In this document: piece after piece, positions 1 to 64,000 of the stretch
Position numbering within the stretch: position 1 is the stretch's first letter
How the letters are laid out: each line of letters opens with the position of its first letter
DNA from: Alphaproteobacteria bacterium
Lineage (GTDB): Bacteria > Pseudomonadota > Alphaproteobacteria > SHVV01
Direction: 5' to 3'
Assembly: GCA_016869275.1 (NCBI GenBank)
Contig: VGEO01000002.1
Coordinates: forward strand, 23,491-87,490
Length of the DNA: 64,000 nt
Notes under the pieces: generated by a model
The model's input: only the letters and a program-made list of their open reading frames with translations
The model's database searches: none
Told to the model about the DNA's origin: nothing
Position numbers and translations under genes: made by a program

Positions 1-659
1 GCCAGCGCCAGATCGTCCAGCGTCGCAACACCCGAATCGTCGATACAGGCGCGGACCGCTTCGAGCGTCGCGCGCCCGCCCGACCCGACGAACGCGATCA
101 GCTTCTCGATCTCGCGGCGCGAAACCTGGCGATCGCCGCCCAGCCGCTCGGTCGCGTATGCGATCGCGTCCTCGTCGTAGTCGATCTTGGCGGCGGCGAG
201 CGCCGCGACGATCAGGTCGTGGAGTGTCGCGCGGTCATCGAGATAGCACGGCAGCGCGGCGGCGTTGGCAGCGTTCTCGAATAGACGCCGGAGGCTCGAG
301 CGCGGGCCCAGTTCCTCGGCCTCGACCACGAGGCAGCAATCGCCCGGCGGCGCGTCGAGGAACTCCTCGATCATCTTGCTCATGCGATCGGAGGCGCCGC
401 GTATTCGGATCGCCCGCCGCCCGCCCGTCATCGCGATCGCTCCGGCCTCGTCCCAGAGCGGCCCGGGGCCGTCATCGAGCGAAGCCGGCGCGATCTCGGC
501 GACGCGAAACGGGTCGGCGGCCGAGCCCGCGATCTTGACGACCAGCGCCTGCGCGCGCTCGCGCACCAGCCCGGCGTCGGGCCCGTAGAGCAAGACCGCC
601 CGCACCTCGGCCGGCGGCCGGGCCACAAAACCGTCGATCCGCGCGCCGCTGAGCTTCAT
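1..659 (-). CDS. holA: DNA polymerase III delta subunit (partial, 3' end off window)
   Basis: Clamp-loader delta subunit, which opens the beta sliding clamp during replication. The reading frame is not in the ORF track because it runs off the left edge. From an ATG at 659 it reads MKLSGARIDGFVARPPAEVR, followed by a Rossmann/AAA-like N-terminal part containing VLLYGPDAGLVRERAQAL. The later stretch with LGGDRQVSRREIEKL is typical of HolA. About 219 residues are visible out of a usual 330-350. It lies just after lptE on the same strand with a 12-base gap, in the leuS-lptE-holA order common in alphaproteobacteria. Family assignment rests on motif recognition and context. Confidence 0.88.
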   Translation of the reverse strand, partial: MKLSGARIDGFVARPPAEVRAVLLYGPDAGLVRERAQALVVKIAGSAADPFRVAEIAPASLDDGPGPLWDEAGAIAMTGGRRAIRIRGASDRMSKMIEEFLDAPPGDCCLVVEAEELGPRSSLRRLFENAANAAALPCYLDDRATLHDLIVAALAAAKIDYDEDAIAYATERLGGDRQVSRREIEKLIAFVGSGGRATLEAVRACIDDSGVATLDDLAL

Positions 660-671
660 CGCCTTGACGCC

Positions 672-1187
672 TTAGCTGCCGCTCGCGCCGCGGCGCTGAA
701 AGAAGACGCCGAGGCGGGTGTGGATTTCGGCTCCGACTTCCTTGACCGCGCGGCGTTCGGCATCCTGCTCGGCCGAAAGCGTCCCGAACTCGGATCGCAC
801 GACGTTGTAGGCGGCGATCGCGCGCGCCGCGCCGGTCACGACGACCGAATTGTCGGCGCGATCGCGAAGCGCGTACTGGGCGGCGGCGGTCACGTTCTGA
901 CGGGTCGCGGTCTGGTCGCGCGCGAACGCGAGCGGCTGCTTGATGATGGTGAGCGTCAAGTCGAGCCGATAGCGCGGGCGCTCGGGTTCGCCGGCCGGGG
1001 TCAGGCGATCGCGAAGCTCGTTGTAGAGCAAGAGCTCGGAACGGCCTTTGGGCGCGACCATGTAGATCTCGCCGAGCTCGGCGGCGACGTTCGCGGCATC
1101 CGGCCGTTCGGCGTAGAGCGGCTGGAAGCCGCACGCGGCGAGCCAGCTCGAAACGGCGACGGCGACGGCGGTTCTAGACCACGACAT
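672..1187 (-). CDS. lptE: LPS-assembly lipoprotein LptE
   Basis: Outer-membrane lipoprotein that partners LptD in placing lipopolysaccharide on the cell surface. The 171-residue product has a short hydrophobic signal followed by the lipobox LAAC (Cys19) and then GFQPLYAER, the characteristic start of alphaproteobacterial LptE. The middle contains a YRLDLTLTI strand and a [13 protein letters not shown] segment typical of the family. The start overlaps the end of leuS by 14 bases, so the two are probably translated from one message, with holA next. Length and context both agree. Confidence 0.92.
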
Positions 1188-3750
1188 TGACGACGCGATT
1201 GGGCACGACGATCACCTTGCGCACGGCCTTGCCGGCGATCGCCTTGACGACGCTATCGTTCGCGAGCGCCGCTGATCGCACCTCGGCCTCGGACAAGTCG
1301 CGCGCGAGTTCGAGCGTCGCGCGAAGCTTGCCCATGACCTGGACCGCGATCGTCACGACATCATCGATCACGAGCGCTGGGTCGTGCTGGGGCCAGGGCG
1401 TCTCGGCGACCAGCGTGCGCCGGCCGAGCCGCTGCCACATTTCCTCGGCGAGATGCGGCATCATCGGGCCGACCAAGAGCGCAACCGCTTCGAGCGCCTC
1501 GCGGTGCGCCCAGGCATCGGCCGCGGTCGCATGGGGCCCGACCGCGGCGCAGAATTCCTGGACCGCGTTCGAGAGCTCATGCACGGCCGCGACGGCGCGA
1601 TTGTAGTGGAAGTCTTCCATGCACTTGGTGACCGCCGCAATCGTCTTGTGCGTCGCCCGCCGCAGCGCCGTTGCCGCCGGATCGAATGCGACCGCCGCCG
1701 CATCGGCTGCCGCCGCGACCGGTGCGCCCGGCTCGTCGACCAGGCGCCACAGCCGGTTGACGTAGCGCCAGACGCCCTGGACGCCGGCATCGGTCCATTC
1801 GAGGTCGCGCTCCGGGGGACTGTCCGAGAGCATGAACCAGCGCGCGGTGTCGGCGCCGTATTTGTCGATGATCGGGTTCGGATCGACCACGTTCTTCTTC
1901 GACTTGCTCATCGATTCGGAACGGCCGATCGTCACCGTCTGCCCGCTCGTCGCGTGCACGGCTTTGCCGGCCGGATCGAACGTCACCTCTTCCGGGTAGA
2001 GCCATTTGCCGTTCGCGTCCTTGTAGGTCTCGTGGCAGACCATGCCCTGCGTCAGCAAGCCGGAAAATGGCTCGGTGAAATCGACGTAGCCGCAGCGTTT
2101 GGCCGCGCGCATGTAAAAGCGCGAATAGAGGAGATGCAGGATCGCGTGCTCGATGCCGCCGATGTACTGGTCGACCGGCAGCCAGTAGCGGATCGCGTCG
2201 GTTTCGAGCGGCTGGGTCGCGCGCGGCGACGCGAAGCGCGCGAAATACCAGGAGGAGTCGACGAACGTATCCATGGTGTCGGTTTCGCGCTCGGCCGGCT
2301 CGCCGCAGCGCGGGCAGGCGACATGCTTCCACGTCGGGTGGCGCGACAACGGATTTCCGGGCACGGTGAAATCGACATCGTCGGGCAAGCGAACCGGGAG
2401 ATCGCGATCGGGAACCGGAACGACGCCGCACGCGCGGCAGTGGATCACCGGGATCGGACAGCCCCAATAGCGCTGTCGCGAAATGCCCCAATCGCGAAGC
2501 CGATAGCTGACCGTGCGCTGGCCGAGCCCGCTGGCTTCGAGACGATCGGCCATTCTTACTTTAGCGGCGGCGACGTCGAGCCCGTCCAGAAACTCGGAGT
2601 TGACGAGCCGGCCGTCGTCCAGGAACGGCTCATCGCCGATCGCAAAGTCCGCCCCTTGCCCCGGCGGCGCCACCACGGTTCTCACCGGGAGCCCGTATTT
2701 CCGCGCGAAGTCCAAGTCTCGTTGGTCGTGCGCCGGACAGCCGAAGATCGCGCCGGTGCCGTACTCCATCAGGATGAAGTTGGCGATATAGACCGGAAGC
2801 TCCCAGCTCGCTCGGCAAGGGTGGCGCACCTTGATCCCGGTATCGAAACCGATCTTCGCCGCCTTTTCGAGCGCGGCTTCGCTGGTGCCGATGCGCTGGC
2901 ATTCGTCGATGAACGCGCGGGCCTGCGAATTAGCGCGCGCGATCTCCTGGGCGAGCGGGTGCTGCGGCGAGATCGCACAGAACGAGGCGCCGAACAGGGT
3001 GTCGTGGCGAGTAGTAAAGACGGTGAGCGCACCGGGGCGATCGGTGAACGCGAAATCGACTTTCATCCCTTCCGAGCGGCCGATCCAGTTGCTCTGCATC
3101 AGGCGCACGCGCTCGGGCCAGCGCTCGAGCCCGTCCAGCGCCGCCAACAGGTCGTCGGAGAATTCGGTGATGCGGAAAAACCACTGGGTCAGCTTCTTCT
3201 GTTCGACCAAGGCGCCCGAGCGCCAGCCGCGCCCGTCGATCACCTGCTCGTTCGCGAGCACGCTGTTCTCGACCGGATCCCAATTGACCAGCGATTCGCG
3301 GCGATAGGCGAGTGCGGCGTCGAGGAAGGCCAGGAACATGCGCTGCTGCTGGTGGTAGTACTCGACGTCGCAGGTCGCGAGCTCGCGCCGCCAGTCGTAG
3401 GAAAGCCCCATCGCCAGCAGCTCTTTTTTCATCGCCGCGATGTTGTCGCGGGTCCATGTCGTCGGATGGATGCCGCGCTCGATCGCCGCGTTCTCGGCCG
3501 GCAACCCGAACGCATCCCAGCCCATTGGATGCAAGACGTTGAAGCCTCGCGCCTTCTTGTAGCGGGTCAGCACATCGCCGAGGGTGTAGTTGCGGACGTG
3601 GCCCATGTGGATGCGGCCCGAGGGATAGGGGAACATCTCGAGCACGTAGTATTTGGGCTTGGCCGTATCGACTTCGGCCGCGAACACGCCGCGCTCGGCC
3701 CAAGTCGCTTGCCATTTGGCTTCGGTCGTCTTGGCGTTGTAGCGCGCCAT
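1174..3750 (-). CDS. leuS: leucyl-tRNA synthetase
   Basis: Cytoplasmic class I aminoacyl-tRNA synthetase that charges tRNA-Leu. The 858-residue length is normal for the bacterial enzyme. The class I signature HMGH is at residues 48-51 within [15 protein letters not shown]. The second signature appears as [12 protein letters not shown] near residue 611. A long editing domain lies between them, and an anticodon-binding helical domain follows. The ATG start ([13 protein letters not shown]) matches the usual family N-terminus. It is the promoter-proximal gene of the leuS-lptE-holA group. Confidence 0.97.
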
Positions 3751-3887
3751 CGAATCGGGAACTCCCCTGCTTCGGCGGGCGCGCGTCGACGCAAGCCCGG
3801 CTCGCGCGCGAACCTATCGCGCCGCTCGGCGAGCGTCAAAAACGGCAGCAGAAATACGGGCGTTCAGTCCGAGGGCAGCGTCCCCGA

Positions 3888-4430
3888 TTAGCCCGAGGGC
3901 AGCATCCCGATGCGGAGTTCGCGGGCGCGGGCAAGGATCGCGTTCTCGAGATCGACCGCGGTCGATTCGCGGATCGCGGCGTCTTCCCACTGGCTGCCGC
4001 CGGCGCGAACCTGGCGAAAGACGCTGACCTTGATCGCATCGGCCCTGAGCCGCCGGTCGGTAATGTAAACGGTCGCTTTGAAGCGCTCGTTCGGCGTCTC
4101 CGGCGGGGTGAACCAATCGGTAATGATGACGCCGCCGAACGGGTCGGCCGACGTCAGCGGCATGAAGGCGATGGTATCGAGCGAGGCGCGCCAGAGGAAA
4201 CTGTTGACGCCGATGCCGGCACCGCCGCGCGCGGCGTCTTCGTCCTTCTTGCCGCCGAGCATCGTGAGCCCGCTCGGACCGAAAATGTTACCGCCTTCGG
4301 TAAGCGTCCGGCCGGCCCCAGACTTTGGCCCGCGCGTGTCGGGGTAAACCGCTTCGACCGGAACCGCATTGCAGCCCGCGACCAGGGCCGCAACCGCACC
4401 CGCAAGCAGTATCCGCCCGCAACCCATCAT
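3888..4430 (-). CDS. DUF3576 family lipoprotein
   Basis: 180-residue predicted lipoprotein of unknown function. A short hydrophobic leader ends in the lipobox VAGC (Cys20). The mature part contains NSFLWRASLDTIAFMPLTSADPFGG and a region about WFTPPETPNERFKATVYI, which I recognise as the DUF3576 family found next to leuS in many alphaproteobacteria. It is probably envelope-anchored, and its position suggests a link to outer-membrane biogenesis, but that is inference. The last codons are nearly repeated just beyond the stop: IGMLPSG stop, then SGTLPSD stop. This is a small local duplication. Confidence 0.85.
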   Translation of the reverse strand: MMGCGRILLAGAVAALVAGCNAVPVEAVYPDTRGPKSGAGRTLTEGGNIFGPSGLTMLGGKKDEDAARGGAGIGVNSFLWRASLDTIAFMPLTSADPFGGVIITDWFTPPETPNERFKATVYITDRRLRADAIKVSVFRQVRAGGSQWEDAAIRESTAVDLENAILARARELRIGMLPSG

Positions 4431-4845
4431 TGATCGTACCCAAAAAACGAGCGCGCCACCCTCAGCGGACGCAGGGGACGATCCTAATCCAGGGCTCGTT
4501 CAGAATCCAGATCGGCGGCGGCCAAGGGCCCACCCTCTTTAGTCACAACAATAGAAGGTATCTCTAGGCATAAAAATTACCACTAATAGAAAATCTTTTA
4601 CCCAATCGCTAACCCGGAAGACGCTATCGCGAAAGGTCGGAGTACGCGAAACCGCTGTTGCAGATGCGCTCAAGCGTCGTGGCGCAAATGCCACATCGGG
4701 CGACTATTCTCGGCGATTCCGTGGCCTAAGCTTGACGGTCACGGTGGCCAGCGGGTCTAATGCTGGCCGTGTCGTCAGGGAGACGGCCCGCCCGGCGACT
4801 CGGGTGCGTGCTGCGTTGCAACATGGCAAGAGAGAGAGGACTGTG
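4431..4845. other. intergenic region upstream of porin
   Basis: 415 bases between the divergent DUF3576 lipoprotein and porin genes with no convincing coding frame. The stretch around 4540-4610 is unusually AT-rich for this contig (for example CATAAAAATTACCACTAATA) and is the likely location of the porin promoter and its upstream regulatory sites. I could not fix a -10/-35 pair with confidence. A purine-rich ribosome-binding site lies at 4831-4840. Confidence 0.5.
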
Positions 4846-6105
4846 ATGAAGAAACTGTTATACGGGACGACGGCGCTCGTGGCAGCGAGCGTGCTGTCGA
4901 GCGGCGCTTACGCTGCCGACCCGATCAAGTTGTCGGTGGGCGGTTACTTCGGTGGTGCGTTTGCTTACCAGGACCAAGACGACGGTGTGGTTGCCGGCGT
5001 GAATCAGCCGGCCGCCAACACGCGGAGCCACGGCGTCGTCCGCGAGGCGGAAATAATCTTTTCGGGCGTGACCACGCTCGACAACGGCATCAAGGTCGGT
5101 GTCAACGTCCAGCTCGAGGCGCAAAGCTCCGCCGACGTCATCGACGAAAGCTACATCTGGTTCGAGGGTAGTTGGGGCAAAATCCAACTCGGTGCGGAAG
5201 ACGACGCCGCTCACCTCCTGAACGGCGGTGCCACCAAGGCGACCAACTTCTTCTTCGGCGTCAACTCGCCGGTGTTCTCGATGGTCGAGTGCGGCACCAA
5301 CAACGTGAGCCTGGGCGCGGCTCCGACCATGGCTTCGGGCCGTCCCGATTTGGGCGGCACCGCGGGCTTCGGTTGCTACATGGGCGCCTACTCGCCACTG
5401 CTCACCTCGGATCGGGAAAAGATCACCTACATATCGCCGAAGATCGGTGGCTTCCAGTTCGGTATTTCTTACACGCCGAACAACCACGAAGAGCCGAACG
5501 TCGGCGATGCTGGCGGCACGTACGCAGCTGCCCGGGGCGATGTCACGACTGGCGCGCAGGGCGAGGTTATCTCGATCGGCGCCAACTGGTCGGGCAAACT
5601 CGGCGCTCTCGATGTCCGCGCCAGCGCGGGCTATCAGAAGGGCGACCTCGAAGCCAACAACACCGCGACCGCGGTCGCGGCCCTCGACGTGGCTGGCGGC
5701 ACCGGGTTGAACGTGTTCGAGGACCGCGACACTTGGATCTTGGCCGGCGCGGCGACCTTCCAGGCGTTCACGTTCGGCATGACCTACTACCACGACGACT
5801 ACGGTCTCCAAAAGAACGGCGATCGCCGCGACTGGACCGCCGGTCTCACCTACAAGACCGGTCCGTGGCAGTTCGGCGTCGAGTACGGCAACACCAAGAT
5901 CGAACGCGGTGGCGCCGCGACGACGGGCGACGACGAAGCCGAAGCCTTTGCGTTGGGCGCGAGCTACTCGCTCGGCGCCGGCGTCAGCCTCCAGGCCGAG
6001 TTGCAGTTCTGGAGCATCGACTCCGGCGCGGCTACCCAGGCCCTCCGGACGGCGGCGGAGAACGACGCGACCGTGTTCATTATCGGCACGACGATTTTCT
6101 TCTAA
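4846..6105 (+). CDS. outer-membrane porin
   Basis: Trimeric-type general porin expected to form a 16-stranded beta-barrel. I place the start at ATG 4846 rather than the track's 4732, because MKKLLYGTTALVAASVLSSG is a perfect Sec signal peptide ending at AYA-AD and is preceded five bases upstream by AGAGAGAGGA. That gives 419 residues. The mature protein is rich in alternating aromatic/polar strands (KLSVGGYFGGAFAYQ, GKIQLGAEDDAAHLL, KIGGFQFGISYTPN) and ends in the aromatic C-terminus IIGTTIFF that the BAM machinery recognises. It stands alone with its own terminator, consistent with high-level expression. Confidence 0.93.
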   Translation: MKKLLYGTTALVAASVLSSGAYAADPIKLSVGGYFGGAFAYQDQDDGVVAGVNQPAANTRSHGVVREAEIIFSGVTTLDNGIKVGVNVQLEAQSSADVIDESYIWFEGSWGKIQLGAEDDAAHLLNGGATKATNFFFGVNSPVFSMVECGTNNVSLGAAPTMASGRPDLGGTAGFGCYMGAYSPLLTSDREKITYISPKIGGFQFGISYTPNNHEEPNVGDAGGTYAAARGDVTTGAQGEVISIGANWSGKLGALDVRASAGYQKGDLEANNTATAVAALDVAGGTGLNVFEDRDTWILAGAATFQAFTFGMTYYHDDYGLQKNGDRRDWTAGLTYKTGPWQFGVEYGNTKIERGGAATTGDDEAEAFALGASYSLGAGVSLQAELQFWSIDSGAATQALRTAAENDATVFIIGTTIFF

Positions 6106-6133
6106 TCGCTTAAAGCGATAAGGGAAGAAGGGC

Positions 6134-6166
6134 GGGGCGGACTTCGGTCCGCTCCGTTCGTTTTTT
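6134..6166 (+). terminator. Rho-independent terminator of porin
   Basis: A GC-rich stem around GCGGAC-TTCG-GTCCGC with a stable UUCG tetraloop is extended by outer G-C/G-U pairs and followed six to ten bases later by TTTTTT. It sits 29 bases after the porin stop codon. Confidence 0.85.
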
Positions 6167-6191
6167 GGGCCGCCCTTGTCTGAACGCCCCC

Positions 6192-6857
6192 TTAGTCGGC
6201 GGTCTCGAGCCGGCCGGCAAAGCGCGGCTGGCTGACCCGTTCGGCGTAGTCTTCGAACATCAGGTTGAAGCTCACCGAGAGGTTTAAGCTCACCGAGAAC
6301 CGCTACTCCTGCGCGCGCTTGATGTCGACCGAATGCGCGAGCCACGCCGGAAACAACACCATGCGTCCGACCTTGGCGTTGATGTTGAAGCTCGCGGCGT
6401 GTTTGGTCGAAAGCTTGGTCGTGCGCGGCGCCATGACGTGGGCCTGCGGCCGCGGATCGTGGAAATCGATGGTGTCGCCGCCGACCGACGCCTTGACGTA
6501 ATCGACGCCGCTCGGGAAGTTATCGGGATGGGTATGCTCGTGATGGCAGGCGCCGGGCGGGCTGACATTGGCCCAACACCCGGTCACGACCATCGCATTC
6601 CACTCGTAGTCGAGGAACCGAACCGCACCCTTGGCGGCGTCGAGGGCGAAGCGGCCGAGCGGCGCGAACTCGGGAAGCTTGTGAAGCTGGGTGTCGGTCT
6701 ACCACGAATGGCCGACGGTCAGACCTGGCGCTGCCGCCACCATGGTGTCGATCCGGCGCGCGATCCCGTCGTTCAAGGGTTCATAGTCCGCGCGCTTCAA
6801 GTCGTATACCCATACGAACGACGGAAAAAAACTTAATGTCCTCGCCTTTTCGAACAT
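6192..6857 (-). pseudogene. 2OG-Fe(II) oxygenase, broken by two amber codons
   Basis: A continuous frame of 221 codons from ATG 6857 to the stop at 6192 that contains two in-frame TAG codons, at 6699-6701 and 6303-6305. The translation has features of the putative 2OG-Fe(II) oxygenase family (TIGR02466-like): WVYDLKRADYEPLN near the N-terminus, NVSPPGACHHEHTHPD carrying the likely iron ligands, FPAWLAHSV carrying the distal His, and SVSFNLMFEDY near the end. Both stops would be Gln if CAG had changed to TAG. There is no frameshift, but an 18-bp tandem duplication lies just after the second stop. The three track ORFs here are pieces of this one gene. The break looks recent. Confidence 0.75.
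6263..6298. repeat. 18-bp imperfect tandem duplication
   Basis: GGTTGAAGCTCACCGAGA (6263-6280) is followed directly by GGTTTAAGCTCACCGAGA (6281-6298), differing at one position. On the coding strand this repeats the codons for the SVSFNL motif of the oxygenase pseudogene and adds six residues. Confidence 0.9.
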
Positions 6858-6963
6858 CGCTCTGCTACCTGAGGAACCGCGGTCGCTGCCATTCTAGAAC
6901 GTCGCGTCTGCGATGGGGTCTGCGACGTTGGCTGGGCGGCGCGGCTGCCCGGAGCGTGTCCTG

Positions 6964-7791
6964 ATGGGCGGTCTGGTCTGGCTCGCATCCTACCCGAAGT
7001 CCGGGAACACCTGGCTCCGCGCGTTCCTCCATAACCTCATCAAGAACGCCGACGCCCCGGTCGACATCAACGACATGATGCAGTTTTCGGTAGGCGACTC
7101 GCAGCGCGAGTGGTTTGCCGAAGCCGCCGGGCGCCCGGTTGAGGAATTGAGCGAAGACGCGATCGCCAAGCTCAGGCCGGCCGTGCATCGCCGCTTCACC
7201 GAGCTCTCCAAGAATTCGGTGTTCGTCAAGACGCACAACATGCTCGGCGTCGACCGCGGCGTCCCGCTGATCACGATGGCGGTGACCTCGGGTGCGATCT
7301 ATGTCGTTCGCAACCCCTTGGACCTCGTCCTGTCGCTCGCGCCGCACTTCGGTCTCACCATCGACGGTGCGATCGCGCTGATGGCGATGGCGGACGGCGG
7401 TTCTCGCCCCGACCCCGGCAACGTTTCGCAACGCTTCGGCTCGTGGTCTGCCAATGTCAAGAGCTGGACCCGCCGGGCGACGCCGCAGCTTCACGTTGTC
7501 CGCTACGAGGACATGCACGACCGCCCGACCGAGACCTTTGGCGGAGTCATGCGGTTTTTGGGCCTCGACCATCCGGCCGAACGGCTCGAGCGGGTGATCC
7601 GGTTCTCGTCCTTCAAGGAGCTGCGCGCGCAAGAAGACGCGCATGGATTTCGCGAGAAAAGCCTCCACGCCGAGCGCTTTTTTCGCTCCGGCAAGAAAGA
7701 CCAATGGCGCGGCCGGTTGAATGCGGCCCAGGTCGCCGCGATCGTCGGGCGCCACCGCGAGCAGATGGCGCGCTTCGGCTACCTGCCCTAG
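6964..7791 (+). CDS. sulfotransferase family protein
   Basis: Predicted PAPS-dependent sulfotransferase that would move a sulfate group to a carbohydrate or other acceptor. Using ATG 6964 the protein has 275 residues and begins MGGLVWLASYPKSGNTWLRA. It therefore carries the 5'-phosphosulfate-binding motif YPKSGNTW at residues 10-17. The 3'-phosphate-binding region is visible as YVVRNPLDLVLSLA. A later KEKSLHAERFF-like segment and the FRSGKKDQWRGRLN C-terminal signature also match the family. The upstream in-frame start at 6913 adds 17 residues unlike the family. The neighbouring genes transfer sugars, so a sulfated glycan is a reasonable guess. Confidence 0.85.
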   Translation: MGGLVWLASYPKSGNTWLRAFLHNLIKNADAPVDINDMMQFSVGDSQREWFAEAAGRPVEELSEDAIAKLRPAVHRRFTELSKNSVFVKTHNMLGVDRGVPLITMAVTSGAIYVVRNPLDLVLSLAPHFGLTIDGAIALMAMADGGSRPDPGNVSQRFGSWSANVKSWTRRATPQLHVVRYEDMHDRPTETFGGVMRFLGLDHPAERLERVIRFSSFKELRAQEDAHGFREKSLHAERFFRSGKKDQWRGRLNAAQVAAIVGRHREQMARFGYLP

Positions 7792-7807
7792 TGTTCGCAC
7801 ATCTTTA

Positions 7808-7832
7808 CCCTCCCCCTCTGCGAGGGGGAGGG
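7808..7832. terminator. perfect 11-bp hairpin between convergent genes (REP-like)
   Basis: CCCTCCCCCTC-TGC-GAGGGGGAGGG forms a perfect 11-bp stem with a 3-base loop between the convergent sulfotransferase and glycosyltransferase genes. It has no strong T-run. Similar CCCTCCCC/GGGGAGGG elements occur near 50220-50300 and 61890-61995, so this may be a dispersed REP-like repeat that also helps end transcription. Confidence 0.6.
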
Positions 7833-7841
7833 GACTCCTGG

Positions 7842-8561
7842 TCAGCGCGCCGCCGCCGCGCGCATCGCGTCGCGCTCGGCAAGCCAGCGATCGGCGTAGG
7901 CGACCCCGGCCCATTTCTCGAACCATGGGCCGCCGCGAGTGTAGTGAATGACCTTGGGCGCGATCGCCGGGTTCGAGTGGCCTTCGAGCCAGTTCCAGGC
8001 TTCGGGCAGCGCGCCGATCTCCGCGTCCGCCAGCCAGCAAAAACGATGGAGGTCGAGACCACGCCAGCGATTGACCGTCGCCATCGTCACCGCGGCATTG
8101 GCCGGGTGGCGCCGGTTCCACAACATCAGGCTCGACCAATTCTTGCGCTGGTATTTGGTCTGGATGCGGTCGTCCATCTTGCGCTCCTCGGGCGGCCGAT
8201 GGTCGTGCTTTACCACCATCACCGCGAAGCGCGGATCGGCGAGCGCCAGGAGCTCATCGATATCGGCTTGCCACAGGAAGTCGCAATCGAAATAGAGGGC
8301 CCAGTCGCTTCGCCCGAGGTGCGGTACCAGAAATCGGGTCAGGCTGAATTCGGTACTCATCGGCGCGTCGGAGATGACGTCCCAGAGGTGCCCGTTGCGT
8401 TCGGCAGTGGGACGCGTGTAGTGCCTGGCGGCGCGCAGCTCGTCCAGTTTGAGCGGGTGGATGGCGAGATCGGTTCGGCCGGTGCGCCGCCGTAGCGAGT
8501 GGACACAGACGTCATAGGCGATCGGCTCGCGCCGGTCCCACCCGATGAACACATCGACCAT
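7842..8561 (-). CDS. glycosyltransferase (GT8-like fold)
   Basis: 239-residue predicted nucleotide-sugar transferase. It begins MVDVFIGWDRREPIAYDVCVHSL, typical of small bacterial glycosyltransferases with a GT-A fold. The metal-binding DxD-type motif appears as YFDCDFLW near residue 93. The C-terminal part NPAIAPKVIHYTRGGPW resembles the HYxGGPW closing motif of the GT8-related group. Acceptor and donor cannot be deduced. It is followed on the same strand by no close gene and is convergent with the sulfotransferase. Confidence 0.78.
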   Translation of the reverse strand: MVDVFIGWDRREPIAYDVCVHSLRRRTGRTDLAIHPLKLDELRAARHYTRPTAERNGHLWDVISDAPMSTEFSLTRFLVPHLGRSDWALYFDCDFLWQADIDELLALADPRFAVMVVKHDHRPPEERKMDDRIQTKYQRKNWSSLMLWNRRHPANAAVTMATVNRWRGLDLHRFCWLADAEIGALPEAWNWLEGHSNPAIAPKVIHYTRGGPWFEKWAGVAYADRWLAERDAMRAAAAR

Positions 8562-8600
8562 GGCTGCGTCTAATACGTGGGCGCGTCGGCCGGTGCAACG

Positions 8601-10382
8601 CTAGAAGCGGTCGGGGAGGCCGAGATCGGCCCGCAGCCGCGCGAGCGGCGCCCGCCAGTCGTTGCGGGGGCCGCGCCGGTAAAGCCGCGTTGCCGGGAAC
8701 CACGGGCTCTCCTCGCCCGCGGCCATCCAGCGGAATTCGGGCGCGGGGATGAGAACGCGCGCGGTGCGGCCGGCGGCCGCCCGTAAATGGACGTTGGTGT
8801 TGCTGACGGCGACGTACTCATCGAGCCGGGCCAGGACCGCCAGCATGGTGTCGAGATCGTCGTTCAAGGCCGACGCGTCGTGTACACGCGCGCCGGCGGC
8901 TGCCGCGAACGACGCGATCTCGTCGGGTTCGGGCTCACGTTGCAGGACGAGTACGGTCGCCGGCGTGCCACGTAATGCCGCGCCGAGGTCGACGAGCGGA
9001 ACCTCCTTGAAGAGCGAGAGGCGGGCGCGGGTTCCGCCGCGCCAGCTGACGCCCAAGTAAGGCGGCTGACCGGCGGCCGCGAGCAACCGTGCCGCGCGGG
9101 CATCGGCCTCGGGCGTGGTCGGAAGCCGAACGCTCGGCACGAAGTCGCGATCGCGGCGGTCGAGGCAATAGGGGAGGTCGCCGGCGGCGATCCGGTAGCG
9201 GCATGGCTCGGGCGGTGAATCGCCGGTGAAAACCGACGCGAGAATGGGGAGCCGTTCGATCACCGGCGCGATCTTGGCTCCGGCCTGGTAATGAACGCGG
9301 GCGCCGCGCTCGGCGAGCTCGTGCGCGAAGCGAAGGAAGAAGATCTCATCGCCCAGTCCCTGATCGCGCCGAACGTGAATCGGGATGCCGTCGAGCCGCT
9401 CCGGCAGGGGGTCACGGAAGAATCCGGCCGCCGTTTCGGCCGGCATCGACACGCGGTTCCGATAGGCCGCCCAGCCCTCGCGCAAGTGCCCGCAGAGGAG
9501 CAGCGCTTTACCGGTCAGATCGAGTGCCGGTTCGTAGCCTGGATCGATCGCCAGCGCATCGCGATAGGTGCCGAGCGCCGCCGCCATGTCGCCCTGCTGC
9601 TCGAGCGCCTTGCCAAGGTTGACCAATATTTCCTTGGCCGTGGGCGCCAGCGCGAGCGCGCGCCGATAAGCCGCGATCGCGCGTTCGGGCTCGCCCAGCT
9701 TCGCGAGCGCGACGCCAAGATTAGCGAGCAATCGGGCATCGTTCGGTTGGCGGGCCAACGCCGCCTCGCAGATAGCGATCGCGTCGGCAAACCGTTCGCG
9801 CTCGATCAGGACTCCGGCCAGGGTGAGCCGCGATTCGGTGTAGCTCGGATCGTTCGGTGGAATCCGCTCGAGCACGGTCGTTGCTTCCGCGTAGCGTTCG
9901 CGCCGATAGAGCGCGTTTCCCCAGTTGAGACGCGCGCCCGGCCGCTCGGAATCGAGCGCCACCGCCCGCGCGAACGCCGCGCATGCCTCATCGAGGGCGT
10001 GACGCGCCATCGCCGCGTTGCCAAGTTCGATATGGGCGGCCGCGAGGGCCTTGGCGACCGCCGCATCGCGCGGTGCGGTGGCGCGCGCCCTGGTCAGGGC
10101 GGCGACCGCGCCGGCGGGATCGCCCGCCGCCAACCGGACCACGCCCAAGTTGCGTAAGACCTCGGGGTCGCGCCCGGCCTTGCCGGCCGCGCGTTCGAGC
10201 AGATCGCGCGCGAGCGCGACATCGCCGGCGCGGTGGGCGAATTGGGCGCGGAGCTGGAGTGCCTTGAGGTTGCCGGGCTGGATCGCGAGCAGGCGATCGA
10301 GCGCGGCGATCGCCTCGCCTGCGCGCCCGGCCTGGGCTGCAGCCTGGGCAGCCGCGAACAGCGCACCGGGATTGGCACTCAC
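8601..10382 (-). CDS. TPR protein with C-terminal glycosyltransferase-like domain
   Basis: I start this at GTG 10382 (MSANPGALFAAAQ), which overlaps the stop of the upstream gene as GTGA. The longer track start adds 87 residues of shadow sequence. The 593-residue product has about nine tetratricopeptide repeats over the first 340 residues (for example EVLRNLGVVRLAAGDPAGAV, ARLLANLGVALAKLGEPERA). A GT-B-like domain follows with DQGLGDEIFFLRFAHEL, GVSWRGGTR, VAVSNTNVHLRAAAGR and a conserved FRWM...SPWFP segment. This layout is common in alphaproteobacterial glycan or flagellin glycosylation genes. The acceptor is unknown. Confidence 0.82.
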   Translation of the reverse strand: MSANPGALFAAAQAAAQAGRAGEAIAALDRLLAIQPGNLKALQLRAQFAHRAGDVALARDLLERAAGKAGRDPEVLRNLGVVRLAAGDPAGAVAALTRARATAPRDAAVAKALAAAHIELGNAAMARHALDEACAAFARAVALDSERPGARLNWGNALYRRERYAEATTVLERIPPNDPSYTESRLTLAGVLIERERFADAIAICEAALARQPNDARLLANLGVALAKLGEPERAIAAYRRALALAPTAKEILVNLGKALEQQGDMAAALGTYRDALAIDPGYEPALDLTGKALLLCGHLREGWAAYRNRVSMPAETAAGFFRDPLPERLDGIPIHVRRDQGLGDEIFFLRFAHELAERGARVHYQAGAKIAPVIERLPILASVFTGDSPPEPCRYRIAAGDLPYCLDRRDRDFVPSVRLPTTPEADARAARLLAAAGQPPYLGVSWRGGTRARLSLFKEVPLVDLGAALRGTPATVLVLQREPEPDEIASFAAAAGARVHDASALNDDLDTMLAVLARLDEYVAVSNTNVHLRAAAGRTARVLIPAPEFRWMAAGEESPWFPATRLYRRGPRNDWRAPLARLRADLGLPDRF

Positions 10383-11620
10383 TGGACGCACCGGTCCGCC
10401 AGGTCGGCGAGGACGAAGTCGACCAGCGGTTTGGGATCGGCGGCGAGGTGGGCGACGCACGGTACCGGCTCCGCCATCAAGCGCTCGACCGCCTTGGCAT
10501 CGGGCGCGCGCGGGAGGCTCGGGAGGCGGGCGAGCGTCGTCTCGAGCGAGCCCATGCAGCCGATCCGGCCATCGGCGGTCGCCCGCAGCTTGGCGAGCCC
10601 GCACGGGGCGCGGCAGTGCCGCCCTTCGAACGGCACCGACCACCGCGCCAAATTGGTGAAGCGCCCCTGCAGCACCTCGCCTGGCGCCGAGGTGTAGACC
10701 GCGACGCCCGGTACCCGAAACAGCTTGGCGAGATGCGCCGGCCCGCTATCGGCCACGACGACGTAGTCGAAGGCTTCGATTGCGCCGATCAAGGCGCCCA
10801 CCGATTCGAACGCCTCGACCACGCGGACGCCGCTTCGCGCGATCGGCCCCAGGGCGTGGCGGTAAAGCACGCCCTGGCGTTGGTTGCGGTTGAGGCAGAG
10901 CGACACCTGACCGCGCGGCGTCAGCGCTTCGGCGAGGCCAATGGCGGCCGCACTCGGCAGCGTGCGGAGCGGCGAGGACGCGAGCGGAAATATCCCGATC
11001 GTGGCGTCGCCCTTCGGCGCCAGCGCGCGTGCGCCGCCGGGATAGTGCGCACTCGGGCTCAAGGCGAACGCTTTGAGGAGGCTCGCTTCGAAATCGATCG
11101 GCCACACGTCGATGTCATGACCGGCTTCAAGCGCGCCCAAATCGATGACGACGTCGAACGCGGCGATGCGATCCCGTTCGATCCAGAGCGGATAAGCGGT
11201 GATGGCGGGATTGGTGAGGTAAATGTCGTGAGCCGGGCCGGTACAAAATATCGTGACCGCGGCGGGCCGATGGCGGTCGATGAATGCCTGCAAGAAGAGC
11301 AAGACCTGGACGTTGTCGCCGAGCGCATGGGTGCCGAGCAGGAAGCCGACGGTACGGCCCTTGAAGTCGCGGCTTGCCCACTCGGCGCGCGGCAGGCAGG
11401 CGATGCGGGCATCGGTCGCGGTGATCCGGAACTGGTTCGGATTGGGGACGAGCGCCTGGTTGGCGAACGCGGCGACGTTGGTGAGATAAGTCTGGCCGGT
11501 CGTGCCCTGCTGATTGGCGGCGGCCGAGGCGTTGGGGAAGCGAAACGAGAAGGCGCTCGCGGCCGTGAACGCGACCAGCGTGGTCCGGCTCTGTTGTGTC
11601 GCCGCCGGGCTAGCGGCCAT
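10379..11620 (-). CDS. ADP-heptose:LPS heptosyltransferase-like protein (GT9-like)
   Basis: The start at ATG 11620 (MAASPAATQQSR) overlaps the end of the ThiE-like gene. The product has 413 residues. An approximately 60-residue N-terminal region without recognisable domain (rich in N, Q, A) precedes a GT-B fold: GRTVGFLLGTHALGDNVQVLLFLQAF, then DVVIDLGALEAG. The C-terminal part has YVVVADSGPAHLAKLFRVPGV, the donor-binding signature of heptosyltransferases. The next gene downstream is coupled by a GTGA overlap. Together they suggest addition of a sugar to an LPS core or a related polymer. Confidence 0.72.
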   Translation of the reverse strand: MAASPAATQQSRTTLVAFTAASAFSFRFPNASAAANQQGTTGQTYLTNVAAFANQALVPNPNQFRITATDARIACLPRAEWASRDFKGRTVGFLLGTHALGDNVQVLLFLQAFIDRHRPAAVTIFCTGPAHDIYLTNPAITAYPLWIERDRIAAFDVVIDLGALEAGHDIDVWPIDFEASLLKAFALSPSAHYPGGARALAPKGDATIGIFPLASSPLRTLPSAAAIGLAEALTPRGQVSLCLNRNQRQGVLYRHALGPIARSGVRVVEAFESVGALIGAIEAFDYVVVADSGPAHLAKLFRVPGVAVYTSAPGEVLQGRFTNLARWSVPFEGRHCRAPCGLAKLRATADGRIGCMGSLETTLARLPSLPRAPDAKAVERLMAEPVPCVAHLAADPKPLVDFVLADLADRCVQ

Positions 11621-12236
11621 GTCGGCACTCCGCGGGTGGGGCGAATTGCGCGACCAGTGCGCCGATCGCGGCAATGCCGGCGAGCGCGATCGGCCGAAGT
11701 CGGCTGACGGTAGCGGGGTCGATCCCGCCCAGGGCGATGATCGCGATCGGACTCGACCGCACGAGGCCAGCCAAGCGGAGCGGACCGAGGCCGGGCCGAC
11801 CGGGGTGTGAGCGGGTTGGAAAGACCGGCGACACGAAGGCGGCATCGAACCGCGCCCGTGCCGCCGCCCGCAAGGCGCGCTCCGAATGCACCGCGACGGT
11901 GGCGAGGCCGCGGCGGCTGGGGCGGCGGCTCGGGCCCCCGGCCTGATCGCGCAGATGGATGCCGGCGGCGCCGACCGCGGCCGCGAGCCGGGCATCGCCG
12001 CCGACCACGAGCGTCAGCCGCCGTCGCTGACACACGGCCGCGACCCGCCGGGCCAGCGCGGCACGGTCGGGGTCGGCGTAGTGGCGCAACACCACCCCGG
12101 TCCCAGCGGGCAGGCGCTCGATCACCGGCAGCGGGTCGGGACAGCGGCGTTCGTCGGTCATGAACCAAAGGCAGGGCAATACCGGCCAGCGGCGAGCGGC
12201 GTGGAGCCGGCGGGCGAACGTTGTAAGCTCGGTCAC
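11610..12236 (-). CDS. thiamine-phosphate synthase family protein
   Basis: A TIM-barrel protein of the ThiE/TenI group. I use GTG 12236 (VTELTTFARRLHAARRWP), because the track start at 12317 overlaps the divergent YggS gene. This gives 208 residues. Recognisable elements are LPCLWFMTDERRCPDPLPVI, GTGVVLRHY, GAAGIHLRDQAG, a FVSPVFPTRSHPGRPGLG phosphate loop and IIALGGIDPATVSRL. The short, diverged form is the one often annotated as a thiamine phosphate synthase homologue. True ThiE activity is uncertain. Its stop overlaps the start of the heptosyltransferase-like gene. Confidence 0.75.
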   Translation of the reverse strand: MTELTTFARRLHAARRWPVLPCLWFMTDERRCPDPLPVIERLPAGTGVVLRHYADPDRAALARRVAAVCQRRRLTLVVGGDARLAAAVGAAGIHLRDQAGGPSRRPSRRGLATVAVHSERALRAAARARFDAAFVSPVFPTRSHPGRPGLGPLRLAGLVRSSPIAIIALGGIDPATVSRLRPIALAGIAAIGALVAQFAPPAECRHGR

Positions 12237-12295
12237 GAGATCTTTCGCGCTCGAACGCCGGACGAGATCGACGTTCGTGGAAACCAGACAGTGCC

Positions 12296-13003
12296 ATGAC
12301 CGCGTCCGATGCGCCAAGCCTGAACCCGCTGTCCGCGACCGACGTCGGCGGCCACATCGCCCTGGTCCGCGCCCGAATTACCGCGGCGGCGAAGGCCGCT
12401 GGGCGCGCGGCCGCCGGGATCGAGCTCGTCGCCGTCTCGAAGGGGCACGCGGTCGAGCGGATCGCGGCCGCCATTGCCGCCGGCCAGCGTGTGTTCGGCG
12501 AGAACCGCGTGCAGGAAGCCGAGCGTAAATGGCCAGCGCTCAAAGCCGCGCACCCCGACCTGCGCCTGCATCTGATCGGACCGCTTCAGACCAATAAAGT
12601 CCGCGACGCCGTGGCGCTCTTCGACGTGATCGAGACGGTCGATCGGCCGAAGCTCGCCGAGGCCCTGGCCGGTGCGATCGCCAAGAGCGGTCGGGCGCCG
12701 GCCTGCTTCATCCAGGTCAACACCGGCGAAGAGCCGCAGAAAGCCGGCGTTGCCCCGACCGAAGCCGACGGCTTCATCGCGGCGTGCCGCGAGCGCGGGC
12801 AGCTCCCGATCGTCGGCCTGATGTGCATTCCGCCGGCGGCCGAAGAGCCGGCGTTTCATTTTGCGCTGCTCCGCGAAATCGCCCGGCGCAACGGGATCGC
12901 CCACCTCAGCATGGGGATGAGCGCCGATTACGAAATTGCGATCGCGTTCGGCGCGACCCACGTCCGGGTCGGTACCGCGATTTTCGGCGAGCGTCCGGCC
13001 TAG
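12296..13003 (+). CDS. yggS: YggS/PROSC family pyridoxal-phosphate homeostasis protein
   Basis: PLP-binding protein with an alanine-racemase-type barrel that buffers cellular PLP and affects amino-acid balance. The 235-residue length is normal. The PLP lysine is K49 in LVAVSKGH. Other signatures are FGENRVQEAERKW, LHLIGPLQTNKV, FIQVNTGEEPQKAG, LSMGMSADYEIAIAFG and VRVGTAIFGER. It is divergent from the ThiE-like gene across 59 bases and convergent with the L,D-transpeptidase, five bases apart. Confidence 0.95.
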   Translation: MTASDAPSLNPLSATDVGGHIALVRARITAAAKAAGRAAAGIELVAVSKGHAVERIAAAIAAGQRVFGENRVQEAERKWPALKAAHPDLRLHLIGPLQTNKVRDAVALFDVIETVDRPKLAEALAGAIAKSGRAPACFIQVNTGEEPQKAGVAPTEADGFIAACRERGQLPIVGLMCIPPAAEEPAFHFALLREIARRNGIAHLSMGMSADYEIAIAFGATHVRVGTAIFGERPA

Positions 13004-13008
13004 CCCGT

Positions 13009-13506
13009 TTAAATAGGCTCGACCGCGAGCGTATCGCCCGGGCTGGCTTCGGCGATCAGCGCCAGAAGCTCGGTCAGAGCGATCGCGACGCAGCCCGCGG
13101 TCGCGGCAAAGTCCGGGGCGGCGACGTGGAGGAAGATCGCGCTTCCCAAGCCCGGCACCACCGGATCGTCGTTGTAGCCCAGGGGGACCACGAGATCGTA
13201 GAGCCGGTCCGTCCGCCACAGCCGCTCGTGGCGCGCCCGGTACGGGAGTGCGACCGGCCGGTTGTAGGACGGATCGTCGGGGTCGTCGCACCAGCCATCG
13301 TCGATGCCGATCGCCCGGATCGCGAGCGCGGTTGCGGGCGGCGTCAGTCGGTCGGGCCGATAAAGCACCGAGCGCAGCGGGAAACGGCCGATCGGCGTGG
13401 CGCCGTCGCCTTCGCGCTTGGCGCGCGCGAGGCCACCGCGCCCGACCGCGCAACGGACGCGGCGGTCGCGCCAGGCGAGCGTGTTTCCGGCGACGATGAT
13501 GTTCAT
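13009..13506 (-). CDS. L,D-transpeptidase (YkuD) family protein
   Basis: Periplasmic-type cell-wall enzyme family that links peptidoglycan stem peptides or anchors proteins. Starting at ATG 13506 (MNIIVAGNTLAWRD) gives 165 residues. The track start adds ten residues without family resemblance. The YkuD catalytic motif is seen as FLHVAAPDFAATAGCVAI (His, then the nucleophilic Cys). GATPIGRFPLR is the substrate-binding loop typical of the small cytoplasmic-like subgroup. No signal peptide is visible, which is common in this subgroup's annotations. Confidence 0.87.
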   Translation of the reverse strand: MNIIVAGNTLAWRDRRVRCAVGRGGLARAKREGDGATPIGRFPLRSVLYRPDRLTPPATALAIRAIGIDDGWCDDPDDPSYNRPVALPYRARHERLWRTDRLYDLVVPLGYNDDPVVPGLGSAIFLHVAAPDFAATAGCVAIALTELLALIAEASPGDTLAVEPI

Positions 13507-13536
13507 GCGATCGGCGCGGGTCACCGCGCGTCGCAC

Positions 13537-14250
13537 TTAGAATACGTCAGGTGGCGGGATTTGGCCTAGCGTCGCCGCTTCGCGGGCCGCGGTATAGCTC
13601 AACAAGCGATCGGCCAGCTGCTGCGCCGTCATTTCATCGGCGTGTGGGTTCTTTGCGGCCGGGCCTGGCGCGGGTGTACTGGCCGGCTTCCGACCCAAGA
13701 AATAGTTCGCCGGCAGCGGCAAGGGCTCGTAAAGCGGCTTACCCGGCGTTTTGCTTGCGAGACCGCGTTCGCTGCCGCTGGCGGCGCCGGTGCCCGATGG
13801 CCGGACGGGTACGGCGGCTAGAGCCGAGGCCGGCGGGCCGAACTCGGCGGGCGTCGGGTTCGCCGGACTGATCGCGGCGACCGCGGTCGCCGCGGCGGTC
13901 GGCTTGGTGTCGAATCCGGCCATCGCCATCAGATGGCCGCCGACGTCACGCCCGGTCATGTCCTCGACGACGAGGTTGGCGAGCGAGGAGACGAAACCGA
14001 TCGGTCCGCCGAACAGGGCGCCGCCGGCCAGGCGTGCCGCCGGGCCGATCGTATCGCCGGTAAGCGCCCGATAAACCGTCGACACGACCGGGATGTGCTG
14101 AAGCGGGTTGATGAAATCGAGCAGGTCGGCGAACGAGACCTCGTCTTTGCCGCTCCCGCTCACGAACTTCGCGGTTCCGCCCGGCGCGTCGACCCGTGGG
14201 ACGGTGTCGGCGAAGCCGTTGATGTGATGGTTGACCGCGAGGATTTCCAT
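13537..14250 (-). CDS. conserved hypothetical protein with glycine-rich hydrophobic core
   Basis: 237 residues from ATG 14250 (MEILAVNHHINGFAD). I do not know a function. Residues about 45-100 hold the conserved-looking block FADLLDFINPLQHIPVVSTVYRALTG, followed by GPAARLAGGALFGGPIGFVSSLANLVVEDMTGRDV, a possible membrane-interacting glycine-rich hairpin. I have the impression this block recurs in alphaproteobacterial hypothetical proteins. The remainder is Pro/Ala-rich and probably disordered, ending in an AQQLADRLLSYTAAREAATLG helix. The gene is next to, but 30 bases from, the transpeptidase on the same strand. Confidence 0.7.
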   Translation of the reverse strand: MEILAVNHHINGFADTVPRVDAPGGTAKFVSGSGKDEVSFADLLDFINPLQHIPVVSTVYRALTGDTIGPAARLAGGALFGGPIGFVSSLANLVVEDMTGRDVGGHLMAMAGFDTKPTAAATAVAAISPANPTPAEFGPPASALAAVPVRPSGTGAASGSERGLASKTPGKPLYEPLPLPANYFLGRKPASTPAPGPAAKNPHADEMTAQQLADRLLSYTAAREAATLGQIPPPDVF

Positions 14251-14295
14251 GGTGCGCCAAGGACCTGCCAAGCAAGGGCCACGCCATCGGGTAGG

Positions 14296-14326
14296 CTAAT
14301 TATTCCTAGGAGAATCAAATAATTAG
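14296..14326. promoter_or_regulatory. AT-rich inverted repeat in divergent intergenic region
   Basis: Perfect 9-bp arms CTAATTATT (14296-14304) and AATAATTAG (14318-14326) flank a 13-base centre. It lies 46 bases upstream of one gene start and 123 bases upstream of the divergent one. The AT content contrasts sharply with the surrounding GC-rich DNA. It could be an operator for a dimeric regulator or part of a promoter. Confidence 0.45.
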
Positions 14327-14448
14327 TTCACCGCCTCGCGGCCCTGGCCGGGCGCCGGCAAAGCTTGCCGGGTAGCCCCGGGCGAGAGCGGTTTCGCCGA
14401 CGCGGCGCCCGTACTAAAACTCGGGGCGGAAAAAACGCGAGAGGATCC

Positions 14449-15327
14449 ATGTTGTATCGAGGTTACGACCGTCAAGGACTCGACGCGCAGTACTTCATGC
14501 GCGCCCGCCACCCCGATTGGGAGAACTGGTTCAAGAAATGGAAAGCGTGGAGCGAGAAGGTACGCGCGGCGCGCAGCGTCAAGCGCGATATCGCCTTCGG
14601 TCCGTCCAAGGACGAAACGCTCGACGTTTTTTACACCCGCTACAACCGTTCGCCGGTCCACGTCTTCATCCACGGCGGCTATTGGCAGGCGATGAGCAAG
14701 GACGACCATAGCTTCGTTGCCGATGGTCTGGTCGATGCTGGTGCGGCGGTCGTCATCCCGAACTATACGCTGGCGCCCGAGGCCGATATTGACGAGATCG
14801 TGCGCCAGTGCCGCGCGGCGATCGCCTGGACGTGGCGTAACGCCGCGAGCTTCGGCGGCGATCCCGGTCGTATTTTCGTCTCCGGCCATTCGGCCGGCGG
14901 GCACCTGACGGCGATGATGGTGTCGACCGACTGGCCGGCCTACGCACAGGATCTGCCGGCCGATCTCATCAAAGGCGGGTGCGCGATCTCCGGGCTGTTC
15001 GACCTCGAGGCGATGCGGCTCTGCTACGTCAACGACAAGCTCAAGCTCACGCCCGATCAGGTTCGCCGGCAGAGCCCGATCAACGCCCTGCCGGAACGGG
15101 GGGCGCCCCTGATCGTCGCGGTCGGCAACGACGAGACCTCCGAGTTCCACCGCCAGTCCGACACCTATGCGGCGCAGTGGCTCGCCAAGGGCTTTACGCT
15201 CCAGACCATGCGCCCGGCCGGGCTCAACCACTATTCGATCGTCGACGCCGTCGGCAATCCGCGCCACCCGCTGACGCGGGCCATGCTCGCGCAAATGGAC
15301 CTGCCGGAGGACCCAACCCGGACCTAA
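14449..15327 (+). CDS. alpha/beta hydrolase, kynurenine-formamidase-like
   Basis: Predicted serine hydrolase. From ATG 14449 (MLYRGYDRQGLDAQYFMRAR) the protein has 292 residues. The oxyanion motif HGGYW is at 75-79. The nucleophile elbow GHSAGGH gives catalytic Ser148. An Asp is likely in the GNDETSEFHRQS region, and the His in GLNHYSIVDAV. The HGGYW form is characteristic of the bacterial arylformamidase-like group that opens N-formylkynurenine. No other kynurenine genes are nearby, so the substrate is unproven. It precedes an unrelated response regulator by about 100 bases. Confidence 0.82.
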   Translation: MLYRGYDRQGLDAQYFMRARHPDWENWFKKWKAWSEKVRAARSVKRDIAFGPSKDETLDVFYTRYNRSPVHVFIHGGYWQAMSKDDHSFVADGLVDAGAAVVIPNYTLAPEADIDEIVRQCRAAIAWTWRNAASFGGDPGRIFVSGHSAGGHLTAMMVSTDWPAYAQDLPADLIKGGCAISGLFDLEAMRLCYVNDKLKLTPDQVRRQSPINALPERGAPLIVAVGNDETSEFHRQSDTYAAQWLAKGFTLQTMRPAGLNHYSIVDAVGNPRHPLTRAMLAQMDLPEDPTRT

Positions 15328-15432
15328 GCCCACGGAACTGTGTAGCCGACGGGGACGCCGCGCCGGTTGTGGCCGCGAAGCGCCGGCCGCATATTTACGT
15401 GAACCTGCGGCGGCTCCCTCGGTAGAAGGGCC

Positions 15433-16119
15433 ATGTCGAACAAGAAACGCCTGCTTCTGATCGATGACAACGACGCATTGCGAACGGCGCTTCGCGAGCA
15501 ACTCGATCTCAACGCCGAGTTCGCCACCGCCGAAGCCAACAACGGTGCCCGGGCCATCGAGCTTCTGAAAGGCGATCATTTCGACTTGGTGCTGCTCGAC
15601 GTCGGCCTGCCCGACCTCGATGGACGCGAGGTGTGCCGGAACGTCCGCCGTGCCGGGATCAAGGTCCCGATCATCATGCTGACCGGGGCGAGCGGCGATT
15701 CGGACGCTATTCTCGGGCTCGATGCCGGCGCCAACGACTATATTGCCAAGCCGTTCAAGTTGAACGTCCTGCTGGCGCGTATCCGCGCGCAGCTGCGTCA
15801 GCACGACCAAAGCGAGGACGCGGTATTCGCGATCGGTCCTTATACGTTCAAGCCGAGCGCGAAATTGCTGGTCCACAATCAGACGGCCAAGAAGGTCCGG
15901 CTCACCGAGAAAGAGACCTCGATCCTCAAGTATCTGTATCGCGCCGGACGATCGGTGCAGCGCGACGTGCTCCTGAGCGAGGTGTGGGGCTACAACGCGG
16001 GGGTCACCACCCACACGCTCGAAACGCACGTCTACCGGCTGCGCCAGAAGATCGAGGACGATCCGACTGCCGCGGCGATACTCATCACCGAACCGGGCGG
16101 CTACCGGCTCAACCCTTAA
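15433..16119 (+). CDS. OmpR-family response regulator
   Basis: Two-component DNA-binding regulator. The 228-residue protein has a receiver domain with acidic residues D11/D12, phosphoacceptor D56 in LVLLDVGLPDLDG, T84 and K106 in YIAKPFKLN. This is followed by a winged-helix domain (RLTEKETSILKYLYRAGRSV, THTLETHVYRLRQKIEDD, TEPGGYRL). No sensor kinase gene is adjacent, so it is an orphan regulator in this window. Confidence 0.94.
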   Translation: MSNKKRLLLIDDNDALRTALREQLDLNAEFATAEANNGARAIELLKGDHFDLVLLDVGLPDLDGREVCRNVRRAGIKVPIIMLTGASGDSDAILGLDAGANDYIAKPFKLNVLLARIRAQLRQHDQSEDAVFAIGPYTFKPSAKLLVHNQTAKKVRLTEKETSILKYLYRAGRSVQRDVLLSEVWGYNAGVTTHTLETHVYRLRQKIEDDPTAAAILITEPGGYRLNP

Positions 16120-16122
16120 ATG

Positions 16123-16881
16123 CTAGCGGCCGACGAAGCGAGGCGGCCGCTTCTCGGCGAAGGCCCGCGCGCCTTCCTGCGCGTCCTCGGACCGGAAGCA
16201 GCGGACTACCTCCTGGCGCGCGGCGTGGTCGTCGAGGGTGCCGCGTGCGATCGCGACCAAGGCGCGCTTCATCCCGGACACTGCGAGCGGCGCGGCATCG
16301 GCGAGTTGGCGGGCGAGCGTATCGGTCGCGGCCGCGAGCGCCTCGGGTTCGACCAGTCGATCGAGGTAGCCGATGGCGCGGAGCGTTTCGGCGTCGAGCT
16401 CGTCGCCCAGCAGGAAAATACGGCGCGCCGCCGCCGGACCTACCCGCTCGACGAAGCGCTTGAGCCCGTTGATGTAATAGAACACGCCGAGCTGCGCGGC
16501 CGGGACTTTGAGCCGCATCCCGGCGACGCCGATCCGGAAGTCGCAGGCGATCGCGAGGTCGGTCGCGCCGCCATAGACGCTGCCGTTGAGGGCGCAGATC
16601 GTCGGCATCGGCAGGGCCTCGAGGCGATCGACCACGGCCTCGAGCGGGTTGCGGTCCCAATCGGTGGTCGCGATGTTGCCGATATCGAAGCCGGCACTGA
16701 ACGATTTGGCGCCGCGCGCGGTGAGGACGACGACTCCGATCGTGCGATCGGCTTCGATCGCATCGAGGGCGGCGGCAAACTCCGGCAGGTCGGCGGCGGC
16801 GATGACGTTGTGCCGCTCGGGCCGATTGAGGATCAACGTGACGCGCCGGTCTTGGCGCACATAGTCGAGAAACGGGGCCAC
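16123..16881 (-). CDS. enoyl-CoA hydratase/isomerase family protein
   Basis: Crotonase-fold enzyme acting on acyl-CoA substrates. I choose GTG 16881 (VAPFLDYVRQDRRVTLILNR). An AGGAGG ribosome-binding site lies four bases upstream (CCTCCT on the plus strand), and the family normally begins here. The track start at 17103 overlaps the divergent MBL gene. The 252-residue product has LNRPERHNVI, the oxyanion-hole segments AKSFSAGFDIGNI and ALNGSVYGGATDLAIACDFRI, and the usual C-terminal helices. The acidic catalytic residues of true hydratases are not clear, so the reaction is open. Confidence 0.87.
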   Translation of the reverse strand: MAPFLDYVRQDRRVTLILNRPERHNVIAAADLPEFAAALDAIEADRTIGVVVLTARGAKSFSAGFDIGNIATTDWDRNPLEAVVDRLEALPMPTICALNGSVYGGATDLAIACDFRIGVAGMRLKVPAAQLGVFYYINGLKRFVERVGPAAARRIFLLGDELDAETLRAIGYLDRLVEPEALAAATDTLARQLADAAPLAVSGMKRALVAIARGTLDDHAARQEVVRCFRSEDAQEGARAFAEKRPPRFVGR

Positions 16882-17031
16882 CGGACCTCCTTGATCGCCG
16901 ACGCGGCGGGGCACGAGATCCCGTTGTCGGCCAACCGCTTGAAAACAACCCGAAAATAGCTTTTTCCCGCGCATTACGGTAAGCAGATTACGCCTCCCGC
17001 GGCGGAGGCCGGGACGAAAGGGGCGCGTCGA

Positions 17032-17868
17032 GTGGCGAGCGGTGACGATTTTTTCGTGCGCTTTTGGGGTGTCCGCGGCAGCGTCGCCTGCGCCAGCGGC
17101 CAAACCGTCAAGTACGGCGGCAACACCTCATCGCTCGAGATTCGCTGCGGCGCCCATATCCTGATGTTCGATGCCGGCACCGGGTTTCGCTATCTCGGCA
17201 ACTCGCTCCTCAAGCAAGCGCCGGTCGAGGCCGATCTGTTTCTCACCCACACCCACCTCGATCACGTCGTCGGGCTGCCGTTCTTCGTTCCGGCCTTCAA
17301 CCCGGCCAACACGTTTCGCATCTGGGCCGGCCATCTGCTGCCGAAGTACACGATCCGCGACGTCCTCGGCATGATGATGACGCCGCCGCTGTTCCCGGTG
17401 CCGATCGGAATCTTCCGCGCCAATATCTCGTTTCACGACTTCAATGCCGGCGAGACGATCGAGCCCAAGCCGGGCATCGTCGTGCGGACGGTCGCGCTCA
17501 ATCATCCCAACAACGCGACCGGCTATCGCGTCGAGTTCAACGGCCGCTCGATCTGCTATCTCACCGATACCGAGCACAAGCCGGGGGCGCCCGATCGCAG
17601 CATCCTCGACCTCATTCGCGACGCCGACATCGTTATCTACGACGCGATGTACACCGACGAGACGTTTCGCGGCCGCGAGGGCTGGGGCCACTCGACCTGG
17701 CAGGAAGGCTTGCGCCTTTGCGACGAAGCGCGGGTCAAGACCTATGTCGTCTTTCACCACGATCCGGATCATTCCGACGATTTCATGGACGGCGTCGCCA
17801 ACCAGCTCGAAAAACTGCGTCCGGGCGCGGCCGTGGTCGCCCGCGAGGGCGCGGTGCTCAGGCCGTGA
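17032..17868 (+). CDS. MBL-fold metallo-hydrolase
   Basis: Metallo-beta-lactamase-fold hydrolase, 278 residues from GTG 17032. It opens FVRFWGVRGSVACASGQTVKYGGNTSS, the hallmark of the PhnP/cyclic-phosphodiesterase-like subgroup. The di-metal site is THTHLDHVVG (His73, His75, Asp77, His78), with later ligands in VALNHPNNATGYRV, CYLTDTEH and VVFHHDPDHSD. The substrate is not predictable, although cyclic-nucleotide or phosphodiester substrates are known in the subgroup. It is followed after 10 bases by the methyltransferase gene. Confidence 0.88.
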   Translation: MASGDDFFVRFWGVRGSVACASGQTVKYGGNTSSLEIRCGAHILMFDAGTGFRYLGNSLLKQAPVEADLFLTHTHLDHVVGLPFFVPAFNPANTFRIWAGHLLPKYTIRDVLGMMMTPPLFPVPIGIFRANISFHDFNAGETIEPKPGIVVRTVALNHPNNATGYRVEFNGRSICYLTDTEHKPGAPDRSILDLIRDADIVIYDAMYTDETFRGREGWGHSTWQEGLRLCDEARVKTYVVFHHDPDHSDDFMDGVANQLEKLRPGAAVVAREGAVLRP

Positions 17869-17878
17869 CCGCCACCCC

Positions 17879-18718
17879 GTGAAACGCCTCCGCCGTGCCG
17901 CGCACGCCCTGGCGACGGTCTGGGGGACGAAACCGCGGGGCTATTTCATTCCCGACCGCTTCGCCGCCGCCTCCCGGCCCGATTATCGCTGGGTCGCGGC
18001 GCTGTTCGCCGCCCGGCGCGAGCGCTTTGCCGCGGTGATTCGGCTGATTGACGCCTACGCGGCCGAGCTCGCGGACATCGGGCGCGCCCCGCCGCCCGGC
18101 CCGCGCTGGGATCAGGACTGGTTCCCGCGCCTCGACGCCGCCGCCCTTTACGCGATGACCCGAAACGAACGGCCGGCGCGGGCGGTCGAGATCGGCTCCG
18201 GCCACTCGACCCGTTTCCTCGCTCGCGCGGTCGCCGACGGCAAGCTCGCGACCGAGATCGTCTGCATCGATCCGGCGCCGCGCGCGTCGCTAACGGGCTT
18301 GGCGATCGAACGCATCACGACGACGCTGCAGGCCGCCGACCTCGCGCCCATCGATCGCCTGGGTGCGGGTGATCTCCTGTTCGTCGATTCGAGTCACGTC
18401 CTGATGCCCGGGAGCGATGTCGACGTGATCCTGAACGGTATCCTGCCCCGGCTGGCGGCCGGGGTCCTGATTCACGTCCACGACGTCTTTCTGCCCGAGC
18501 CTTACCCGACGGCGTGGCGGTGGCGCGGTTACAACGAGCAGCTCGCGATCGCCGCGCTTCTCGGCAGCGGTACTTACGAGCCCCTGTTTGCGAGCGCCTA
18601 TACCGCCCGTACCCTCGGTCCCGAGATCGCGGCGAGTATCCTCGCCCGGCTGCCGCTCGTGCCGGGCGCGCTCGAATCGAGCCTGTGGCTCCGCAAAAGC
18701 CGGTCCACTCCATGTTGA
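17879..18718 (+). CDS. class I SAM-dependent methyltransferase
   Basis: 279 residues from GTG 17879 (VKRLRRAAHALATVWGTKPRG). The track ORF begins far upstream inside the MBL gene in another frame. Motif I is ARAVEIGSGHSTRFLARAV, followed by TEIVCIDPAPRASL and the DLLFVDSSHVLMPGSDVDVILN block typical of Methyltransf_24-type proteins. The C-terminal LIHVHDVFLPEPYPTAW is also characteristic. The acceptor is unknown. Its stop overlaps the start of the decayed cyclase gene. Confidence 0.82.
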   Translation: MKRLRRAAHALATVWGTKPRGYFIPDRFAAASRPDYRWVAALFAARRERFAAVIRLIDAYAAELADIGRAPPPGPRWDQDWFPRLDAAALYAMTRNERPARAVEIGSGHSTRFLARAVADGKLATEIVCIDPAPRASLTGLAIERITTTLQAADLAPIDRLGAGDLLFVDSSHVLMPGSDVDVILNGILPRLAAGVLIHVHDVFLPEPYPTAWRWRGYNEQLAIAALLGSGTYEPLFASAYTARTLGPEIAASILARLPLVPGALESSLWLRKSRSTPC

Positions 18719-20059
18719 TCGGTCCGCGGTCGGGTGCCGGAAGCGACCTCGACCGCCAACCGGTGCTGGCCCGTATCTACGACGCGATCGAGCGCCAGCA
18801 GGCGGCCGGCAAGCGATTGATCAACTAGGCCCAACTCGCGGTGGTCGTGACGTTCGGGGTCTTTTACACGGTCTCGCCCAAGACCTTCGTCGCCGAACGC
18901 ACCTTCGCGCCGGTCCCGTGGATGCTGGCGGCGCATCTCGGCTTCACGCTGGTCCGCCTCGGGCGGTCCCACCGCGGCGATTTGCCGCGGTGGTTTCTGA
19001 CGCTTTCGGTCGCGATCCACATGGCGTTGTTGTTCGGTTTGATCTGGAGTTTCCACCTCCAGTATATGCAGCCGCCGGCATTCTACTTGAAAGCCCCGAC
19101 CCTCCTGTACGCGTTCATCTTTATCGCGCTACGAGCGCTCCGGTTCGACGCGCGCTATGTCATTCTGGCCGGCATCGCCGCTGCGCTCGGTTGGTCGATG
19201 TGGGTAGCGTTCGCCGTGTTCTCCGACCTGGCCGACAACATGATCACGCGCGACTAAGTCCGCTACATCACCTCAGCGGTCGTGTTATTGGGCGCCGAGT
19301 TCGACAAGATCGTCTCGATTCTGCTAGTGACCGCGATCCTCGCTATCGCCATCACTCGGGCCCGCCGCACCCCAATCCAATCGGTGCGCGAAAGCGCCGC
19401 AGCGCGCGATCTATCGCGCTTTTTTCGCGCCCGAAGTCGTGGCCCGTATCACCCAGGCCGAGCAGCAGATCCGCGCCGGCGAGGGCGATATCCGCGACCC
19501 CGCGATTTTGAACTGCGACATCCGGGGATTACGGCGCTTGCCAAGCGCCTGCCGACCTCGGACGTGATTAAACTCTTGGCCGACTACGAGACCCGCATGG
19601 TGGCGGCGATCCAACGCCACGGCAGCTGTATCGACAAGTTCATGGGCGACGGCATCATGGCGACGTTCGGCGCGGTATTGCGGACCGAGACATTGCCGTT
19701 GACACGTTGCGCGCAATCGATGCGCTGGTCATCGCCGCCGACGAATGGGCGGCCGAACGGCGGCGCGCCGGGGCCGAGCCGCTCACCATTCACTTTGCGG
19801 TCGCGGTCGGCGCCGTGGTATTCGGCGCGGTCGGCGACGAGACCCGGCTCGAATACACGGTGATCGGCGATGCCGTGAACCTCGCCGCCAAGATCGAGAA
19901 ACACAACAAGGTCGCGGGCACGCGGGCGCTCACCACCGCCGATGCCTGCGCGATTGCGGTACGCCAGGGCGCGTCGCGCCGGCTCCACCCAGCCACCGGC
20001 TTCACGAAAAGGTCGAAGGCGTCGCACAGGCCCTCGACCTCACCGTTCTCGCGCGTTGA
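18712..20059 (+). pseudogene. adenylate/guanylate cyclase gene, multiply disrupted
   Basis: Begins MLIGPRSGAGSDLDRQPVLA at ATG 18712. The first two stops, TAG at 18826 and TAA at 19255, are in the same frame as the flanking coding sequence. Frameshifts follow in the TTTTTT run near 19420, near 19520 (CDIRG / FTALAK), near 19685 and near 19975. Joined together, the pieces encode an N-terminal multi-helix membrane domain and a class III cyclase domain with CDIRG, DKFMGDGIMATFG, and VIGDAVNLAAKIEKHN. The C-terminus LDLTVLAR ends at 20059. This is a clearly dead gene. An intact cyclase of similar layout is at 60471. Confidence 0.9.
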
Positions 20060-20075
20060 TGCGGTGTTGGCGCCG

Positions 20076-21245
20076 CTATTTATAGGGATCGGCGGCGTCG
20101 CGCAGGCCATCGCCGAAGAAGTTGAGCGCGAGAATGATCACGATCACCGGGATCACCGGGAAGAGCAGCCACGGGAAGACGGCGACCGCGTTGATGTTCT
20201 GAGCTTCGTTCAGGAGCACGCCCCAGCTCGTGATCGGCGGCCTCAAGCCGAGGCCGAGGAACGAGAGCGCGGTCTCGCCCAGGATCATGCCGGGGACCGC
20301 GAGCGTCGCCGAAGCGATCAAATGGCTCATGAAGCTCGGCATCAGGTGGCGGAAGATGATGCGGGACGGCGGCGCCCCCATGAGAATCGCCGCGGTGCAG
20401 AAGTCCTCTTCGCGCAAGGCCAGGAGCTTCGAGCGCACCGAGCGTGCGAGCCCGGTCCAGTCGAGCAGGCCCAAGATGATCGTGATCCCGAAGAAGACGA
20501 CGATCGGGCTCCAGTCGACGGGGAGCGCGGCGCCAAGCGCCATCCACAGCGGCAGGTTGGGGAGCGAGCGCAGGATTTCGATCGAGCGCTGGACCACGGC
20601 ATCGATCATGCCGCCGTAGTAGCCGGCCAAACCGCCGAGCACGATGCCCAGGACGAAGCTCACGGCGACGCCGATCAGGCCGACGGTGAGCGAGATGCGG
20701 GCGCCATAGATGATGCGCGACCAGATGTCGCGGCCCAGGCGGTCGGTGCCGAGCCAGAAGAAGGTGCCGCCCTCGGCCGGGCACACGAAGTGGAACCGGC
20801 CCTCGATCGCGCCCCAGAAGCGATAACTATCGCCGAGGCAGAAAAAACGCAGCTTGTCGGCCTGGGTACGATCCTCGGTGTAGATCCACTGCATGGTCTC
20901 GAGCTTGAGCTCGGATTTGTAACGGTAGACGAACGGCCCGACGAACTGGCCGTCGTGAACCCAGCGGATCGACTGCGGCGGCGCGTAAATGTGAAACGGA
21001 TCGCGCGTGTGAACGTGATAGGGCGCGAGCATTTCCGAAATGAAGATCGAGACATAGAACACGAGCAATATCATGCCCGACCACACCGCGACGCGGTGGC
21101 GGCGGAGCTTCCACCACATCATGGTCCACTGCGAGGCCATGAAGTAGCGTTCCTGCTCCGCCGTCATCTTTTCGACGGCGTAGGGGTCGAACGGCTCGCG
21201 CGAGATGTAGTGTGCGAGCGGCGCGTTGCGGGCGACGTCACTCAT
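20076..21245 (-). CDS. ABC transporter permease (DppC/YejE type)
   Basis: Inner-membrane permease of an oligopeptide- or oligosaccharide-type importer, 389 residues. A single membrane helix near residues 55-78 is followed by a soluble insert of about 130 residues, then five helices with the coupling motif region EEDFCTAAILMGAPPSRIIFRHLMPS (EAA loop). The long insert, including FWLGTDRLGRDIWSRIIYGARIS, is the normal DppC-family feature. Its start overlaps the stop of the partner permease (ATGA). It is the last gene of the long operon and is followed by the convergent cyclase pseudogene. Confidence 0.92.
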   Translation of the reverse strand: MSDVARNAPLAHYISREPFDPYAVEKMTAEQERYFMASQWTMMWWKLRRHRVAVWSGMILLVFYVSIFISEMLAPYHVHTRDPFHIYAPPQSIRWVHDGQFVGPFVYRYKSELKLETMQWIYTEDRTQADKLRFFCLGDSYRFWGAIEGRFHFVCPAEGGTFFWLGTDRLGRDIWSRIIYGARISLTVGLIGVAVSFVLGIVLGGLAGYYGGMIDAVVQRSIEILRSLPNLPLWMALGAALPVDWSPIVVFFGITIILGLLDWTGLARSVRSKLLALREEDFCTAAILMGAPPSRIIFRHLMPSFMSHLIASATLAVPGMILGETALSFLGLGLRPPITSWGVLLNEAQNINAVAVFPWLLFPVIPVIVIILALNFFGDGLRDAADPYK

Positions 21246-22270
21246 CGCTGGGTGCCCCCGGTCAGGCGGATGCGCGGATCGAGCGCGGCGAGCGCGAGAT
21301 CAGAGATGAACATGCCGATCACGGTCAGCAGCGCGAGCAGCATCAGGAATGATCCGGCCAGGTACTGGTCTTGGGTCTGAAGGGCGCGCAACAGCACCGG
21401 TCCCGTGGTCGGGAGCGACAGCACGACCGAGACGATGACGGCGCCCGAGATCACCTCGGGCAGCAGGCTGCCGATGTCGGAAATGAACGGATTGAGTGCC
21501 ATCCGCAGCGGGTATTTCCACATCAGCTTGCGCGGATGTAGACCCTTGGCGCGGGCGGTGGTGACGTACTGCTTCTGGAGCTCGTCCAAGAGGTTGGCGC
21601 GCAGCCGCCGGATCATGCCGGCGGTACCCGAGGTCCCGATCACGATCACCGGCACCCACAGGTGCGCGAGCACCGACCACGCTTTCCCCCACGAGAACGG
21701 CTGGTCCATGTACTGCTGGTCCATCAGACCGCCGATCGAGATGCCGAGATAGACGTTTGAGAGGTAGAGCAGCACCAGCGCGAGCAGGAAGTTGGGCGTG
21801 GCGAGGCCCAAGAACCCGACCAGCGTCAGCGTATAGTCGCCGGCGCTGTACTGGTGGGTCGCCGAGTAGATCCCGATCGGGAACGACACTACCCAGGTGA
21901 AGATGATGGTCGCCACCGAGACCACGATCGTCAGCCACATCGCCTCGCCGACGACCCGGGCGACCGGCTCGTTATATTCGAACGAATAGCCGAGATTGCC
22001 CTGCAGCAATCCGGCGAAACCGGTCTCGCCCGGCCATACGCCGAGCCAGATCGCGTACTGCTCGAGCAGCGGGCGGTCGAGCCCGTATTGTTTCTTCAAG
22101 AACTCCAGTTTTTCTGAACCGGCGCCACTCTCGCCCTGGGCCTGAAGTTCGGCTATCTGGGTTTCGAGGAAGTCGCCCGGCGGCAGCTGAATGATGATGA
22201 ACACCAACGCGCTGATCACGAGCAGCGTCGGCACCATGATGAGGATGCGTTGGGCGGTGTAAGTGAGCAT
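21242..22270 (-). CDS. ABC transporter permease (DppB type)
   Basis: 342-residue inner-membrane permease, partner of the neighbouring DppC-type subunit. It starts MLTYTAQRILIMVPTLLVIS, followed by the IIQLPPGDFLETQIAELQAQG segment. That segment I associate with alpha-galactoside/oligosaccharide-type members rather than classical dipeptide permeases. The EAA loop reads YVTTARAKGLHPRKLMWKYPLR. A C-terminal DPRIRLTGG motif is present. The gene is 17 bases after the binding-protein gene and overlaps the next gene by four bases. Confidence 0.92.
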   Translation of the reverse strand: MLTYTAQRILIMVPTLLVISALVFIIIQLPPGDFLETQIAELQAQGESGAGSEKLEFLKKQYGLDRPLLEQYAIWLGVWPGETGFAGLLQGNLGYSFEYNEPVARVVGEAMWLTIVVSVATIIFTWVVSFPIGIYSATHQYSAGDYTLTLVGFLGLATPNFLLALVLLYLSNVYLGISIGGLMDQQYMDQPFSWGKAWSVLAHLWVPVIVIGTSGTAGMIRRLRANLLDELQKQYVTTARAKGLHPRKLMWKYPLRMALNPFISDIGSLLPEVISGAVIVSVVLSLPTTGPVLLRALQTQDQYLAGSFLMLLALLTVIGMFISDLALAALDPRIRLTGGTQR

Positions 22271-22287
22271 GACGGCGCGACCCGGCC

Positions 22288-24192
22288 CTACTCGGTCGCG
22301 AACCAGAACGTGTCGGGTTGATAGATCCCGAACTGCGCCCCCGGCTCCCAGTTGTAGAGGGCTTCTTTCGGTACGTTACGAAGCGTGGCGCGCGCTATCA
22401 CCGGTTGGCGGACGCCGGTGACGACGCCGATGGTGAAAACTTGGTCGGCGTGCAGCGCAAGCATTTCATGCCACATCTTTTCGCGCAGGCTACGCGAGCC
22501 GCCTTTGATCCATGACTCGTTGAACGCCATCAAGGTGTGCGCTGCCGGCATATCCGGTGCCTCGCCGGCCTGACCGCTGGTTTCGTAATGCTGGCCCCAC
22601 TTAGGCCACTGCAAGTGAATCTGCTGGGTCGGAGCGAGCTCCGCTGGACTCATGTCGGCGGTCGCAACCCCGTTTTCAAGTCCGCTCCACACCGACATCA
22701 CGGTCTCGCCGGCAAAAATGCGGTTGCGGAACACTTCGCGCTGCAGCGGCCGGGTGAAAAGCCGGATACCGACGTCGATCCAGGTTTCGCGGATCAGTTC
22801 GAGAACGTCGCTCTGCTCGGATTCTTCGCCCGCCGTCTCGACAATGATGTCCATCATGCGGCCGTCGGGGAGTTCGCGCAGACCGTCGCCGCGACGTTTG
22901 AGACCGATTTCGTCGAGCAGGCGGTTGGCCTCACGGATGTCGTGTCGGGCCCACTTGGTACGGTATTCGTCGCGGTAAAGCGGACTCTCCTTGAGGACGG
23001 TGTTATTGCCTTCGACCGCGAGGCCGAAATAGAGCACGCGATTGATAAGGGTGCGATCGATCGCCAGCGATAAGGCGCGGCGATAGCGAACATCGCGATT
23101 GAGCTTGCGCCATACCGGATCGCTAGCGTTGAGGTTGGGAAACAGCGCGAAATGCGAGCCTTTCGCTTCTCGCCACAAATACACGTTGTAGTTGGCGCGC
23201 TTCTCGTTGTTCTTGAGGAACGTGTAGTTGTTGAAGAACAGGTTGCGCGACTGCAGGTCGCTTTCGCCGGACCCGGCTTTAGCCGCAATCAGCTTCGAGT
23301 TGGCTTGCACCAAAATCAGGCGGTTGATGTAGGGGAGCTGGCGGCCGTGCTCATCGACGCGGTGAAAGAACGGGTTACGCTCGGCGATGAAGCGATTGGC
23401 GGGCGGTCGGGTGACGATCCGCCACGGATCGAGCGTCGGCAAATCGGGGTTGTCGGAGCGGTACTGACGGTCGCGGCGGAAATGCACGGCGACCCAATTG
23501 CGTTGACCGTCGTCGAGCACGGCCTTGCGCAGCTTGTCGCGGTCGGCGTACTTGACGTGGAACTGCTTGAGGTAATGCGCCGGGCGGTAGACGAAGAGCG
23601 GGGTTGTCGCCGCGATTGCCGGTAGGAAGAACGGATTGGGCTTGGTCCAACTATAGCGGACGGTGTACTCGTCGAGTACTTCGAACGTTCCCGGGTTGTC
23701 GTCGGCGAGCAGCGTCTTGGGCGGCCCCGATGGGGAGACGTCCTTGTTCAAGGCCATGTCCTCCCAGTAGTAGCGGAAGTCCTCGGCGGTAAACGGGTGG
23801 CCGTCCGACCAACGGTGGCCCTTACGCAGCTTGAAGGTGAAAACGCGGTCGTCCTCATTGACGACGTCTTCGAGAAGGTCGGGCACGAGCTCGAACGTCT
23901 TCTCGTCGTAGGTGACGAGGCGCGTGTAGCCGTAGACGTTGATGAGGCGGAGGTCGCCGGCGCTGCCGATCAGGGTGGTCAAGTCGCCGCCATACTTCCC
24001 CGGCGTCTTGTAGTCGGCGAGCTTGACGATGCGCGGGTTGGCGGGGAGGCGCTCGCCCATCGGCGGCAGCCGGCCGGACTGAACTTGGGCGGCTAGGCTC
24101 GGCGGCTCGACCAGCGTTTGCGCGCCGCCGCTGCCGGCGACGGCCCACGCGCAGGCGGCGAGGGTGAACGTGAGGATACGAGCGAAGGTCAT
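22288..24192 (-). CDS. ABC transporter substrate-binding protein (SBP family 5)
   Basis: 634-residue periplasmic binding protein with a signal peptide ([25 protein letters not shown]). Family-5 hallmarks include FKLRKGHRWSDGHPFTAEDFRYYWEDM and RYRRALSLAIDRTLIN. The length is on the long side of the family, as in oligosaccharide- and oligopeptide-binding members. The gene overlaps the upstream ATPase gene (ATGA) and belongs to a complete importer. The ligand cannot be read from sequence. The adjacent glycan genes raise the possibility of a sugar oligomer. Confidence 0.92.
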   Translation of the reverse strand: MTFARILTFTLAACAWAVAGSGGAQTLVEPPSLAAQVQSGRLPPMGERLPANPRIVKLADYKTPGKYGGDLTTLIGSAGDLRLINVYGYTRLVTYDEKTFELVPDLLEDVVNEDDRVFTFKLRKGHRWSDGHPFTAEDFRYYWEDMALNKDVSPSGPPKTLLADDNPGTFEVLDEYTVRYSWTKPNPFFLPAIAATTPLFVYRPAHYLKQFHVKYADRDKLRKAVLDDGQRNWVAVHFRRDRQYRSDNPDLPTLDPWRIVTRPPANRFIAERNPFFHRVDEHGRQLPYINRLILVQANSKLIAAKAGSGESDLQSRNLFFNNYTFLKNNEKRANYNVYLWREAKGSHFALFPNLNASDPVWRKLNRDVRYRRALSLAIDRTLINRVLYFGLAVEGNNTVLKESPLYRDEYRTKWARHDIREANRLLDEIGLKRRGDGLRELPDGRMMDIIVETAGEESEQSDVLELIRETWIDVGIRLFTRPLQREVFRNRIFAGETVMSVWSGLENGVATADMSPAELAPTQQIHLQWPKWGQHYETSGQAGEAPDMPAAHTLMAFNESWIKGGSRSLREKMWHEMLALHADQVFTIGVVTGVRQPVIARATLRNVPKEALYNWEPGAQFGIYQPDTFWFATE

Positions 24193-26084
24193 TGGGCGTC
24201 GCTTTGGCGCGATCCCAAACCGCTATCGGGCCGGGCGCGGACGAAGTGGCCATCGCCCAGGTGGACCAGATCGAGCTTGGCGCGTTCGTTGATTGTGAAC
24301 GGGTCCGGCCAATCGGCGGGGTTCGAGGCCTTGCCGGCCATGAGCGCGCTCAGGTCGAGGCGCGCGTCGGGATCGGGCTTGGGCACTGCCGACAGGAGCG
24401 CCCGGGTATAGGGGTGGACCGGGTTCTTGAACAGCACATCGCGCGGCGCGAGTTCGACCAGGCGCCCGGCGCACATGACAGCGATACGGTCGCAGACGTA
24501 ATCGACTACCGCCAGATTGTGAGAGATGAAGAGATAGGTGAGGCCGAGCTGCTCCTTCAGATCCTTGAGCAGGTTCAAGATCTGCGCCTGGATCGAAACG
24601 TCGAGCGCCGACACCGGCTCGTCGCAGATCAACAGGTCGGGTTGGAGCGCCAGTGCGCGCGCGATACCGATGCGTTGGCGCTGGCCGCCGGAAAAGCTGT
24701 GCGGATAACGGCGCAAGTAGCGGACGTTGAGCCCGACCAGGTTCATCAGCTCGCTGACCCGCTCGAAGCGCTCTTTCTCGTCGCCGATCTGGTGGATCAG
24801 GAGCGGCTCGTTGACGATGTCGAACACCGTCATCCGCGGGTTGAGCGAGCCGAACGGGTCCTGGAACACGTACTGGACGCGGCGGCGGTACTTCTTGAGC
24901 CCCTTCTCGTCGAGGCCGAGCACGTCGACGATGGTGCCGTGATCGTTGTAGCGGACCTCGCCCCCGTCGGCCGAGACTGCCCGCAGCACGATCTTGCTGG
25001 TCGTGGTCTTGCCGCAGCCGGATTCGCCCACCAGCCCCAGGCACTCGCCGCGTTTCAAGGTGAAGCTGACATCGTCGACCACGGTGGCGACGGCGGCGTT
25101 CTTGCGGCCGAGCAACCCTTGCTTGCGGGTCGCGAACGTCTTGCGCAGGTGCTTGACCTCGAGCAACAGCGCATCGCGGGCGTGCGCGGGCCAGGGGTCC
25201 TTTTTCAACAGGTGCTGGCCGGGCTTGGCTTTGATCTCGCGGATCGGCACCAGCCGTTCGCCCGGCTCCATGTCGAAGCGCGGCACCGCGCGCAAGAGCG
25301 CATTGAGGTACGGATGTTCAGCGTGGCGGAAGACGTCGTCGCGGGTGCCCGACTCCATCACCTTGCCGTGGTACATGACGACGATTTCTTCGGCCATGTT
25401 GGCGACGACGCCGAGATCGTGGGTGATGATCAAGATCGCCATGCCGAGCTCGGCCTGGAGGTCCTGCATCAGCTTGAGGATCTGCGCCTGGATCGTCACG
25501 TCGAGCGCGGTGGTCGGCTCGTCCGCGATCAGGATCGGCGGGTTGCAGACCAGCGCCATCGCGATCATGGCGCGCTGGCGCAACCCGCCCGACAGCTCGA
25601 ACGGATAGGTATCGAACGCTTTGGCCGGGTCGGGGAAGCCGACGTGCTTCAGCATCTCGACCACGACCCGCTTGGCTTCGGCGGGTCCGGCATTGCGGTG
25701 CAGGATGAACGCCTCGCCGATCTGGTCGCCGATGGTGTGGAGCGGCGAAAGCGAGGTCATCGGCTCCTGGAAGATGATCGAGATGCGCCCGCCGCGGAGC
25801 GCGCGCATGGCCGCCGAGTCGCGATCGAGCTTGGCGATATCGACGACCGAACCGCGCTGGGCCGGATCGGCGAACAGGATTTCGCCGCCGGCGATCCGAC
25901 CGTTGCGCGGCAGGATGCCCATGATCGCCTGCGACACCACCGACTTGCCCGAGCCCGATTCGCCGACCAAGGCCACGGTCTTGCCCTCGGGAATGCGGAA
26001 CGAGATGCCGTCGACGGCTTTGATCAAGCCCTCCGGTGCTTGAAATTGAATCCGGAGGTCGCGGACGGTGAGGACGTCAGCCAT
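24189..26084 (-). CDS. dual ABC ATPase (DppD-DppF fusion)
   Basis: One 631-residue polypeptide holding both ATPase domains of the importer. Domain 1 has Walker A GESGSGKS near residue 40, signature [15 protein letters not shown] and Walker [13 protein letters not shown]. Domain 2 has Walker A GESGCGKT near residue 350, signature [15 protein letters not shown] and Walker [13 protein letters not shown]. Oligopeptide-type C-terminal extensions ([28 protein letters not shown]) follow each. The fused form is common in alphaproteobacteria. It begins 33 bases after the 160-residue membrane-protein gene, so it probably shares that transcript. Confidence 0.95.
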
Positions 26085-26117
26085 GGGCGGCGATCTTGGG
26101 GCGCGGGGGTGACGAGG

Positions 26118-26600
26118 TCATGACGGTTGCCGCCCTTGCAAGGCGGCGCGGTTGGAGAGCGTCGCGGCGCTCAGGGCGAGACCATGGCGTTCGGCGGCGG
26201 CGAGGACGCTCTCGGCGAGTTGGGCGAAGTTCGAAATCGTCGAATCGAACGCCAGCCGGCCCGCGCCGGCGTCGATGCGAAGCTGCATCCAGCCGCGCTC
26301 GCGGTCGCGGCGCGTCGAGTAGTAGAGGAGATCGACCTCGGTCATGTCGCGCCACGCGATCGCTCGCGGGAACGGTCCTTCGGTGCGGATGCCGCCTTCG
26401 CCGACCTCGACGCGCGTGACATGGCGCAATAGCGTGCGCAGGCCGAAGGCTGCGAACAAAACCGCAACTCCCTCCAGGATGTATTGAATGATTTCGAGGG
26501 GCTCCGCCAACATTATCGGCCCTACGGTGAGAATCAATCCCGTCATTGCGCGGACGTAGTCGAGGGCGAGGACGCGGGGCGGATAGCCATGGCGGCTCAT
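26118..26600 (-). CDS. small membrane protein of unknown function
   Basis: 160 residues, start overlapping the stop of the polysaccharide deacetylase gene (ATGA). Two hydrophobic segments (ALDYVRAMTGLILTVGPIMLA and IIQYILEGVAVLFAAFGLRTLL) are followed by a soluble part with beta character (VTRVEVGEGGIRTEGPFPRAIAWRDMTEVDLLYYSTRRD). That pattern resembles bacterial PH-like domain proteins: two helices plus a small barrel. I do not recognise a named family. Its position between glycan-enzyme and ABC-transporter genes is notable. Confidence 0.7.
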   Translation of the reverse strand: MSRHGYPPRVLALDYVRAMTGLILTVGPIMLAEPLEIIQYILEGVAVLFAAFGLRTLLRHVTRVEVGEGGIRTEGPFPRAIAWRDMTEVDLLYYSTRRDRERGWMQLRIDAGAGRLAFDSTISNFAQLAESVLAAAERHGLALSAATLSNRAALQGRQPS

Positions 26601-27358
26601 GGCGCAGGCGCGAATACGGACGCCGCCGAATGCCAGCGCAGGCCGGGGAAGGCCGCCGTTTCAGCCAGGAATCGATCGAGGAAGCGTTCGAGCGCGGTGT
26701 CGTGAACGAGGTGGTGGGTGAGGATTCCGATCGGGGCGCGCGAAGCGGATCCGCCCGACCGCCGCGCCTTTAGTTCGGCGATGAGGCGCTCGAGGGTGGC
26801 CGCGACGCCGGCAAAGGTGCGCCGCCGCCAGTCGATCAAGTCGACGTGAACATTGGCCTGATGGAGCCCGGGGGCGACGCGCGCCGGCAGCGGATCGCCG
26901 AGCGCCGAGTAACCCCGGTAACCGGCATCGCCCAGGCGGGCCACTAGACCGGGGTCGGCGCGGTTCCATGGCGGTACGAACACCGGCAGTGCAGCAGCCC
27001 CGAACAGCGCCCGCAATCGGCTGAGCCCGGCCATAGCCTCGGCGACCATAGCGTTCATCGAACGATAGCCGCCGAATTCGCTCTTACGCTCGGGGCGGAC
27101 CGCGTGGTTGGCATGGGCGTAGCCGTGCACGAGGATCTGGGCGTCGTACGCGGCCGCCAACCCGACCAGGTCGTCGCGGCAGGCAGCCGGCACGACCGCG
27201 AGCGCGACCGGGATCCGGTGGCGCGCGGTTGCCGCCAACAGCGCCTTGAGCGCCGGAGTTGCCCGGACCGCGTCGTCGTCGCGCAGCCAGAGCGCGGCGC
27301 TCGCGCCGTTCGCGGCCCACGCGGCGGCCTCGCGCCGAAGGTCGGCCCATGACGCCAT
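26597..27358 (-). CDS. polysaccharide deacetylase family protein
   Basis: 253 residues, no signal peptide. The NodB-like elements are AALWLRDDDAV (acidic metal/catalytic pair), ILVHGYAHANHA (metal His residues) and PVFVPPWNRADPGLVARL. A late GILTHHLVHD may supply the catalytic His. Such proteins remove acetyl groups from sugars. Cytoplasmic location and the operon of glycosyltransferases suggest action on a glycolipid precursor, which is inference. It lies four bases after the upstream glycosyltransferase gene and overlaps the downstream gene. Confidence 0.85.
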   Translation of the reverse strand: MASWADLRREAAAWAANGASAALWLRDDDAVRATPALKALLAATARHRIPVALAVVPAACRDDLVGLAAAYDAQILVHGYAHANHAVRPERKSEFGGYRSMNAMVAEAMAGLSRLRALFGAAALPVFVPPWNRADPGLVARLGDAGYRGYSALGDPLPARVAPGLHQANVHVDLIDWRRRTFAGVAATLERLIAELKARRSGGSASRAPIGILTHHLVHDTALERFLDRFLAETAAFPGLRWHSAASVFAPAP

Positions 27359-27362
27359 GACG

Positions 27363-28520
27363 TTAACGCGGCCTCGCGGCGGCCCAGGCGGCGATCAGAC
27401 CGACGCTGGTTTCGGCGCCGGTCAGGTCGAGCCCATCGGCGTTCGCCGGCCCGCCCTGGGCGGCACGGGCAACAGCCGCCGCCAGCGTCGCCGTGCTCAA
27501 CGCGGCTTCGGGAATCACGGTGAAACCCACGCGCGCCGCGAGGCGCGCGGCGCGCAGGCTCTGTTCGGTCTCGCCGCCTCCCGCGAAGGGGACGATCACG
27601 GCGCGCGTGCCCGCTTGCAAGACGTCCAACATCGTGTTGTAGCCGCACTGACTGATCGACAATACGCTCCGCCCCAACAACGCTCGAAAATCGCTACGCG
27701 ACCGCTCGACTTCGACCCCGTGGCCGGCCTGGCGCGCAAGCCGACCGAACGCCGTCTCATCCAGGTTGTGACCGGCGATGAGATGCCAGGTGCGGTCTTT
27801 GTAGGGAGTTTGCGGACGAGCGCCGAGCGCTGCCTCGAGCAGCGCCGCCCCCACGGCCCCGCCGCCCACCGAAACGACGACCTCGCCGTTGCTCGCGGCG
27901 ATGGCCGGACGCTCCGGCGCGACTCCTTCGACAATGTAACCGGTGTGGCGGATACGGTCAGTGATGCGGGTCACAAATGGGGCTGAATCGGCGAGCGGAA
28001 CAAAACCGGGATCGCCGTGAACCAGGAGCCAATCGTAGTACCGATCGAACCAGGCCAAGGCCTCGGCGGTGCGTTCGGGGTCACGGCGGGCATTTAAGAT
28101 GTCGCGGACCGAGGCGGCGACGATCGGACGCGGCCGCCGCGCGCGAAGGGCATCGAGCAGGGGTAGAAGCTCGTGCCGAAACTGACGGCGCCCAAACGGG
28201 AACAGCTCGGTCACGACGACATCGGGCGCGAAGTGCAGGGCCAGGTCGAGCAGGCGGGTGCGACGGACCTCCCACCAGGCGTCGTCCACCGGCGCATCGT
28301 CCGCGCCGGTCAGGGTCTTGAAGCCGGTATCGCGCGCGCGAAGGGGCGGCAATTGGACCAGCCGCGCGCCCCCCAGATCGAGGCCGGCCACCGGGAATCC
28401 GCCCGAGGCGACGATCGTTTCGATCCCGGCGGCAGCGAGGGCGCGGGCCAAGGTGGCGGCCCGCTTCAAATGGCCGATACCGAGCAGGTGTTGAACGTGC
28501 AGGAGGACGCGGACGGTCAT
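27363..28520 (-). CDS. MurG-like glycosyltransferase
   Basis: 385 residues from ATG 28520 (MTVRVLLHVQHLLGIGHLKRAA), whose ATG overlaps the stop of the phosphatase gene (ATGA). The track start adds 43 unrelated residues. The N-terminal GIGHLKRAATLARALAAAGIETIVASGG is the glycine-rich loop of GT28/MurG-type enzymes. The C-terminal half has VVVSVGGGAVGAALLEAAL and VLSISQCGYNTMLDVLQAGTRAVIVPF, the donor-binding region. It resembles the last gene of the group (31494-32723), so the operon carries two MurG-like enzymes. Confidence 0.82.
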   Translation of the reverse strand: MTVRVLLHVQHLLGIGHLKRAATLARALAAAGIETIVASGGFPVAGLDLGGARLVQLPPLRARDTGFKTLTGADDAPVDDAWWEVRRTRLLDLALHFAPDVVVTELFPFGRRQFRHELLPLLDALRARRPRPIVAASVRDILNARRDPERTAEALAWFDRYYDWLLVHGDPGFVPLADSAPFVTRITDRIRHTGYIVEGVAPERPAIAASNGEVVVSVGGGAVGAALLEAALGARPQTPYKDRTWHLIAGHNLDETAFGRLARQAGHGVEVERSRSDFRALLGRSVLSISQCGYNTMLDVLQAGTRAVIVPFAGGGETEQSLRAARLAARVGFTVIPEAALSTATLAAAVARAAQGGPANADGLDLTGAETSVGLIAAWAAARPR

Positions 28521-29113
28521 GGTAGGGCCGCTGGTTCGTAAAGCGGCCGGTTGGGCCGGTCGAGGCGAAGCGCGCCGTCCGCGGCAACCGCAAAAATGTG
28601 GGCGCGGTCCCAGGCGAGTTTGACCGGGGCTTTGCCGCGCATGTCCCACTTGGTCGCGAGCACCAAAGCGGCGCGAATGACGCCCTTGTGCGTTATCGCG
28701 CCGGCGGGTCGCTGGTTGCGGGCGATATCGTTGAGAAACGCCTGAAACCGTCCCGCGACCTCACGCGGCGTTTCGCCCCCTTCGGGACGAAAATCGAGAC
28801 CGTGCGCCTCGTTCTTGGCGAGACGGGTGCCGAGCCCGCGACGCAAGTCATCGAGCGTTTGCCCCTCGTAGGTGCCCCAGTCCATCTCGATCAGCCGCGG
28901 ATCGACCGCCGGCGCGGCAATGCCGAGAAGGGCAGCGGTAGCGCGGGCACGCTCGAGCGGGCTCACATACCAGTCGCGGTCGACGAGGTCGCGCCCGAGC
29001 GCGCCGCCGCGGCGTTCGGGGTCGGCGAGCGGGATGTCGGTCCGCCCCTGAATCCGCCCGGACGTGTTCCAGGCGGTCGGGAAATGGCGGATCAAGGCGA
29101 GCGAAACCGTCAT
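28517..29113 (-). CDS. histidine phosphatase family protein
   Basis: 198 residues from ATG 29113 (MTVSLALIRHFPTAWNTSGR). The track ORF extends far upstream as a shadow. The phosphohistidine motif is RHFPTAWN, where the usual Gly of RHG is Phe. The remaining elements are WYVSPLERARATAALLG, EMDWGTYEGQTLDDL, GGETPREVAGRFQAFL and a second His in AITHKGVIRAAL. Substrates in this superfamily range from sugar phosphates to nucleotides. Both ends overlap neighbours as ATGA, so translation is coupled to two glycosyltransferases. Confidence 0.87.
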   Translation of the reverse strand: MTVSLALIRHFPTAWNTSGRIQGRTDIPLADPERRGGALGRDLVDRDWYVSPLERARATAALLGIAAPAVDPRLIEMDWGTYEGQTLDDLRRGLGTRLAKNEAHGLDFRPEGGETPREVAGRFQAFLNDIARNQRPAGAITHKGVIRAALVLATKWDMRGKAPVKLAWDRAHIFAVAADGALRLDRPNRPLYEPAALP

Positions 29114-30258
29114 CGGTCGGCGGTCGCGTGGGTCAGGGCACGATCGAGGATCGCTCGAGCTGCACCCAGGCTGCGCTCGGACGCGACGAACGCCCGCGCC
29201 GCGGTGCCGAGCGCCTGTCGTAGCGCCGGGTCGTCGAGCAGCGTCATCACTCGGCCCGCGAAATCGGGCGGGTCGTTGGCGCGGGCCAGCAGGCCGGTGC
29301 GGCGATCGATCACGATATCGGGGACGCCGCCGATCGCGCCGGCGACGACCGGCAACCCTGCCGCGCTCGCCTCGAGGAGCGCCATGCCGTAGGCCTCGCC
29401 GACCGCGGGCCATAGATAGAGGTCGGCCGCCGCGTATAGCTCGGCGAGCGCCTCGGGGGCGCGCTCGCCGAGGAAACGAACGCGCTCGGCGCCGAGGCCG
29501 ACGAACGACGCCTCGACCTCGGCCCGCGCCTCGCCATCGCCCACGATCAAGAGCGCCCACGGCCGCTCGGGCATCGAGCCGAGCGCGGCGGCGAGCTCGC
29601 GATAGGACTCGAGTTTGACGTCGCGCCGCATCATCGCGACGGTGAGGAGCCAGGGGCCTGCGGGGTCGAGGCGGTGGCGGGCGGCCAGCGCGGCGCGGAT
29701 GGTGGCGCGGCGTGCGGCCGCGGCGGCGAAGGGCTCCGGGTTGAGAAACGGCGGCAACGCGAACAAGCGGGCGGGCGCGCGCACGAGCGGCGCCACGCAA
29801 CGGGCGTCGTGCCGCGTCAAGCAGAGCACCGAACGCGCTTGAGCGATCGCCGCCTCGACGTCGGCGTGGTAGGCGCTCCAGACCCCGTTCGCGCGCTTGG
29901 GCGCATGCGAAACCTCGGCGACGACATAAGGGAGGTCGAGCGCGACTGCCGCCCGCGGCCCGATCCAGTCCGGCGCCTTGTAGTAGAGGTGGTAGGTGAA
30001 CCACAGCGCCGGCCGCTCGGCTGCCGGGAGTGCGCGGAGCGCGGCGACGACGCGATCCGCCTCGTCCAAGCCGCGTGCGCGGTGGGCGGCGAGCGTCTTC
30101 GGGTCGTCGGTCGCAGCGCGAGCCCGGAAGGTCGAGGCGACGGCCGGCGCGTGACCGAGGCCGCGCAGCGCTTCGAGCAGCAGCCGGGCCATCCGGCGAT
30201 CGCCCGAGGGTACCGGGTGGTCGGGGGGCTTCAGCGGCGCATAAAACGCGATCCGCAT
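29110..30258 (-). CDS. glycosyltransferase family 4 protein
   Basis: 382 residues starting MRIAFYAPLKPPDHPVPSGDRR. GT-B fold with the C-terminal donor site: GPWLLTVAMMRRDVKLESYREL, WALLIVGDGEARAEVE and the GT4 acid motif in GEAYGMALLEASAAGLPVVAG. The EX7E pattern appears as E-A-Y-G-M-A-L-L-E. It lies immediately after the next GT4 gene (no gap) and overlaps the phosphatase gene. The acceptor is unknown. Confidence 0.87.
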   Translation of the reverse strand: MRIAFYAPLKPPDHPVPSGDRRMARLLLEALRGLGHAPAVASTFRARAATDDPKTLAAHRARGLDEADRVVAALRALPAAERPALWFTYHLYYKAPDWIGPRAAVALDLPYVVAEVSHAPKRANGVWSAYHADVEAAIAQARSVLCLTRHDARCVAPLVRAPARLFALPPFLNPEPFAAAAARRATIRAALAARHRLDPAGPWLLTVAMMRRDVKLESYRELAAALGSMPERPWALLIVGDGEARAEVEASFVGLGAERVRFLGERAPEALAELYAAADLYLWPAVGEAYGMALLEASAAGLPVVAGAIGGVPDIVIDRRTGLLARANDPPDFAGRVMTLLDDPALRQALGTAARAFVASERSLGAARAILDRALTHATADR

Positions 30259-31497
30259 CTAGCCTGCTCCAGCGCCGAACTTCTGGGCCAAGCGATCGAG
30301 CCCCTTGGCGCATCCGAAATCGTGCCGGACGGTCTTCTCCGCGACTTCGCCCAAGCGTTGGCGCAGGGCCGGCGCGGCGATCAAGGCGGCGAGCGCCTGT
30401 GCGAGCGCCGGGGCGTCGGCGGGCGGCACCAGCCAGCCCGACTCACCGTGGCGAATCAGTTCGGGCACGGCCGCCACGTCGCTCGCGATGCAGGCGAGGC
30501 CCTGCGACTGCGCTTCGAGCAGAACGTTCGGAAGGCCGTCGCGGTCGCCATCGGCCGCGATCTGGCTCGGCAGCACGAAGAGGTCGGCCGCCCGGTAATG
30601 GTCGAGCACCTCGTTCTGCGGGAGGGGGCCCGCCCATTCGATCCGGTCGGTGACACCCGCGGCGGCGGCACGTGCCTTGAGACCAGCGAGTAGCGGACCG
30701 CCCCCGACATGGGTAAGCCTCCAGGCGAGGTCGCGCGGCAGCCGAGCCAGCGCCGCGACCAGATGATCGAAGCCCTTCTTCTCGACCGCGCGGCCGACTG
30801 CCAGCAGCCGCACCGGCTCACCCGCCTGGCGGCCGTCGCGGGCACCGGGCTCGCCGCCGCGGGGCGGGAACCGAACCGGATCGATCCCGTGATAGACGAG
30901 CTCGACCCGGCCGGGCGGAGCCAACGCCGCCAAATGATCGCGCGCCGCCCTGCTGCAAGCGACCGCCCACGCGCAGCTCGCGAGTTTCTCGCGCTTTTCC
31001 CAGGCGGGGGTGGTCCAGATGTCCTTGGCGTGGGCCGAGCAGGTCCAGGGCAGGCCGCGGATAAGGCTCGCGTAGCGCGTGACCGAAGCCGGCGTGTGGA
31101 GGAAGTGGGCGTGAAGGTGGCCGATATCGCGCCCCAGCTCGGCTGCGAGTACGAGCGCCTGGCCGAAGCGGCGGACGCGGTTGGGGGTCGGATCGCGCGC
31201 GAGATCCTTGAGCCACATGGCGCGGGCCGCGCGATAGCCGGGATAGCACCGCGCCATCCGCCAGGCGCGGGCGACGCGGGCGGGATCGTCGCGCAAGTAC
31301 TCGGGCAGATACGCGACCGGCGCTTTGATTTCGTCGTGGATCGGGTGGCGGCGGGGGTCGGTCGGGTGACGCAGCGCGACGATGACAAGGTCGAGGCCGC
31401 GTGCCTCAAGGCCGCGGATTTCCTGGGCGATGAACGATTCCGAGAGCCGCGGATAACCTTTGAGGACGAACGCGATCTTGCGCGCGCTCGGCCTCAC
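30259..31497 (-). CDS. glycosyltransferase family 4 protein
   Basis: 412 residues from GTG 31497 (VRPSARKIAFVLKGYPRLSESF), which overlaps the upstream stop as GTGA. KGYPRLSESFIAQEIRGLEARG is the classic N-terminus of the colanic-acid WcaL-like GT4 group. HLHAHFLHTPASVTRYASL and TCSAHAKDIW follow. The C-terminal site is PVRLLAVGRAVEKKGFDHLVAAL, and the EX7E region is DGLPNVLLEAQSQGLACIAS. This suggests assembly of an exported polysaccharide or glycolipid. It directly adjoins the other GT4 gene. Confidence 0.88.
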   Translation of the reverse strand: MRPSARKIAFVLKGYPRLSESFIAQEIRGLEARGLDLVIVALRHPTDPRRHPIHDEIKAPVAYLPEYLRDDPARVARAWRMARCYPGYRAARAMWLKDLARDPTPNRVRRFGQALVLAAELGRDIGHLHAHFLHTPASVTRYASLIRGLPWTCSAHAKDIWTTPAWEKREKLASCAWAVACSRAARDHLAALAPPGRVELVYHGIDPVRFPPRGGEPGARDGRQAGEPVRLLAVGRAVEKKGFDHLVAALARLPRDLAWRLTHVGGGPLLAGLKARAAAAGVTDRIEWAGPLPQNEVLDHYRAADLFVLPSQIAADGDRDGLPNVLLEAQSQGLACIASDVAAVPELIRHGESGWLVPPADAPALAQALAALIAAPALRQRLGEVAEKTVRHDFGCAKGLDRLAQKFGAGAG

Positions 31498-32723
31498 GCC
31501 CGGTGCGGCACGATCTTGCGCGCCAGAGCTTCGTCGTTGCTCGGCGTGACCCACGGTTCGACCAACCGGCTGACGTTGACAAGACCTTCGAGCAAGCCGG
31601 GCACGACGATCTCCGAGGGGAGCTTCTGGCTCGGCAATGCCCTGAGCGCGTCGGCCATGACTTTGGCATCGTAGCGGCCGTCGTCAACCAGCATCTGCAC
31701 CAGCCCGAGCTCGGCCGCCCGGCTGACCCGGATGTACTGTTCGAGCCGGGGCGCCGTGCGCGGCACCATGATCGCCCGCTTGTCGAGCGACAGGACCTCG
31801 CAGAAGGTGTTGTAGCCGCCCATCGATACGACCCCGGCCGCGTTCTTCTCCAGAACTTCCATGTGGGGGTCGAACGTGATCGCTTCGACCCGTCGCAGGC
31901 GGTTGGCCCGGTCGAGAAAATTGGCTTGGCGTTCCGGCTGCATGAAGGGTCCGAACACGAGCAGCGCCGGATACGGCAGCATCGGATCGCTTTCGTAGGC
32001 GCGCAGCACCCAATCGACCAACGCCTCGCCGTCGCCGCCGCCGCCGGTTGTCACCAGGATGTAGGGGCGGCGGGTGATGTCGAGCGTGCGCGCGGTCGGC
32101 AACTGAACCGAGACCGAACGCGGCAGATACCCGGTATAGGTGATCTTGCGTTCGATTTCGCGCGGCAGGCTGATATCGGCGAGCGGCTCGCAAATCTGCG
32201 GCAGGCCGTAGATCCAGACCTCGTCGTAGACCCGGCGCAGCGCCGGCAGCGCCCGCTTGCGCTGCCACTCGGGCTCGAGCAGCGCCGGTTCGTCCAAGAC
32301 GTCGCGGAGCCCCAGCACCAGATGGGTGCCGCGCTCCTTCAGCACGTAAAGCGTCTCCTCGACTTCGCCGCGCAACCCGAGCGGCTCCTTGTCGACGATG
32401 AAGACATCGGGGTCGAACGCCTCGGCGGTGTGCTTGATGATCGAAGAGCGCATCTTGAGCGTCTCCTCGATATCGATGTGGAGGTTGAGCGAGGTGTATT
32501 CGCCGTTCCGGAGCTTGATGACGCCGGGGATGCGAACGAAATCGACCCGGGCACGAAAATCGAAACTGCCGATGATGGGCGATCCGGAGAGGATCAGAAC
32601 CGAAATCTCTTGAAAACGCTCGACCAACGCATGGGCAATCGTTCGGCAGCGCCTCAGATGGCCGAGGCCGAACGTGTCGTGACTGTAAACGAGGACGCGT
32701 GCCCCCGGTTGGGTCCTGGCCAC
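31494..32723 (-). CDS. MurG-like glycosyltransferase, first gene of long operon
   Basis: 409 residues, MARTQPGARVLVYSHDTFGLGHLRRCRTIA. The GLGHLRR glycine loop, PYILVTTGGGGDGEALVDWVL and GVVSMGGYNTFCEVLSLDKRAIMVPR mark a GT28-like two-domain enzyme. It is the promoter-proximal gene of the minus-strand run to 20076. Upstream lies about 300 bases of non-coding DNA, which must hold the promoter. It is related in layout to the 27363 gene but clearly diverged. Donor and acceptor unknown. Confidence 0.85.
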   Translation of the reverse strand: MARTQPGARVLVYSHDTFGLGHLRRCRTIAHALVERFQEISVLILSGSPIIGSFDFRARVDFVRIPGVIKLRNGEYTSLNLHIDIEETLKMRSSIIKHTAEAFDPDVFIVDKEPLGLRGEVEETLYVLKERGTHLVLGLRDVLDEPALLEPEWQRKRALPALRRVYDEVWIYGLPQICEPLADISLPREIERKITYTGYLPRSVSVQLPTARTLDITRRPYILVTTGGGGDGEALVDWVLRAYESDPMLPYPALLVFGPFMQPERQANFLDRANRLRRVEAITFDPHMEVLEKNAAGVVSMGGYNTFCEVLSLDKRAIMVPRTAPRLEQYIRVSRAAELGLVQMLVDDGRYDAKVMADALRALPSQKLPSEIVVPGLLEGLVNVSRLVEPWVTPSNDEALARKIVPHRA

Positions 32724-33019
32724 GGTCGCTCCCCCTGCCGCTTTGTTGTCGCCACTATCGCACGCTCGAAATAGGCTAGGAAAGCTTTTTTGTCCAAAGC
32801 CTTAGACGAGAGCAATCGGCGCGATGGTTGGCATCGGCAGTGGCCCTGGCTGGACATCGGTGCGGTCGGCACGATATGGATGGACGAGTGGGCGCGGTCC
32901 GGTGGGTACCGGGACTGCACCAATGGCGTAAGGCGTGGTGGCGGAAGGTAACCGCCCAATCCGGCCGACCTACTACTGGTAGGGGTATTAGAGCCGGATA
33001 GTTCAACCGGGAGGACGGG

Positions 33020-33469
33020 GTGAGTCTCAACGAAGAAGTCGAACTCCTGCGCAACATTCCGCTCTTCGCGCGGATCGAGCCCTCGAAGCTCAAGCTGCTG
33101 GCGTTCACGAGCGAGCGCTTAAGCTACCAGCGCGGCCAGGATTTGTGCGTCCAGGGTGAGGACGGCGATTCCGCCTACATCATCATCGAGGGCACCGCCG
33201 AGGTCATCGTCAATACCCAGACCGGGCCGCTGACGGTTGCCGGCATGAAAAAGAACGACGTGGTCGGCGAAATTGCGATCCTCTGCGACGTGCCGCGGAC
33301 GGCGACGGTGCGGGCGACCAGCGACCTGACGGCGCTCCGTATTTCGAAGGACCTGTTTTTCCGGCTGGTGACGGAGTTTCCGCAGATGGCGGTCGAGATC
33401 ATGCGGGTATTGGCGGGCCGTCTCAACACCACGACCGCGCAGTTGATGCAGGCGCGCGCCAAACACTAG
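33020..33469 (+). CDS. cyclic-nucleotide-binding domain protein
   Basis: 149 residues from GTG 33020, preceded by GGGAGGACGGG. The whole protein is one CAP_ED/cNMP-binding fold: ELLRNIPLFARIEPSKLKLLAFTSERL, RGQDLCVQGEDGDSAYIIIEGTAEVIV and the phosphate-binding cassette region GEIAILCDVPRTATVRATSD with its conserved Arg. A helical tail LAGRLNTTTAQLMQARAKH follows. No DNA-binding or catalytic domain is attached, so it probably works through protein contacts. Two class III cyclase genes (one dead) occur in the same window. Confidence 0.9.
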   Translation: MSLNEEVELLRNIPLFARIEPSKLKLLAFTSERLSYQRGQDLCVQGEDGDSAYIIIEGTAEVIVNTQTGPLTVAGMKKNDVVGEIAILCDVPRTATVRATSDLTALRISKDLFFRLVTEFPQMAVEIMRVLAGRLNTTTAQLMQARAKH

Positions 33470-33504
33470 CCGGGCGTTCGCGTCGTCGGTCTCGGGTCCC
33501 GCGC

Positions 33505-34101
33505 ATGTCGCGCGAAAGCCGCCTCGAAAGTTTCATCCATCGCATCACCGCGCAGCGCGCGTGCTTGAACTACGCGGCGTTGCTGGTCCGCGGGCAGGGC
33601 GGCCCGGTGATCGAATTGGGGCTCGGCAACGGCCGCACCTACGATCATTTGCGGCTGCTGTTTCCGGACCGCGACATCTTCGTCTTCGAGCGTCGGATCG
33701 AAGCCCATCCCGACTGCGTCCCCGACGCCCGGCACGCGATCGTCGGTGACTTCCGCGTCACCATGCCGAATGCGCTGGCACGGATCGGGCGGCGCGCCGC
33801 CTTCATCCACGGCGATTTCGGCAGCGCCGACAAGGTCAAGACCGCGGCGCTCGCGCGCTGGCTGGGACCCCGCATCGTCGCACTCGCGGCGCCAGGCGCG
33901 ATCGTTGCCACCGATCAAGTGCTGACCGCGCCCGGCCTCGAACCGATTCCGCTTCCGGCGGCGGTCAGCGCCGGGCGCTATTTCATGTATCGCGTCAAGC
34001 CGGTCCCGGTGCGAAATCGACCCACACCGGCACGTGGTCGGAGGCGCGTGTCCACCCGCGTACGCGCCGTTCGGCCGCGGCGGCGACGACGGCGCTCGTG
34101 A
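33505..34101 (+). CDS. class I SAM-dependent methyltransferase
   Basis: 198 residues from ATG 33505 (MSRESRLESFIHRITAQRACL). The SAM loop is GPVIELGLGNGRTYDHLRLLF, followed by DIFVFERRIEAHPDC and AAFIHGDFGSADK. The domain appears to finish near SAGRYFMYR. The last 40 or so residues are a basic RPRRRRRRS tail that lies over the convergent xthA gene (107-base overlap). The original stop may therefore have been lost. Substrate unknown. Confidence 0.78.
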   Translation: MSRESRLESFIHRITAQRACLNYAALLVRGQGGPVIELGLGNGRTYDHLRLLFPDRDIFVFERRIEAHPDCVPDARHAIVGDFRVTMPNALARIGRRAAFIHGDFGSADKVKTAALARWLGPRIVALAAPGAIVATDQVLTAPGLEPIPLPAAVSAGRYFMYRVKPVPVRNRPTPARGRRRVSTRVRAVRPRRRRRRS

Positions 34102-34795
34102 GGGTGGGCGTGACCCACACGTGGTCGAGGCGGCGGCCGCGGTCGCTCGCGGCCCAGTCGCGCGCGCGGTAGCTCCACCAGCTATAGAGCTTGCGGTCGG
34201 CCGGTACGAAGCGACGGACGGCATCGACCCAGGCTTGCGTCCGTTGCAGCCGGCCGAGCTTAGCGACCTCGACTGACGTGTGCGAGACGACGTCGAGCAG
34301 CTGTTTGTGCGACCACACGTCGTGTTCGAGCGGCGCGATGTTGAGGTCGCCAACCAGCACGGCCCCGGCCGTGGGCACGGTCCGCTCGGCGAACCAGGCC
34401 GTAATCTCCTCGAGGAAGCGCAGTTTGTGCGCGAATTTCGGGTTGGTTTCGGGGTCGGGCACGTCGCCGCCGGCGGGGACATAGACGTTATGGATCTCGA
34501 GCCCGGTGTCGAGCGTCGCCATCACGTGTCGGGCATCGCTGTTGCCGCCCCAGCTCAGGATTTCGTGGGCGGCGATCGGAATCCGCGAAAGCACGGCGAC
34601 GCCGTGGTAGGCCTTTTGGCCGTGAAAGACGAGATGGTCGAAGCCCATCGCTCGGCAGGCCGCTTCGGGAAAAAGCCCATCCTCGACCTTGGTCTCCTGC
34701 AGACACAGCACGTCGGGGTCGAGCGCGCGAACGACGCGGCGCAAGAGCGCCAAGCGATGGCGGATCGAATTGATGTTCCAAGTCGCGATCCGCAC
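33995..34795 (-). CDS. xthA: exodeoxyribonuclease III
   Basis: AP endonuclease/3'-5' exonuclease of base-excision repair, 266 residues. The EEP-fold signatures are all present: MRIATWNINSIRHRL, LCLQETKVEDG (catalytic Glu), VLVGDLNIAP (Asp/Asn pair), and RRLDHVWVTPTL with RASDHVPVWVDF (catalytic Asp-His). The standard length and intact motifs leave little doubt. It overlaps the convergent methyltransferase at its 3' end and follows the 191-residue protein's stop on the same strand by eight bases. Confidence 0.95.
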   Translation of the reverse strand: MRIATWNINSIRHRLALLRRVVRALDPDVLCLQETKVEDGLFPEAACRAMGFDHLVFHGQKAYHGVAVLSRIPIAAHEILSWGGNSDARHVMATLDTGLEIHNVYVPAGGDVPDPETNPKFAHKLRFLEEITAWFAERTVPTAGAVLVGDLNIAPLEHDVWSHKQLLDVVSHTSVEVAKLGRLQRTQAWVDAVRRFVPADRKLYSWWSYRARDWAASDRGRRLDHVWVTPTLTSAVVAAAAERRVRGWTRASDHVPVWVDFAPGPA

Positions 34796-34803
34796 GGCCG
34801 CGA

Positions 34804-35379
34804 CTACAGCAGGTGAAGCGTTTCGCCGATGATGCCGATCGGCCAGCGCCCGCGTTCGAACAGGCGGTACTTGCGGGCGAACGGATGATCCTCCTCGCCG
34901 ACCGCGAGCACGACGAGCAGGGCGCCTTGACAGATGCCGTGCGCGGCTTCGAGCGCGGCGTTCAACGTTTCCTCGTCGTCGTAGCCGGCTTGGGCGGCGC
35001 GCTGGATCGCCAGGTCGCGTACCGCCGTCTGCACGATGTTGCCGGCGTCAGCCAGCGCGGCCTCGAGGTTGTCGGGCCCGACCGTAGCCGCCGCTTCCTC
35101 GGCCAAGGCGCCGGCGAGTTGGCCCTCGATATCGGGTGACGCGAGGTCGGGGTCGGCCGCGAGCTCCGCGGCATCGGCCCACGCGGCGGCGGCGACCGCG
35201 ATGCCCGGGAATCCGAGCGCCTCGGCGTAGGCGAGTCCGAGTTCGGCCAGATCCGGCTCGAACGGCCGGCCGGCATGAACGAACCACGGCACATGCTGGA
35301 TCGACTTTACGAAGCGGACGCCGGCGATCAGGCTGGGATAGTCGTCGAGATCGAACGCGTCGTCGGAGTCGTCGCTCAC
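34804..35379 (-). CDS. acidic conserved hypothetical protein
   Basis: 191 residues from GTG 35379 (VSDDSDDAFDLDDYPSLIAG). The longer track start lies inside the ferredoxin-reductase gene. The protein is strongly acidic and mostly helical, with FVKSIQHVPWFVHAGRPFEPDLAELGLAYAEALGFPGIAVA and a C-terminal HPFARKYRLFERGRWPIGIIGETLHLL. I do not recognise a family. It lies seven bases after the ferredoxin-reductase gene, so the two are very likely co-transcribed, and a role linked to that oxidoreductase is possible but unproven. Confidence 0.72.
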   Translation of the reverse strand: MSDDSDDAFDLDDYPSLIAGVRFVKSIQHVPWFVHAGRPFEPDLAELGLAYAEALGFPGIAVAAAAWADAAELAADPDLASPDIEGQLAGALAEEAAATVGPDNLEAALADAGNIVQTAVRDLAIQRAAQAGYDDEETLNAALEAAHGICQGALLVVLAVGEEDHPFARKYRLFERGRWPIGIIGETLHLL

Positions 35380-35386
35380 GATCGGG

Positions 35387-36415
35387 TCACGCCGAAACCG
35401 CCGCGCGCTTGTGGTCGAAGTAATCGGCAAACCAGTTCTTCCGCCGCACGCCGGCTTTCTCGAGCACCTTGGCGGTCGCTTCGACCATCGGCGGCGGCCC
35501 GGCGATGTAGACGCGGACGTTCCGGCCCGGAGCGAGGTCGGCGGCGAGCGCGTCGGATACAAACCCGGCGCGGCGGCTCTTGACGGCCTTCGCCTCGGAC
35601 AACGCGAGCGTGAACTTGAAGTTCGGAAACTTCGCCGCCAGGCCGCGGAAGTGATCCTCGAGGTAAATGTCGCGCTCGGCGCGAACCCCGAAGTAGAGCT
35701 CGAGCGGTTGGCGCACACCGGCGGTCAAAGCCATGTCGATGATCGACTTGATCGGTGCGATGCCGGTGCCGCCGGCGACGGCGATGATCTCGGTGCCGTG
35801 GTACTCGCGAAAGAACGCGTTCCCGTAAGGCCCTTTTACCGTGGCGGTCATCCCGATGCGGAGTTTTTTCGCGACAAACCCGGCGATGTCGCTGCCCGGT
35901 ACGCAGCGGATGTGAAAGTCGAGCGTCGGATCGCCAGGCCGATTGGCCATCGACAGATCGCGCGCATCGAGGCCATCGAACGCCACGCGCGCGTATTGGC
36001 CGGCCGTGAATACGAACGGTCCGCCGGCGACGATCGCCAGCTTGACGATGACGATATCGTGGGTAGCGGGCAGGATCGCCGCGACCCGGCAGGGGAATTC
36101 GCGCGCGATGTTGGCGAAGCGCGGCACCACGTCGCGCGGAATCAGCGCGACGGTGCAATCGCTCGTCAGACGCGCGCGGCAGGCGAGGAAACGGCCGAGA
36201 CCGCGTTCTTCGTCGCTACAGGCGACTTGGGTGTGGCTGTCATGGTCGATGGTGCCGGCGACCAGGATCGACTTGCACGATCCGCACACGCCGGTCTTGC
36301 AGTAGCGCGGATAGCTGATGCCGGCATCGAGCGCGGCGTCGAGCACGAATTGATCGGCCGGCATGGCGAAGCTCGCACCGGTCTGATCGATGGTGACGGT
36401 GTGGAATTTGGGCAC
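35387..36415 (-). CDS. 2Fe-2S ferredoxin/FAD oxidoreductase
   Basis: 342-residue single-chain electron-transfer protein of the kind that feeds oxygenases (CDP-6-deoxy-glucoseen reductase / aromatic-dioxygenase reductase type). The plant-type ferredoxin domain ligands are Cys39, Cys44, Cys47 and Cys79 (CKTGVCGSC...LAC). It is followed by an FAD domain (FVFTAGQYARVAF, RDLSMANRPG) and an NAD domain (IIAVAGGTGIAPIKSII, VYIAGPPPMVEAT). The Rieske oxygenase in the tRNA island, 20 kb away, has no reductase of its own. This protein could serve it, but that is speculative. Confidence 0.9.
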   Translation of the reverse strand: MPKFHTVTIDQTGASFAMPADQFVLDAALDAGISYPRYCKTGVCGSCKSILVAGTIDHDSHTQVACSDEERGLGRFLACRARLTSDCTVALIPRDVVPRFANIAREFPCRVAAILPATHDIVIVKLAIVAGGPFVFTAGQYARVAFDGLDARDLSMANRPGDPTLDFHIRCVPGSDIAGFVAKKLRIGMTATVKGPYGNAFFREYHGTEIIAVAGGTGIAPIKSIIDMALTAGVRQPLELYFGVRAERDIYLEDHFRGLAAKFPNFKFTLALSEAKAVKSRRAGFVSDALAADLAPGRNVRVYIAGPPPMVEATAKVLEKAGVRRKNWFADYFDHKRAAVSA

Positions 36416-36471
36416 AGGGAGGCCTGACGCCGCGCATCCTATGAATCGCGCGGCACCCCGTCAAATCGCGC

Positions 36472-37134
36472 TCACGGAATGCTGGGCCCGGAGTCGGTGA
36501 AGACGAACAGGCGGATATCGAGGGCGAGATTGGTCTCGACGTCGAACAGCGAGACCTTGGTTTCGAACTTTTGCGGATCGGTGACGATCCACTGCCTGAG
36601 TTCAAGCGGCTCGGCCCCGAACACGAGCGTGATGTCGCCATCGTCCTTGCGCTCGGTGTCGTAGGCGGTGACGTAGATCAAGCCGGGCTCGGTGCGCAGC
36701 GACTTGACGGCGACGCGGCCCGAGAGCTTGACCTCGCGCGCGACCAGGAAGCCGATCGGGGTCGAGCCCAGCGGAACGCGATCGACCTGGTCGAGCTTCT
36801 TGTCCCATACCACGAGCCAAGTGCCGTCGGCGACGATCAGGAGCGGCGTCGGCGGGTCGTACTGAAAGCGAATCCGCCCGGGGCGGCGCATGAAGACCAG
36901 GCCCTCGGCAATGCGCCCGTCGGGCGCGATCTGCAGAAATCGGCCTTTGAACGACTGCACGCTGTTGAGATAGGTCTCGATCCGCGCGATCTGCGGGTCG
37001 ACGACGACGCCCGGCCGCGCGCCGGTCTGGGCGCCGGCACCGCCGCCGTCCACGACCGCCGCGGCGAGGATGATGCCCGCGAGCGCGCCGCGGATCGGGG
37101 CGAGCAATCCACGCCGCGCCGTCGCACGCGTCAT
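36472..37134 (-). CDS. lolA: outer-membrane lipoprotein carrier protein
   Basis: Periplasmic chaperone that carries lipoproteins from the inner membrane to LolB. The 220-residue precursor has a signal peptide (PIRGALAGIILAAAVVDGGGAGAQ), then YLNSVQSFKGRFLQIAPDG and FMRRPGRIRFQYDPPTPLLIVADGTWLVVWDKKLDQ, the central LolA block. The C-terminal region ends in RLFVFTDSGPSIP. Its start overlaps the ftsK stop (ATGA), the usual alphaproteobacterial arrangement. Confidence 0.92.
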   Translation of the reverse strand: MTRATARRGLLAPIRGALAGIILAAAVVDGGGAGAQTGARPGVVVDPQIARIETYLNSVQSFKGRFLQIAPDGRIAEGLVFMRRPGRIRFQYDPPTPLLIVADGTWLVVWDKKLDQVDRVPLGSTPIGFLVAREVKLSGRVAVKSLRTEPGLIYVTAYDTERKDDGDITLVFGAEPLELRQWIVTDPQKFETKVSLFDVETNLALDIRLFVFTDSGPSIP

Positions 37135-39533
37135 TCGAGCGCGTCGATATCGCGGCCCAGCACCTCGCGCTTACCGACGTGATTGGCCTGCGTGACCACG
37201 CCCTCGCGCTCCATCCGCTCCATGATGCGGGCGGCGCGGTTGTAGCCGATCTGCAAGTGCCGTTGCACGAAACTGGTCGAGGCCTTGCGCTCGCGGCAGA
37301 CCAGCGCGACCGCTTGATCGTAGAGCGCATCGGCTTCGCCGCCGGCATCTTCGTCGCCGAACGGCTGATCGGGCTCTTCGGTGACGGCATCGACGTATTG
37401 CGGGACGCCCTGGGTTTTCAGGTAGGAGACGACACGCTCGACCTCGCCGTCGGAAACGAACGGGCCATGGACGCGGGTGATGCGCCCGCCCGACTGACGA
37501 AACAGCATGTCGCCGGAGCCGAGCAGTTGCTCGGCGCCCTGCTCCTCGAGAATGGTCCGGCTATCGACCTTGGACGTGACCTGGAAGCTCACCCGGGTCG
37601 GGAAGTTCGCTTTGATGGTGCCGGTGATGACGTCGACCGACGGTCGTTGCGTCGCCATGATGATGTGGATGCCGGCGGCGCGCGCCATTTGCGACAGCCG
37701 CTGCACCGCGGTCTCGATCTCCTTGCCGGCGACGATCATGAGGTCGGCCATCTCGTCGACGATGACGACAATGAACGGCATCGGCTGAAGATCGAGCATC
37801 TGCTCCTCGAACAGCGGCGCGCCGGTTTGCTGGTCGAACCCCGTCTGCACTGTCCGCTTGATGACCTCGCCCTTGGCTTCGGCCTCGGCGAGGCGCTCGT
37901 TGTAGCCGGCGATGTTGCGGACGCCCAGTCGCGACATCGCGCGGTAGCGGGTCTCCATCTCGCGCACCACCCACTTGAGCGCGACCACCGCCTTGCCCGG
38001 GTCGGTCACGACCGGCGCCAGCAAGTGCGGGATACCCTCGTAGACCGACAGCTCGAGCATCTTGGGGTCGATCAGGATCAGGCGGCACTGCTGCGGCGAC
38101 AGCCGATAGAGCAGCGACAAGATCATGGTATTGATCGCGACCGACTTGCCCGATCCGGTGGTGCCGGCGATCAGGAGATGCGGCATGCGGGCCAAGTCGG
38201 CGATCACCGGTTCGCCGGCGATGGTCTTGCCGAGCGCGAGCGTCAGGTGCGACTGGGTGTTCTCGTAGTCGGCGCTCGCCAGCATTTCGCGCAGCACCAC
38301 CGTCTCGCGCTTGGCGTTGGGGATCTCGAGTCCGATTACGTTCTTGCCCGGGACCACGGCGCCGCGCACCGAAACCACGCTCATCGAGCGGGCGATATCG
38401 TCGGAAAGGCCGATCACGCGCGAGGTCTTGACGCCCGGCGCCGGCTCGAACTCGTAGAGGGTGACGACCGGGCCGGGCTGAATCTGGGTGATCGCGCCGC
38501 GGACGCCGAAGTCGTTCAGGACCGCTTCGAGCAGACGGGCGTTCTGCTTGAGCGCGTCGTCATTGGCGTTCTCGCCGCCCTTGCGCGGCTCGGGCGCCGA
38601 CAGGTGGCTCAAGGGCGGCAGGTGGTACTCGCCCGGGACGAGGTCGAGCGTTGGCTGCTTCTCGGCGGCAACGCGCTTCCCGGACTCGACCTTGGCGCTG
38701 CGCTTGGCGACTTTGGGCGCCGCGATCGGGTCGGCACCGTCGTCGCGCGTCGCGGTGAGCGCGGGTCGGACCGGGTTGGCCTCCGCGGTTTCGCCCTCGT
38801 CCCCGAGATAAGGGTCGCGCCGGATCGCCGGCGCGCGTTCGCGCACCGCCGGCGCCGGCGGCGGTTCGGGCGCGATCCACAGGCCGATGCGATGCACGGT
38901 TCGGGCGGTCCAGGTGAGGGCACCGGCGATCGCGAGCGGCGTGCGAGAAATAGCGCGCCATTCGGCGCCGGCCAATCCGAGCGCGACCGCCAATGACGGG
39001 ATCGCGAGCGCGAGCGCGAGGACGATGACGCTCGGCTCGGCGGGAAGGCCATCGACCATCGCCGCCGCGGCGCGCGCTTCGCGCCACAACAGATCGCCGA
39101 TCCACCCGCCGGCGCCCGCCTTGAGCGGCCAGGCGGCCGGGAGCGGGATCGCCGCGACGAGGACGGTGGCGCCGACGAGCGCGAACGGGACGAGGACGAC
39201 GCGGAGAACGTAATGGCTCAAACCCCGGTGCGACCCGATCCGCCAGGCCCAGGCGACCAAGAGGATCGGCACCAGCGCGGCGGTCGCGCCGATCGTCTGC
39301 AGGAGCAGGTCAGCGACCAGCGCGCCCGGCGTGCCGAGCAGGTTCTGGGCGGCGTGCGGGCTCGCGGTATTGAGGCTGGGATCGGCGGCGTCGAACGACG
39401 CGAGCGCGACCGCCAGCGCGACGGCGAGGGCAAACAGCACGGTCGCGCCGATTTCGACCAATCGCCGGTGCAAGAACTGGCGCAGCGGTTCGGGCAGAAA
39501 AGCCAAGCGTTGCGAGGGAGCCGATCGGGTCAT
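37131..39533 (-). CDS. ftsK: DNA translocase FtsK
   Basis: Septum-located motor that pumps chromosome ends apart and activates XerCD. The 800-residue protein has four N-terminal membrane helices (first near residue 25), a Pro/Ala-rich linker, and the motor with Walker A GTTGSGKSVAIN near residue 460. Walker B is VIVDEMADLMIV. A RecA-like fold and a C-terminal gamma winged helix (FVQRHLQIGYNRAARIMERMEREGVV) follow, which read KOPS sequences. Length and order are standard. It is coupled to lolA downstream. Confidence 0.97.
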   Translation of the reverse strand: MTRSAPSQRLAFLPEPLRQFLHRRLVEIGATVLFALAVALAVALASFDAADPSLNTASPHAAQNLLGTPGALVADLLLQTIGATAALVPILLVAWAWRIGSHRGLSHYVLRVVLVPFALVGATVLVAAIPLPAAWPLKAGAGGWIGDLLWREARAAAAMVDGLPAEPSVIVLALALAIPSLAVALGLAGAEWRAISRTPLAIAGALTWTARTVHRIGLWIAPEPPPAPAVRERAPAIRRDPYLGDEGETAEANPVRPALTATRDDGADPIAAPKVAKRSAKVESGKRVAAEKQPTLDLVPGEYHLPPLSHLSAPEPRKGGENANDDALKQNARLLEAVLNDFGVRGAITQIQPGPVVTLYEFEPAPGVKTSRVIGLSDDIARSMSVVSVRGAVVPGKNVIGLEIPNAKRETVVLREMLASADYENTQSHLTLALGKTIAGEPVIADLARMPHLLIAGTTGSGKSVAINTMILSLLYRLSPQQCRLILIDPKMLELSVYEGIPHLLAPVVTDPGKAVVALKWVVREMETRYRAMSRLGVRNIAGYNERLAEAEAKGEVIKRTVQTGFDQQTGAPLFEEQMLDLQPMPFIVVIVDEMADLMIVAGKEIETAVQRLSQMARAAGIHIIMATQRPSVDVITGTIKANFPTRVSFQVTSKVDSRTILEEQGAEQLLGSGDMLFRQSGGRITRVHGPFVSDGEVERVVSYLKTQGVPQYVDAVTEEPDQPFGDEDAGGEADALYDQAVALVCRERKASTSFVQRHLQIGYNRAARIMERMEREGVVTQANHVGKREVLGRDIDALE

Positions 39534-39551
39534 CTCAAAGGACCTCTTTCA

Positions 39552-40742
39552 TCACAGCACGCGGGCGAGCGCGTCGAGCGCCGCCTCGGTTTCGTCGAGC
39601 TCATCGACCAGCGCCACCCGAATATAGGGTGCGCCGGGGACCGAACCGTCGGCGGTGGGGCGCGAGAGGTACCCGCCCGGCAGCACGCGCACCCCGGCTT
39701 CGCGCCACAGCGTTTTGGCGGCGCGTTCGCCGTCGCCGACATCGAGCCACAGAAAAAAAGCGCCGTCCGGCCGATAGAAGCCGAAGCGCTCGCCGAGTAC
39801 ACGGGCGGCGACGTCGAACTTGGCACGGTAGAGCGCGCGGTTGGCGTCGACATGGGCTTCGTCCGACCACAACGCGGTGGCGGCGGCGAACACCGGCAGC
39901 GGAATTTGCGCGCAGCTATAGTTCCGGAGCTGGACGAACTGCTTCAGCAGGTCGGGGTCGCCGGCGACGAAGCCGCAGCGGAGACCGGGAACGCTCGACC
40001 GTTTGGAGAGCGAATGGAATACCAGCACGTTCGCGAGCCCGCCGCCCTCTTTCGCGCACACTTCGAGCGCGCCGGCGGGGGCGCGGTCGGCGAAGATCTC
40101 GGCGTAGCATTCGTCGATTGCCAGGACCGCGTCGTGGGCGCGCACGCGGGCGATCAGTTTGGCGAGGTATGCAGGGTCGGCGACCGCGCCTTGCGGGTTC
40201 GCGGGCGAGCACAAATAGACCAGCGCGGTGCGGGCGAAATCGGCATCGCTCACCCGGTCGAAATCGGGCAAGTACCCGGTCTCCTTGCGCGCCGGCAGAT
40301 AGCGCGGCTCGGCGCCGGCCGCGACCGCGGCGCCGGCGTAGGGGTGATAGAACGGGTTAGGCATCAGGACGAGCGGCTTTGCGCCGCCCTTGACCTCGGG
40401 CACCACGAGCAGCGCCAGGAGAAAGAGCCCTTCGCGGGTGCCGTTCAGCGGAACGATGTGACGGTCGGGTTCGATCATGCCGGCGGGCAGCCGGTAGCGC
40501 CGGGTCAGCCAGTTGGCGCACGCCGCGCGGTACTCGGGCGTACCGGTCGCGGCCGGGTAGCGGCCGTAAAGGTGGCGGTTGGCGTTCACGATCTCGCCCA
40601 CGAAATCCGGATAAGCATGGCGCGGCTCGCCCACCGCCAGATTGAACGAGGGGCGATTGACGGCCGGGCGGACGTCCGCCAACAACGCACCCAAGCGCTG
40701 AAACGGCCCCTCGCCTAACGCCTCGAGTCGCTCGTTCAACAT
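39552..40742 (-). CDS. class I/II aminotransferase, DapC-like
   Basis: 396-residue PLP enzyme. The sequence FNLAVGEPRHAYPDFVGEIV, YGRYPAATGTPEYRAACANWL, YLCSPANPQGAVADPAYLAKLI and the PLP-lysine region VFHSLSKRSSVPGLRCGFVAG are characteristic of succinyldiaminopimelate/LL-DAP aminotransferase-type proteins. The position beside ftsK and lolA is conserved in the class. It probably acts in lysine and peptidoglycan precursor synthesis. The stop is 18 bases before the ftsK start. Confidence 0.87.
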   Translation of the reverse strand: MLNERLEALGEGPFQRLGALLADVRPAVNRPSFNLAVGEPRHAYPDFVGEIVNANRHLYGRYPAATGTPEYRAACANWLTRRYRLPAGMIEPDRHIVPLNGTREGLFLLALLVVPEVKGGAKPLVLMPNPFYHPYAGAAVAAGAEPRYLPARKETGYLPDFDRVSDADFARTALVYLCSPANPQGAVADPAYLAKLIARVRAHDAVLAIDECYAEIFADRAPAGALEVCAKEGGGLANVLVFHSLSKRSSVPGLRCGFVAGDPDLLKQFVQLRNYSCAQIPLPVFAAATALWSDEAHVDANRALYRAKFDVAARVLGERFGFYRPDGAFFLWLDVGDGERAAKTLWREAGVRVLPGGYLSRPTADGSVPGAPYIRVALVDELDETEAALDALARVL

Positions 40743-40884
40743 GGCTTCGACGACGTACGCTCATCCCGCGCGAACGACGGCTCGGCCGGCCGTCATCCCG
40801 AATCGACGGCCGTTCCGGAATCCTCTGGAATCTAGCGCGAATACCGGTCTTTTTTAAAATATTTTATAGAAGAACCATTTAATG
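40743..40884. promoter_or_regulatory. AT-rich intergenic region, likely promoter of aminotransferase
   Basis: 142 bases between the amidase stop and the aminotransferase start. About 60 bases (40845-40905) are strikingly AT-rich (TTTTTTAAAATATTTTATAG), unlike anything else in the core part of the window. On the minus strand this contains TATAAAAT, which could act as a -10 element for the downstream aminotransferase-ftsK-lolA group. No clear partner -35 was fixed. The CGGCCGGCCGTC segment near 40790 can form a short hairpin. Confidence 0.4.
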
Positions 40885-42243
40885 CTATGATTTTAAACAT
40901 TTTTCTACGGCTACTCCAAGGCGGAGCAAGGCCCGCTCGGTACGCGGGTGCGCGAGCAGCATCAGCCCGACCGGAAGCGCCCCGGCGGGGCCGCAGGGAA
41001 GCGTGAGCGCGCAGAGCTCGAGGACGTTGCCGATCCGGGTGTTGCGGAGCGAGAGCATGTTCTTGGCTAGATAGGTCTCGCCGCCATCCCAGAGCGTCGC
41101 GAGCGGCGGCGGCAGGATCGGCGTCGTTGGCATGACAACGGCGGCGTAGCCCGCCGTTTCGTCGAGATAATTCGCGGCAATCGCCGCCAGTCGATGGCGG
41201 ATCGCGATCATCGCCGCGGCGTTCTGATCCTTACCGACCCGGAACCGTTCGAGTATAGGCTTGTAGACGCGCTCGGGATGGGCTTCGAGCGCTTCGCGCC
41301 AGACCGCGTAAGCTTCGCTCGACATGAGTTGGGCCGGGAGCGGGCCGAGCGCGGCCAACTCATCCAGCGCGTTCACGGGTCGCCGGGTTACCAGCGCGCC
41401 GGCGCGACCCAACCGCTCGAGCGCGGCCTCGACCGCGGTCTCGATCGCGGTCTCGACGTCCGCCCAAACGTAGTTGGTCGGGACCAGCAGGCGGGCGCCG
41501 GCGAGCCGCGCGCCTGCGAGATCGGCCGCCTTGCCGGCATCGAGCACGGCGAAGAGGGCGTTGGCGTCGGCCACGGTGCGGGCGAGCGGACCGACGGTGT
41601 CGACGTCGGGCCAGAGCGGTACCGCGCCGGCGAGCGGCAAGACGCCATAGGTCGTCTTGAGCCCGACCAGGCCTTGCCACGCAGCCGGAACGCGAACCGA
41701 GCCGCCGGTGTCGCTGCCGATCGCGCCCGCGGCGAGACCGTAGGCGACCGAGGCGGCGGCGCCCGAGGACGAACCGCCGGGCGCGCGCGGCGTGGCGGTG
41801 TCGTGCGCGTTCCGAGGCGTTCCCATGGTGGGATTGACGCCCAGGCCCGAATAGGCGAGCTCGGTCATCGTCGTCTTGCCGAGACAGATGAGCCCGGCCC
41901 GGGTCGCGCGCGCCAGCACCGTGGCGTCGGCCGCGGGAACGCGGTCGGCCAAGAGCGGCGAGCCGGCGGTCGTCGTAATGCCGGCGGTATCGAACAAGTC
42001 TTTCCACGAGATCGGCACGCCATCGAGGGCCGAAACCCGGCGGCCGGCCTTGGCGCGCGCCCGAGCGGCGTGCGCTTCGGCGCGGGCGCGCTCAGGCGTC
42101 GGGCGGAGGTAGACCGCGCGATCGGGATCGTGGCGCGCGATTCGGTCCAGGAAATGTTCGGCGAGCGCGACCGGATCGATCGCGCCACTCCCGATTCCGG
42201 CGCCCAGATCGAGCGCGGTCATTTCATGCCAGGCCAGTGCCAT
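40885..42243 (-). CDS. amidase signature family hydrolase
   Basis: 452 residues from ATG 42243 (MALAWHEMTALDLGAGIG), chosen because AAGGAG sits nine bases upstream. The track start lies 26 codons earlier. The Ser-cisSer-Lys triad is visible: Lys in GVPISWKDLFDTAG, the amidase signature APGGSSSGAAASVAYGLA, and GAIGSDTGGSVRVPAAW with the nucleophilic Ser. PAGALPVGLMLLAHPRTERALLRLG is the standard C-terminus. GatA is unlikely because the gene is solitary and the family features are those of a general amidase. It is divergent from UbiH. Confidence 0.9.
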   Translation of the reverse strand: MALAWHEMTALDLGAGIGSGAIDPVALAEHFLDRIARHDPDRAVYLRPTPERARAEAHAARARAKAGRRVSALDGVPISWKDLFDTAGITTTAGSPLLADRVPAADATVLARATRAGLICLGKTTMTELAYSGLGVNPTMGTPRNAHDTATPRAPGGSSSGAAASVAYGLAAGAIGSDTGGSVRVPAAWQGLVGLKTTYGVLPLAGAVPLWPDVDTVGPLARTVADANALFAVLDAGKAADLAGARLAGARLLVPTNYVWADVETAIETAVEAALERLGRAGALVTRRPVNALDELAALGPLPAQLMSSEAYAVWREALEAHPERVYKPILERFRVGKDQNAAAMIAIRHRLAAIAANYLDETAGYAAVVMPTTPILPPPLATLWDGGETYLAKNMLSLRNTRIGNVLELCALTLPCGPAGALPVGLMLLAHPRTERALLRLGVAVEKCLKS

Positions 42244-42350
42244 GCGCCGCATCTCCTTCAAGAGGCGCGGGACTGTAGCCCGCCCTGAACGGACTGGACA
42301 ACGCCGTTGGCGGCGCGCCAAGTTGGATCCAACGTGGCAACGAACGGCAA

Positions 42351-43565
42351 ATGGCGAAAGCGACGCACGATCTCCTGGTGGTGGGCGGCGGCATGGTCGG
42401 CGCGACCTTTGCGGTCGCCGCCGCGCGCGCCGGGCTCAGGGTCGCGCTGATCGATCGCGAAGCGCCGGCCGCGCTCGAGGCGGCGCCGTTCGACGGGCGA
42501 GCGTCGGCGATCGCTTACTCCTCGCACCGGCTGTTGGCGACGATCGGGGTGTGGCCGCACCTGGCCGGTCACGCCCAAGCGATCACCGACATCCGCGTCT
42601 CCGACGGCGAGTCGCGGCTGTTCCTCCACTTCGATCATCGCGAGCTCGGCGACCAGCCGATGGGCTTCATGGTCGAGAATCGCTTCATCCGCCGCGCCTT
42701 GTTCGCGGCCGCGACAGCGCTGCCGACGCTCGACTTCCGCGCACCCGCGACACTCACCGCGCTCGACCGCGGAGCGGTACTGGTCGAAGCCACGCTCGAT
42801 GGCGGCGAGCGGATCGCCGCACCGCTCGCGATCGATGCCTCGGGCCGGAACTCGGCGCTCCGCCGCCAGGCCAAGATCGATGTCGTCGAATGGACCTACC
42901 CGCAGACCGCGATCGTCTGCACCGTGGCGCACGAGCGCCCGCACCGCGGCGTCGCACACGAGCGCTTCCTGCCGGCCGGGCCGTTCGCGATCCTACCGCT
43001 TCCGGGCGATCGCTCGTCCCTGGTGTGGACCGAGCGGCAGGATCTCGCGCCGACGATCCTGGCGCTCGATGAACGCGCGTTCGCCCACGAAATGCGCCGG
43101 CGCTTCGGCGATTTCCTCGGTGCGGTCCGGGTCGAGGGGCCGCGCTGGAGCTACCCGCTCGCCGTCCACCACGCCCACCGCTATATCGCCGACCGGCTGG
43201 CGTTGATCGGCGATGCCGCGCACGGCATCCACCCGATCGCCGGCCAGGGCGTGAACCTGGGCTTTCGCGACGCCGCTGCGCTCGCCGAAGTGCTGGTCGA
43301 TGCGATGCGCTTGGGCCTCGATGTGGGCGCCGCGCCCGCGCTCGAGACCTATGAACGCTGGCGGCGGTTCGACAACACGGTTCTGATCGCGGTGACCGAC
43401 AGCTTGAACCGCCTGTTCGCGAACGATATCGCGCCGATCCGGCTCGCGCGCGACTTAGGGTTGGCGGCCGTCAACGAGATCCCGCCGCTCAAACGGTTCT
43501 TCATGGCGCACGCGCGCGGCACCGTCGGCAAGCTGCCGCGGCTGCTCGAAGGCGTCGCGCTCTGA
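42351..43565 (+). CDS. UbiH/UbiF/VisC-family FAD hydroxylase
   Basis: Flavoprotein monooxygenase of ubiquinone ring hydroxylation, 404 residues. The dinucleotide fold is LLVVGGGMVGATFAVAAARAG. The second FAD/NADH motif is around AIDASGRNSALRRQAKI, and the family signature is RLALIGDAAHGIHPIAGQGVNLGFRDAAAL near residue 285. Which ring position it hydroxylates cannot be told from sequence. It ends three bases before the convergent DUF971 gene. Confidence 0.93.
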   Translation: MAKATHDLLVVGGGMVGATFAVAAARAGLRVALIDREAPAALEAAPFDGRASAIAYSSHRLLATIGVWPHLAGHAQAITDIRVSDGESRLFLHFDHRELGDQPMGFMVENRFIRRALFAAATALPTLDFRAPATLTALDRGAVLVEATLDGGERIAAPLAIDASGRNSALRRQAKIDVVEWTYPQTAIVCTVAHERPHRGVAHERFLPAGPFAILPLPGDRSSLVWTERQDLAPTILALDERAFAHEMRRRFGDFLGAVRVEGPRWSYPLAVHHAHRYIADRLALIGDAAHGIHPIAGQGVNLGFRDAAALAEVLVDAMRLGLDVGAAPALETYERWRRFDNTVLIAVTDSLNRLFANDIAPIRLARDLGLAAVNEIPPLKRFFMAHARGTVGKLPRLLEGVAL

Positions 43566-43568
43566 CGA

Positions 43569-43934
43569 TCAAGGATCGCGGCTCATGCCCTTGGTCGCCA
43601 GCGCCTGCTCGTAGGCCGCCCACTTGGCGTCGCGCTTGACGCCGAGTTCGTAGAGATAGTCCCACGAGTAGATGCCGGTATCGTGGCCATCGTCGAACAC
43701 GATGCGGACCGCGTAGTGGCCGACCGGTTCGAGCGCGGTGATACCGACGTGGCGGCGGCCGGCGACAGTCACCTGCTGCCCGGGCCCGTGGCCCTGGACC
43801 TCGGCCGACGGGCTTTCGACCCGCAAATATTCGGCCGGGTAGCGGAAGGTCTCGCCGTTGTCGAACGCGACGATCAGCGTCTTTTCGGCGCGCACCAGCC
43901 GCACCTCGGTTGGGCGCGGCGTTTTTGCCGCCAT
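43569..43934 (-). CDS. DUF971 (GBBH-like N-terminal domain) protein
   Basis: 121 residues from ATG 43934 ([20 protein letters not shown]). The ATG overlaps the Trm112-like gene's stop. The single domain contains VAFDNGETFRYPAEYLRVESPSAEV, ITALEPVGHYAVRIVFDDGHDTGIYSWDYLYELG. This is the DUF971/GBBH_N fold found alone in bacteria and in fusions with iron-sulfur or hydroxylase proteins. It is linked in the literature to Fe-S cluster handling. The gene order with UbiH and the Trm112-like protein is common in alphaproteobacteria. Confidence 0.9.
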   Translation of the reverse strand: MAAKTPRPTEVRLVRAEKTLIVAFDNGETFRYPAEYLRVESPSAEVQGHGPGQQVTVAGRRHVGITALEPVGHYAVRIVFDDGHDTGIYSWDYLYELGVKRDAKWAAYEQALATKGMSRDP

Positions 43935-44137
43935 CAGCGCTTGGCGCCGGCCGGCTCGTCGTCGAGCCGGCGGGCTTCGTCGACCAGCATGATCGGGATA
44001 CCGTCCTTGATCGGATAGGCGAGGCGAGCCTGTTCGCTCACCAGTTCCTGGCGCTCGACGTCGTAGCGGAGCGGGCCCTTGGTGAGCGGACACACCAGGA
44101 TCTCGAGCAATTTGGGGTCGACGGCGGGGGCGGTCAT
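43934..44137 (-). CDS. Trm112/YcaR family protein
   Basis: 67-residue protein, not separately listed in the track (it forms the C-terminus of the 351-residue shadow ORF). [32 protein letters not shown] followed by [18 protein letters not shown] is the complete Trm112/UPF0434 pattern. Only one of the usual Cys pairs is present (CPLTKG). The start is ATG 44137. It sits 26 bases after the LON-domain gene and overlaps DUF971 as ATGA. Confidence 0.93.
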
Positions 44138-44163
44138 GGCGGGCGTTTCCAACGGTTGCACGG

Positions 44164-44829
44164 TCACTGATTGGCGCCGGGCCCGCGCATCTTCTGCATC
44201 ACCGCCATCTCGATCAGCGCGGTCAACAGCTCGGTGCGTTCGGCCAGCGTCTTGGCTTCGAGCAGCGCCTGCTTCTCGCGCGGCTCGAACGGGCACATCA
44301 TGGCGAGCGAGGTGACGAGGGTGAGCGGCGACACGCTCTCGAGCGTCGGCCACTCGGCCTTGATGCCGTGGACCTCGAAGAACGGCTTGAGCGCGGCGAA
44401 CAGGCGCTTCTTGTCGATCGCGAAGTCCTCGTCCGCCTCCTTGAGATCGCCGGCGAATGCGGTCCACTGCGGCCGCACCTTGCGATAGAGCCGGACCTGC
44501 GGCAGCTCCTCGCCGATCTGGAACCGGCACACGCCCTTCAACGTAATGAGGTAGCGGCCGTCGTCGGTCTCCTTGAACGCGGTCAAGCGGCCGGCGCAAC
44601 CGAGCGGGTAGACCTCGGGCTGGAACGCGCGCTCGGCCGGATTCGCCGGCTGCACCATGCCGATCAGGCGCCCGCTTCCCAGCGCGTCCTCGATCATCTG
44701 CAGGTAGCGCGGTTCGAAAATGTTGAGCGGCAGAAACCCGCCCGGGAGCAGCAACACGCCAGCCAGGGGGAAGATCGGCAGGCTGTCGGGAAGCTCTGCG
44801 ACGTCCTTGACCTGGAAGCGTTCGCTCAT
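44164..44829 (-). CDS. LON peptidase N-terminal domain protein
   Basis: 221 residues from ATG 44829 ([20 protein letters not shown]), overlapping the thioredoxin-TPR stop as ATGA. The protein is a stand-alone LON substrate-binding domain: [72 protein letters not shown]. It has no ATPase or protease domain. It probably binds unfolded or marked proteins as an adaptor, and the coupling to a thioredoxin-TPR chaperone fits that idea. Confidence 0.92.
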
Positions 44830-45758
44830 GCGAACAGGATCGAGGACAGCTTGCGCCGCCCGCCGACGGAGAGCTCGTGGGTTGCGCCCAAGACGTCGAA
44901 CACTTTGAGCAATTGCTTGCGCGCCGCTTGTTCGTTCCATTCGCGATTGCGGCGCACGATTTCGAGAAACTGATCGATCGCCTCGCCATGCTGTCCGGCG
45001 CCGACCAGCGCCAGCGCCAGATTGAAGCGGGTCTCGTAGTCGGCCGGGTTGGCGTCGACTTTGGCGCGGAGCTCGTTGGGATTGCCGACGTTGCCGACTT
45101 CCTGGGCGAGCGAAAGCGCCGCCTGCGCGCCGGCGATGGCGGCGTGATTGGCCGATTGCGGTGGCACCATCGCGAGCGTTTGCTTGGCGCGCTCGAGATC
45201 GCCGCGGCCGATATAGCAGCGGGCGAGCCCGGCCAGCGCTTCGACGTTGCCGGATTCCTGCTTCAGAATTTGCGCGTACATGTTGGCGGCGCTCGCCAAG
45301 TCGCCCGCGGATTGCGCGGCCTGGGCCGCGGCCAGCACCTCTTCGATCGGCGAGGGACCGGTATCGCCGGTCAGGCGCTTGATGAAGGCCTTGACTTCGC
45401 TCTCGGGCAGCGCGCCGATGAAGCCGTCGACGGGCTGACCGTTGTGGAACGCGAACACCGCCGGGATCGACTGGATCCGCATTTGCTGGGCGAGCTGCGG
45501 GTTCTGGTCGATGTTGATCTTGACCAGCTTGACCGCGCCCTTGGCATCCTTGACCGCCTTCTCGATCGCCGGGCCGAGCTGCTTGCAGGGTCCGCACCAC
45601 GGCGCCCAAAAGTCAACCACCACCGGCACTTCGCGCGACGCCACCAGGACGTCGTTCACGAAATTTTTGGTGTCGCTGTCCTTGATGAGGCCGGCCGGCA
45701 CGCCGCCCGGTCCGCCCGTCGGGGCAGCCGCACCGCCGCCGATAATCATCTCTGCCAT
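44826..45758 (-). CDS. thioredoxin with C-terminal TPR (YbbN/CnoX type)
   Basis: 310-residue redox co-chaperone. The thioredoxin domain has [10 protein letters not shown] with Cys55 and Cys58. The C-terminal half has TPR-like helices ([61 protein letters not shown]), as in YbbN/CnoX. That protein shields substrates from hypochlorous-acid damage in Escherichia coli. Here the CGPC site is complete, so it should be redox-active. It is the first gene of the four-gene overlapping block ending at DUF971. Confidence 0.93.
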
Positions 45759-45839
45759 CGTTTCATGCCCCTGCTTACGTCCGCGAACCGGTCGACAGAA
45801 AAGTATAGCAGGTCGGCCCCCGGTCGAGCCGCCGGCCGG

Positions 45840-47042
45840 CTATTCGGCGGCGCTCTTGGCCGCGGTGGCGCCGGCGCCGGCGGCGGCCAGGAAATCGATC
45901 GCCGCCATGACGCCGCCTTTCTTGTGCGGCACTTGCGCGCGCGCCAGCCCCATCTCCACGCCGGCCACCGTGCCCGCGATCATGAGGTCGTTGATCGCGC
46001 CCAGGTGGCCGATCCGCAACACCTTGCCGGCGAGCTTGCCCAAACCCGCGCCCAAGGACATGTCGAAGTCTTCGAGGATGACGGCGCGGACCGAATCGGC
46101 GTTGACGCCCTCGGGCGTCCGGATCGCGGTCACCGACGGGCTGTACTCAGCCGGGTTTTTGGCCTGAAGCTCCAAGCCCCAGGCCTTGACCGCGCGCCGC
46201 ACCGCCTCGCCGTGGCGGGCGTGACGTGCGATCACCGCGTCCAAGCCGGCCTCGTCGAACATCGCGATCGCTTCCTTGAGCGCGAAGATCAGGTTGATGT
46301 TGGGCGTGAATGGAAAGCTCCAATTCTTGTTGGCCTCGAGAATCGGCCCCCAGTCCCAAAACGAGCGCGGTAGCCTGGCGGCATTGGCGGCCGCCAGCGC
46401 TTTCGCCGACACCGCGTTGAAGCCCAAGCCCGGCGGCAGCATCAGGCCCTTTTGCGAGCCGCCGACCACGACGTCGATCCCCCATTCGGCGGTGCGAAGC
46501 TCGATCGAGCCGAGCGAGGAAATGGCGTCGACCAGGAGGAGCGCCGGGTGGCGCGCGCGATCGAGCGCGCGGCGGATCCCGGCGACGTCGGAGGCGACGC
46601 CGGTCGAGGTCTCGTTGTGGACGATCGCGACCGCCTTGATCGCGTGCGCCTTGTCCTCGGCGAGGCGGGCTTCGAGCCGGGCCAAGTCGACGCCGCTCCG
46701 CCAGTCGCCGGGCATGGCTTCGACGTCGAGCCCGAACTTCCGCGCCATCCGCTCCCACAGCGCGGCGAAATGGCCGGTCTCGGCCATCAGCACTTTGTCG
46801 CCCGGCGACAGCGTATTGACGAGCGCCGCCTCCCAGGCGCCGGTGCCGGAGCCGGCGAAGACGACCACCGGGCCGGCCGCCTTGAACAGGCGCTGCAGGC
46901 CGGGCAGCACCTCCTTCATGATCGCCGCGAATTCGGGCCCGCGGTGATCGATGGTCGGCGCCGCCATCGCGCGCAACACACGGTCGGGGACGTTGGTGGG
47001 CCCCGGGATTTGCACGAAGTGACGGCCGAGCCGTGTGGTCAT
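45840..47042 (-). CDS. class V aminotransferase (serine/alanine-glyoxylate type)
   Basis: 400-residue PLP enzyme beginning MTTRLGRHFVQIPGPTNVPDRVLRAM, the usual opening of serine-glyoxylate and alanine-glyoxylate aminotransferases. PTIDHRGPEFAAIMKEV, VFAGSGTGAWEAALVN, LLLVDAISSLGSIELR and the PLP-lysine context VVVGGSQKGLMLPPGLGF are all present. It probably uses glyoxylate as amino acceptor. The divergent gene is a GlcD-like oxidase/dehydrogenase of 2-hydroxyacids, a metabolically sensible neighbour (inference). Confidence 0.9.
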   Translation of the reverse strand: MTTRLGRHFVQIPGPTNVPDRVLRAMAAPTIDHRGPEFAAIMKEVLPGLQRLFKAAGPVVVFAGSGTGAWEAALVNTLSPGDKVLMAETGHFAALWERMARKFGLDVEAMPGDWRSGVDLARLEARLAEDKAHAIKAVAIVHNETSTGVASDVAGIRRALDRARHPALLLVDAISSLGSIELRTAEWGIDVVVGGSQKGLMLPPGLGFNAVSAKALAAANAARLPRSFWDWGPILEANKNWSFPFTPNINLIFALKEAIAMFDEAGLDAVIARHARHGEAVRRAVKAWGLELQAKNPAEYSPSVTAIRTPEGVNADSVRAVILEDFDMSLGAGLGKLAGKVLRIGHLGAINDLMIAGTVAGVEMGLARAQVPHKKGGVMAAIDFLAAAGAGATAAKSAAE

Positions 47043-47210
47043 GTCCTGAAACGCTGCGCGGGCGCAGGTCCTAAAGGCTTGTTAATAAACACGGATTGCC
47101 GCTCGTTCGCGGCCGGCCGGTCCCTCCCCAAGGGCGGCGGGACATTAGCCCGGAGGCTTTACCGGTGCAACCCAAAGGCGCGGGCTCGGAAGTTTCCTTA
47201 TGATGTGGGC

Positions 47211-47279
47211 ATGCGGGTGCTCGTCATCTTCGTTGTCGCGGTCTATGCCGGTGCCGCCGCGATGCTTCGATTCCGATGA
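47211..47279 (+). CDS. possible 22-residue membrane micropeptide
   Basis: ATG 47211 opens MRVLVIFVVAVYAGAAAMLRF, a single hydrophobic helix with basic ends, and its stop overlaps the start of the dehydrogenase gene as ATGA. Such coupling suggests it could be translated, either as a micropeptide or as a leader. There is no strong ribosome-binding site, and short hydrophobic frames arise by chance, so this is tentative. Confidence 0.3.
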   Translation: MRVLVIFVVAVYAGAAAMLRFR

Positions 47280-50197
47280 ACGCTCCGCTCCCGCGCCGCC
47301 CCGCCACCGCCGTCACGCCCGGCGACTCCGCCCTCGCCAGAAGGCTCGCGGCCGAGCTCGAGGGCGAGGTGCTGTTCGACGCCTGGAGCCGCGGCCGCTA
47401 TTCGACCGACGCTTCGATCTATCAGATCGAGCCGGTCGGCGTGGTCGTCGTCAAGACGCAAGCCGACATCGTCCGCGCGGTTCAGATCGCCGCGGACGCC
47501 GGCGTCCCGGTGTTGCCGCGCGGCGGCGGCACCTCGCAGTGCGGCCAGACGGTCGGCGCCGCGCTCGTGATCGACACCAGCAAGTACCTGAACAGGGTGA
47601 TCGCGCTCGACCGCGACGCGATGACGGTCGAAGTCGAACCCGGCGTCGTGCTCGATCGCCTGAACGCGTACCTGCGCCCGCACGGGCTCTTCTTCCCGGT
47701 CGACGTCTCGCCCTCGAACCGCGCCACCATCGGTGGCATGACCGGCAACAATTCCTGCGGCGCGCGCTCGATCCGCTACGGCAACATGGTCCACAACGTG
47801 CGTGCGATCGAAGCGGTGCTGGCAGGGGGCGAGTCGCTCCGCTTCGGCCCCGTACCAGCCGAGCCCGCGGCGCTCAACGGCCCGCCGCGGTATCTCGATC
47901 TGGTCAAGCGCTTACGCGCGTTGGGCGCGCGCGAGGCCGCGGAAATCGAAGCACGGTTCCCCAAGCTCCTCCGCCGGGTGGGGGGCTACAACATCGATGC
48001 GATCGCACCCGGCGCCTACAACATGGCGCACCTCCTGGTCGGCTCCGAAGGGACGCTCGGCTTTTCGACCGCGATCACGCTCGACCTGAAGCGCATCCCC
48101 GCGCACCGCGTCCTGGGCGTCTGCCACTTCCCGACGTTCCGCGCGGCGATGGACGCGACCGCTGCGATCGTCGACCTGGGCCCGTCGGCGGTCGAGCTGG
48201 TCGATCCGACCATGATCCGCCTCGCGCGCGAGCGGCCCGAGTTCGCCGCGACCGTCGACAAGTTCGTCACCGGCGATCCGGCTGCGCTGCTGCTGGTCGA
48301 ATTCGCGGGCGATGACGCGGCGCGCCAGGGCGCCGACCTCGCAAGGCTGGTCGCGCTGATCGCCGATCGCGGCTTTCCTGGCGCGGTGGTCGAGATCGCC
48401 GACGCCGCGCTCCAGCGCCAGGTATGGGACGTCCGGCGCGCGGGGCTCAACATCCTGATGGCGATGAAAGGCGAAGGGAAGCCGGTCTCGTTCGTCGAGG
48501 ACTGCGCGGTCGCGCTCGCCGACCTTCCCGACTACACCGAGCGCTTGGACGGCATCTTCCGCAAGCACGGCACCACCGGCACCTGGTATGCGCACGCCTC
48601 GGTCGGCACGCTCCACGTCCGCCCGATCCTCAACATGAAGGCCGAGACCGACGTCCGGAAGATGCGTGCGATCGCCGAGGAGTGCTTCGCGATGGTGCGC
48701 GACTACAAGGGCTCGCACTCGGGCGAGCACGGCGATGGCCTGGTGCGCTCGGAGTTCCACGAAGCGATGTTCGGATCGCGCCTCGTCGGCGCGTTCGCCG
48801 AAGTCAAAGACGCGTTCGACCCGGGCGGGCTCTTCAACCCGGGCAAGATCGTGCGCCCGCCCAAGATGGATGACCGCACGCTGTTTCGCTACAAGCCCGG
48901 CTACGAGATCGAGGCGCCGGCGCCCGCGCTCGACTGGACGGCGTGGCCGACGTTCGGTGCCGCGGTCGAGATGTGCAACAACAACGGCGCCTGCCGCAAA
49001 TGGGAGCCGGGCGTCATGTGCCCGAGCTACCGCGTGACCGGCGACGAGATTCACTCGACCCGCGGCCGCGCCAATTCGCTACGGCTCGCCCTTACGGGCC
49101 AGCTCGGGCCGGACGCCTTCACCGCGCCCGAGATGTACCGGGCAATGGAGCTTTGCGTCGGCTGCAAGGGCTGCAAGCGCGAGTGCCCGACCGGCGTCGA
49201 CATGGCGAAGATGAAGGTCGAGTTCCTCCATCACTACCGCACGCGCCACGGTCTTCCGCTCAGCGAGCGCATCTTCGCCTATCTCCCGCGCTATGCCGGG
49301 ATCGCGCGGCGGCTCCGCGGCCTCGCGCGCCTGCGCGACCTCATCCCTGGCGCGGCCGTGTTGACCGAGCGGCTGTTGGGGCTCGCCGCCAAGCGAACGC
49401 TGCCCCGCTTTGCCGCGCGGCCGTTCGCGGGCGAGGCGCCCACGGCGCCGGCGCCCGGCGCGCGCGACGTCGCGCTGTTCGTCGATACATTCAACGCGAA
49501 CTTCGAGCCCGCGAACGCCGAAGCCGCGTGCCGCGTGCTCGCGCGCCTGGGCTACCGTGTCCACGTCCCGCGCGCGGCCGACGGCGGCCGACCGCTCTGC
49601 TGCGGCCGCACCTTTCTTTCGGCCGGCTTGATTGATGAGGCGCGCTTCGAAGCCCGCCGCACGGCGGCGGCGCTCGCACCCTTGGCCCAACGCGGCGTCC
49701 CGATCGTCGGTCTCGAACCCGCCTGCCTCTACACACTTAAAGACGAGTTCGCAGCGCTCGGGCTCGCTGACGCCGCGCCGATCGCCGCGCGCGCCTTCCT
49801 GCTTGAAGACTTCCTCGAGGCCGAAGCCAAGGCCGGGCGCGTCGCTTTCGGCGGCGCCGGCGCCGCGACCGACATCCTCGTCCACGGCCACTGCCACCAG
49901 AAGGCGTTCGGCACCTTCGCCGTGCAGCAGAGCCTGTTGAAGCGGCTTCCCGGCGTGCGCGTCCAAGCGATCGAGTCGTCCTGTTGCGGCATGGCGGGCG
50001 CGTTCGGCTACCAGGCTGCGACCACCGACGTCTCGCTCGCGATCGGCGAGCTGGGCGTGCTGCCGGCGGCGCGCGCGGCCGGAGCCGACACCGTCATCGT
50101 CGCCGATGGCGTCTCGTGCCGTCAGCAGATCGCGGACGGCGCCGGTCGCCCGGCCGTGCACGCGGTCCAGGTGATCGCGCGGGCGTTGGGGGTCTGA
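47276..50197 (+). CDS. FAD/Fe-S D-2-hydroxyacid dehydrogenase (GlcD-GlpC fusion, YdiJ-like)
   Basis: 973-residue fused flavoprotein. The N-terminal VAO-type FAD domain has VPVLPRGGGTSQCGQTVGAAL and MTGNNSCGARSIRYGNM. The FAD-oxidase C domain ends with SGEHGDGLVRSEF. The iron-sulfur part follows with CNNNGACRKWEPGVMCPSY and CVGCKGCKRECPTGVDMAK near residue 625. Two CCG-type segments (GLEPACLYTLKDEF and SSCCGMAGAFGY) close the protein, with GHCHQKA between them. This arrangement is seen in YdiJ and D-lactate/D-2-hydroxyglutarate dehydrogenases that pass electrons to the quinone pool. Substrate identity is inferred only. Confidence 0.92.
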   Translation: MNAPLPRRPATAVTPGDSALARRLAAELEGEVLFDAWSRGRYSTDASIYQIEPVGVVVVKTQADIVRAVQIAADAGVPVLPRGGGTSQCGQTVGAALVIDTSKYLNRVIALDRDAMTVEVEPGVVLDRLNAYLRPHGLFFPVDVSPSNRATIGGMTGNNSCGARSIRYGNMVHNVRAIEAVLAGGESLRFGPVPAEPAALNGPPRYLDLVKRLRALGAREAAEIEARFPKLLRRVGGYNIDAIAPGAYNMAHLLVGSEGTLGFSTAITLDLKRIPAHRVLGVCHFPTFRAAMDATAAIVDLGPSAVELVDPTMIRLARERPEFAATVDKFVTGDPAALLLVEFAGDDAARQGADLARLVALIADRGFPGAVVEIADAALQRQVWDVRRAGLNILMAMKGEGKPVSFVEDCAVALADLPDYTERLDGIFRKHGTTGTWYAHASVGTLHVRPILNMKAETDVRKMRAIAEECFAMVRDYKGSHSGEHGDGLVRSEFHEAMFGSRLVGAFAEVKDAFDPGGLFNPGKIVRPPKMDDRTLFRYKPGYEIEAPAPALDWTAWPTFGAAVEMCNNNGACRKWEPGVMCPSYRVTGDEIHSTRGRANSLRLALTGQLGPDAFTAPEMYRAMELCVGCKGCKRECPTGVDMAKMKVEFLHHYRTRHGLPLSERIFAYLPRYAGIARRLRGLARLRDLIPGAAVLTERLLGLAAKRTLPRFAARPFAGEAPTAPAPGARDVALFVDTFNANFEPANAEAACRVLARLGYRVHVPRAADGGRPLCCGRTFLSAGLIDEARFEARRTAAALAPLAQRGVPIVGLEPACLYTLKDEFAALGLADAAPIAARAFLLEDFLEAEAKAGRVAFGGAGAATDILVHGHCHQKAFGTFAVQQSLLKRLPGVRVQAIESSCCGMAGAFGYQAATTDVSLAIGELGVLPAARAAGADTVIVADGVSCRQQIADGAGRPAVHAVQVIARALGV

Positions 50198-50218
50198 ATC
50201 GACCTCGCCGCCCTAACC

Positions 50219-50299
50219 GGTTTGGTGGACCCCCTCCGGCTCGCTCCGCTCGCCACCTTCCCGGCGAAGCGGGGGGAGGGTTGGGGAGGGGGCGTGCGA
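50219..50299. repeat. REP-like GC-rich intergenic element
   Basis: The sequence CCCCCTCCGGCTCGCTCCGC followed by GAAGCGGGGGGAGGGTTGGG lies between two convergent genes and can fold on itself. It belongs to the same type as the hairpin at 7808 and the element at 61890. It is probably a dispersed repeat family of this genome. Confidence 0.6.
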
Positions 50300-50302
50300 G
50301 TG

Positions 50303-51391
50303 CTATTTCCGCTTCACCCCCATGGTCGGACCCTGGCCCTTCTTCCATTTGGCGAGCGAGGCGTCGGTCGCTTTGGAAGACGACAGCCCCGGGCGATCGG
50401 AGCGGAACCACGTGAACGTCGCCGGGTGGAAGAGCTCTTCCTTTTTCCATAGTTTCTTCGACAAGCCCTGCTCGTAGCTCCAGCGGATCTGGGCGTCGAT
50501 GGTCTTGACGTTCCGCTCGATCCCGTAGGGCCAATAGTCCTCGCCCATCGCCGCCATCGTCGCTTCCGCCTCGTAAGCCAGCCACGGCAGCATGGTGACG
50601 TAGGCGGTGACCTCGGTCAGGTGCGGCTGGGTCAGCGCCTTGGCTTCCTCGAACGCCTTCATGATCGCGCGCGGCAACCATGGGTACTGCTCGGCTAGGC
50701 TCTTGCGCATGCCGATCAGGTGCATGATGTGGAAGATGCCGGTCTTCTTGAAGTAGGCCATCTCGGCCTCGCGCGGGTTCGCGAACAGGCGCGCAATTTT
50801 GGGGCGCTTCTCGCGCCAGCAGAGCGGCGTCTGCGCGGTGAAGATCGCGTCGATTTCGCCGTCGGCGAGCATGGCTGAGAGCGTCTGCCCCGGCTTGATC
50901 GGTTCGATCTCGACGCCCTTGGGCGGCTCCTGCGGCACGTAGTCGAGGAACTCGGGCACGTCGAGCCCGCCGATCCGCCATTTCAGGTGCTGCGGCTTGA
51001 CGCCGTATTCGTCGGAGAGCGTGCCGCGGATGCAAAGCCCGCGCGTCAGCTGATAGTTGGGCGCGCCGACGATCTTGCCCTTCAAGTCCTCGGGCCGTTT
51101 GATGCCGCGGTCGGTGCGGATGAAGATGCCCGAGTGCGCGAACACGCGCGAGATCGGGATCGGCAGCGCGATATACGGAAAGTCGATGTTGGTGCGCGCC
51201 AGCATGTAGGACGAGAACGACATCTCCGAGACATCGAACTCCTGGTAGGTGAAGAGTCGGAAGAACGTCTCCTCGGGCCGGGTGGTGATGTAGGTGACGT
51301 CGCAGCCTTCGACCGGCACGGTGCCGTCCTTGATCGGCCGGATGCGGTCGTAGTCCCACGAGGCGATGGTGATCGGCAGTTTCTTCGACAT
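50303..51391 (-). CDS. ABC substrate-binding-like / 4,5-dihydroxyphthalate decarboxylase family protein
   Basis: 362 residues from ATG 51391 (MSKKLPITIASWDYDRIRPI); the track start is a shadow extension. No signal peptide is present. YITTRPEETFFRLFTYQEFDVSEMSFSSYML and FPYIALPIPISRVFAHSGIFIRTDRGIKRPEDLKG are hallmarks of the 4,5-dihydroxyphthalate decarboxylase group. That group has the fold of periplasmic binding proteins. Lack of a leader suggests a cytoplasmic enzyme, but uncharacterised members are widespread. It is next to an ABC transporter, and a Rieske-oxygenase cassette lies beyond the tRNA. Confidence 0.82.
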   Translation of the reverse strand: MSKKLPITIASWDYDRIRPIKDGTVPVEGCDVTYITTRPEETFFRLFTYQEFDVSEMSFSSYMLARTNIDFPYIALPIPISRVFAHSGIFIRTDRGIKRPEDLKGKIVGAPNYQLTRGLCIRGTLSDEYGVKPQHLKWRIGGLDVPEFLDYVPQEPPKGVEIEPIKPGQTLSAMLADGEIDAIFTAQTPLCWREKRPKIARLFANPREAEMAYFKKTGIFHIMHLIGMRKSLAEQYPWLPRAIMKAFEEAKALTQPHLTEVTAYVTMLPWLAYEAEATMAAMGEDYWPYGIERNVKTIDAQIRWSYEQGLSKKLWKKEELFHPATFTWFRSDRPGLSSSKATDASLAKWKKGQGPTMGVKRK

Positions 51392-51477
51392 GGTTTTGCT
51401 TGAGCTTTCAGAGAAAAGGGGACCTCGCCCGTCGCGGCGCGTCGGGCGAGGTCCGGTGGAACAGGGTCGGCCGGCGG

Positions 51478-52476
51478 TTACTTGTTGTACTTGCCGATCT
51501 TCTTGAGCGCGGCGTCGACGAAGCTCGCGTCCCACAGCTTTTCGGCCGGGATCTTGACCTGATCCTTGTCGAGCTGCATGGCGAGCTCGACCGTGTAGGC
51601 GGTCGCCTTCATCTCGACGCCGCCGTCGGTGCCGAAGCCCTTCGACTTCGCGAACCAGGCGACCGAACGCTCGACCACGCCCTTGTCTTCCTCGGGCGAG
51701 ACCTTGGAATAGATCGCCGCCGTCTCCTTCGGGTTCTCGGTCGCGAAGCGGGCGCCGCGGAGCGACAGCTCGGTGAACTTCTGCAGCGCCGCCGCCTTGT
51801 CCTTGGCCGACTTGGGCGTGGCGATGATCCAGGCGAACGAGATGTCGGGCAGGATCTCGGGCACGACATAGAGCGTGTGCAGGTTGGGGTCGCTCGTGAG
51901 CGCCTCGGCGTAGTTGACGTTCAGGATCGTCGCCTCGACCTGGCCGGTTTTCAGCGCTTGCAGCCGTTTCTCGTTGCCGCCGATCGCGACCATCTTGGCC
52001 TTGGCCGGATCGAAGCCCTTGGCTTGGAGGGTGAGCTTCACGATCGCTTCCGACAGGCTGTTCGGCGCCGAGATCGCGACCTTCTTGTCGGCGAAGTCGG
52101 CGGTCTTGGTGATCGCGCTCTTCTGCGCCAGCACGAAATAGTCGGTCTTGGGCTGCCACGAAAAGATCGCCTTGACGTCGGTGCCCTTGCCGACCACCGA
52201 GATCACCGAGAACGAGCCGGTCCAGGCGGCATCGGTATCGCCGGCGACCAGCGAGCGCACGGCGTTGGCATCGCCGGTGACGCGCTTCTCCTCGATCGCG
52301 AGCCCGGCCTCCTTGGCCCAGCCCTTTTCGCGCGCCACGATCCACGGAATCTCGGCCATGGTCGCGAACGGCGTGCCGATCATCAGCCGCAGCTGGTCTT
52401 GGGCCTGGGCGGCGGTCGCCGCGGTCAACGCACCCGCCGCCACTGCCAGTGTCTTCAACACGTGACGAAGCTTCAT
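51478..52476 (-). CDS. NitT/TauT-type ABC substrate-binding protein
   Basis: 332-residue periplasmic protein with signal peptide MKLRHVLKTLAVAAGALTAA and cleavage after AQA. The mature part begins QDQLRLMIGTPFATMAEIPWIVAREKGWAKEAGL, followed by DANAVRSLVAGDTDAAWTG, the NMT1/SsuA-TauA pattern. The ligand is probably an organosulfonate, an aromatic acid or similar small anion (inference). It precedes the dihydroxyphthalate-decarboxylase-like gene by 86 bases and follows the permease gene by 22 bases. Confidence 0.9.
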   Translation of the reverse strand: MKLRHVLKTLAVAAGALTAATAAQAQDQLRLMIGTPFATMAEIPWIVAREKGWAKEAGLAIEEKRVTGDANAVRSLVAGDTDAAWTGSFSVISVVGKGTDVKAIFSWQPKTDYFVLAQKSAITKTADFADKKVAISAPNSLSEAIVKLTLQAKGFDPAKAKMVAIGGNEKRLQALKTGQVEATILNVNYAEALTSDPNLHTLYVVPEILPDISFAWIIATPKSAKDKAAALQKFTELSLRGARFATENPKETAAIYSKVSPEEDKGVVERSVAWFAKSKGFGTDGGVEMKATAYTVELAMQLDKDQVKIPAEKLWDASFVDAALKKIGKYNK

Positions 52477-52498
52477 ACCTACCTCCTGAAATTGCTGA

Positions 52499-53332
52499 TT
52501 ACTCGAGACGTTCGGTTGTTTTCCACGGCGCCAACTTGGTCTCGAGATACATGACGCCGCGCACCAACAAGAATCCGAGGATCGCGAGCTCGAACAGTGG
52601 TACCAGGAGTTTGTCGGTCGCGAACACGTTGGAATAGACCAGGATCAGGCCGCCCAAGCCGCCGACGGTGGTGAAGAATTCGGCGATCACCATGCCGACC
52701 AGGCCGAGGCCCACGCCCATGCGGATGCCGGCCATGATGAAGGGGAGCGCGGCCGGCAGCACGATCATCCGCATCATCTGCCACTCCGAGCAGCAGAACG
52801 ACTGCGCGACCTCGCCGTACTTGGCCGAGATGTTGCGCACGCCAGCATAGGTGTTCATCAGGATCGGGAAGATCGCGAACGTCACCACCAGCGCGACCTT
52901 GGCTTTGAACTCGAGCCCGAACCACAACATGATCATCGGCACCAGCGCGACGCGGGGCGTCACGTAGATCGCCTCGACGTAAAGGTCGATCGAGTGCTCG
53001 ACCGTGCGGAAGCGGCCCATCAGGAGCCCGATCGCGACTCCGCCGACCAGCGAGATCGCGAAGCCGACGAGGAACGAGCGGAGCGAATCGATCGAGGCGG
53101 CCACGAGCTCGCCCGAGAGGATGATCTTCCACGCCGCCAGCGCGGTCGCGCTCGGGTAGGAGAAGAAGATCGGGTCGATCTGGCGGCCGTAGATTTCCCA
53201 GGCGATGAAGACGACGATCATCGAGATCGTGCGGGTCGCATAGGCCGGGAACGGCTTCTTGACGCGCGGCGCCGGCGGCGCGGCGGACGGCCGCGCGTTC
53301 GCGCGTTCGGCGGCGGAGACCTCGGTCGCCAT
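52499..53332 (-). CDS. NitT/TauT-type ABC permease
   Basis: 277 residues from ATG 53332 (MATEVSAAERANARPSAAPP). The track start 20 codons upstream lies near no ribosome-binding site, whereas GGAGGAC sits six bases before 53332. Six membrane helices are expected. The EAA loop is KYGEVAQSFCCSEWQMMRMIVLPAALPFIMAGIRMG. The permease family is that of SsuC/TauC. No ATPase gene is present next to it in the window, so the importer must borrow one or the gene lies elsewhere. Confidence 0.92.
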   Translation of the reverse strand: MATEVSAAERANARPSAAPPAPRVKKPFPAYATRTISMIVVFIAWEIYGRQIDPIFFSYPSATALAAWKIILSGELVAASIDSLRSFLVGFAISLVGGVAIGLLMGRFRTVEHSIDLYVEAIYVTPRVALVPMIMLWFGLEFKAKVALVVTFAIFPILMNTYAGVRNISAKYGEVAQSFCCSEWQMMRMIVLPAALPFIMAGIRMGVGLGLVGMVIAEFFTTVGGLGGLILVYSNVFATDKLLVPLFELAILGFLLVRGVMYLETKLAPWKTTERLE

Positions 53333-53525
53333 TGTCCTCCCCTTGCGATGGCAGTGCGGCGCTTGTCGTCCGCTTGGCCGAAAGCCTATCACGGCCGGCG
53401 AAAGCCCAACATACGCTGCGGCCGCGGCAGTCTCGCTCCGCTCTCGCGACGGCCTCGAAGCCTTGCCAAGGCGGCGCCAATGCCATATTGATCGGGCTTT
53501 CCGCGATGAGCGGCCGCAACGGAGC

Positions 53526-53600
53526 GCGGGCGTAGCTCAGGGGTAGAGCACAACCTTGCCAAGGTTGGGGTCGAGGGTTCGAATCCCTTCGCCCGCTCCA
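53526..53600 (+). tRNA. tRNA-Gly (GCC anticodon)
   Basis: Acceptor GCGGGCG pairs with CGCCCGC, followed by discriminator T and an encoded CCA. The D-arm GCTCAGGGGTAGAGC is canonical. The anticodon arm CAACC-TTGCCAA-GGTTG carries anticodon GCC (53558-53560), which reads GGC/GGU glycine codons. The T-arm GAGGG-TTCGAAT-CCCTT completes the cloverleaf. Its 3' end is the core of a direct repeat found again at 54643. Confidence 0.97.
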
Positions 53601-53607
53601 GTTTCAC
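53569..53607 (+). repeat. 39-bp direct repeat A (tRNA-Gly 3' end; att-like)
   Basis: This segment begins GGTCGAGGGTTCGAATCCCT, covers the T-arm and acceptor end of the tRNA gene and continues seven bases beyond it (GTTTCAC). It is identical over all 39 bases to 54643-54681. This is the pattern left by site-specific integration at a tRNA 3' end. Confidence 0.95.
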
Positions 53608-53853
53608 AGAATCGCAAGAGTGTCGACGGGACGCGGGTTTCCTACGCGTTCGCGGGCTCACGATTGACGTGAACGAGGCAGGAACGAAGTGGCCGAGAAA
53701 ACCCCGCGTTACCTGGTGGTTACAAGTCGAGGCGGATGACAGCCTACGGTTTCGCGCTTGTGACCGAGAGGCCGTCGGCCCAAACCGGTCGGACCCGAAC
53801 GAAGTCGTTTAGATTGTCTCGACGGACCAACATCTGAATTGTGGGGAGAAATG

Positions 53854-54537
53854 ATGTCTCGAGTCTATGTGCCGAGTTCTGGAGTCTATGTGCCGAGTTC
53901 TGGCCCAGAGGCGTGGCGGAGCCTGCTCGCCGATCCGCGGAAACACTGGCGCAAAGGATTCTCCGTTCGCACGCTCGCATGCGCCTGGGAAGCGGCCAAC
54001 GGACTACCATCCGAAATCGCTGCGCTCTTAGGCAAGGACTCGGAGCTACTACTCGCGATTCCAGAGCACAAGGTGCCGTTGCCGGGTGGCACTCGCGAGA
54101 GTCAAACCGATCTATTCGCCTTGGTACGCGCTAAGGGCAGGACAATGACCATCGCGGTAGAAGGCAAGGTCAACGAGCCCTTAGGTCCAACCGTGGCTGA
54201 GTGGTTTGTGAATCCCTCCGCGGGTAAACGCAAGAGAATGTCGTTTCTCTGTTCTACGCTTGGGATCTCTGATCCCGCTCCAAGCGACGTGTACTACCAG
54301 CTGCTCCATAGAACAGCATCGGCGGCGATTGAGGCGAATCGTTTCAAGACCGACGATGTCGCCATGATTGTTCACTCGTTCTCTAGCGAGCACATGTGGT
54401 TTGACGCATTCGCACGCTTTCTCGCGCTCTTTCGTCTCGCCGCGAAACCGGGGCAACTCGTCAGTACGTCCTTGCCGGATGGACGCCGTCTTTACCTCGG
54501 CTGGGCGCGAGGCAATCCGAAGTTTCTTGCGGCGTAA
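53854..54537 (+). CDS. DUF6946-like protein, sole gene of inner island unit
   Basis: 227 residues from ATG 53854 (MSRVYVPSSG), with GGGGAG six bases upstream; the track uses a TTG further up. From memory it resembles the DUF6946 family: WRSLLADPRKHWRKGFSVRTLACAWEAANGLP, LLAIPEHKVPLPGGTRESQTDLFALVRA and VEGKVNEPLGPTVAEWF. The EGK and D-F-A spacing near VEGKVNE is reminiscent of nuclease-fold metal sites, but this is only an impression. Function is unknown. Codon use is visibly less GC-biased than in neighbouring genes, and an N-terminal 21-bp tandem duplication repeats VYVPSSG. Confidence 0.8.
   Translation: MSRVYVPSSGVYVPSSGPEAWRSLLADPRKHWRKGFSVRTLACAWEAANGLPSEIAALLGKDSELLLAIPEHKVPLPGGTRESQTDLFALVRAKGRTMTIAVEGKVNEPLGPTVAEWFVNPSAGKRKRMSFLCSTLGISDPAPSDVYYQLLHRTASAAIEANRFKTDDVAMIVHSFSSEHMWFDAFARFLALFRLAAKPGQLVSTSLPDGRRLYLGWARGNPKFLAA
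53861..53902 (+). repeat. perfect 21-bp tandem duplication in DUF6946-like gene
   Basis: The 21-base unit GAGTCTATGTGCCGAGTTCT plus G occurs twice in a row (53861-53881 and 53882-53902) and duplicates seven residues in frame (VYVPSSG). The two units are identical, so the duplication is recent. Confidence 0.95.
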
Positions 54538-54642
54538 TCAATCGTAAAAAGAAGTGGCTAAAGGCAGAAGGCGTCGACTGGAGTATGGTCAAGGATTGTC
54601 TTGATCCGCTACGCCCGCACACTGAACAAGCCCCGAAGTTGC

Positions 54643-54681
54643 GGTCGAGGGTTCGAATCCCTTCGCCCGCTCCAGTTTCAC
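54643..54681 (+). repeat. 39-bp direct repeat B (att-like copy of tRNA-Gly end)
   Basis: Identical over 39 bases to 53569-53607, including the GTTTCAC that follows the tRNA CCA. The 5' half of a tRNA is missing upstream, so this is not a second tRNA gene. It marks the right end of a 1,074-bp unit. Confidence 0.95.
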
Positions 54682-55102
54682 CCGATAAGTCGGCCTTTTC
54701 TGTACCTTGCCAGCCGCAGAGGCGGGGAGCGCCAACAGCCGGGGAAGTAGCGGGGAAGCACCCGGCGAGCTTCGCGAGCTTGCGCGTGGGGACCAGACCG
54801 ATCGATCGCGTCCGAGACGGTGCCGAGCTTATCGATATTGTCGTGAACGATGGAAACGGCGCGACGCGTTAGGCCGTTCTCATCCGATCGGCTGACAATG
54901 CGATCGGCGCCTCGACACGCTGCTAGGCATGGCACGTAGCGCGTCGACAAGATGCCCAGGTGGACCGACGGCTCGTCGAGCGGCCCGCCGGGGCAGTACG
55001 CCTATCCATGTGGCGAGCCGATTTCGTCCGCGCCACCGACTGACCGTCCGGTGACTGCGCTCTAGCGCAGCGCGCCCGTCGCTTTGGCGGACGCAAGACG
55101 CT
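54682..55102. other. non-coding accessory DNA between repeat B and Sel1 remnant
   Basis: About 420 bases in which I find no convincing gene. Both strands have short open frames (for example 54678-54950 on the minus strand), but the translations show no recognisable motif. The base composition is mixed, as in decayed accessory DNA. Confidence 0.5.
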
Positions 55103-55370
55103 CTACCGCTCTGGTTTCGGCTTCCACTCGCGCCAGCTTCTGCGCCTCGGCGATCTGTGCTGGCTCATCTTGGTCGCAACGATTTCGACACCTTTCACTG
55201 ACATGTCGCGCAAATCCCGTTCGCTGTCTGAATAGCGTGATGCCGCGGGAGGGAGTACAACTTGTGCGCTTGGACGAAATCCCGCGGCACGCCGTAGCCG
55301 TTTTCGTACATAAATCCTAGGTTGTGCAGCGACGACGCGAAGCCCTGATCAGCGGCCCGATAGCTGGGCC
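55103..55370 (-). pseudogene. Sel1-repeat protein remnant
   Basis: Read on the minus strand in several frames, the segment gives AADQGFASSLHNLGFMYENG, YGVPRDFVQAHKLYSL, then (shifted) AASRYSDSERDLRDMSVKGVEIVATKMS, QIAEAQKLAR and finally REWKPKPER stop at 55103. This is the familiar C-terminus of bacterial Sel1-like repeat proteins. At least three frameshifts are needed to join the pieces, and the 5' part is missing. It is not in the ORF track as a gene. It is a decayed gene inside the putative island. Confidence 0.75.
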
Positions 55371-55610
55371 GTTATGTTCTTGCAGCGCTTGCCGTTTTGT
55401 TGCTGCTCGTCGCTGCCCACACTCCCGTCAAATGACGAAAAAAGCGTTACTCATGTGTCCGGCACGTTCTATCACCTACCTCTCAGTCTGCTCTCGGAAC
55501 CACCGAAGCGTCGTTACGTCGGCGCGGCTCTTGGTGTCGCCGTCCGCCATGGTCGGATTGACCTCGACCCTGGCTTCAGCCGATCATCGCCGCCCCAGGG
55601 AGGCTTCACC

Positions 55611-56642
55611 ATGAAAACACTCAAGGCGTTTACGACATTCGCGCTCGCGGCTGCCGTTGCGATCGGTGCGACCGCTCCGGTCGGCGCGCAGAGCAGCGCC
55701 GATCTCGTCGCCGCGGCGAAAAAGGAAGGTAAGCTCACCTTCTATACCGAGCAGCCGGTCGAAACGATCACCGGCCTCATCGCCGCGTTCAGCGCCAAGT
55801 ATCCGGGCATCACGATCGACTATTTTCGCGGCCAAACGTCGCAACTGGTGACGCGCTATGAGTCCGAGACCGCCGCCGGGCGGCACATCGTCGACGTCTT
55901 CACCGCGACCGAGCGCCGCGCCAAGTTGATGAAGCCCACCCTGCTCGCCAACTACAAGTCGCCCGAGCTCGCCCGCTACGACGCCGGCGTGCAGCCGACC
56001 CACGGCAATTGGGCCGTCTACTCGCTCAACACGACGTCGTTCGCGTGGAACCCGCGCACCGTGCCGAAGGGCCAGGAGCCAAAGGAGTGGACGGACCTGC
56101 TCGACCCAAAATGGAAAGGTAAGATCGGCATCCAGGATCCGGCGGTCGGCGGCGGCGCCGCCTCGTGGATCGCCACCATGTATGGCGTGTGGGGCGAGGC
56201 GGCGTGGCTCGACTACATGACCAAGTTCGCCGCCCAAAATCTGCTCTACGCCACGCGACCGCAGGTCGAAGAGAAGGTGATCTCGGGCGAGTTGGCGATC
56301 ATCGCGGTCGACTACCCGGACTTCATCGAGCCGCTCAAGGCCAAGGGTGCGCCGATCGAGTGGGGGACGCCGAAGCCGATGATCCGCACCGGTTTGTCGG
56401 TGCAACTCTCGCCGAATGCGCCGAACCCGAACGCCGCCAAGCTGTTCATCAACTTCCTGCTCTCGGAGGACGGACAGCAGACCTTGGCCAAGCTGGGCTC
56501 CATGCCGGCGCTCAAGTCGGCGTGGCCCGCGGTGTTCGACCGCATGAAGACCGCGGAGTTGGTTCCGTCGGCCGACGAACTCGAAGCCCAGAAAGCGGAC
56601 TACTTCACGGCCAAGATCAAGGAGCTGTTCGGCAAACGCTAG
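55611..56642 (+). CDS. extracellular solute-binding protein (Fe3+/AfuA-like)
   Basis: 343 residues from ATG 55611 (MKTLKAFTTFALAAAVAIGA) with CAGGGAGG eight bases upstream; the track start adds 79 unrelated residues. The signal peptide is cleaved after VGAQ. The mature part SADLVAAAKKEGKLTFYTEQPVETITGLIAAF and WTDLLDPKWKGKIGIQDPA matches the iron(III)/putrescine-type binding-protein cluster that also binds organic acids. No permease or ATPase follows. It is placed before a Rieske oxygenase gene with a 68-base gap, suggesting uptake of the substrate of the cassette. Confidence 0.88.
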   Translation: MKTLKAFTTFALAAAVAIGATAPVGAQSSADLVAAAKKEGKLTFYTEQPVETITGLIAAFSAKYPGITIDYFRGQTSQLVTRYESETAAGRHIVDVFTATERRAKLMKPTLLANYKSPELARYDAGVQPTHGNWAVYSLNTTSFAWNPRTVPKGQEPKEWTDLLDPKWKGKIGIQDPAVGGGAASWIATMYGVWGEAAWLDYMTKFAAQNLLYATRPQVEEKVISGELAIIAVDYPDFIEPLKAKGAPIEWGTPKPMIRTGLSVQLSPNAPNPNAAKLFINFLLSEDGQQTLAKLGSMPALKSAWPAVFDRMKTAELVPSADELEAQKADYFTAKIKELFGKR

Positions 56643-56710
56643 TGCCTGGACTCGCAAATCCGAGATACGCCCCACGAACCTATGATAGCGGGTACTAGAG
56701 GCGGTCGGCG

Positions 56711-58054
56711 ATGAACGACGAGCCGCTGCCCGGCCGGCCGTCGTCGATCAAGCGCGCATTCGGCGCTTACGCCAACCGCGAGGTGCCGGCAGAGGACGTG
56801 CGGCTCACCCATGTCGGGCCCGGCACACCGTGCGGCGAGTACCTACGGCGGTTCTGGCAGCCGGTCGGGCACGTCAAAGATTTGCAGGACGTGCCGGTGC
56901 CGATCCGGATCATGGGCGAGGACCTGGTGCTGTTCCGCGACCGTGCCGGCCGCATCGGCCTTCTGCAGCGGCACTGCTGCCACCGCGGCGCTTCGTTGGA
57001 GTTCGGGTTGATCGCCGAGCGCGGCATCCGCTGCTGCTATCACGGCTGGCTGTTCGATGTGGACGGCACGATCCTCGAAACGCCGGCCGAGCCGGCAACC
57101 AGCCACCTCAAAGAATCGCTGTTCCAGGGCGCCTATCCGACGCACGAGCATTGTGGCCTGGTGTTCGCCTACATGGGGCCGTCCGGGCGACCGCCGCCGT
57201 TTCCGCGGCTCGACATGTTCGAGGTACCCGGCTACCGGCTCGAGCCGGGCGATTCCGAGCAGAACATCAAGCCGTGCAACTGGCTGCAGGTGCAGGACAA
57301 CGTGCTCGACATCGGCCACGAGACGTTCCTGCACGCCCGCAGCAGCGGGTTGCAGATCAACGATGCGGGCGGCCGGCCGCTCGCGGCGCTTGCCGATCTG
57401 CCGGAGCTCGATTTTTTCGAGACGCCGATCGGTGTGCTGTGTATGTCGACGCGGCGGGTCGGCGACAGCATTTGGGTGCGCGGCCTCGAGCACATCGCGC
57501 CGAATATCGCGCAGATTCCGCGCACGCCGACGCTGCCGCCGGCCTATGCTCCCGGAACGGATCGGATCACGGTGCGGCCGCGGGCTACGCGCTGGCGCGT
57601 GCCGGTCGACGACCACCACACGCTCGAGCTGTCGTTGGTGAGGGTGCGCGAGGGCGAACCCAACACCTATTCGAAACAAGCAAGCCTCGCCCGTCGCAGC
57701 AACTACGGCGATCGGCCGTACGAGGAGCGGCAGCGCTTCCCCGGCGACTATGATGCGCAGGTAAGCCAACGGCCGATCGCCCGGCATGGCCTCGAACACC
57801 TCGCCTCCACCGACCGCGGCGTGGCGCTGTTTCGGCGTCAGCTTCGCCGCGGCATCGATGCGGTGGCGGAAGGAAAGGAGCCGCCCGAGTCGCTACGAAC
57901 GTTCCCGGCCCGCACCTACGGCTTCGAAACGCTGGTGCGCCACCCGCCCGCCAACGATGCCGCGGCCGACCGGCAGCTCCTACGCGACACGGCCCGTCGC
58001 TTGGCCGAGGAGCGTCTGCGCGGCGAGGCGTCGGACTCGCCGGTGGTCATCTAG
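56711..58054 (+). CDS. Rieske non-heme iron oxygenase, phthalate-dioxygenase-like
   Basis: 447-residue oxygenase alpha subunit. The Rieske centre is complete: Cys89-x-His91 in RHCCHRGAS and Cys108-x2-His111 in RCCYHGW. The mononuclear iron site is in NWLQVQDNVLDIGHETFLH (His203 and His208), with the bridging Asp200. The layout and length match the phthalate 4,5-dioxygenase/Rieske demethylase group. It needs an electron-transfer reductase, which is absent from the cassette; the ferredoxin reductase at 35387 is one candidate. It precedes the hydrolase gene by 18 bases. Confidence 0.93.
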   Translation: MNDEPLPGRPSSIKRAFGAYANREVPAEDVRLTHVGPGTPCGEYLRRFWQPVGHVKDLQDVPVPIRIMGEDLVLFRDRAGRIGLLQRHCCHRGASLEFGLIAERGIRCCYHGWLFDVDGTILETPAEPATSHLKESLFQGAYPTHEHCGLVFAYMGPSGRPPPFPRLDMFEVPGYRLEPGDSEQNIKPCNWLQVQDNVLDIGHETFLHARSSGLQINDAGGRPLAALADLPELDFFETPIGVLCMSTRRVGDSIWVRGLEHIAPNIAQIPRTPTLPPAYAPGTDRITVRPRATRWRVPVDDHHTLELSLVRVREGEPNTYSKQASLARRSNYGDRPYEERQRFPGDYDAQVSQRPIARHGLEHLASTDRGVALFRRQLRRGIDAVAEGKEPPESLRTFPARTYGFETLVRHPPANDAAADRQLLRDTARRLAEERLRGEASDSPVVI

Positions 58055-58072
58055 GCATCCGAGAAGAAACGC

Positions 58073-58945
58073 GTGCGCGTCGAGTTCACCAGCGTCAACG
58101 GCATCCCGACCCGGTTCTACCGCGAAGGCGACGGCTATCCGGTCGTGCTGGTGCACGGCGCCGGCCTCTCGGCTGATTCCTGGATCCGCAATATCGACGC
58201 CCTCGGCAAGCACTTCCGCGTGATCGCGCCCGATACGCTCGGTCACGGCTACACCGGTTCGGGTGGTTACGAATCGGGTCCGCCGCATCCGCACATCGTC
58301 GAGCACCTGGTCGGCCTGGTCGACCAGCTCGGCATCGACCGGTTCTCGATCGTCGGCAGCTCGTTCGGCGCGCTGATGGCGGCGTTGACGTACTTCCGGC
58401 TGCCGCAGCGGGTCGAGAAGCTGGTCGTCATCAGCAGTGCGTCCGCCTTCAACACCGAAGCAGAAGCGCGCGAGCGCCAGCCCAACGCCTACAAGAACGG
58501 GCTCGCCGCGTTCACCAACCCGACGCTGGCTGCGTGCCGCCAACGGCTGGCGAACGTGTTCCACGACGCGAGCAAGATTCCGGAGGAACTGCTGGTCATG
58601 CAGATGACCATGTACGCGATGCCGGGCGCGCTCGAAAGCTACGAACGTCGCTTCAAGGGCATGATGGACATCGAGGCCACCCGCCCGCACCGAATCGTCA
58701 ACCGCGTCGAGCAGATCAAGGTGCCGGCACTGCTGTTGTGGGGCCGGCAGGATCCGCGCGGCATCCTGGCCCGCGCGCAGGAGGCGGTTCGGCGCCTGCC
58801 CAATGGCAAGCTGGTCGTGTTCGACCGCTGCGGCCATCACCCGCACATGGAGTACCCGGACGCGTTCAACGAGCTGGTGCGGCAGTTCATCACCGAGCAG
58901 CCGCTCGCCCATGCCGCACCGCAACTCGAATTCGTGAAGGTCTAG
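58073..58945 (+). CDS. alpha/beta hydrolase (meta-cleavage-hydrolase-like)
   Basis: 290 residues from GTG 58073. Elements are VVLVHGAGLSADSWIRNID (oxyanion HG), the nucleophile elbow GSSFGA with Ser97, Asp in LLLWGRQDPRGI and His in FDRCGHHPHMEYPDAFNELV. This is the pattern of C-C bond hydrolases of the MhpC/BphD group, which act on ring-fission products. With an oxygenase on one side and a VOC protein on the other, this is the expected third enzyme of a ring-opening route (inference). The next gene starts one base after its stop. Confidence 0.9.
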   Translation: MRVEFTSVNGIPTRFYREGDGYPVVLVHGAGLSADSWIRNIDALGKHFRVIAPDTLGHGYTGSGGYESGPPHPHIVEHLVGLVDQLGIDRFSIVGSSFGALMAALTYFRLPQRVEKLVVISSASAFNTEAEARERQPNAYKNGLAAFTNPTLAACRQRLANVFHDASKIPEELLVMQMTMYAMPGALESYERRFKGMMDIEATRPHRIVNRVEQIKVPALLLWGRQDPRGILARAQEAVRRLPNGKLVVFDRCGHHPHMEYPDAFNELVRQFITEQPLAHAAPQLEFVKV

Positions 58946-58946
58946 C

Positions 58947-59906
58947 GTGACCGCAACAACCGAAACCCGAGCCACCGGCGACCGCCACTTTCGCGCCCGT
59001 CGCCTCGCCCACGCCAACCTCTACGTCCGCGACCTCGCCCGCTCGATCGACTTCTACCACCGCGTGGTCGGCCTCGAGCGCACCTACAGCCTGCCGATAC
59101 CGAAGGCCGGGTTCTTGAGCAACGGCGCCTCGCACCACGATATCGGCCTCGTCGAGCTCGGCGGGCCGACCGCCCGCAAGACCGAGCCCGGGCTCAACCA
59201 CTTCGGCTTCGAGCTCGAGAACGAGACCGACCTGGTTGCCGGCTACCGGGCGGCCGTCGGCGCCGGCGTCAATTTTTATCGCACCGTCAACCATCACATC
59301 ACGCATAGCCTTTACGTCTTCGATCCCGACGGAAACTCGAACGAGATCTATGCCGACGTGACCACGGACTGGCGCACCGCGCGCGGGACCACGCCGACGC
59401 AGAAGTGGACGCCGGGCGAAACGCCGCCCTCGCCCGAGCGCAAATACGATCCCGATCCGGTCTACGTCCGCGTCGCCGGCGCAATGTTTCAGCCGCTCCG
59501 CATCACCCACGCGACGGTCGTCGGCAACGATTTCGAAGGCCTGTTCGATCACTACACCAGGGTCGTCGGATTGACCCCGATCGTCGGTGGCCGCGGGGCG
59601 CCGTTTGCCGCGCTCGCCGGCGCCTGCGGCTTCGGCGCCATCAACCTGTTCCGGGCGGTCGATGGCCAGGCCGCCGGCCTGCACCACATCGGATTCGAGA
59701 TGGCAAACGACGCCGATCTCGACGCGGGCCGCCGGAGCTTGCCGCGCACCGGAGCCGCCAAAGAGCGCGACGTCGATCATCCGCTCCGCCGCACCACCTT
59801 CGTTCGCGATCCCGACGGCATGATGATTGCTTTCTACGTCAACCGACCGAACTGGCGCGAGCGGCTGGGCAGCCTGGACGCCGCCACCGCGCTTTGGGTT
59901 GCCTGA
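58947..59906 (+). CDS. two-domain VOC protein, extradiol-dioxygenase-like
   Basis: 319 residues from GTG 58947. The first VOC half has RLAHANLYVRDLARSIDFYHRVVGL and HSLYVFDPDGNSNEIYADV, and the second half has RITHATVVGNDFEGLFDHYTRVVGL, LHHIGFEMANDADL and FVRDPDGMMIAFYVNRPNW. The His/His/Glu metal triad is visible in the first domain (HAN, HSL, NEIY). Such proteins are type I extradiol ring-cleaving dioxygenases or related lyases. It ends the cassette. A tRNA-end remnant begins 26 bases after its stop. Confidence 0.9.
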   Translation: MTATTETRATGDRHFRARRLAHANLYVRDLARSIDFYHRVVGLERTYSLPIPKAGFLSNGASHHDIGLVELGGPTARKTEPGLNHFGFELENETDLVAGYRAAVGAGVNFYRTVNHHITHSLYVFDPDGNSNEIYADVTTDWRTARGTTPTQKWTPGETPPSPERKYDPDPVYVRVAGAMFQPLRITHATVVGNDFEGLFDHYTRVVGLTPIVGGRGAPFAALAGACGFGAINLFRAVDGQAAGLHHIGFEMANDADLDAGRRSLPRTGAAKERDVDHPLRRTTFVRDPDGMMIAFYVNRPNWRERLGSLDAATALWVA

Positions 59907-59931
59907 CGGCGGGGACGCGAGCAGGTTGCCT

Positions 59932-59965
59932 CGCGGGTTCGAATCCCTTCACCCACAATAATTTC
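59932..59965 (+). repeat. degenerate tRNA-3'-end remnant C
   Basis: CGCGGGTTCGAATCCCTTCA and the following bases match repeat A over 34 positions with about eight differences, including an intact T-loop (TTCGAAT). There is no matching 5' half of a tRNA. It probably records an older attachment event. Confidence 0.6.
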
Positions 59966-60027
59966 GCGCCACGCTTTAATGGGCTGATGACGCGTGCGAA
60001 CTGCGCGCGAGCCGTTCGCACCGAGTG

Positions 60028-60330
60028 TCAGTTATGGTTTAGTCCGTGTGGTGCACGCGTATGTGGACGCTCTTTCCAAGAGTTTTCTAGGCGCGTCAGC
60101 TCGCCCGCTTCCATATCAGGGGAAACCCGCTGCAAGATCGTGAATTTGAATGTTGTTGAGTTACGGCGCCGAAGAAGTTTATTCCCGCCATGACCCCCTG
60201 TGACGTAGTCGCGCCACCGACCAAGGAGATTATCGGCGCCAGACGCGGACCCTACGTAGCCTTTTCGGTCACGTCTTGCGTCCGTTCCGTCTCTGGTAGC
60301 TAACCACGTTATTTGAAGGTGTAGGAGACC
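60028..60330 (-). pseudogene. GIY-YIG nuclease-like remnant
   Basis: Minus-strand frame with GYVGSASGADNLLGRWRDYV, then TGGHGGNKLLRRRNSTTFKF, TILQRVSPDMEAGELTRLEN and a PHGLNHN C-terminus. This pattern is shared with a bacterial GIY-YIG family (GLN-N ending). The GIY half of the motif is disrupted: the expected GVYLI-type strand occurs only as scattered, frame-shifted residues upstream. The ORF in the track extends through it to 60438 without further similarity. Probably a broken gene at the island edge. Confidence 0.6.
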
Positions 60331-60371
60331 ATGTCGCGTCTCGGCCTTCGGCTTAAAGGTAGGAAGGAGAG

Positions 60372-60390
60372 TCGCCCGCTCCGGTTTCAC
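60372..60390 (+). repeat. partial tRNA-end repeat D (right island edge)
   Basis: TCGCCCGCTCCGGTTTCAC matches the last 19 bases of repeat A with one mismatch (A to G). It lies 6.8 kb from the tRNA and 80 bases upstream of an intact core-type gene. Confidence 0.75.
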
Positions 60391-60470
60391 GACAACGCGG
60401 TAAGGTAGCCACCCGGGTGGGTCGGCCGCACGCCGCATCCTCCTCGATTGTCCTTCGAGAAAAAACCGCC

Positions 60471-61865
60471 ATGACTATTTCGCCCGTCCCCCGCTCCGAC
60501 GTCCGCTCGCTGTTGCTGTCGCTCCGCACCTCGCGGCTCGCCGACGAGGCGCGTGCCGCCCGCAATCCGCACCTGCAGGCGGCGCTGGTCGAAGACAAGC
60601 GCATCGGCATGGCGATCGCCGTGTGGGCGCGCACCGCGGCGCTGGTCGTCATTGCCCTGATGCTGCCGTTCGTCAATCCGCGCTGGGAGGTTCTTTTCTA
60701 CGAGGCGTTGGTCGGGGCGTTCGTTGCGCTCGGCTGGTGGCAGCTCCGCGTCGCCCGCGTCGGCCAGTCGCGCGCCGAGCTCCTGCTCATCATCGCCGAT
60801 CTCCTGTTGCTCGCGCTCACCCTGCTCGTGCCCAATCCATTTGTCGGCGAGCCGTGGCCGACCGCGATGCAATACCGCTGGAACGGGTTCATCTACTTCT
60901 TCGTTCTTCTCGCCGCCGCGACCTTGGCCTATTCGTGGCGGACGGTGGCCACGATCGGGCTGTGGACGGCGCTCGCCTGGCTGATCGCCGCCGGCCTGCT
61001 CGCCGCCTTCGGGACGACGCTCCCCGGCATCTCGGAGGCCGTCGCCGCGGCGCTGCCGGCGTTCGAGCGCATCCGCCTGTTCCTCGACCCCAACGCGATC
61101 ATGTTCGAGTTCCGGGTCCAGGAAGCGGTCGTGTTCTTCCTGGTGGCGACGATCCTCGCGCTCAAGAGCCGGCGCGCGAACCAGCTCTTGTTCGATCAGG
61201 CCGAGCTCGCCGCCGAGCGCGCCAATCTCTCGCGCTACTTCCCGCCGACGCTGGTCGATGAGCTGGCGCAGAAGGCCAAGCCGTTCGGCGACGTGCGTTC
61301 GCAGGAGATCGCCGTCTTGTTCGCCGACATCGTCGGCTTCACCCGCTTCGCCGAAAGCCATCCGCCAGCCGAGGTGGTGGGCGTGCTCAGGCGCTACCAC
61401 GCGCTCCTCGAGCACGCCGTCTTCGCCAACCACGGCACCCTCGACAAGTTTCTGGGCGATGGCGTGATGACGACGTTCGGGACGCCGACGCCGACCGCGA
61501 ACGATGCCGCGAACGCGGTGCAGTGCGGGCTCGACATTCTGCGCGCGGTCGATGCCTGGAACGCCGAGCGCCAAGCGGCCGGCCAGCCGCCGATCCGGGT
61601 TTCGATCGGGCTCCACTACGGGCCGGCGATCCTGGGCGACATCGGCTCCGAGCGCCGGCTCGAATTCGCGACGCTCGGCGACACCGTCAACGTCGCGAGT
61701 CGGCTCGAGGGCAAGACCCGCGCGCTCGATTGCCGGTTGCTCGCGAGCGAAGCACTGATCGGGCGCCTGGGCGAGGGGCGCGCGCGCCTGACGGCGACGA
61801 TGAAGCCGAGCCCCGGCTTGCGGCTCCGCGGCCGCGCCCTGCCGCTCGACGCGTGGGCGGTTTGA
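60471..61865 (+). CDS. adenylate/guanylate cyclase with N-terminal membrane domain
   Basis: 464 residues from ATG 60471 (MTISPVPRSDVRSLLLSLRTS); the track start 18 codons upstream lies within the island edge. Six hydrophobic helices occupy about residues 40-225 (AVWARTAALVVIALMLPFV, FYEALVGAFVALGWWQL). A class III cyclase domain follows: metal Asp in FADIVGFTRF near residue 285, DKFLGDGVMTTFG near 328, and LGDTVNVASRLE with the transition-state Asn/Arg. It makes cAMP or cGMP in response to a membrane-sensed cue. A relative at 18712 is dead. A cNMP-binding protein gene is at 33020. Confidence 0.93.
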   Translation: MTISPVPRSDVRSLLLSLRTSRLADEARAARNPHLQAALVEDKRIGMAIAVWARTAALVVIALMLPFVNPRWEVLFYEALVGAFVALGWWQLRVARVGQSRAELLLIIADLLLLALTLLVPNPFVGEPWPTAMQYRWNGFIYFFVLLAAATLAYSWRTVATIGLWTALAWLIAAGLLAAFGTTLPGISEAVAAALPAFERIRLFLDPNAIMFEFRVQEAVVFFLVATILALKSRRANQLLFDQAELAAERANLSRYFPPTLVDELAQKAKPFGDVRSQEIAVLFADIVGFTRFAESHPPAEVVGVLRRYHALLEHAVFANHGTLDKFLGDGVMTTFGTPTPTANDAANAVQCGLDILRAVDAWNAERQAAGQPPIRVSIGLHYGPAILGDIGSERRLEFATLGDTVNVASRLEGKTRALDCRLLASEALIGRLGEGRARLTATMKPSPGLRLRGRALPLDAWAV

Positions 61866-61884
61866 GTTCGGTCGGCTCGCTCTG

Positions 61885-61995
61885 CTCGCACCCCCCCTCC
61901 TGCGACGCAGTTGCATGCAGGGGGAGGGGGTTTCCGCCCAACGCAGAAATGTGGGAATCGAATAGTTGCGACGTAGGGGGAAGTTGGGGAGGGTG
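61885..61995. repeat. REP-like element with inserted segment
   Basis: Two halves of a GC-rich REP-like sequence (CACCCCCCCTCCTGCGACGC and GGGGGAAGTTGGGGAGGG) are separated by about 45 bases of less GC-rich DNA containing GTGGGAATCGAATAGTTG. It is the third copy of the type seen at 7808 and 50219 and also lies between convergent genes. Confidence 0.5.
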
Positions 61996-62002
61996 AATCG
62001 CC

Positions 62003-62325
62003 TCAGCGATCGACCTCGTCCATGAACGCCTCGGGGTAGCGCTCGCCGGCGGCGACTCCGGGCGGGTTGAGCGCGTCGATCTCTTGAATATCCGCGGCCG
62101 ATAGCTGGACGTCGACCCCGCCCAAGTTCTCCTCGACGTAGCGAACGCGATCGGCGCCCTGGATCGGCACAACGATCTTCTGCTTGGCGAAGATCCAGGC
62201 GAGCGCCAGTTGCGGCAGCGTGCACCGCTTCCGCTCCGCGTCGCCGTGGCTTGACGATCGGTCCGACGAAGCACGCGTTGTTGCCGCCGCCATAGACGTC
62301 GGCGGTGTCGAACAGGGTGACGACG
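62003..62325 (-). pseudogene. aldo/keto reductase remnant
   Basis: The 3' part is an intact AKR C-terminus: CTLPQLALAWIFAKQKIVVP, IQGADRVRYVEENLGGVDVQ and IDALNPPGVAAGERYPEAF, ending at 62003. Just upstream is a piece of the N-terminal catalytic region, VVTLFDTADVYGGGNN, in a different frame. The central 200 or so residues are deleted. The gene is therefore a deletion-plus-frameshift remnant, adjacent to the intact nitroreductase. Confidence 0.75.
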
Positions 62326-62334
62326 CGCGAGCCG

Positions 62335-62979
62335 CTACCACCGCTCCCAGTGCACGACCTCGGCGAGTGGGCGGCGCTCGGCCGGCTTGAAATCGGTGCC
62401 GATCGTATAGGCGACCGGCACGAGTCCGACCTGCATGACGCCCGGAGGGATTCCGAGCAGCGCCGCCGCCGCGTCGGCGCAGCGGAGGTGCAGCGTCGTC
62501 AGCACCGAGCCGAAGCCGCGGGCGCGGAGCGCCAACTGGAAACTCCACACCGCCGGAAAGATCGACCCCATCAACGACGGCCAGGCGAAGCCGGCGGTCG
62601 GTGCCGGCGGCAGCTCGGCGCGAACACACGGGATGACGTGGACCGGCACGTCTTGCAAACGCTCGGCGAGGTAGCGGGCCGAATCGAACACGCGGTGGTC
62701 CTGCGCGTTCCCCCCGGCTGCGACCTCGCGGGCGCGGTCGTCGAGATAGCTGCCGGCGCCCTGGCGATAGATGTCGGCGAGGGCGGCGCGCGTCGCCGGC
62801 TCGCTCACCACGATCCAGCGCCAGCCCTGGCGGTTGCCGCCGCTCGGCGCCTGGAGCGCGATCTCGAGACATTCGCGCACGACCGCGGGCGGCACCGGGC
62901 GGGTCAGGTCGAGGCGCTTCCTGACCGAACGCGTGGTCGTCAGCAGCCGATCGGTGATGGCGAGGTCGAACACCGTCAT
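62335..62979 (-). CDS. nitroreductase family protein
   Basis: FMN-dependent NAD(P)H oxidoreductase, 214 residues from ATG 62979 (MTVFDLAITDRLLTTTRSVR). The FMN-binding patterns are TTRSVRKRLDLTRPVP, ALQAPSGGNRQGWRWIVVSE and the C-terminal GIPPGVMQVGLVPVAYTIG. No substrate can be inferred. It is intact in a neighbourhood of broken genes. Confidence 0.88.
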   Translation of the reverse strand: MTVFDLAITDRLLTTTRSVRKRLDLTRPVPPAVVRECLEIALQAPSGGNRQGWRWIVVSEPATRAALADIYRQGAGSYLDDRAREVAAGGNAQDHRVFDSARYLAERLQDVPVHVIPCVRAELPPAPTAGFAWPSLMGSIFPAVWSFQLALRARGFGSVLTTLHLRCADAAAALLGIPPGVMQVGLVPVAYTIGTDFKPAERRPLAEVVHWERW

Positions 62980-63038
62980 CGCGTGGGCCCTCCGCGGCCG
63001 TTCCTGCTCAGGTCGCATGCGCCCGGCAACGCCGAGCG

Positions 63039-63551
63039 TCAGCGCCGCCGCGCCTTGCGCTTGGCGTAGCGGGCATCACGCGCCGCCTTCTGCTCCGCCT
63101 TGAGCGCGAGCGCCTTGGCCGCCGCCTCGATCCGCAACGCCTCGGTGCGGGCGGCTTGTTCGGCTTGTGCCGCGGCGTCCGCCGCTGCCTGCTCGGCCGC
63201 CCGGCGAGCGGCCTCGGCCTCGCGCGCGGCGGCCTCGGCGGCGCGTGCCGCCTCGCGCTCGACGGTCCGCGCTTCGCGGGCAACCGCGATCGCCGCGCGG
63301 GCTGCGCGTTGCTCGACGACGATCGGGTCGTCGGCGGCCGGCCGCGCCGCGAATTTCGCGAGCGCCGCCTGCTTGGCCGCCGCGGCGGCGGAGAGACGGT
63401 CGTTCCAGTCGGTGCCGCCGGGAGCACCTCGGGCGGAGCGATGCGGCGAGCGGGCGATTGGACGGGCCTCTCGGTTGTCGGGCGGCGGTTCGAATCGAAC
63501 GCGCCTGATTTCAAGACTATCACGAAACAGCGGGCTCGACCTCGCGGCCGA
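63039..63551 (-). pseudogene. DUF6481-like Ala/Glu-rich reading frame without a start codon
   Basis: An open frame of 170 codons, absent from the track, ends KAARDARYAKRKARRR stop at 63039. The translation contains WNDRLSAAAAAKQAALAKFA, ARPAADDPIVVEQRAARAAI and a long AREAEAARRAAEQ helix, which I recognise as DUF6481-like coiled-coil protein. No ATG, GTG or TTG occurs between the upstream in-frame TGA (63552) and the conserved part; a CTG is the only near-start codon. It may be dead, use a rare start, or be misread as one frame with the upstream pentapeptide ORF. Confidence 0.55.
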
Positions 63552-63770
63552 TCAAGCCACGACCGAGAACAGGGCTCCGTCCACGCTCTTGAGCGGCGGC
63601 GTCACCGCTTCGCTCAAGTTGGCTTGCGCCAGATAGGTCCCGCGGATCGTCGCATCGGTCAGATTCGAGCCGCTCAAGTCGGCGGCCTTGAGCGTGGTCC
63701 GGCGGAACAGCGCGACCGACAAGTCGCGGCGCGCGAAGTCGGTGGCCGAGAGATCCTGGTCCTCGATCAC
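63552..63770 (-). pseudogene. pentapeptide-repeat protein fragment
   Basis: About 72 residues from a possible GTG 63770 to the TGA at 63552, with repeats DLSAT, DFARR, DLSVA, TLKAA, DLSGS, NLTDA, NLSEA of the A(D/N)LXX type. The remaining upstream part of the track ORF is antisense to the molybdenum hydroxylase fragment. The N-terminal part of the protein is probably missing at the junction near 63775. The frame continues past the TGA into the DUF6481-like segment. Confidence 0.6.
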
Positions 63771-63776
63771 CAGCCG

Positions 63777-64000
63777 CTTGCCTTCGAGCGGATCGTGCGC
63801 GCCGCCTACCACCCGGTCGACTATCCGCCCGGGCTCGAGCCGGGGCTCGACGAGACGCTGTTCTACGACCCGACCGGCCGCAACACGCCCTCGGCGATGC
63901 ACCTCTGCACCGTGGTGGTCGACCCGGAAACCGGGCGCGTCGGTTTACGCGACTATTGGACGGTCGATGACGTCGGCCGCGTCATCAATCCGTTGGTGGT
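63777..64000 (+). pseudogene. molybdenum hydroxylase large-subunit fragment, 5' truncated
   Basis: From 63777 the plus strand reads LAFERIVRAAYHPVDYPPGL, EPGLDETLFYDPTGRNTPSA, MHLCTVVVDPETGRVGLRDY and WTVDDVGRVINPLVV up to the window end. This is a late part of the xanthine dehydrogenase/CO dehydrogenase/aldehyde oxidase large subunit (residues near the Moco-binding VINP segment). The several hundred residues that should precede it are not present; instead the pentapeptide sequence abuts it. The gene looks truncated, although the 3' end continues outside the window. Confidence 0.75.

Follow-up and report, generated by a model that had tools for sequence, protein, structure and literature searches.

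A Rieske oxygenase, hydrolase and reversed-order extradiol-type gene set as a probable aromatic catabolic cassette in an alphaproteobacterial genome

Do four adjacent genes that could bind, oxygenate, open and hydrolyse an aromatic compound belong to one route? The question is raised by positions 55611–59906 of the window, the 64,000-nucleotide stretch of DNA analyzed here (C2:23491–87490 of genome G000; G001 and G002 are sister genomes of the same genus). All four genes named in the original prediction were found head to tail on the plus strand, and recomputing gave the same intergenic gaps of 68, 18 and 1 bases. The first gene (55611–56642) encodes a 343-residue periplasmic solute-binding protein of the Fbp/2-aminoethylphosphonate type (SBP_bac_8/SBP_bac_6). 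The list of open reading frames begins it upstream at 55374, but the ATG at 55611 was taken as the start because it comes with a signal peptide and with GGGAGG, which resembles a ribosome site. It is followed by a phthalate 4,5-dioxygenase-like Rieske oxygenase alpha subunit of 447 residues (56711–58054), a 290-residue alpha/beta hydrolase related to meta-cleavage product hydrolases (58073–58945) and a 319-residue two-domain VOC protein that resembles a type I extradiol dioxygenase of reversed domain order (58947–59906), the last two with GTG starts. Pfam matched the four proteins to SBP_bac_8, Rieske, Abhydrolase_1 and Glyoxalase (two stretches), and the codon composition, with a GC3 of 0.86–0.88, is consistent with real genes. 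We consider it probable that the locus is a compact aromatic catabolic cassette in which the binding protein, the Rieske protein, the extradiol-type VOC protein and the hydrolase act as one route.

The association of the three enzymes exceeds chance, as the set recurs together in G590, G672 and G001. In G590, which belongs to another family, the order Rieske–hydrolase–VOC is that of the window, and its Rieske protein matches that of the cassette at 57%. G672, a second genome, has the order hydrolase–VOC–RidA–Rieske, G001 carries a Rieske–VOC pair with a divergent hydrolase, and G452 has a hydrolase–VOC pair. In the trees of the Rieske and VOC proteins alike, the shortest paths from the window's protein led to those of G590 and G672, with moderate support around the window row. 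In the window's own genome, about 15 kb of contig C8 hold every one of the four gene types, including paralogs of the Rieske protein (54%), the binding protein (45%) and the VOC protein (45%) as well as two hydrolases. A Rieske gene lay within 2 kb of 5 of 16 intact VOC paralogs, the five being counted by eye, against 1.9 expected (P about 0.03), and many VOC copies therefore stand with other partners. Large genes near VOC paralogs that have no Rieske neighbor were considered as flavin hydroxylases and ruled out as unrelated. RidA-like genes adjoin reversed-order VOC and Rieske genes in three loci (L150 8366–8836, L072 14184–14648 and L091 10018–10563), which suggests enamine or 2-aminomuconate-type intermediates in those versions.

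The Rieske protein retains both an intact cluster motif, CxH(n)CxxH from residue 89, and an intact iron motif of the form D-xx-H-xxxx-H (NVLDIGHETFLH, from residue 197). Its nearest solved structures are phthalate 4,5-dioxygenase-like (7fhr, 7fjl and 9ina) and share its length, alpha-only form and Rieske domain, although the alignment is mostly limited to the N-terminal half. Demethylase-like and aliphatic hydroxylase enzymes are also among its relatives. The cassette encodes no Rieske beta subunit, and the small genes beside VOC and Rieske genes in related loci, considered for this role, were ruled out by their RidA-like Pfam matches. Since no diol dehydrogenase was seen beside the window, G590, G672 or G001 copies, hydroxylation or demethylation straight to a catechol is favored, and classic dihydroxylation by this enzyme is less likely.

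The cassette itself lacks a reductase, a dehydrogenase and a permease, as originally predicted, with candidates found elsewhere in the genome. For the reductase, the statement does not extend to the window, in which a BenC-like [2Fe-2S]-flavin-NAD reductase is encoded at 35387–36415 on the minus strand, near housekeeping genes. The genome search proposed with the original prediction returned three FNR-type candidates by NAD_binding_1 matches, a count that covers the whole genome and leaves Pyr_redox-type reductases aside: this BenC-like protein, a fusion protein on contig C48 and one weak match. We infer that the BenC-like protein may serve as the electron-transfer partner of the cassette Rieske protein. 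The C48 fusion (L089 243–4094) has 1284 residues and consists of a PDR-type reductase (FAD, NAD and Fer2) together with a molybdopterin-binding domain; it adjoins two Rieske genes whose products are 52–54% identical to that of the window.

The hydrolase carries a Ser97, Asp227 and His255 triad that is invariant in 21/21 relatives. Its best NCBIfam model was HsaD, at 108 bits against a cut-off of 400, and its best PDB matches were meta-cleavage hydrolases of the CumD and CarC type. In meta-cleavage hydrolases such as BphD, a lid arginine (R190) binds the dienoate. Here this position holds Gln177 (19/21 relatives) where the compared meta-cleavage hydrolases have arginine, and His256 replaces the tryptophan that follows their catalytic histidine, the tryptophan being kept only in L148/L149. 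These two replacements make the C–C step less sure, and from its sequence C–C hydrolysis by this enzyme is likely but not secure. Cumene, biphenyl, carbazole and steroid meta-cleavage operons combine the same three kinds of activity (oxygenase, extradiol dioxygenase and C–C hydrolase). However, the cassette differs from them in its alpha-only Rieske protein, in the lack of a ferredoxin, reductase and diol dehydrogenase, in a hydrolase without the arginine and in a reversed extradiol-type enzyme.

These features bear on an unlikely alternative, in which the hydrolase acts first, on an ester of, for example, the monoalkyl phthalate type, and so releases an aromatic acid as the substrate of the Rieske and extradiol enzymes. 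The hydrolase counts monoalkyl phthalate hydrolases among its relatives, the glutamine in place of arginine would fit such a role, and phthalate 4,5-dioxygenase is the closest PDB match to the Rieske protein. Nevertheless, meta-cleavage hydrolases outscored phthalate ester hydrolases by 142 to 104 bits, and the diol dehydrogenase and decarboxylase are absent from the cassette. The proposed three-gene sequence of oxygenation, ring cleavage and hydrolysis thus stands in part: the conserved set and the full extradiol active site of the VOC protein support it, whereas the hydrolase lacks the arginine and classic dihydroxylation has become the less likely mode.

Type I extradiol dioxygenases are two-domain proteins in which the first domain is metal-free. 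The VOC protein shows the opposite arrangement, with a catalytic domain at residues 19–140 and a metal-free domain at about 185–300. When 25 relatives, drawn from the window's genome and two congeneric ones, were combined into a profile, it aligned to XylE (1mpy) twice and in swapped order, profile positions 7–142 matching the metal domain (XylE 150–273) and positions 191–305 the metal-free domain (XylE 9–124). The active-site residues of XylE, H153, H199, H214, H246, Y255 and E265, correspond by alignment to H22, H64, H85, H116, Y123 and E133. The 2-His-1-carboxylate metal ligands are well kept in the family, with both histidines (H22 and H85) in 25/25 members and E133 in 22/25, the other three having glutamine. 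The second-sphere residues H64, H116 and Y123 are present in 25/25, 22/25 and 24/25, respectively. The three paralogs with glutamine for glutamate are also those without histidine at 116, and judged by these substitutions they may be inactive or altered. The metal domain is the N-terminal one, and in the C-terminal domain the glutamate position is occupied by Ala295. An AlphaFold model (pLDDT 92) had XylE as its best fold match, and the best NCBIfam models were catechol 2,3-dioxygenase and HpaD, both below cut-off.

The domain order was compared with that of solved structures using a profile of the catalytic domain only. All clear two-domain matches in the PDB fell in the C-terminal half (XylE, C23O64 and 3vb0), N-terminal matches in HPCD and LapB were short fragments only, and reversed order was found in none of the clear two-domain matches. 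As an internal control, a Streptomyces plasmid protein of classical order matched the VOC profile swapped. In a 2019 structure paper, metal binding or catalysis was considered unlikely in the N-terminal domains of the enzymes characterized to date (PMC6880040). No description of a reversed-order extradiol enzyme was found in the literature searched, which took in few subscription journals. On these sequence comparisons, the VOC protein is a type I extradiol dioxygenase whose two domains stand in reversed order: it shares two VOC domains and the six active-site residues with XylE, BphC, HsaC and HPCD, and differs from them in its N-terminal catalytic domain.

The conservation of the active site suggests that the VOC protein opens a catechol ring. 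The original prediction depended on a metal in this protein, and the full extradiol active site is present in its sequence. A different activity, such as that of an isomerase, thiol transferase or binding protein, with the set forming a demethylation or detoxification route, appears improbable: the fold is common to glyoxalase I and Fos proteins, which occur among the weaker matches, but extradiol dioxygenases are the best matches by both sequence and fold, and the equivalents of XylE H199, H246 and Y255 are conserved across the family together with the metal ligands.

Least probable of all is that the Rieske protein acts on an aliphatic or tertiary-alcohol compound beside coincidental neighbors, since, although an aliphatic substrate could be envisaged from its 43% identity to a relative on the M. 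petroleiphilum PM1 plasmid that adjoins a PDR/VanB reductase gene and looks like the tert-alcohol hydroxylase MdpJ, the make-up of the cassette is conserved across families and the phylogeny proposed earlier for the Rieske alpha subunit, in which G590 and G672 are nearest, places the PM1 protein in another clade than the cassette proteins.

The preferred reading of a single aromatic route would proceed as follows. The periplasmic binding protein would capture the substrate and deliver it to a permease encoded elsewhere. The alpha-only Rieske protein, fed by a reductase also encoded elsewhere, would then hydroxylate or demethylate the substrate to a catechol, most likely in a monooxygenase mode, and the reversed-order VOC enzyme would open the ring. 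Finally, the hydrolase would split the ring-cleavage product, or may act on an ester or lactone, either ahead of ring opening or following it. The cassette would be one of many oxygenase and ring-cleavage sets in a Rieske-expanded genome, located at a variable tRNA-Gly site.

For transport, seven further full-length paralogs of the binding protein (40–63%) and one weak partial match were identified in the genome. One paralog, on contig C35, has a fused permease with two stretches nearby, and this is the candidate partner that emerged from the permease search suggested with the original prediction. Another permease candidate, beside a paralog on C4, was ruled out as an amidohydrolase. Within the window, a separate minus-strand region at 50306–53392 encodes an SsuC-like permease together with two binding proteins resembling NMT1/SsuA; no adjoining ATPase gene was seen.

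The placement of the cassette in an island agrees with tRNA-Gly 3′-end repeats on both sides, for which the chance expectation is about zero. A tRNA-Gly (gcc) gene at 53526–53600 on the plus strand forms the left boundary, and an exact 39-bp copy of its 3′ end plus flank (source 53569–53607) is found at 54643–54681 on the same strand. Two degenerate plus-strand copies lie further right, one of the 3′ part just past the VOC stop codon (59936–59956, 2 mismatches in 21) and one of the 3′-end flank before an adenylate cyclase gene (60373–60390, 1 mismatch in 18), such that a DUF6946 gene lies in the first interval between repeats and the cassette in the next. A closed 1.07-kb islet reaching from the tRNA-Gly to the exact repeat, with the cassette outside, was initially considered and was dropped because the two degenerate repeats enclose the cassette. 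The segment 53601–54642 is a minimal islet without an integrase; there was no sign of an integrase and no room for one among the open reading frames of the stretch. The DUF6946 gene (53839–54537), between the two exact repeats, has a GC3 of 0.63 compared with 0.82–0.92 around it and gave no PADLOC match. Only this gene differs in base composition; the GC3 of the cassette is like that of the host, indicating that the cassette, if mobile, has long been at home. Contig C77 of G001 holds a tRNA-Gly fragment and the same adenylate cyclase with other genes between them, which shows the site to be variable, and a Rieske relative lies on the far side of the fragment. The cyclase gene itself (window 60417–61865) is broken by stops in G001 (L169, G001:C77:7932–9295).

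The genome contains 73 Rieske domains in 3.6 Mb, compared with its three NAD_binding_1 matches; most members of the class have a handful of Rieske domains and one other genome has 46. The assembly is fragmented, with 6.5% estimated contamination; however, the expansion is not an artefact of contamination alone, since 32 and 29 such domains occur in G001 and G002, respectively. Such an expansion is known in kind, as SAR202 group VII reaches up to 62 ring-hydroxylating dioxygenase paralogs (PMC6946804). The two share very many alpha-only Rieske paralogs in genomes of 3–4 Mb but differ in lineage, and extradiol enzymes go unmentioned in the text of that study.

Like the reversed domain order, the expansion of the family itself was absent from the original prediction: the window's genome has 17 full-length genes, one of them with stops. 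This decayed paralog (L014/L083, G000:C66:2355–3287) has one TGA and two TAG stops. A single-sequence search (59 relatives, E 1e-20) found copies in two same-genus genomes only, and a phylum-level search of 399 genomes (E 1e-25) found no full homolog beyond the genome itself. The latter understated the spread, as searching 385 genomes of the class with the profile, which is more sensitive, identified full-length copies in six genomes outside the genus (G452, G503, G590, G672, G698 and G742). The other matching genomes of the class carry single-domain VOC relatives, mostly of 150–250 residues, and a search of genome contigs with the VOC protein likewise returned single-domain or fragmentary relatives only.

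Outside the family, no sequences are closer to the catalytic domain than these single-domain extradiol-type proteins. They share its active-site residues almost universally but have no second domain, and their neighbors differ, being binding-protein and FAH genes. Because the catalytic domain is matched far better by them than by XylE, we infer from sequence that the joining of a single-domain enzyme with a metal-free domain would be a simple origin of the reversed protein. More tentatively, and at somewhat less than even confidence, we propose a new reversed-order type I subclass that arose probably by fusion rather than by permutation of a classical enzyme and diversified into 17 copies within one genome. 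Each copy would cleave a different catechol, supplied by one of some 70 Rieske oxygenases with a few reductases in common.

If true, a conserved and expanded reversed branch would mean either that two-domain enzymes originated repeatedly or that they were permuted, and it would open the function of the metal-free domain to testing. A genome so rich in Rieske and ring-cleavage genes marks an uncultured lineage specialized on aromatic carbon, in parallel to SAR202 in the ocean.
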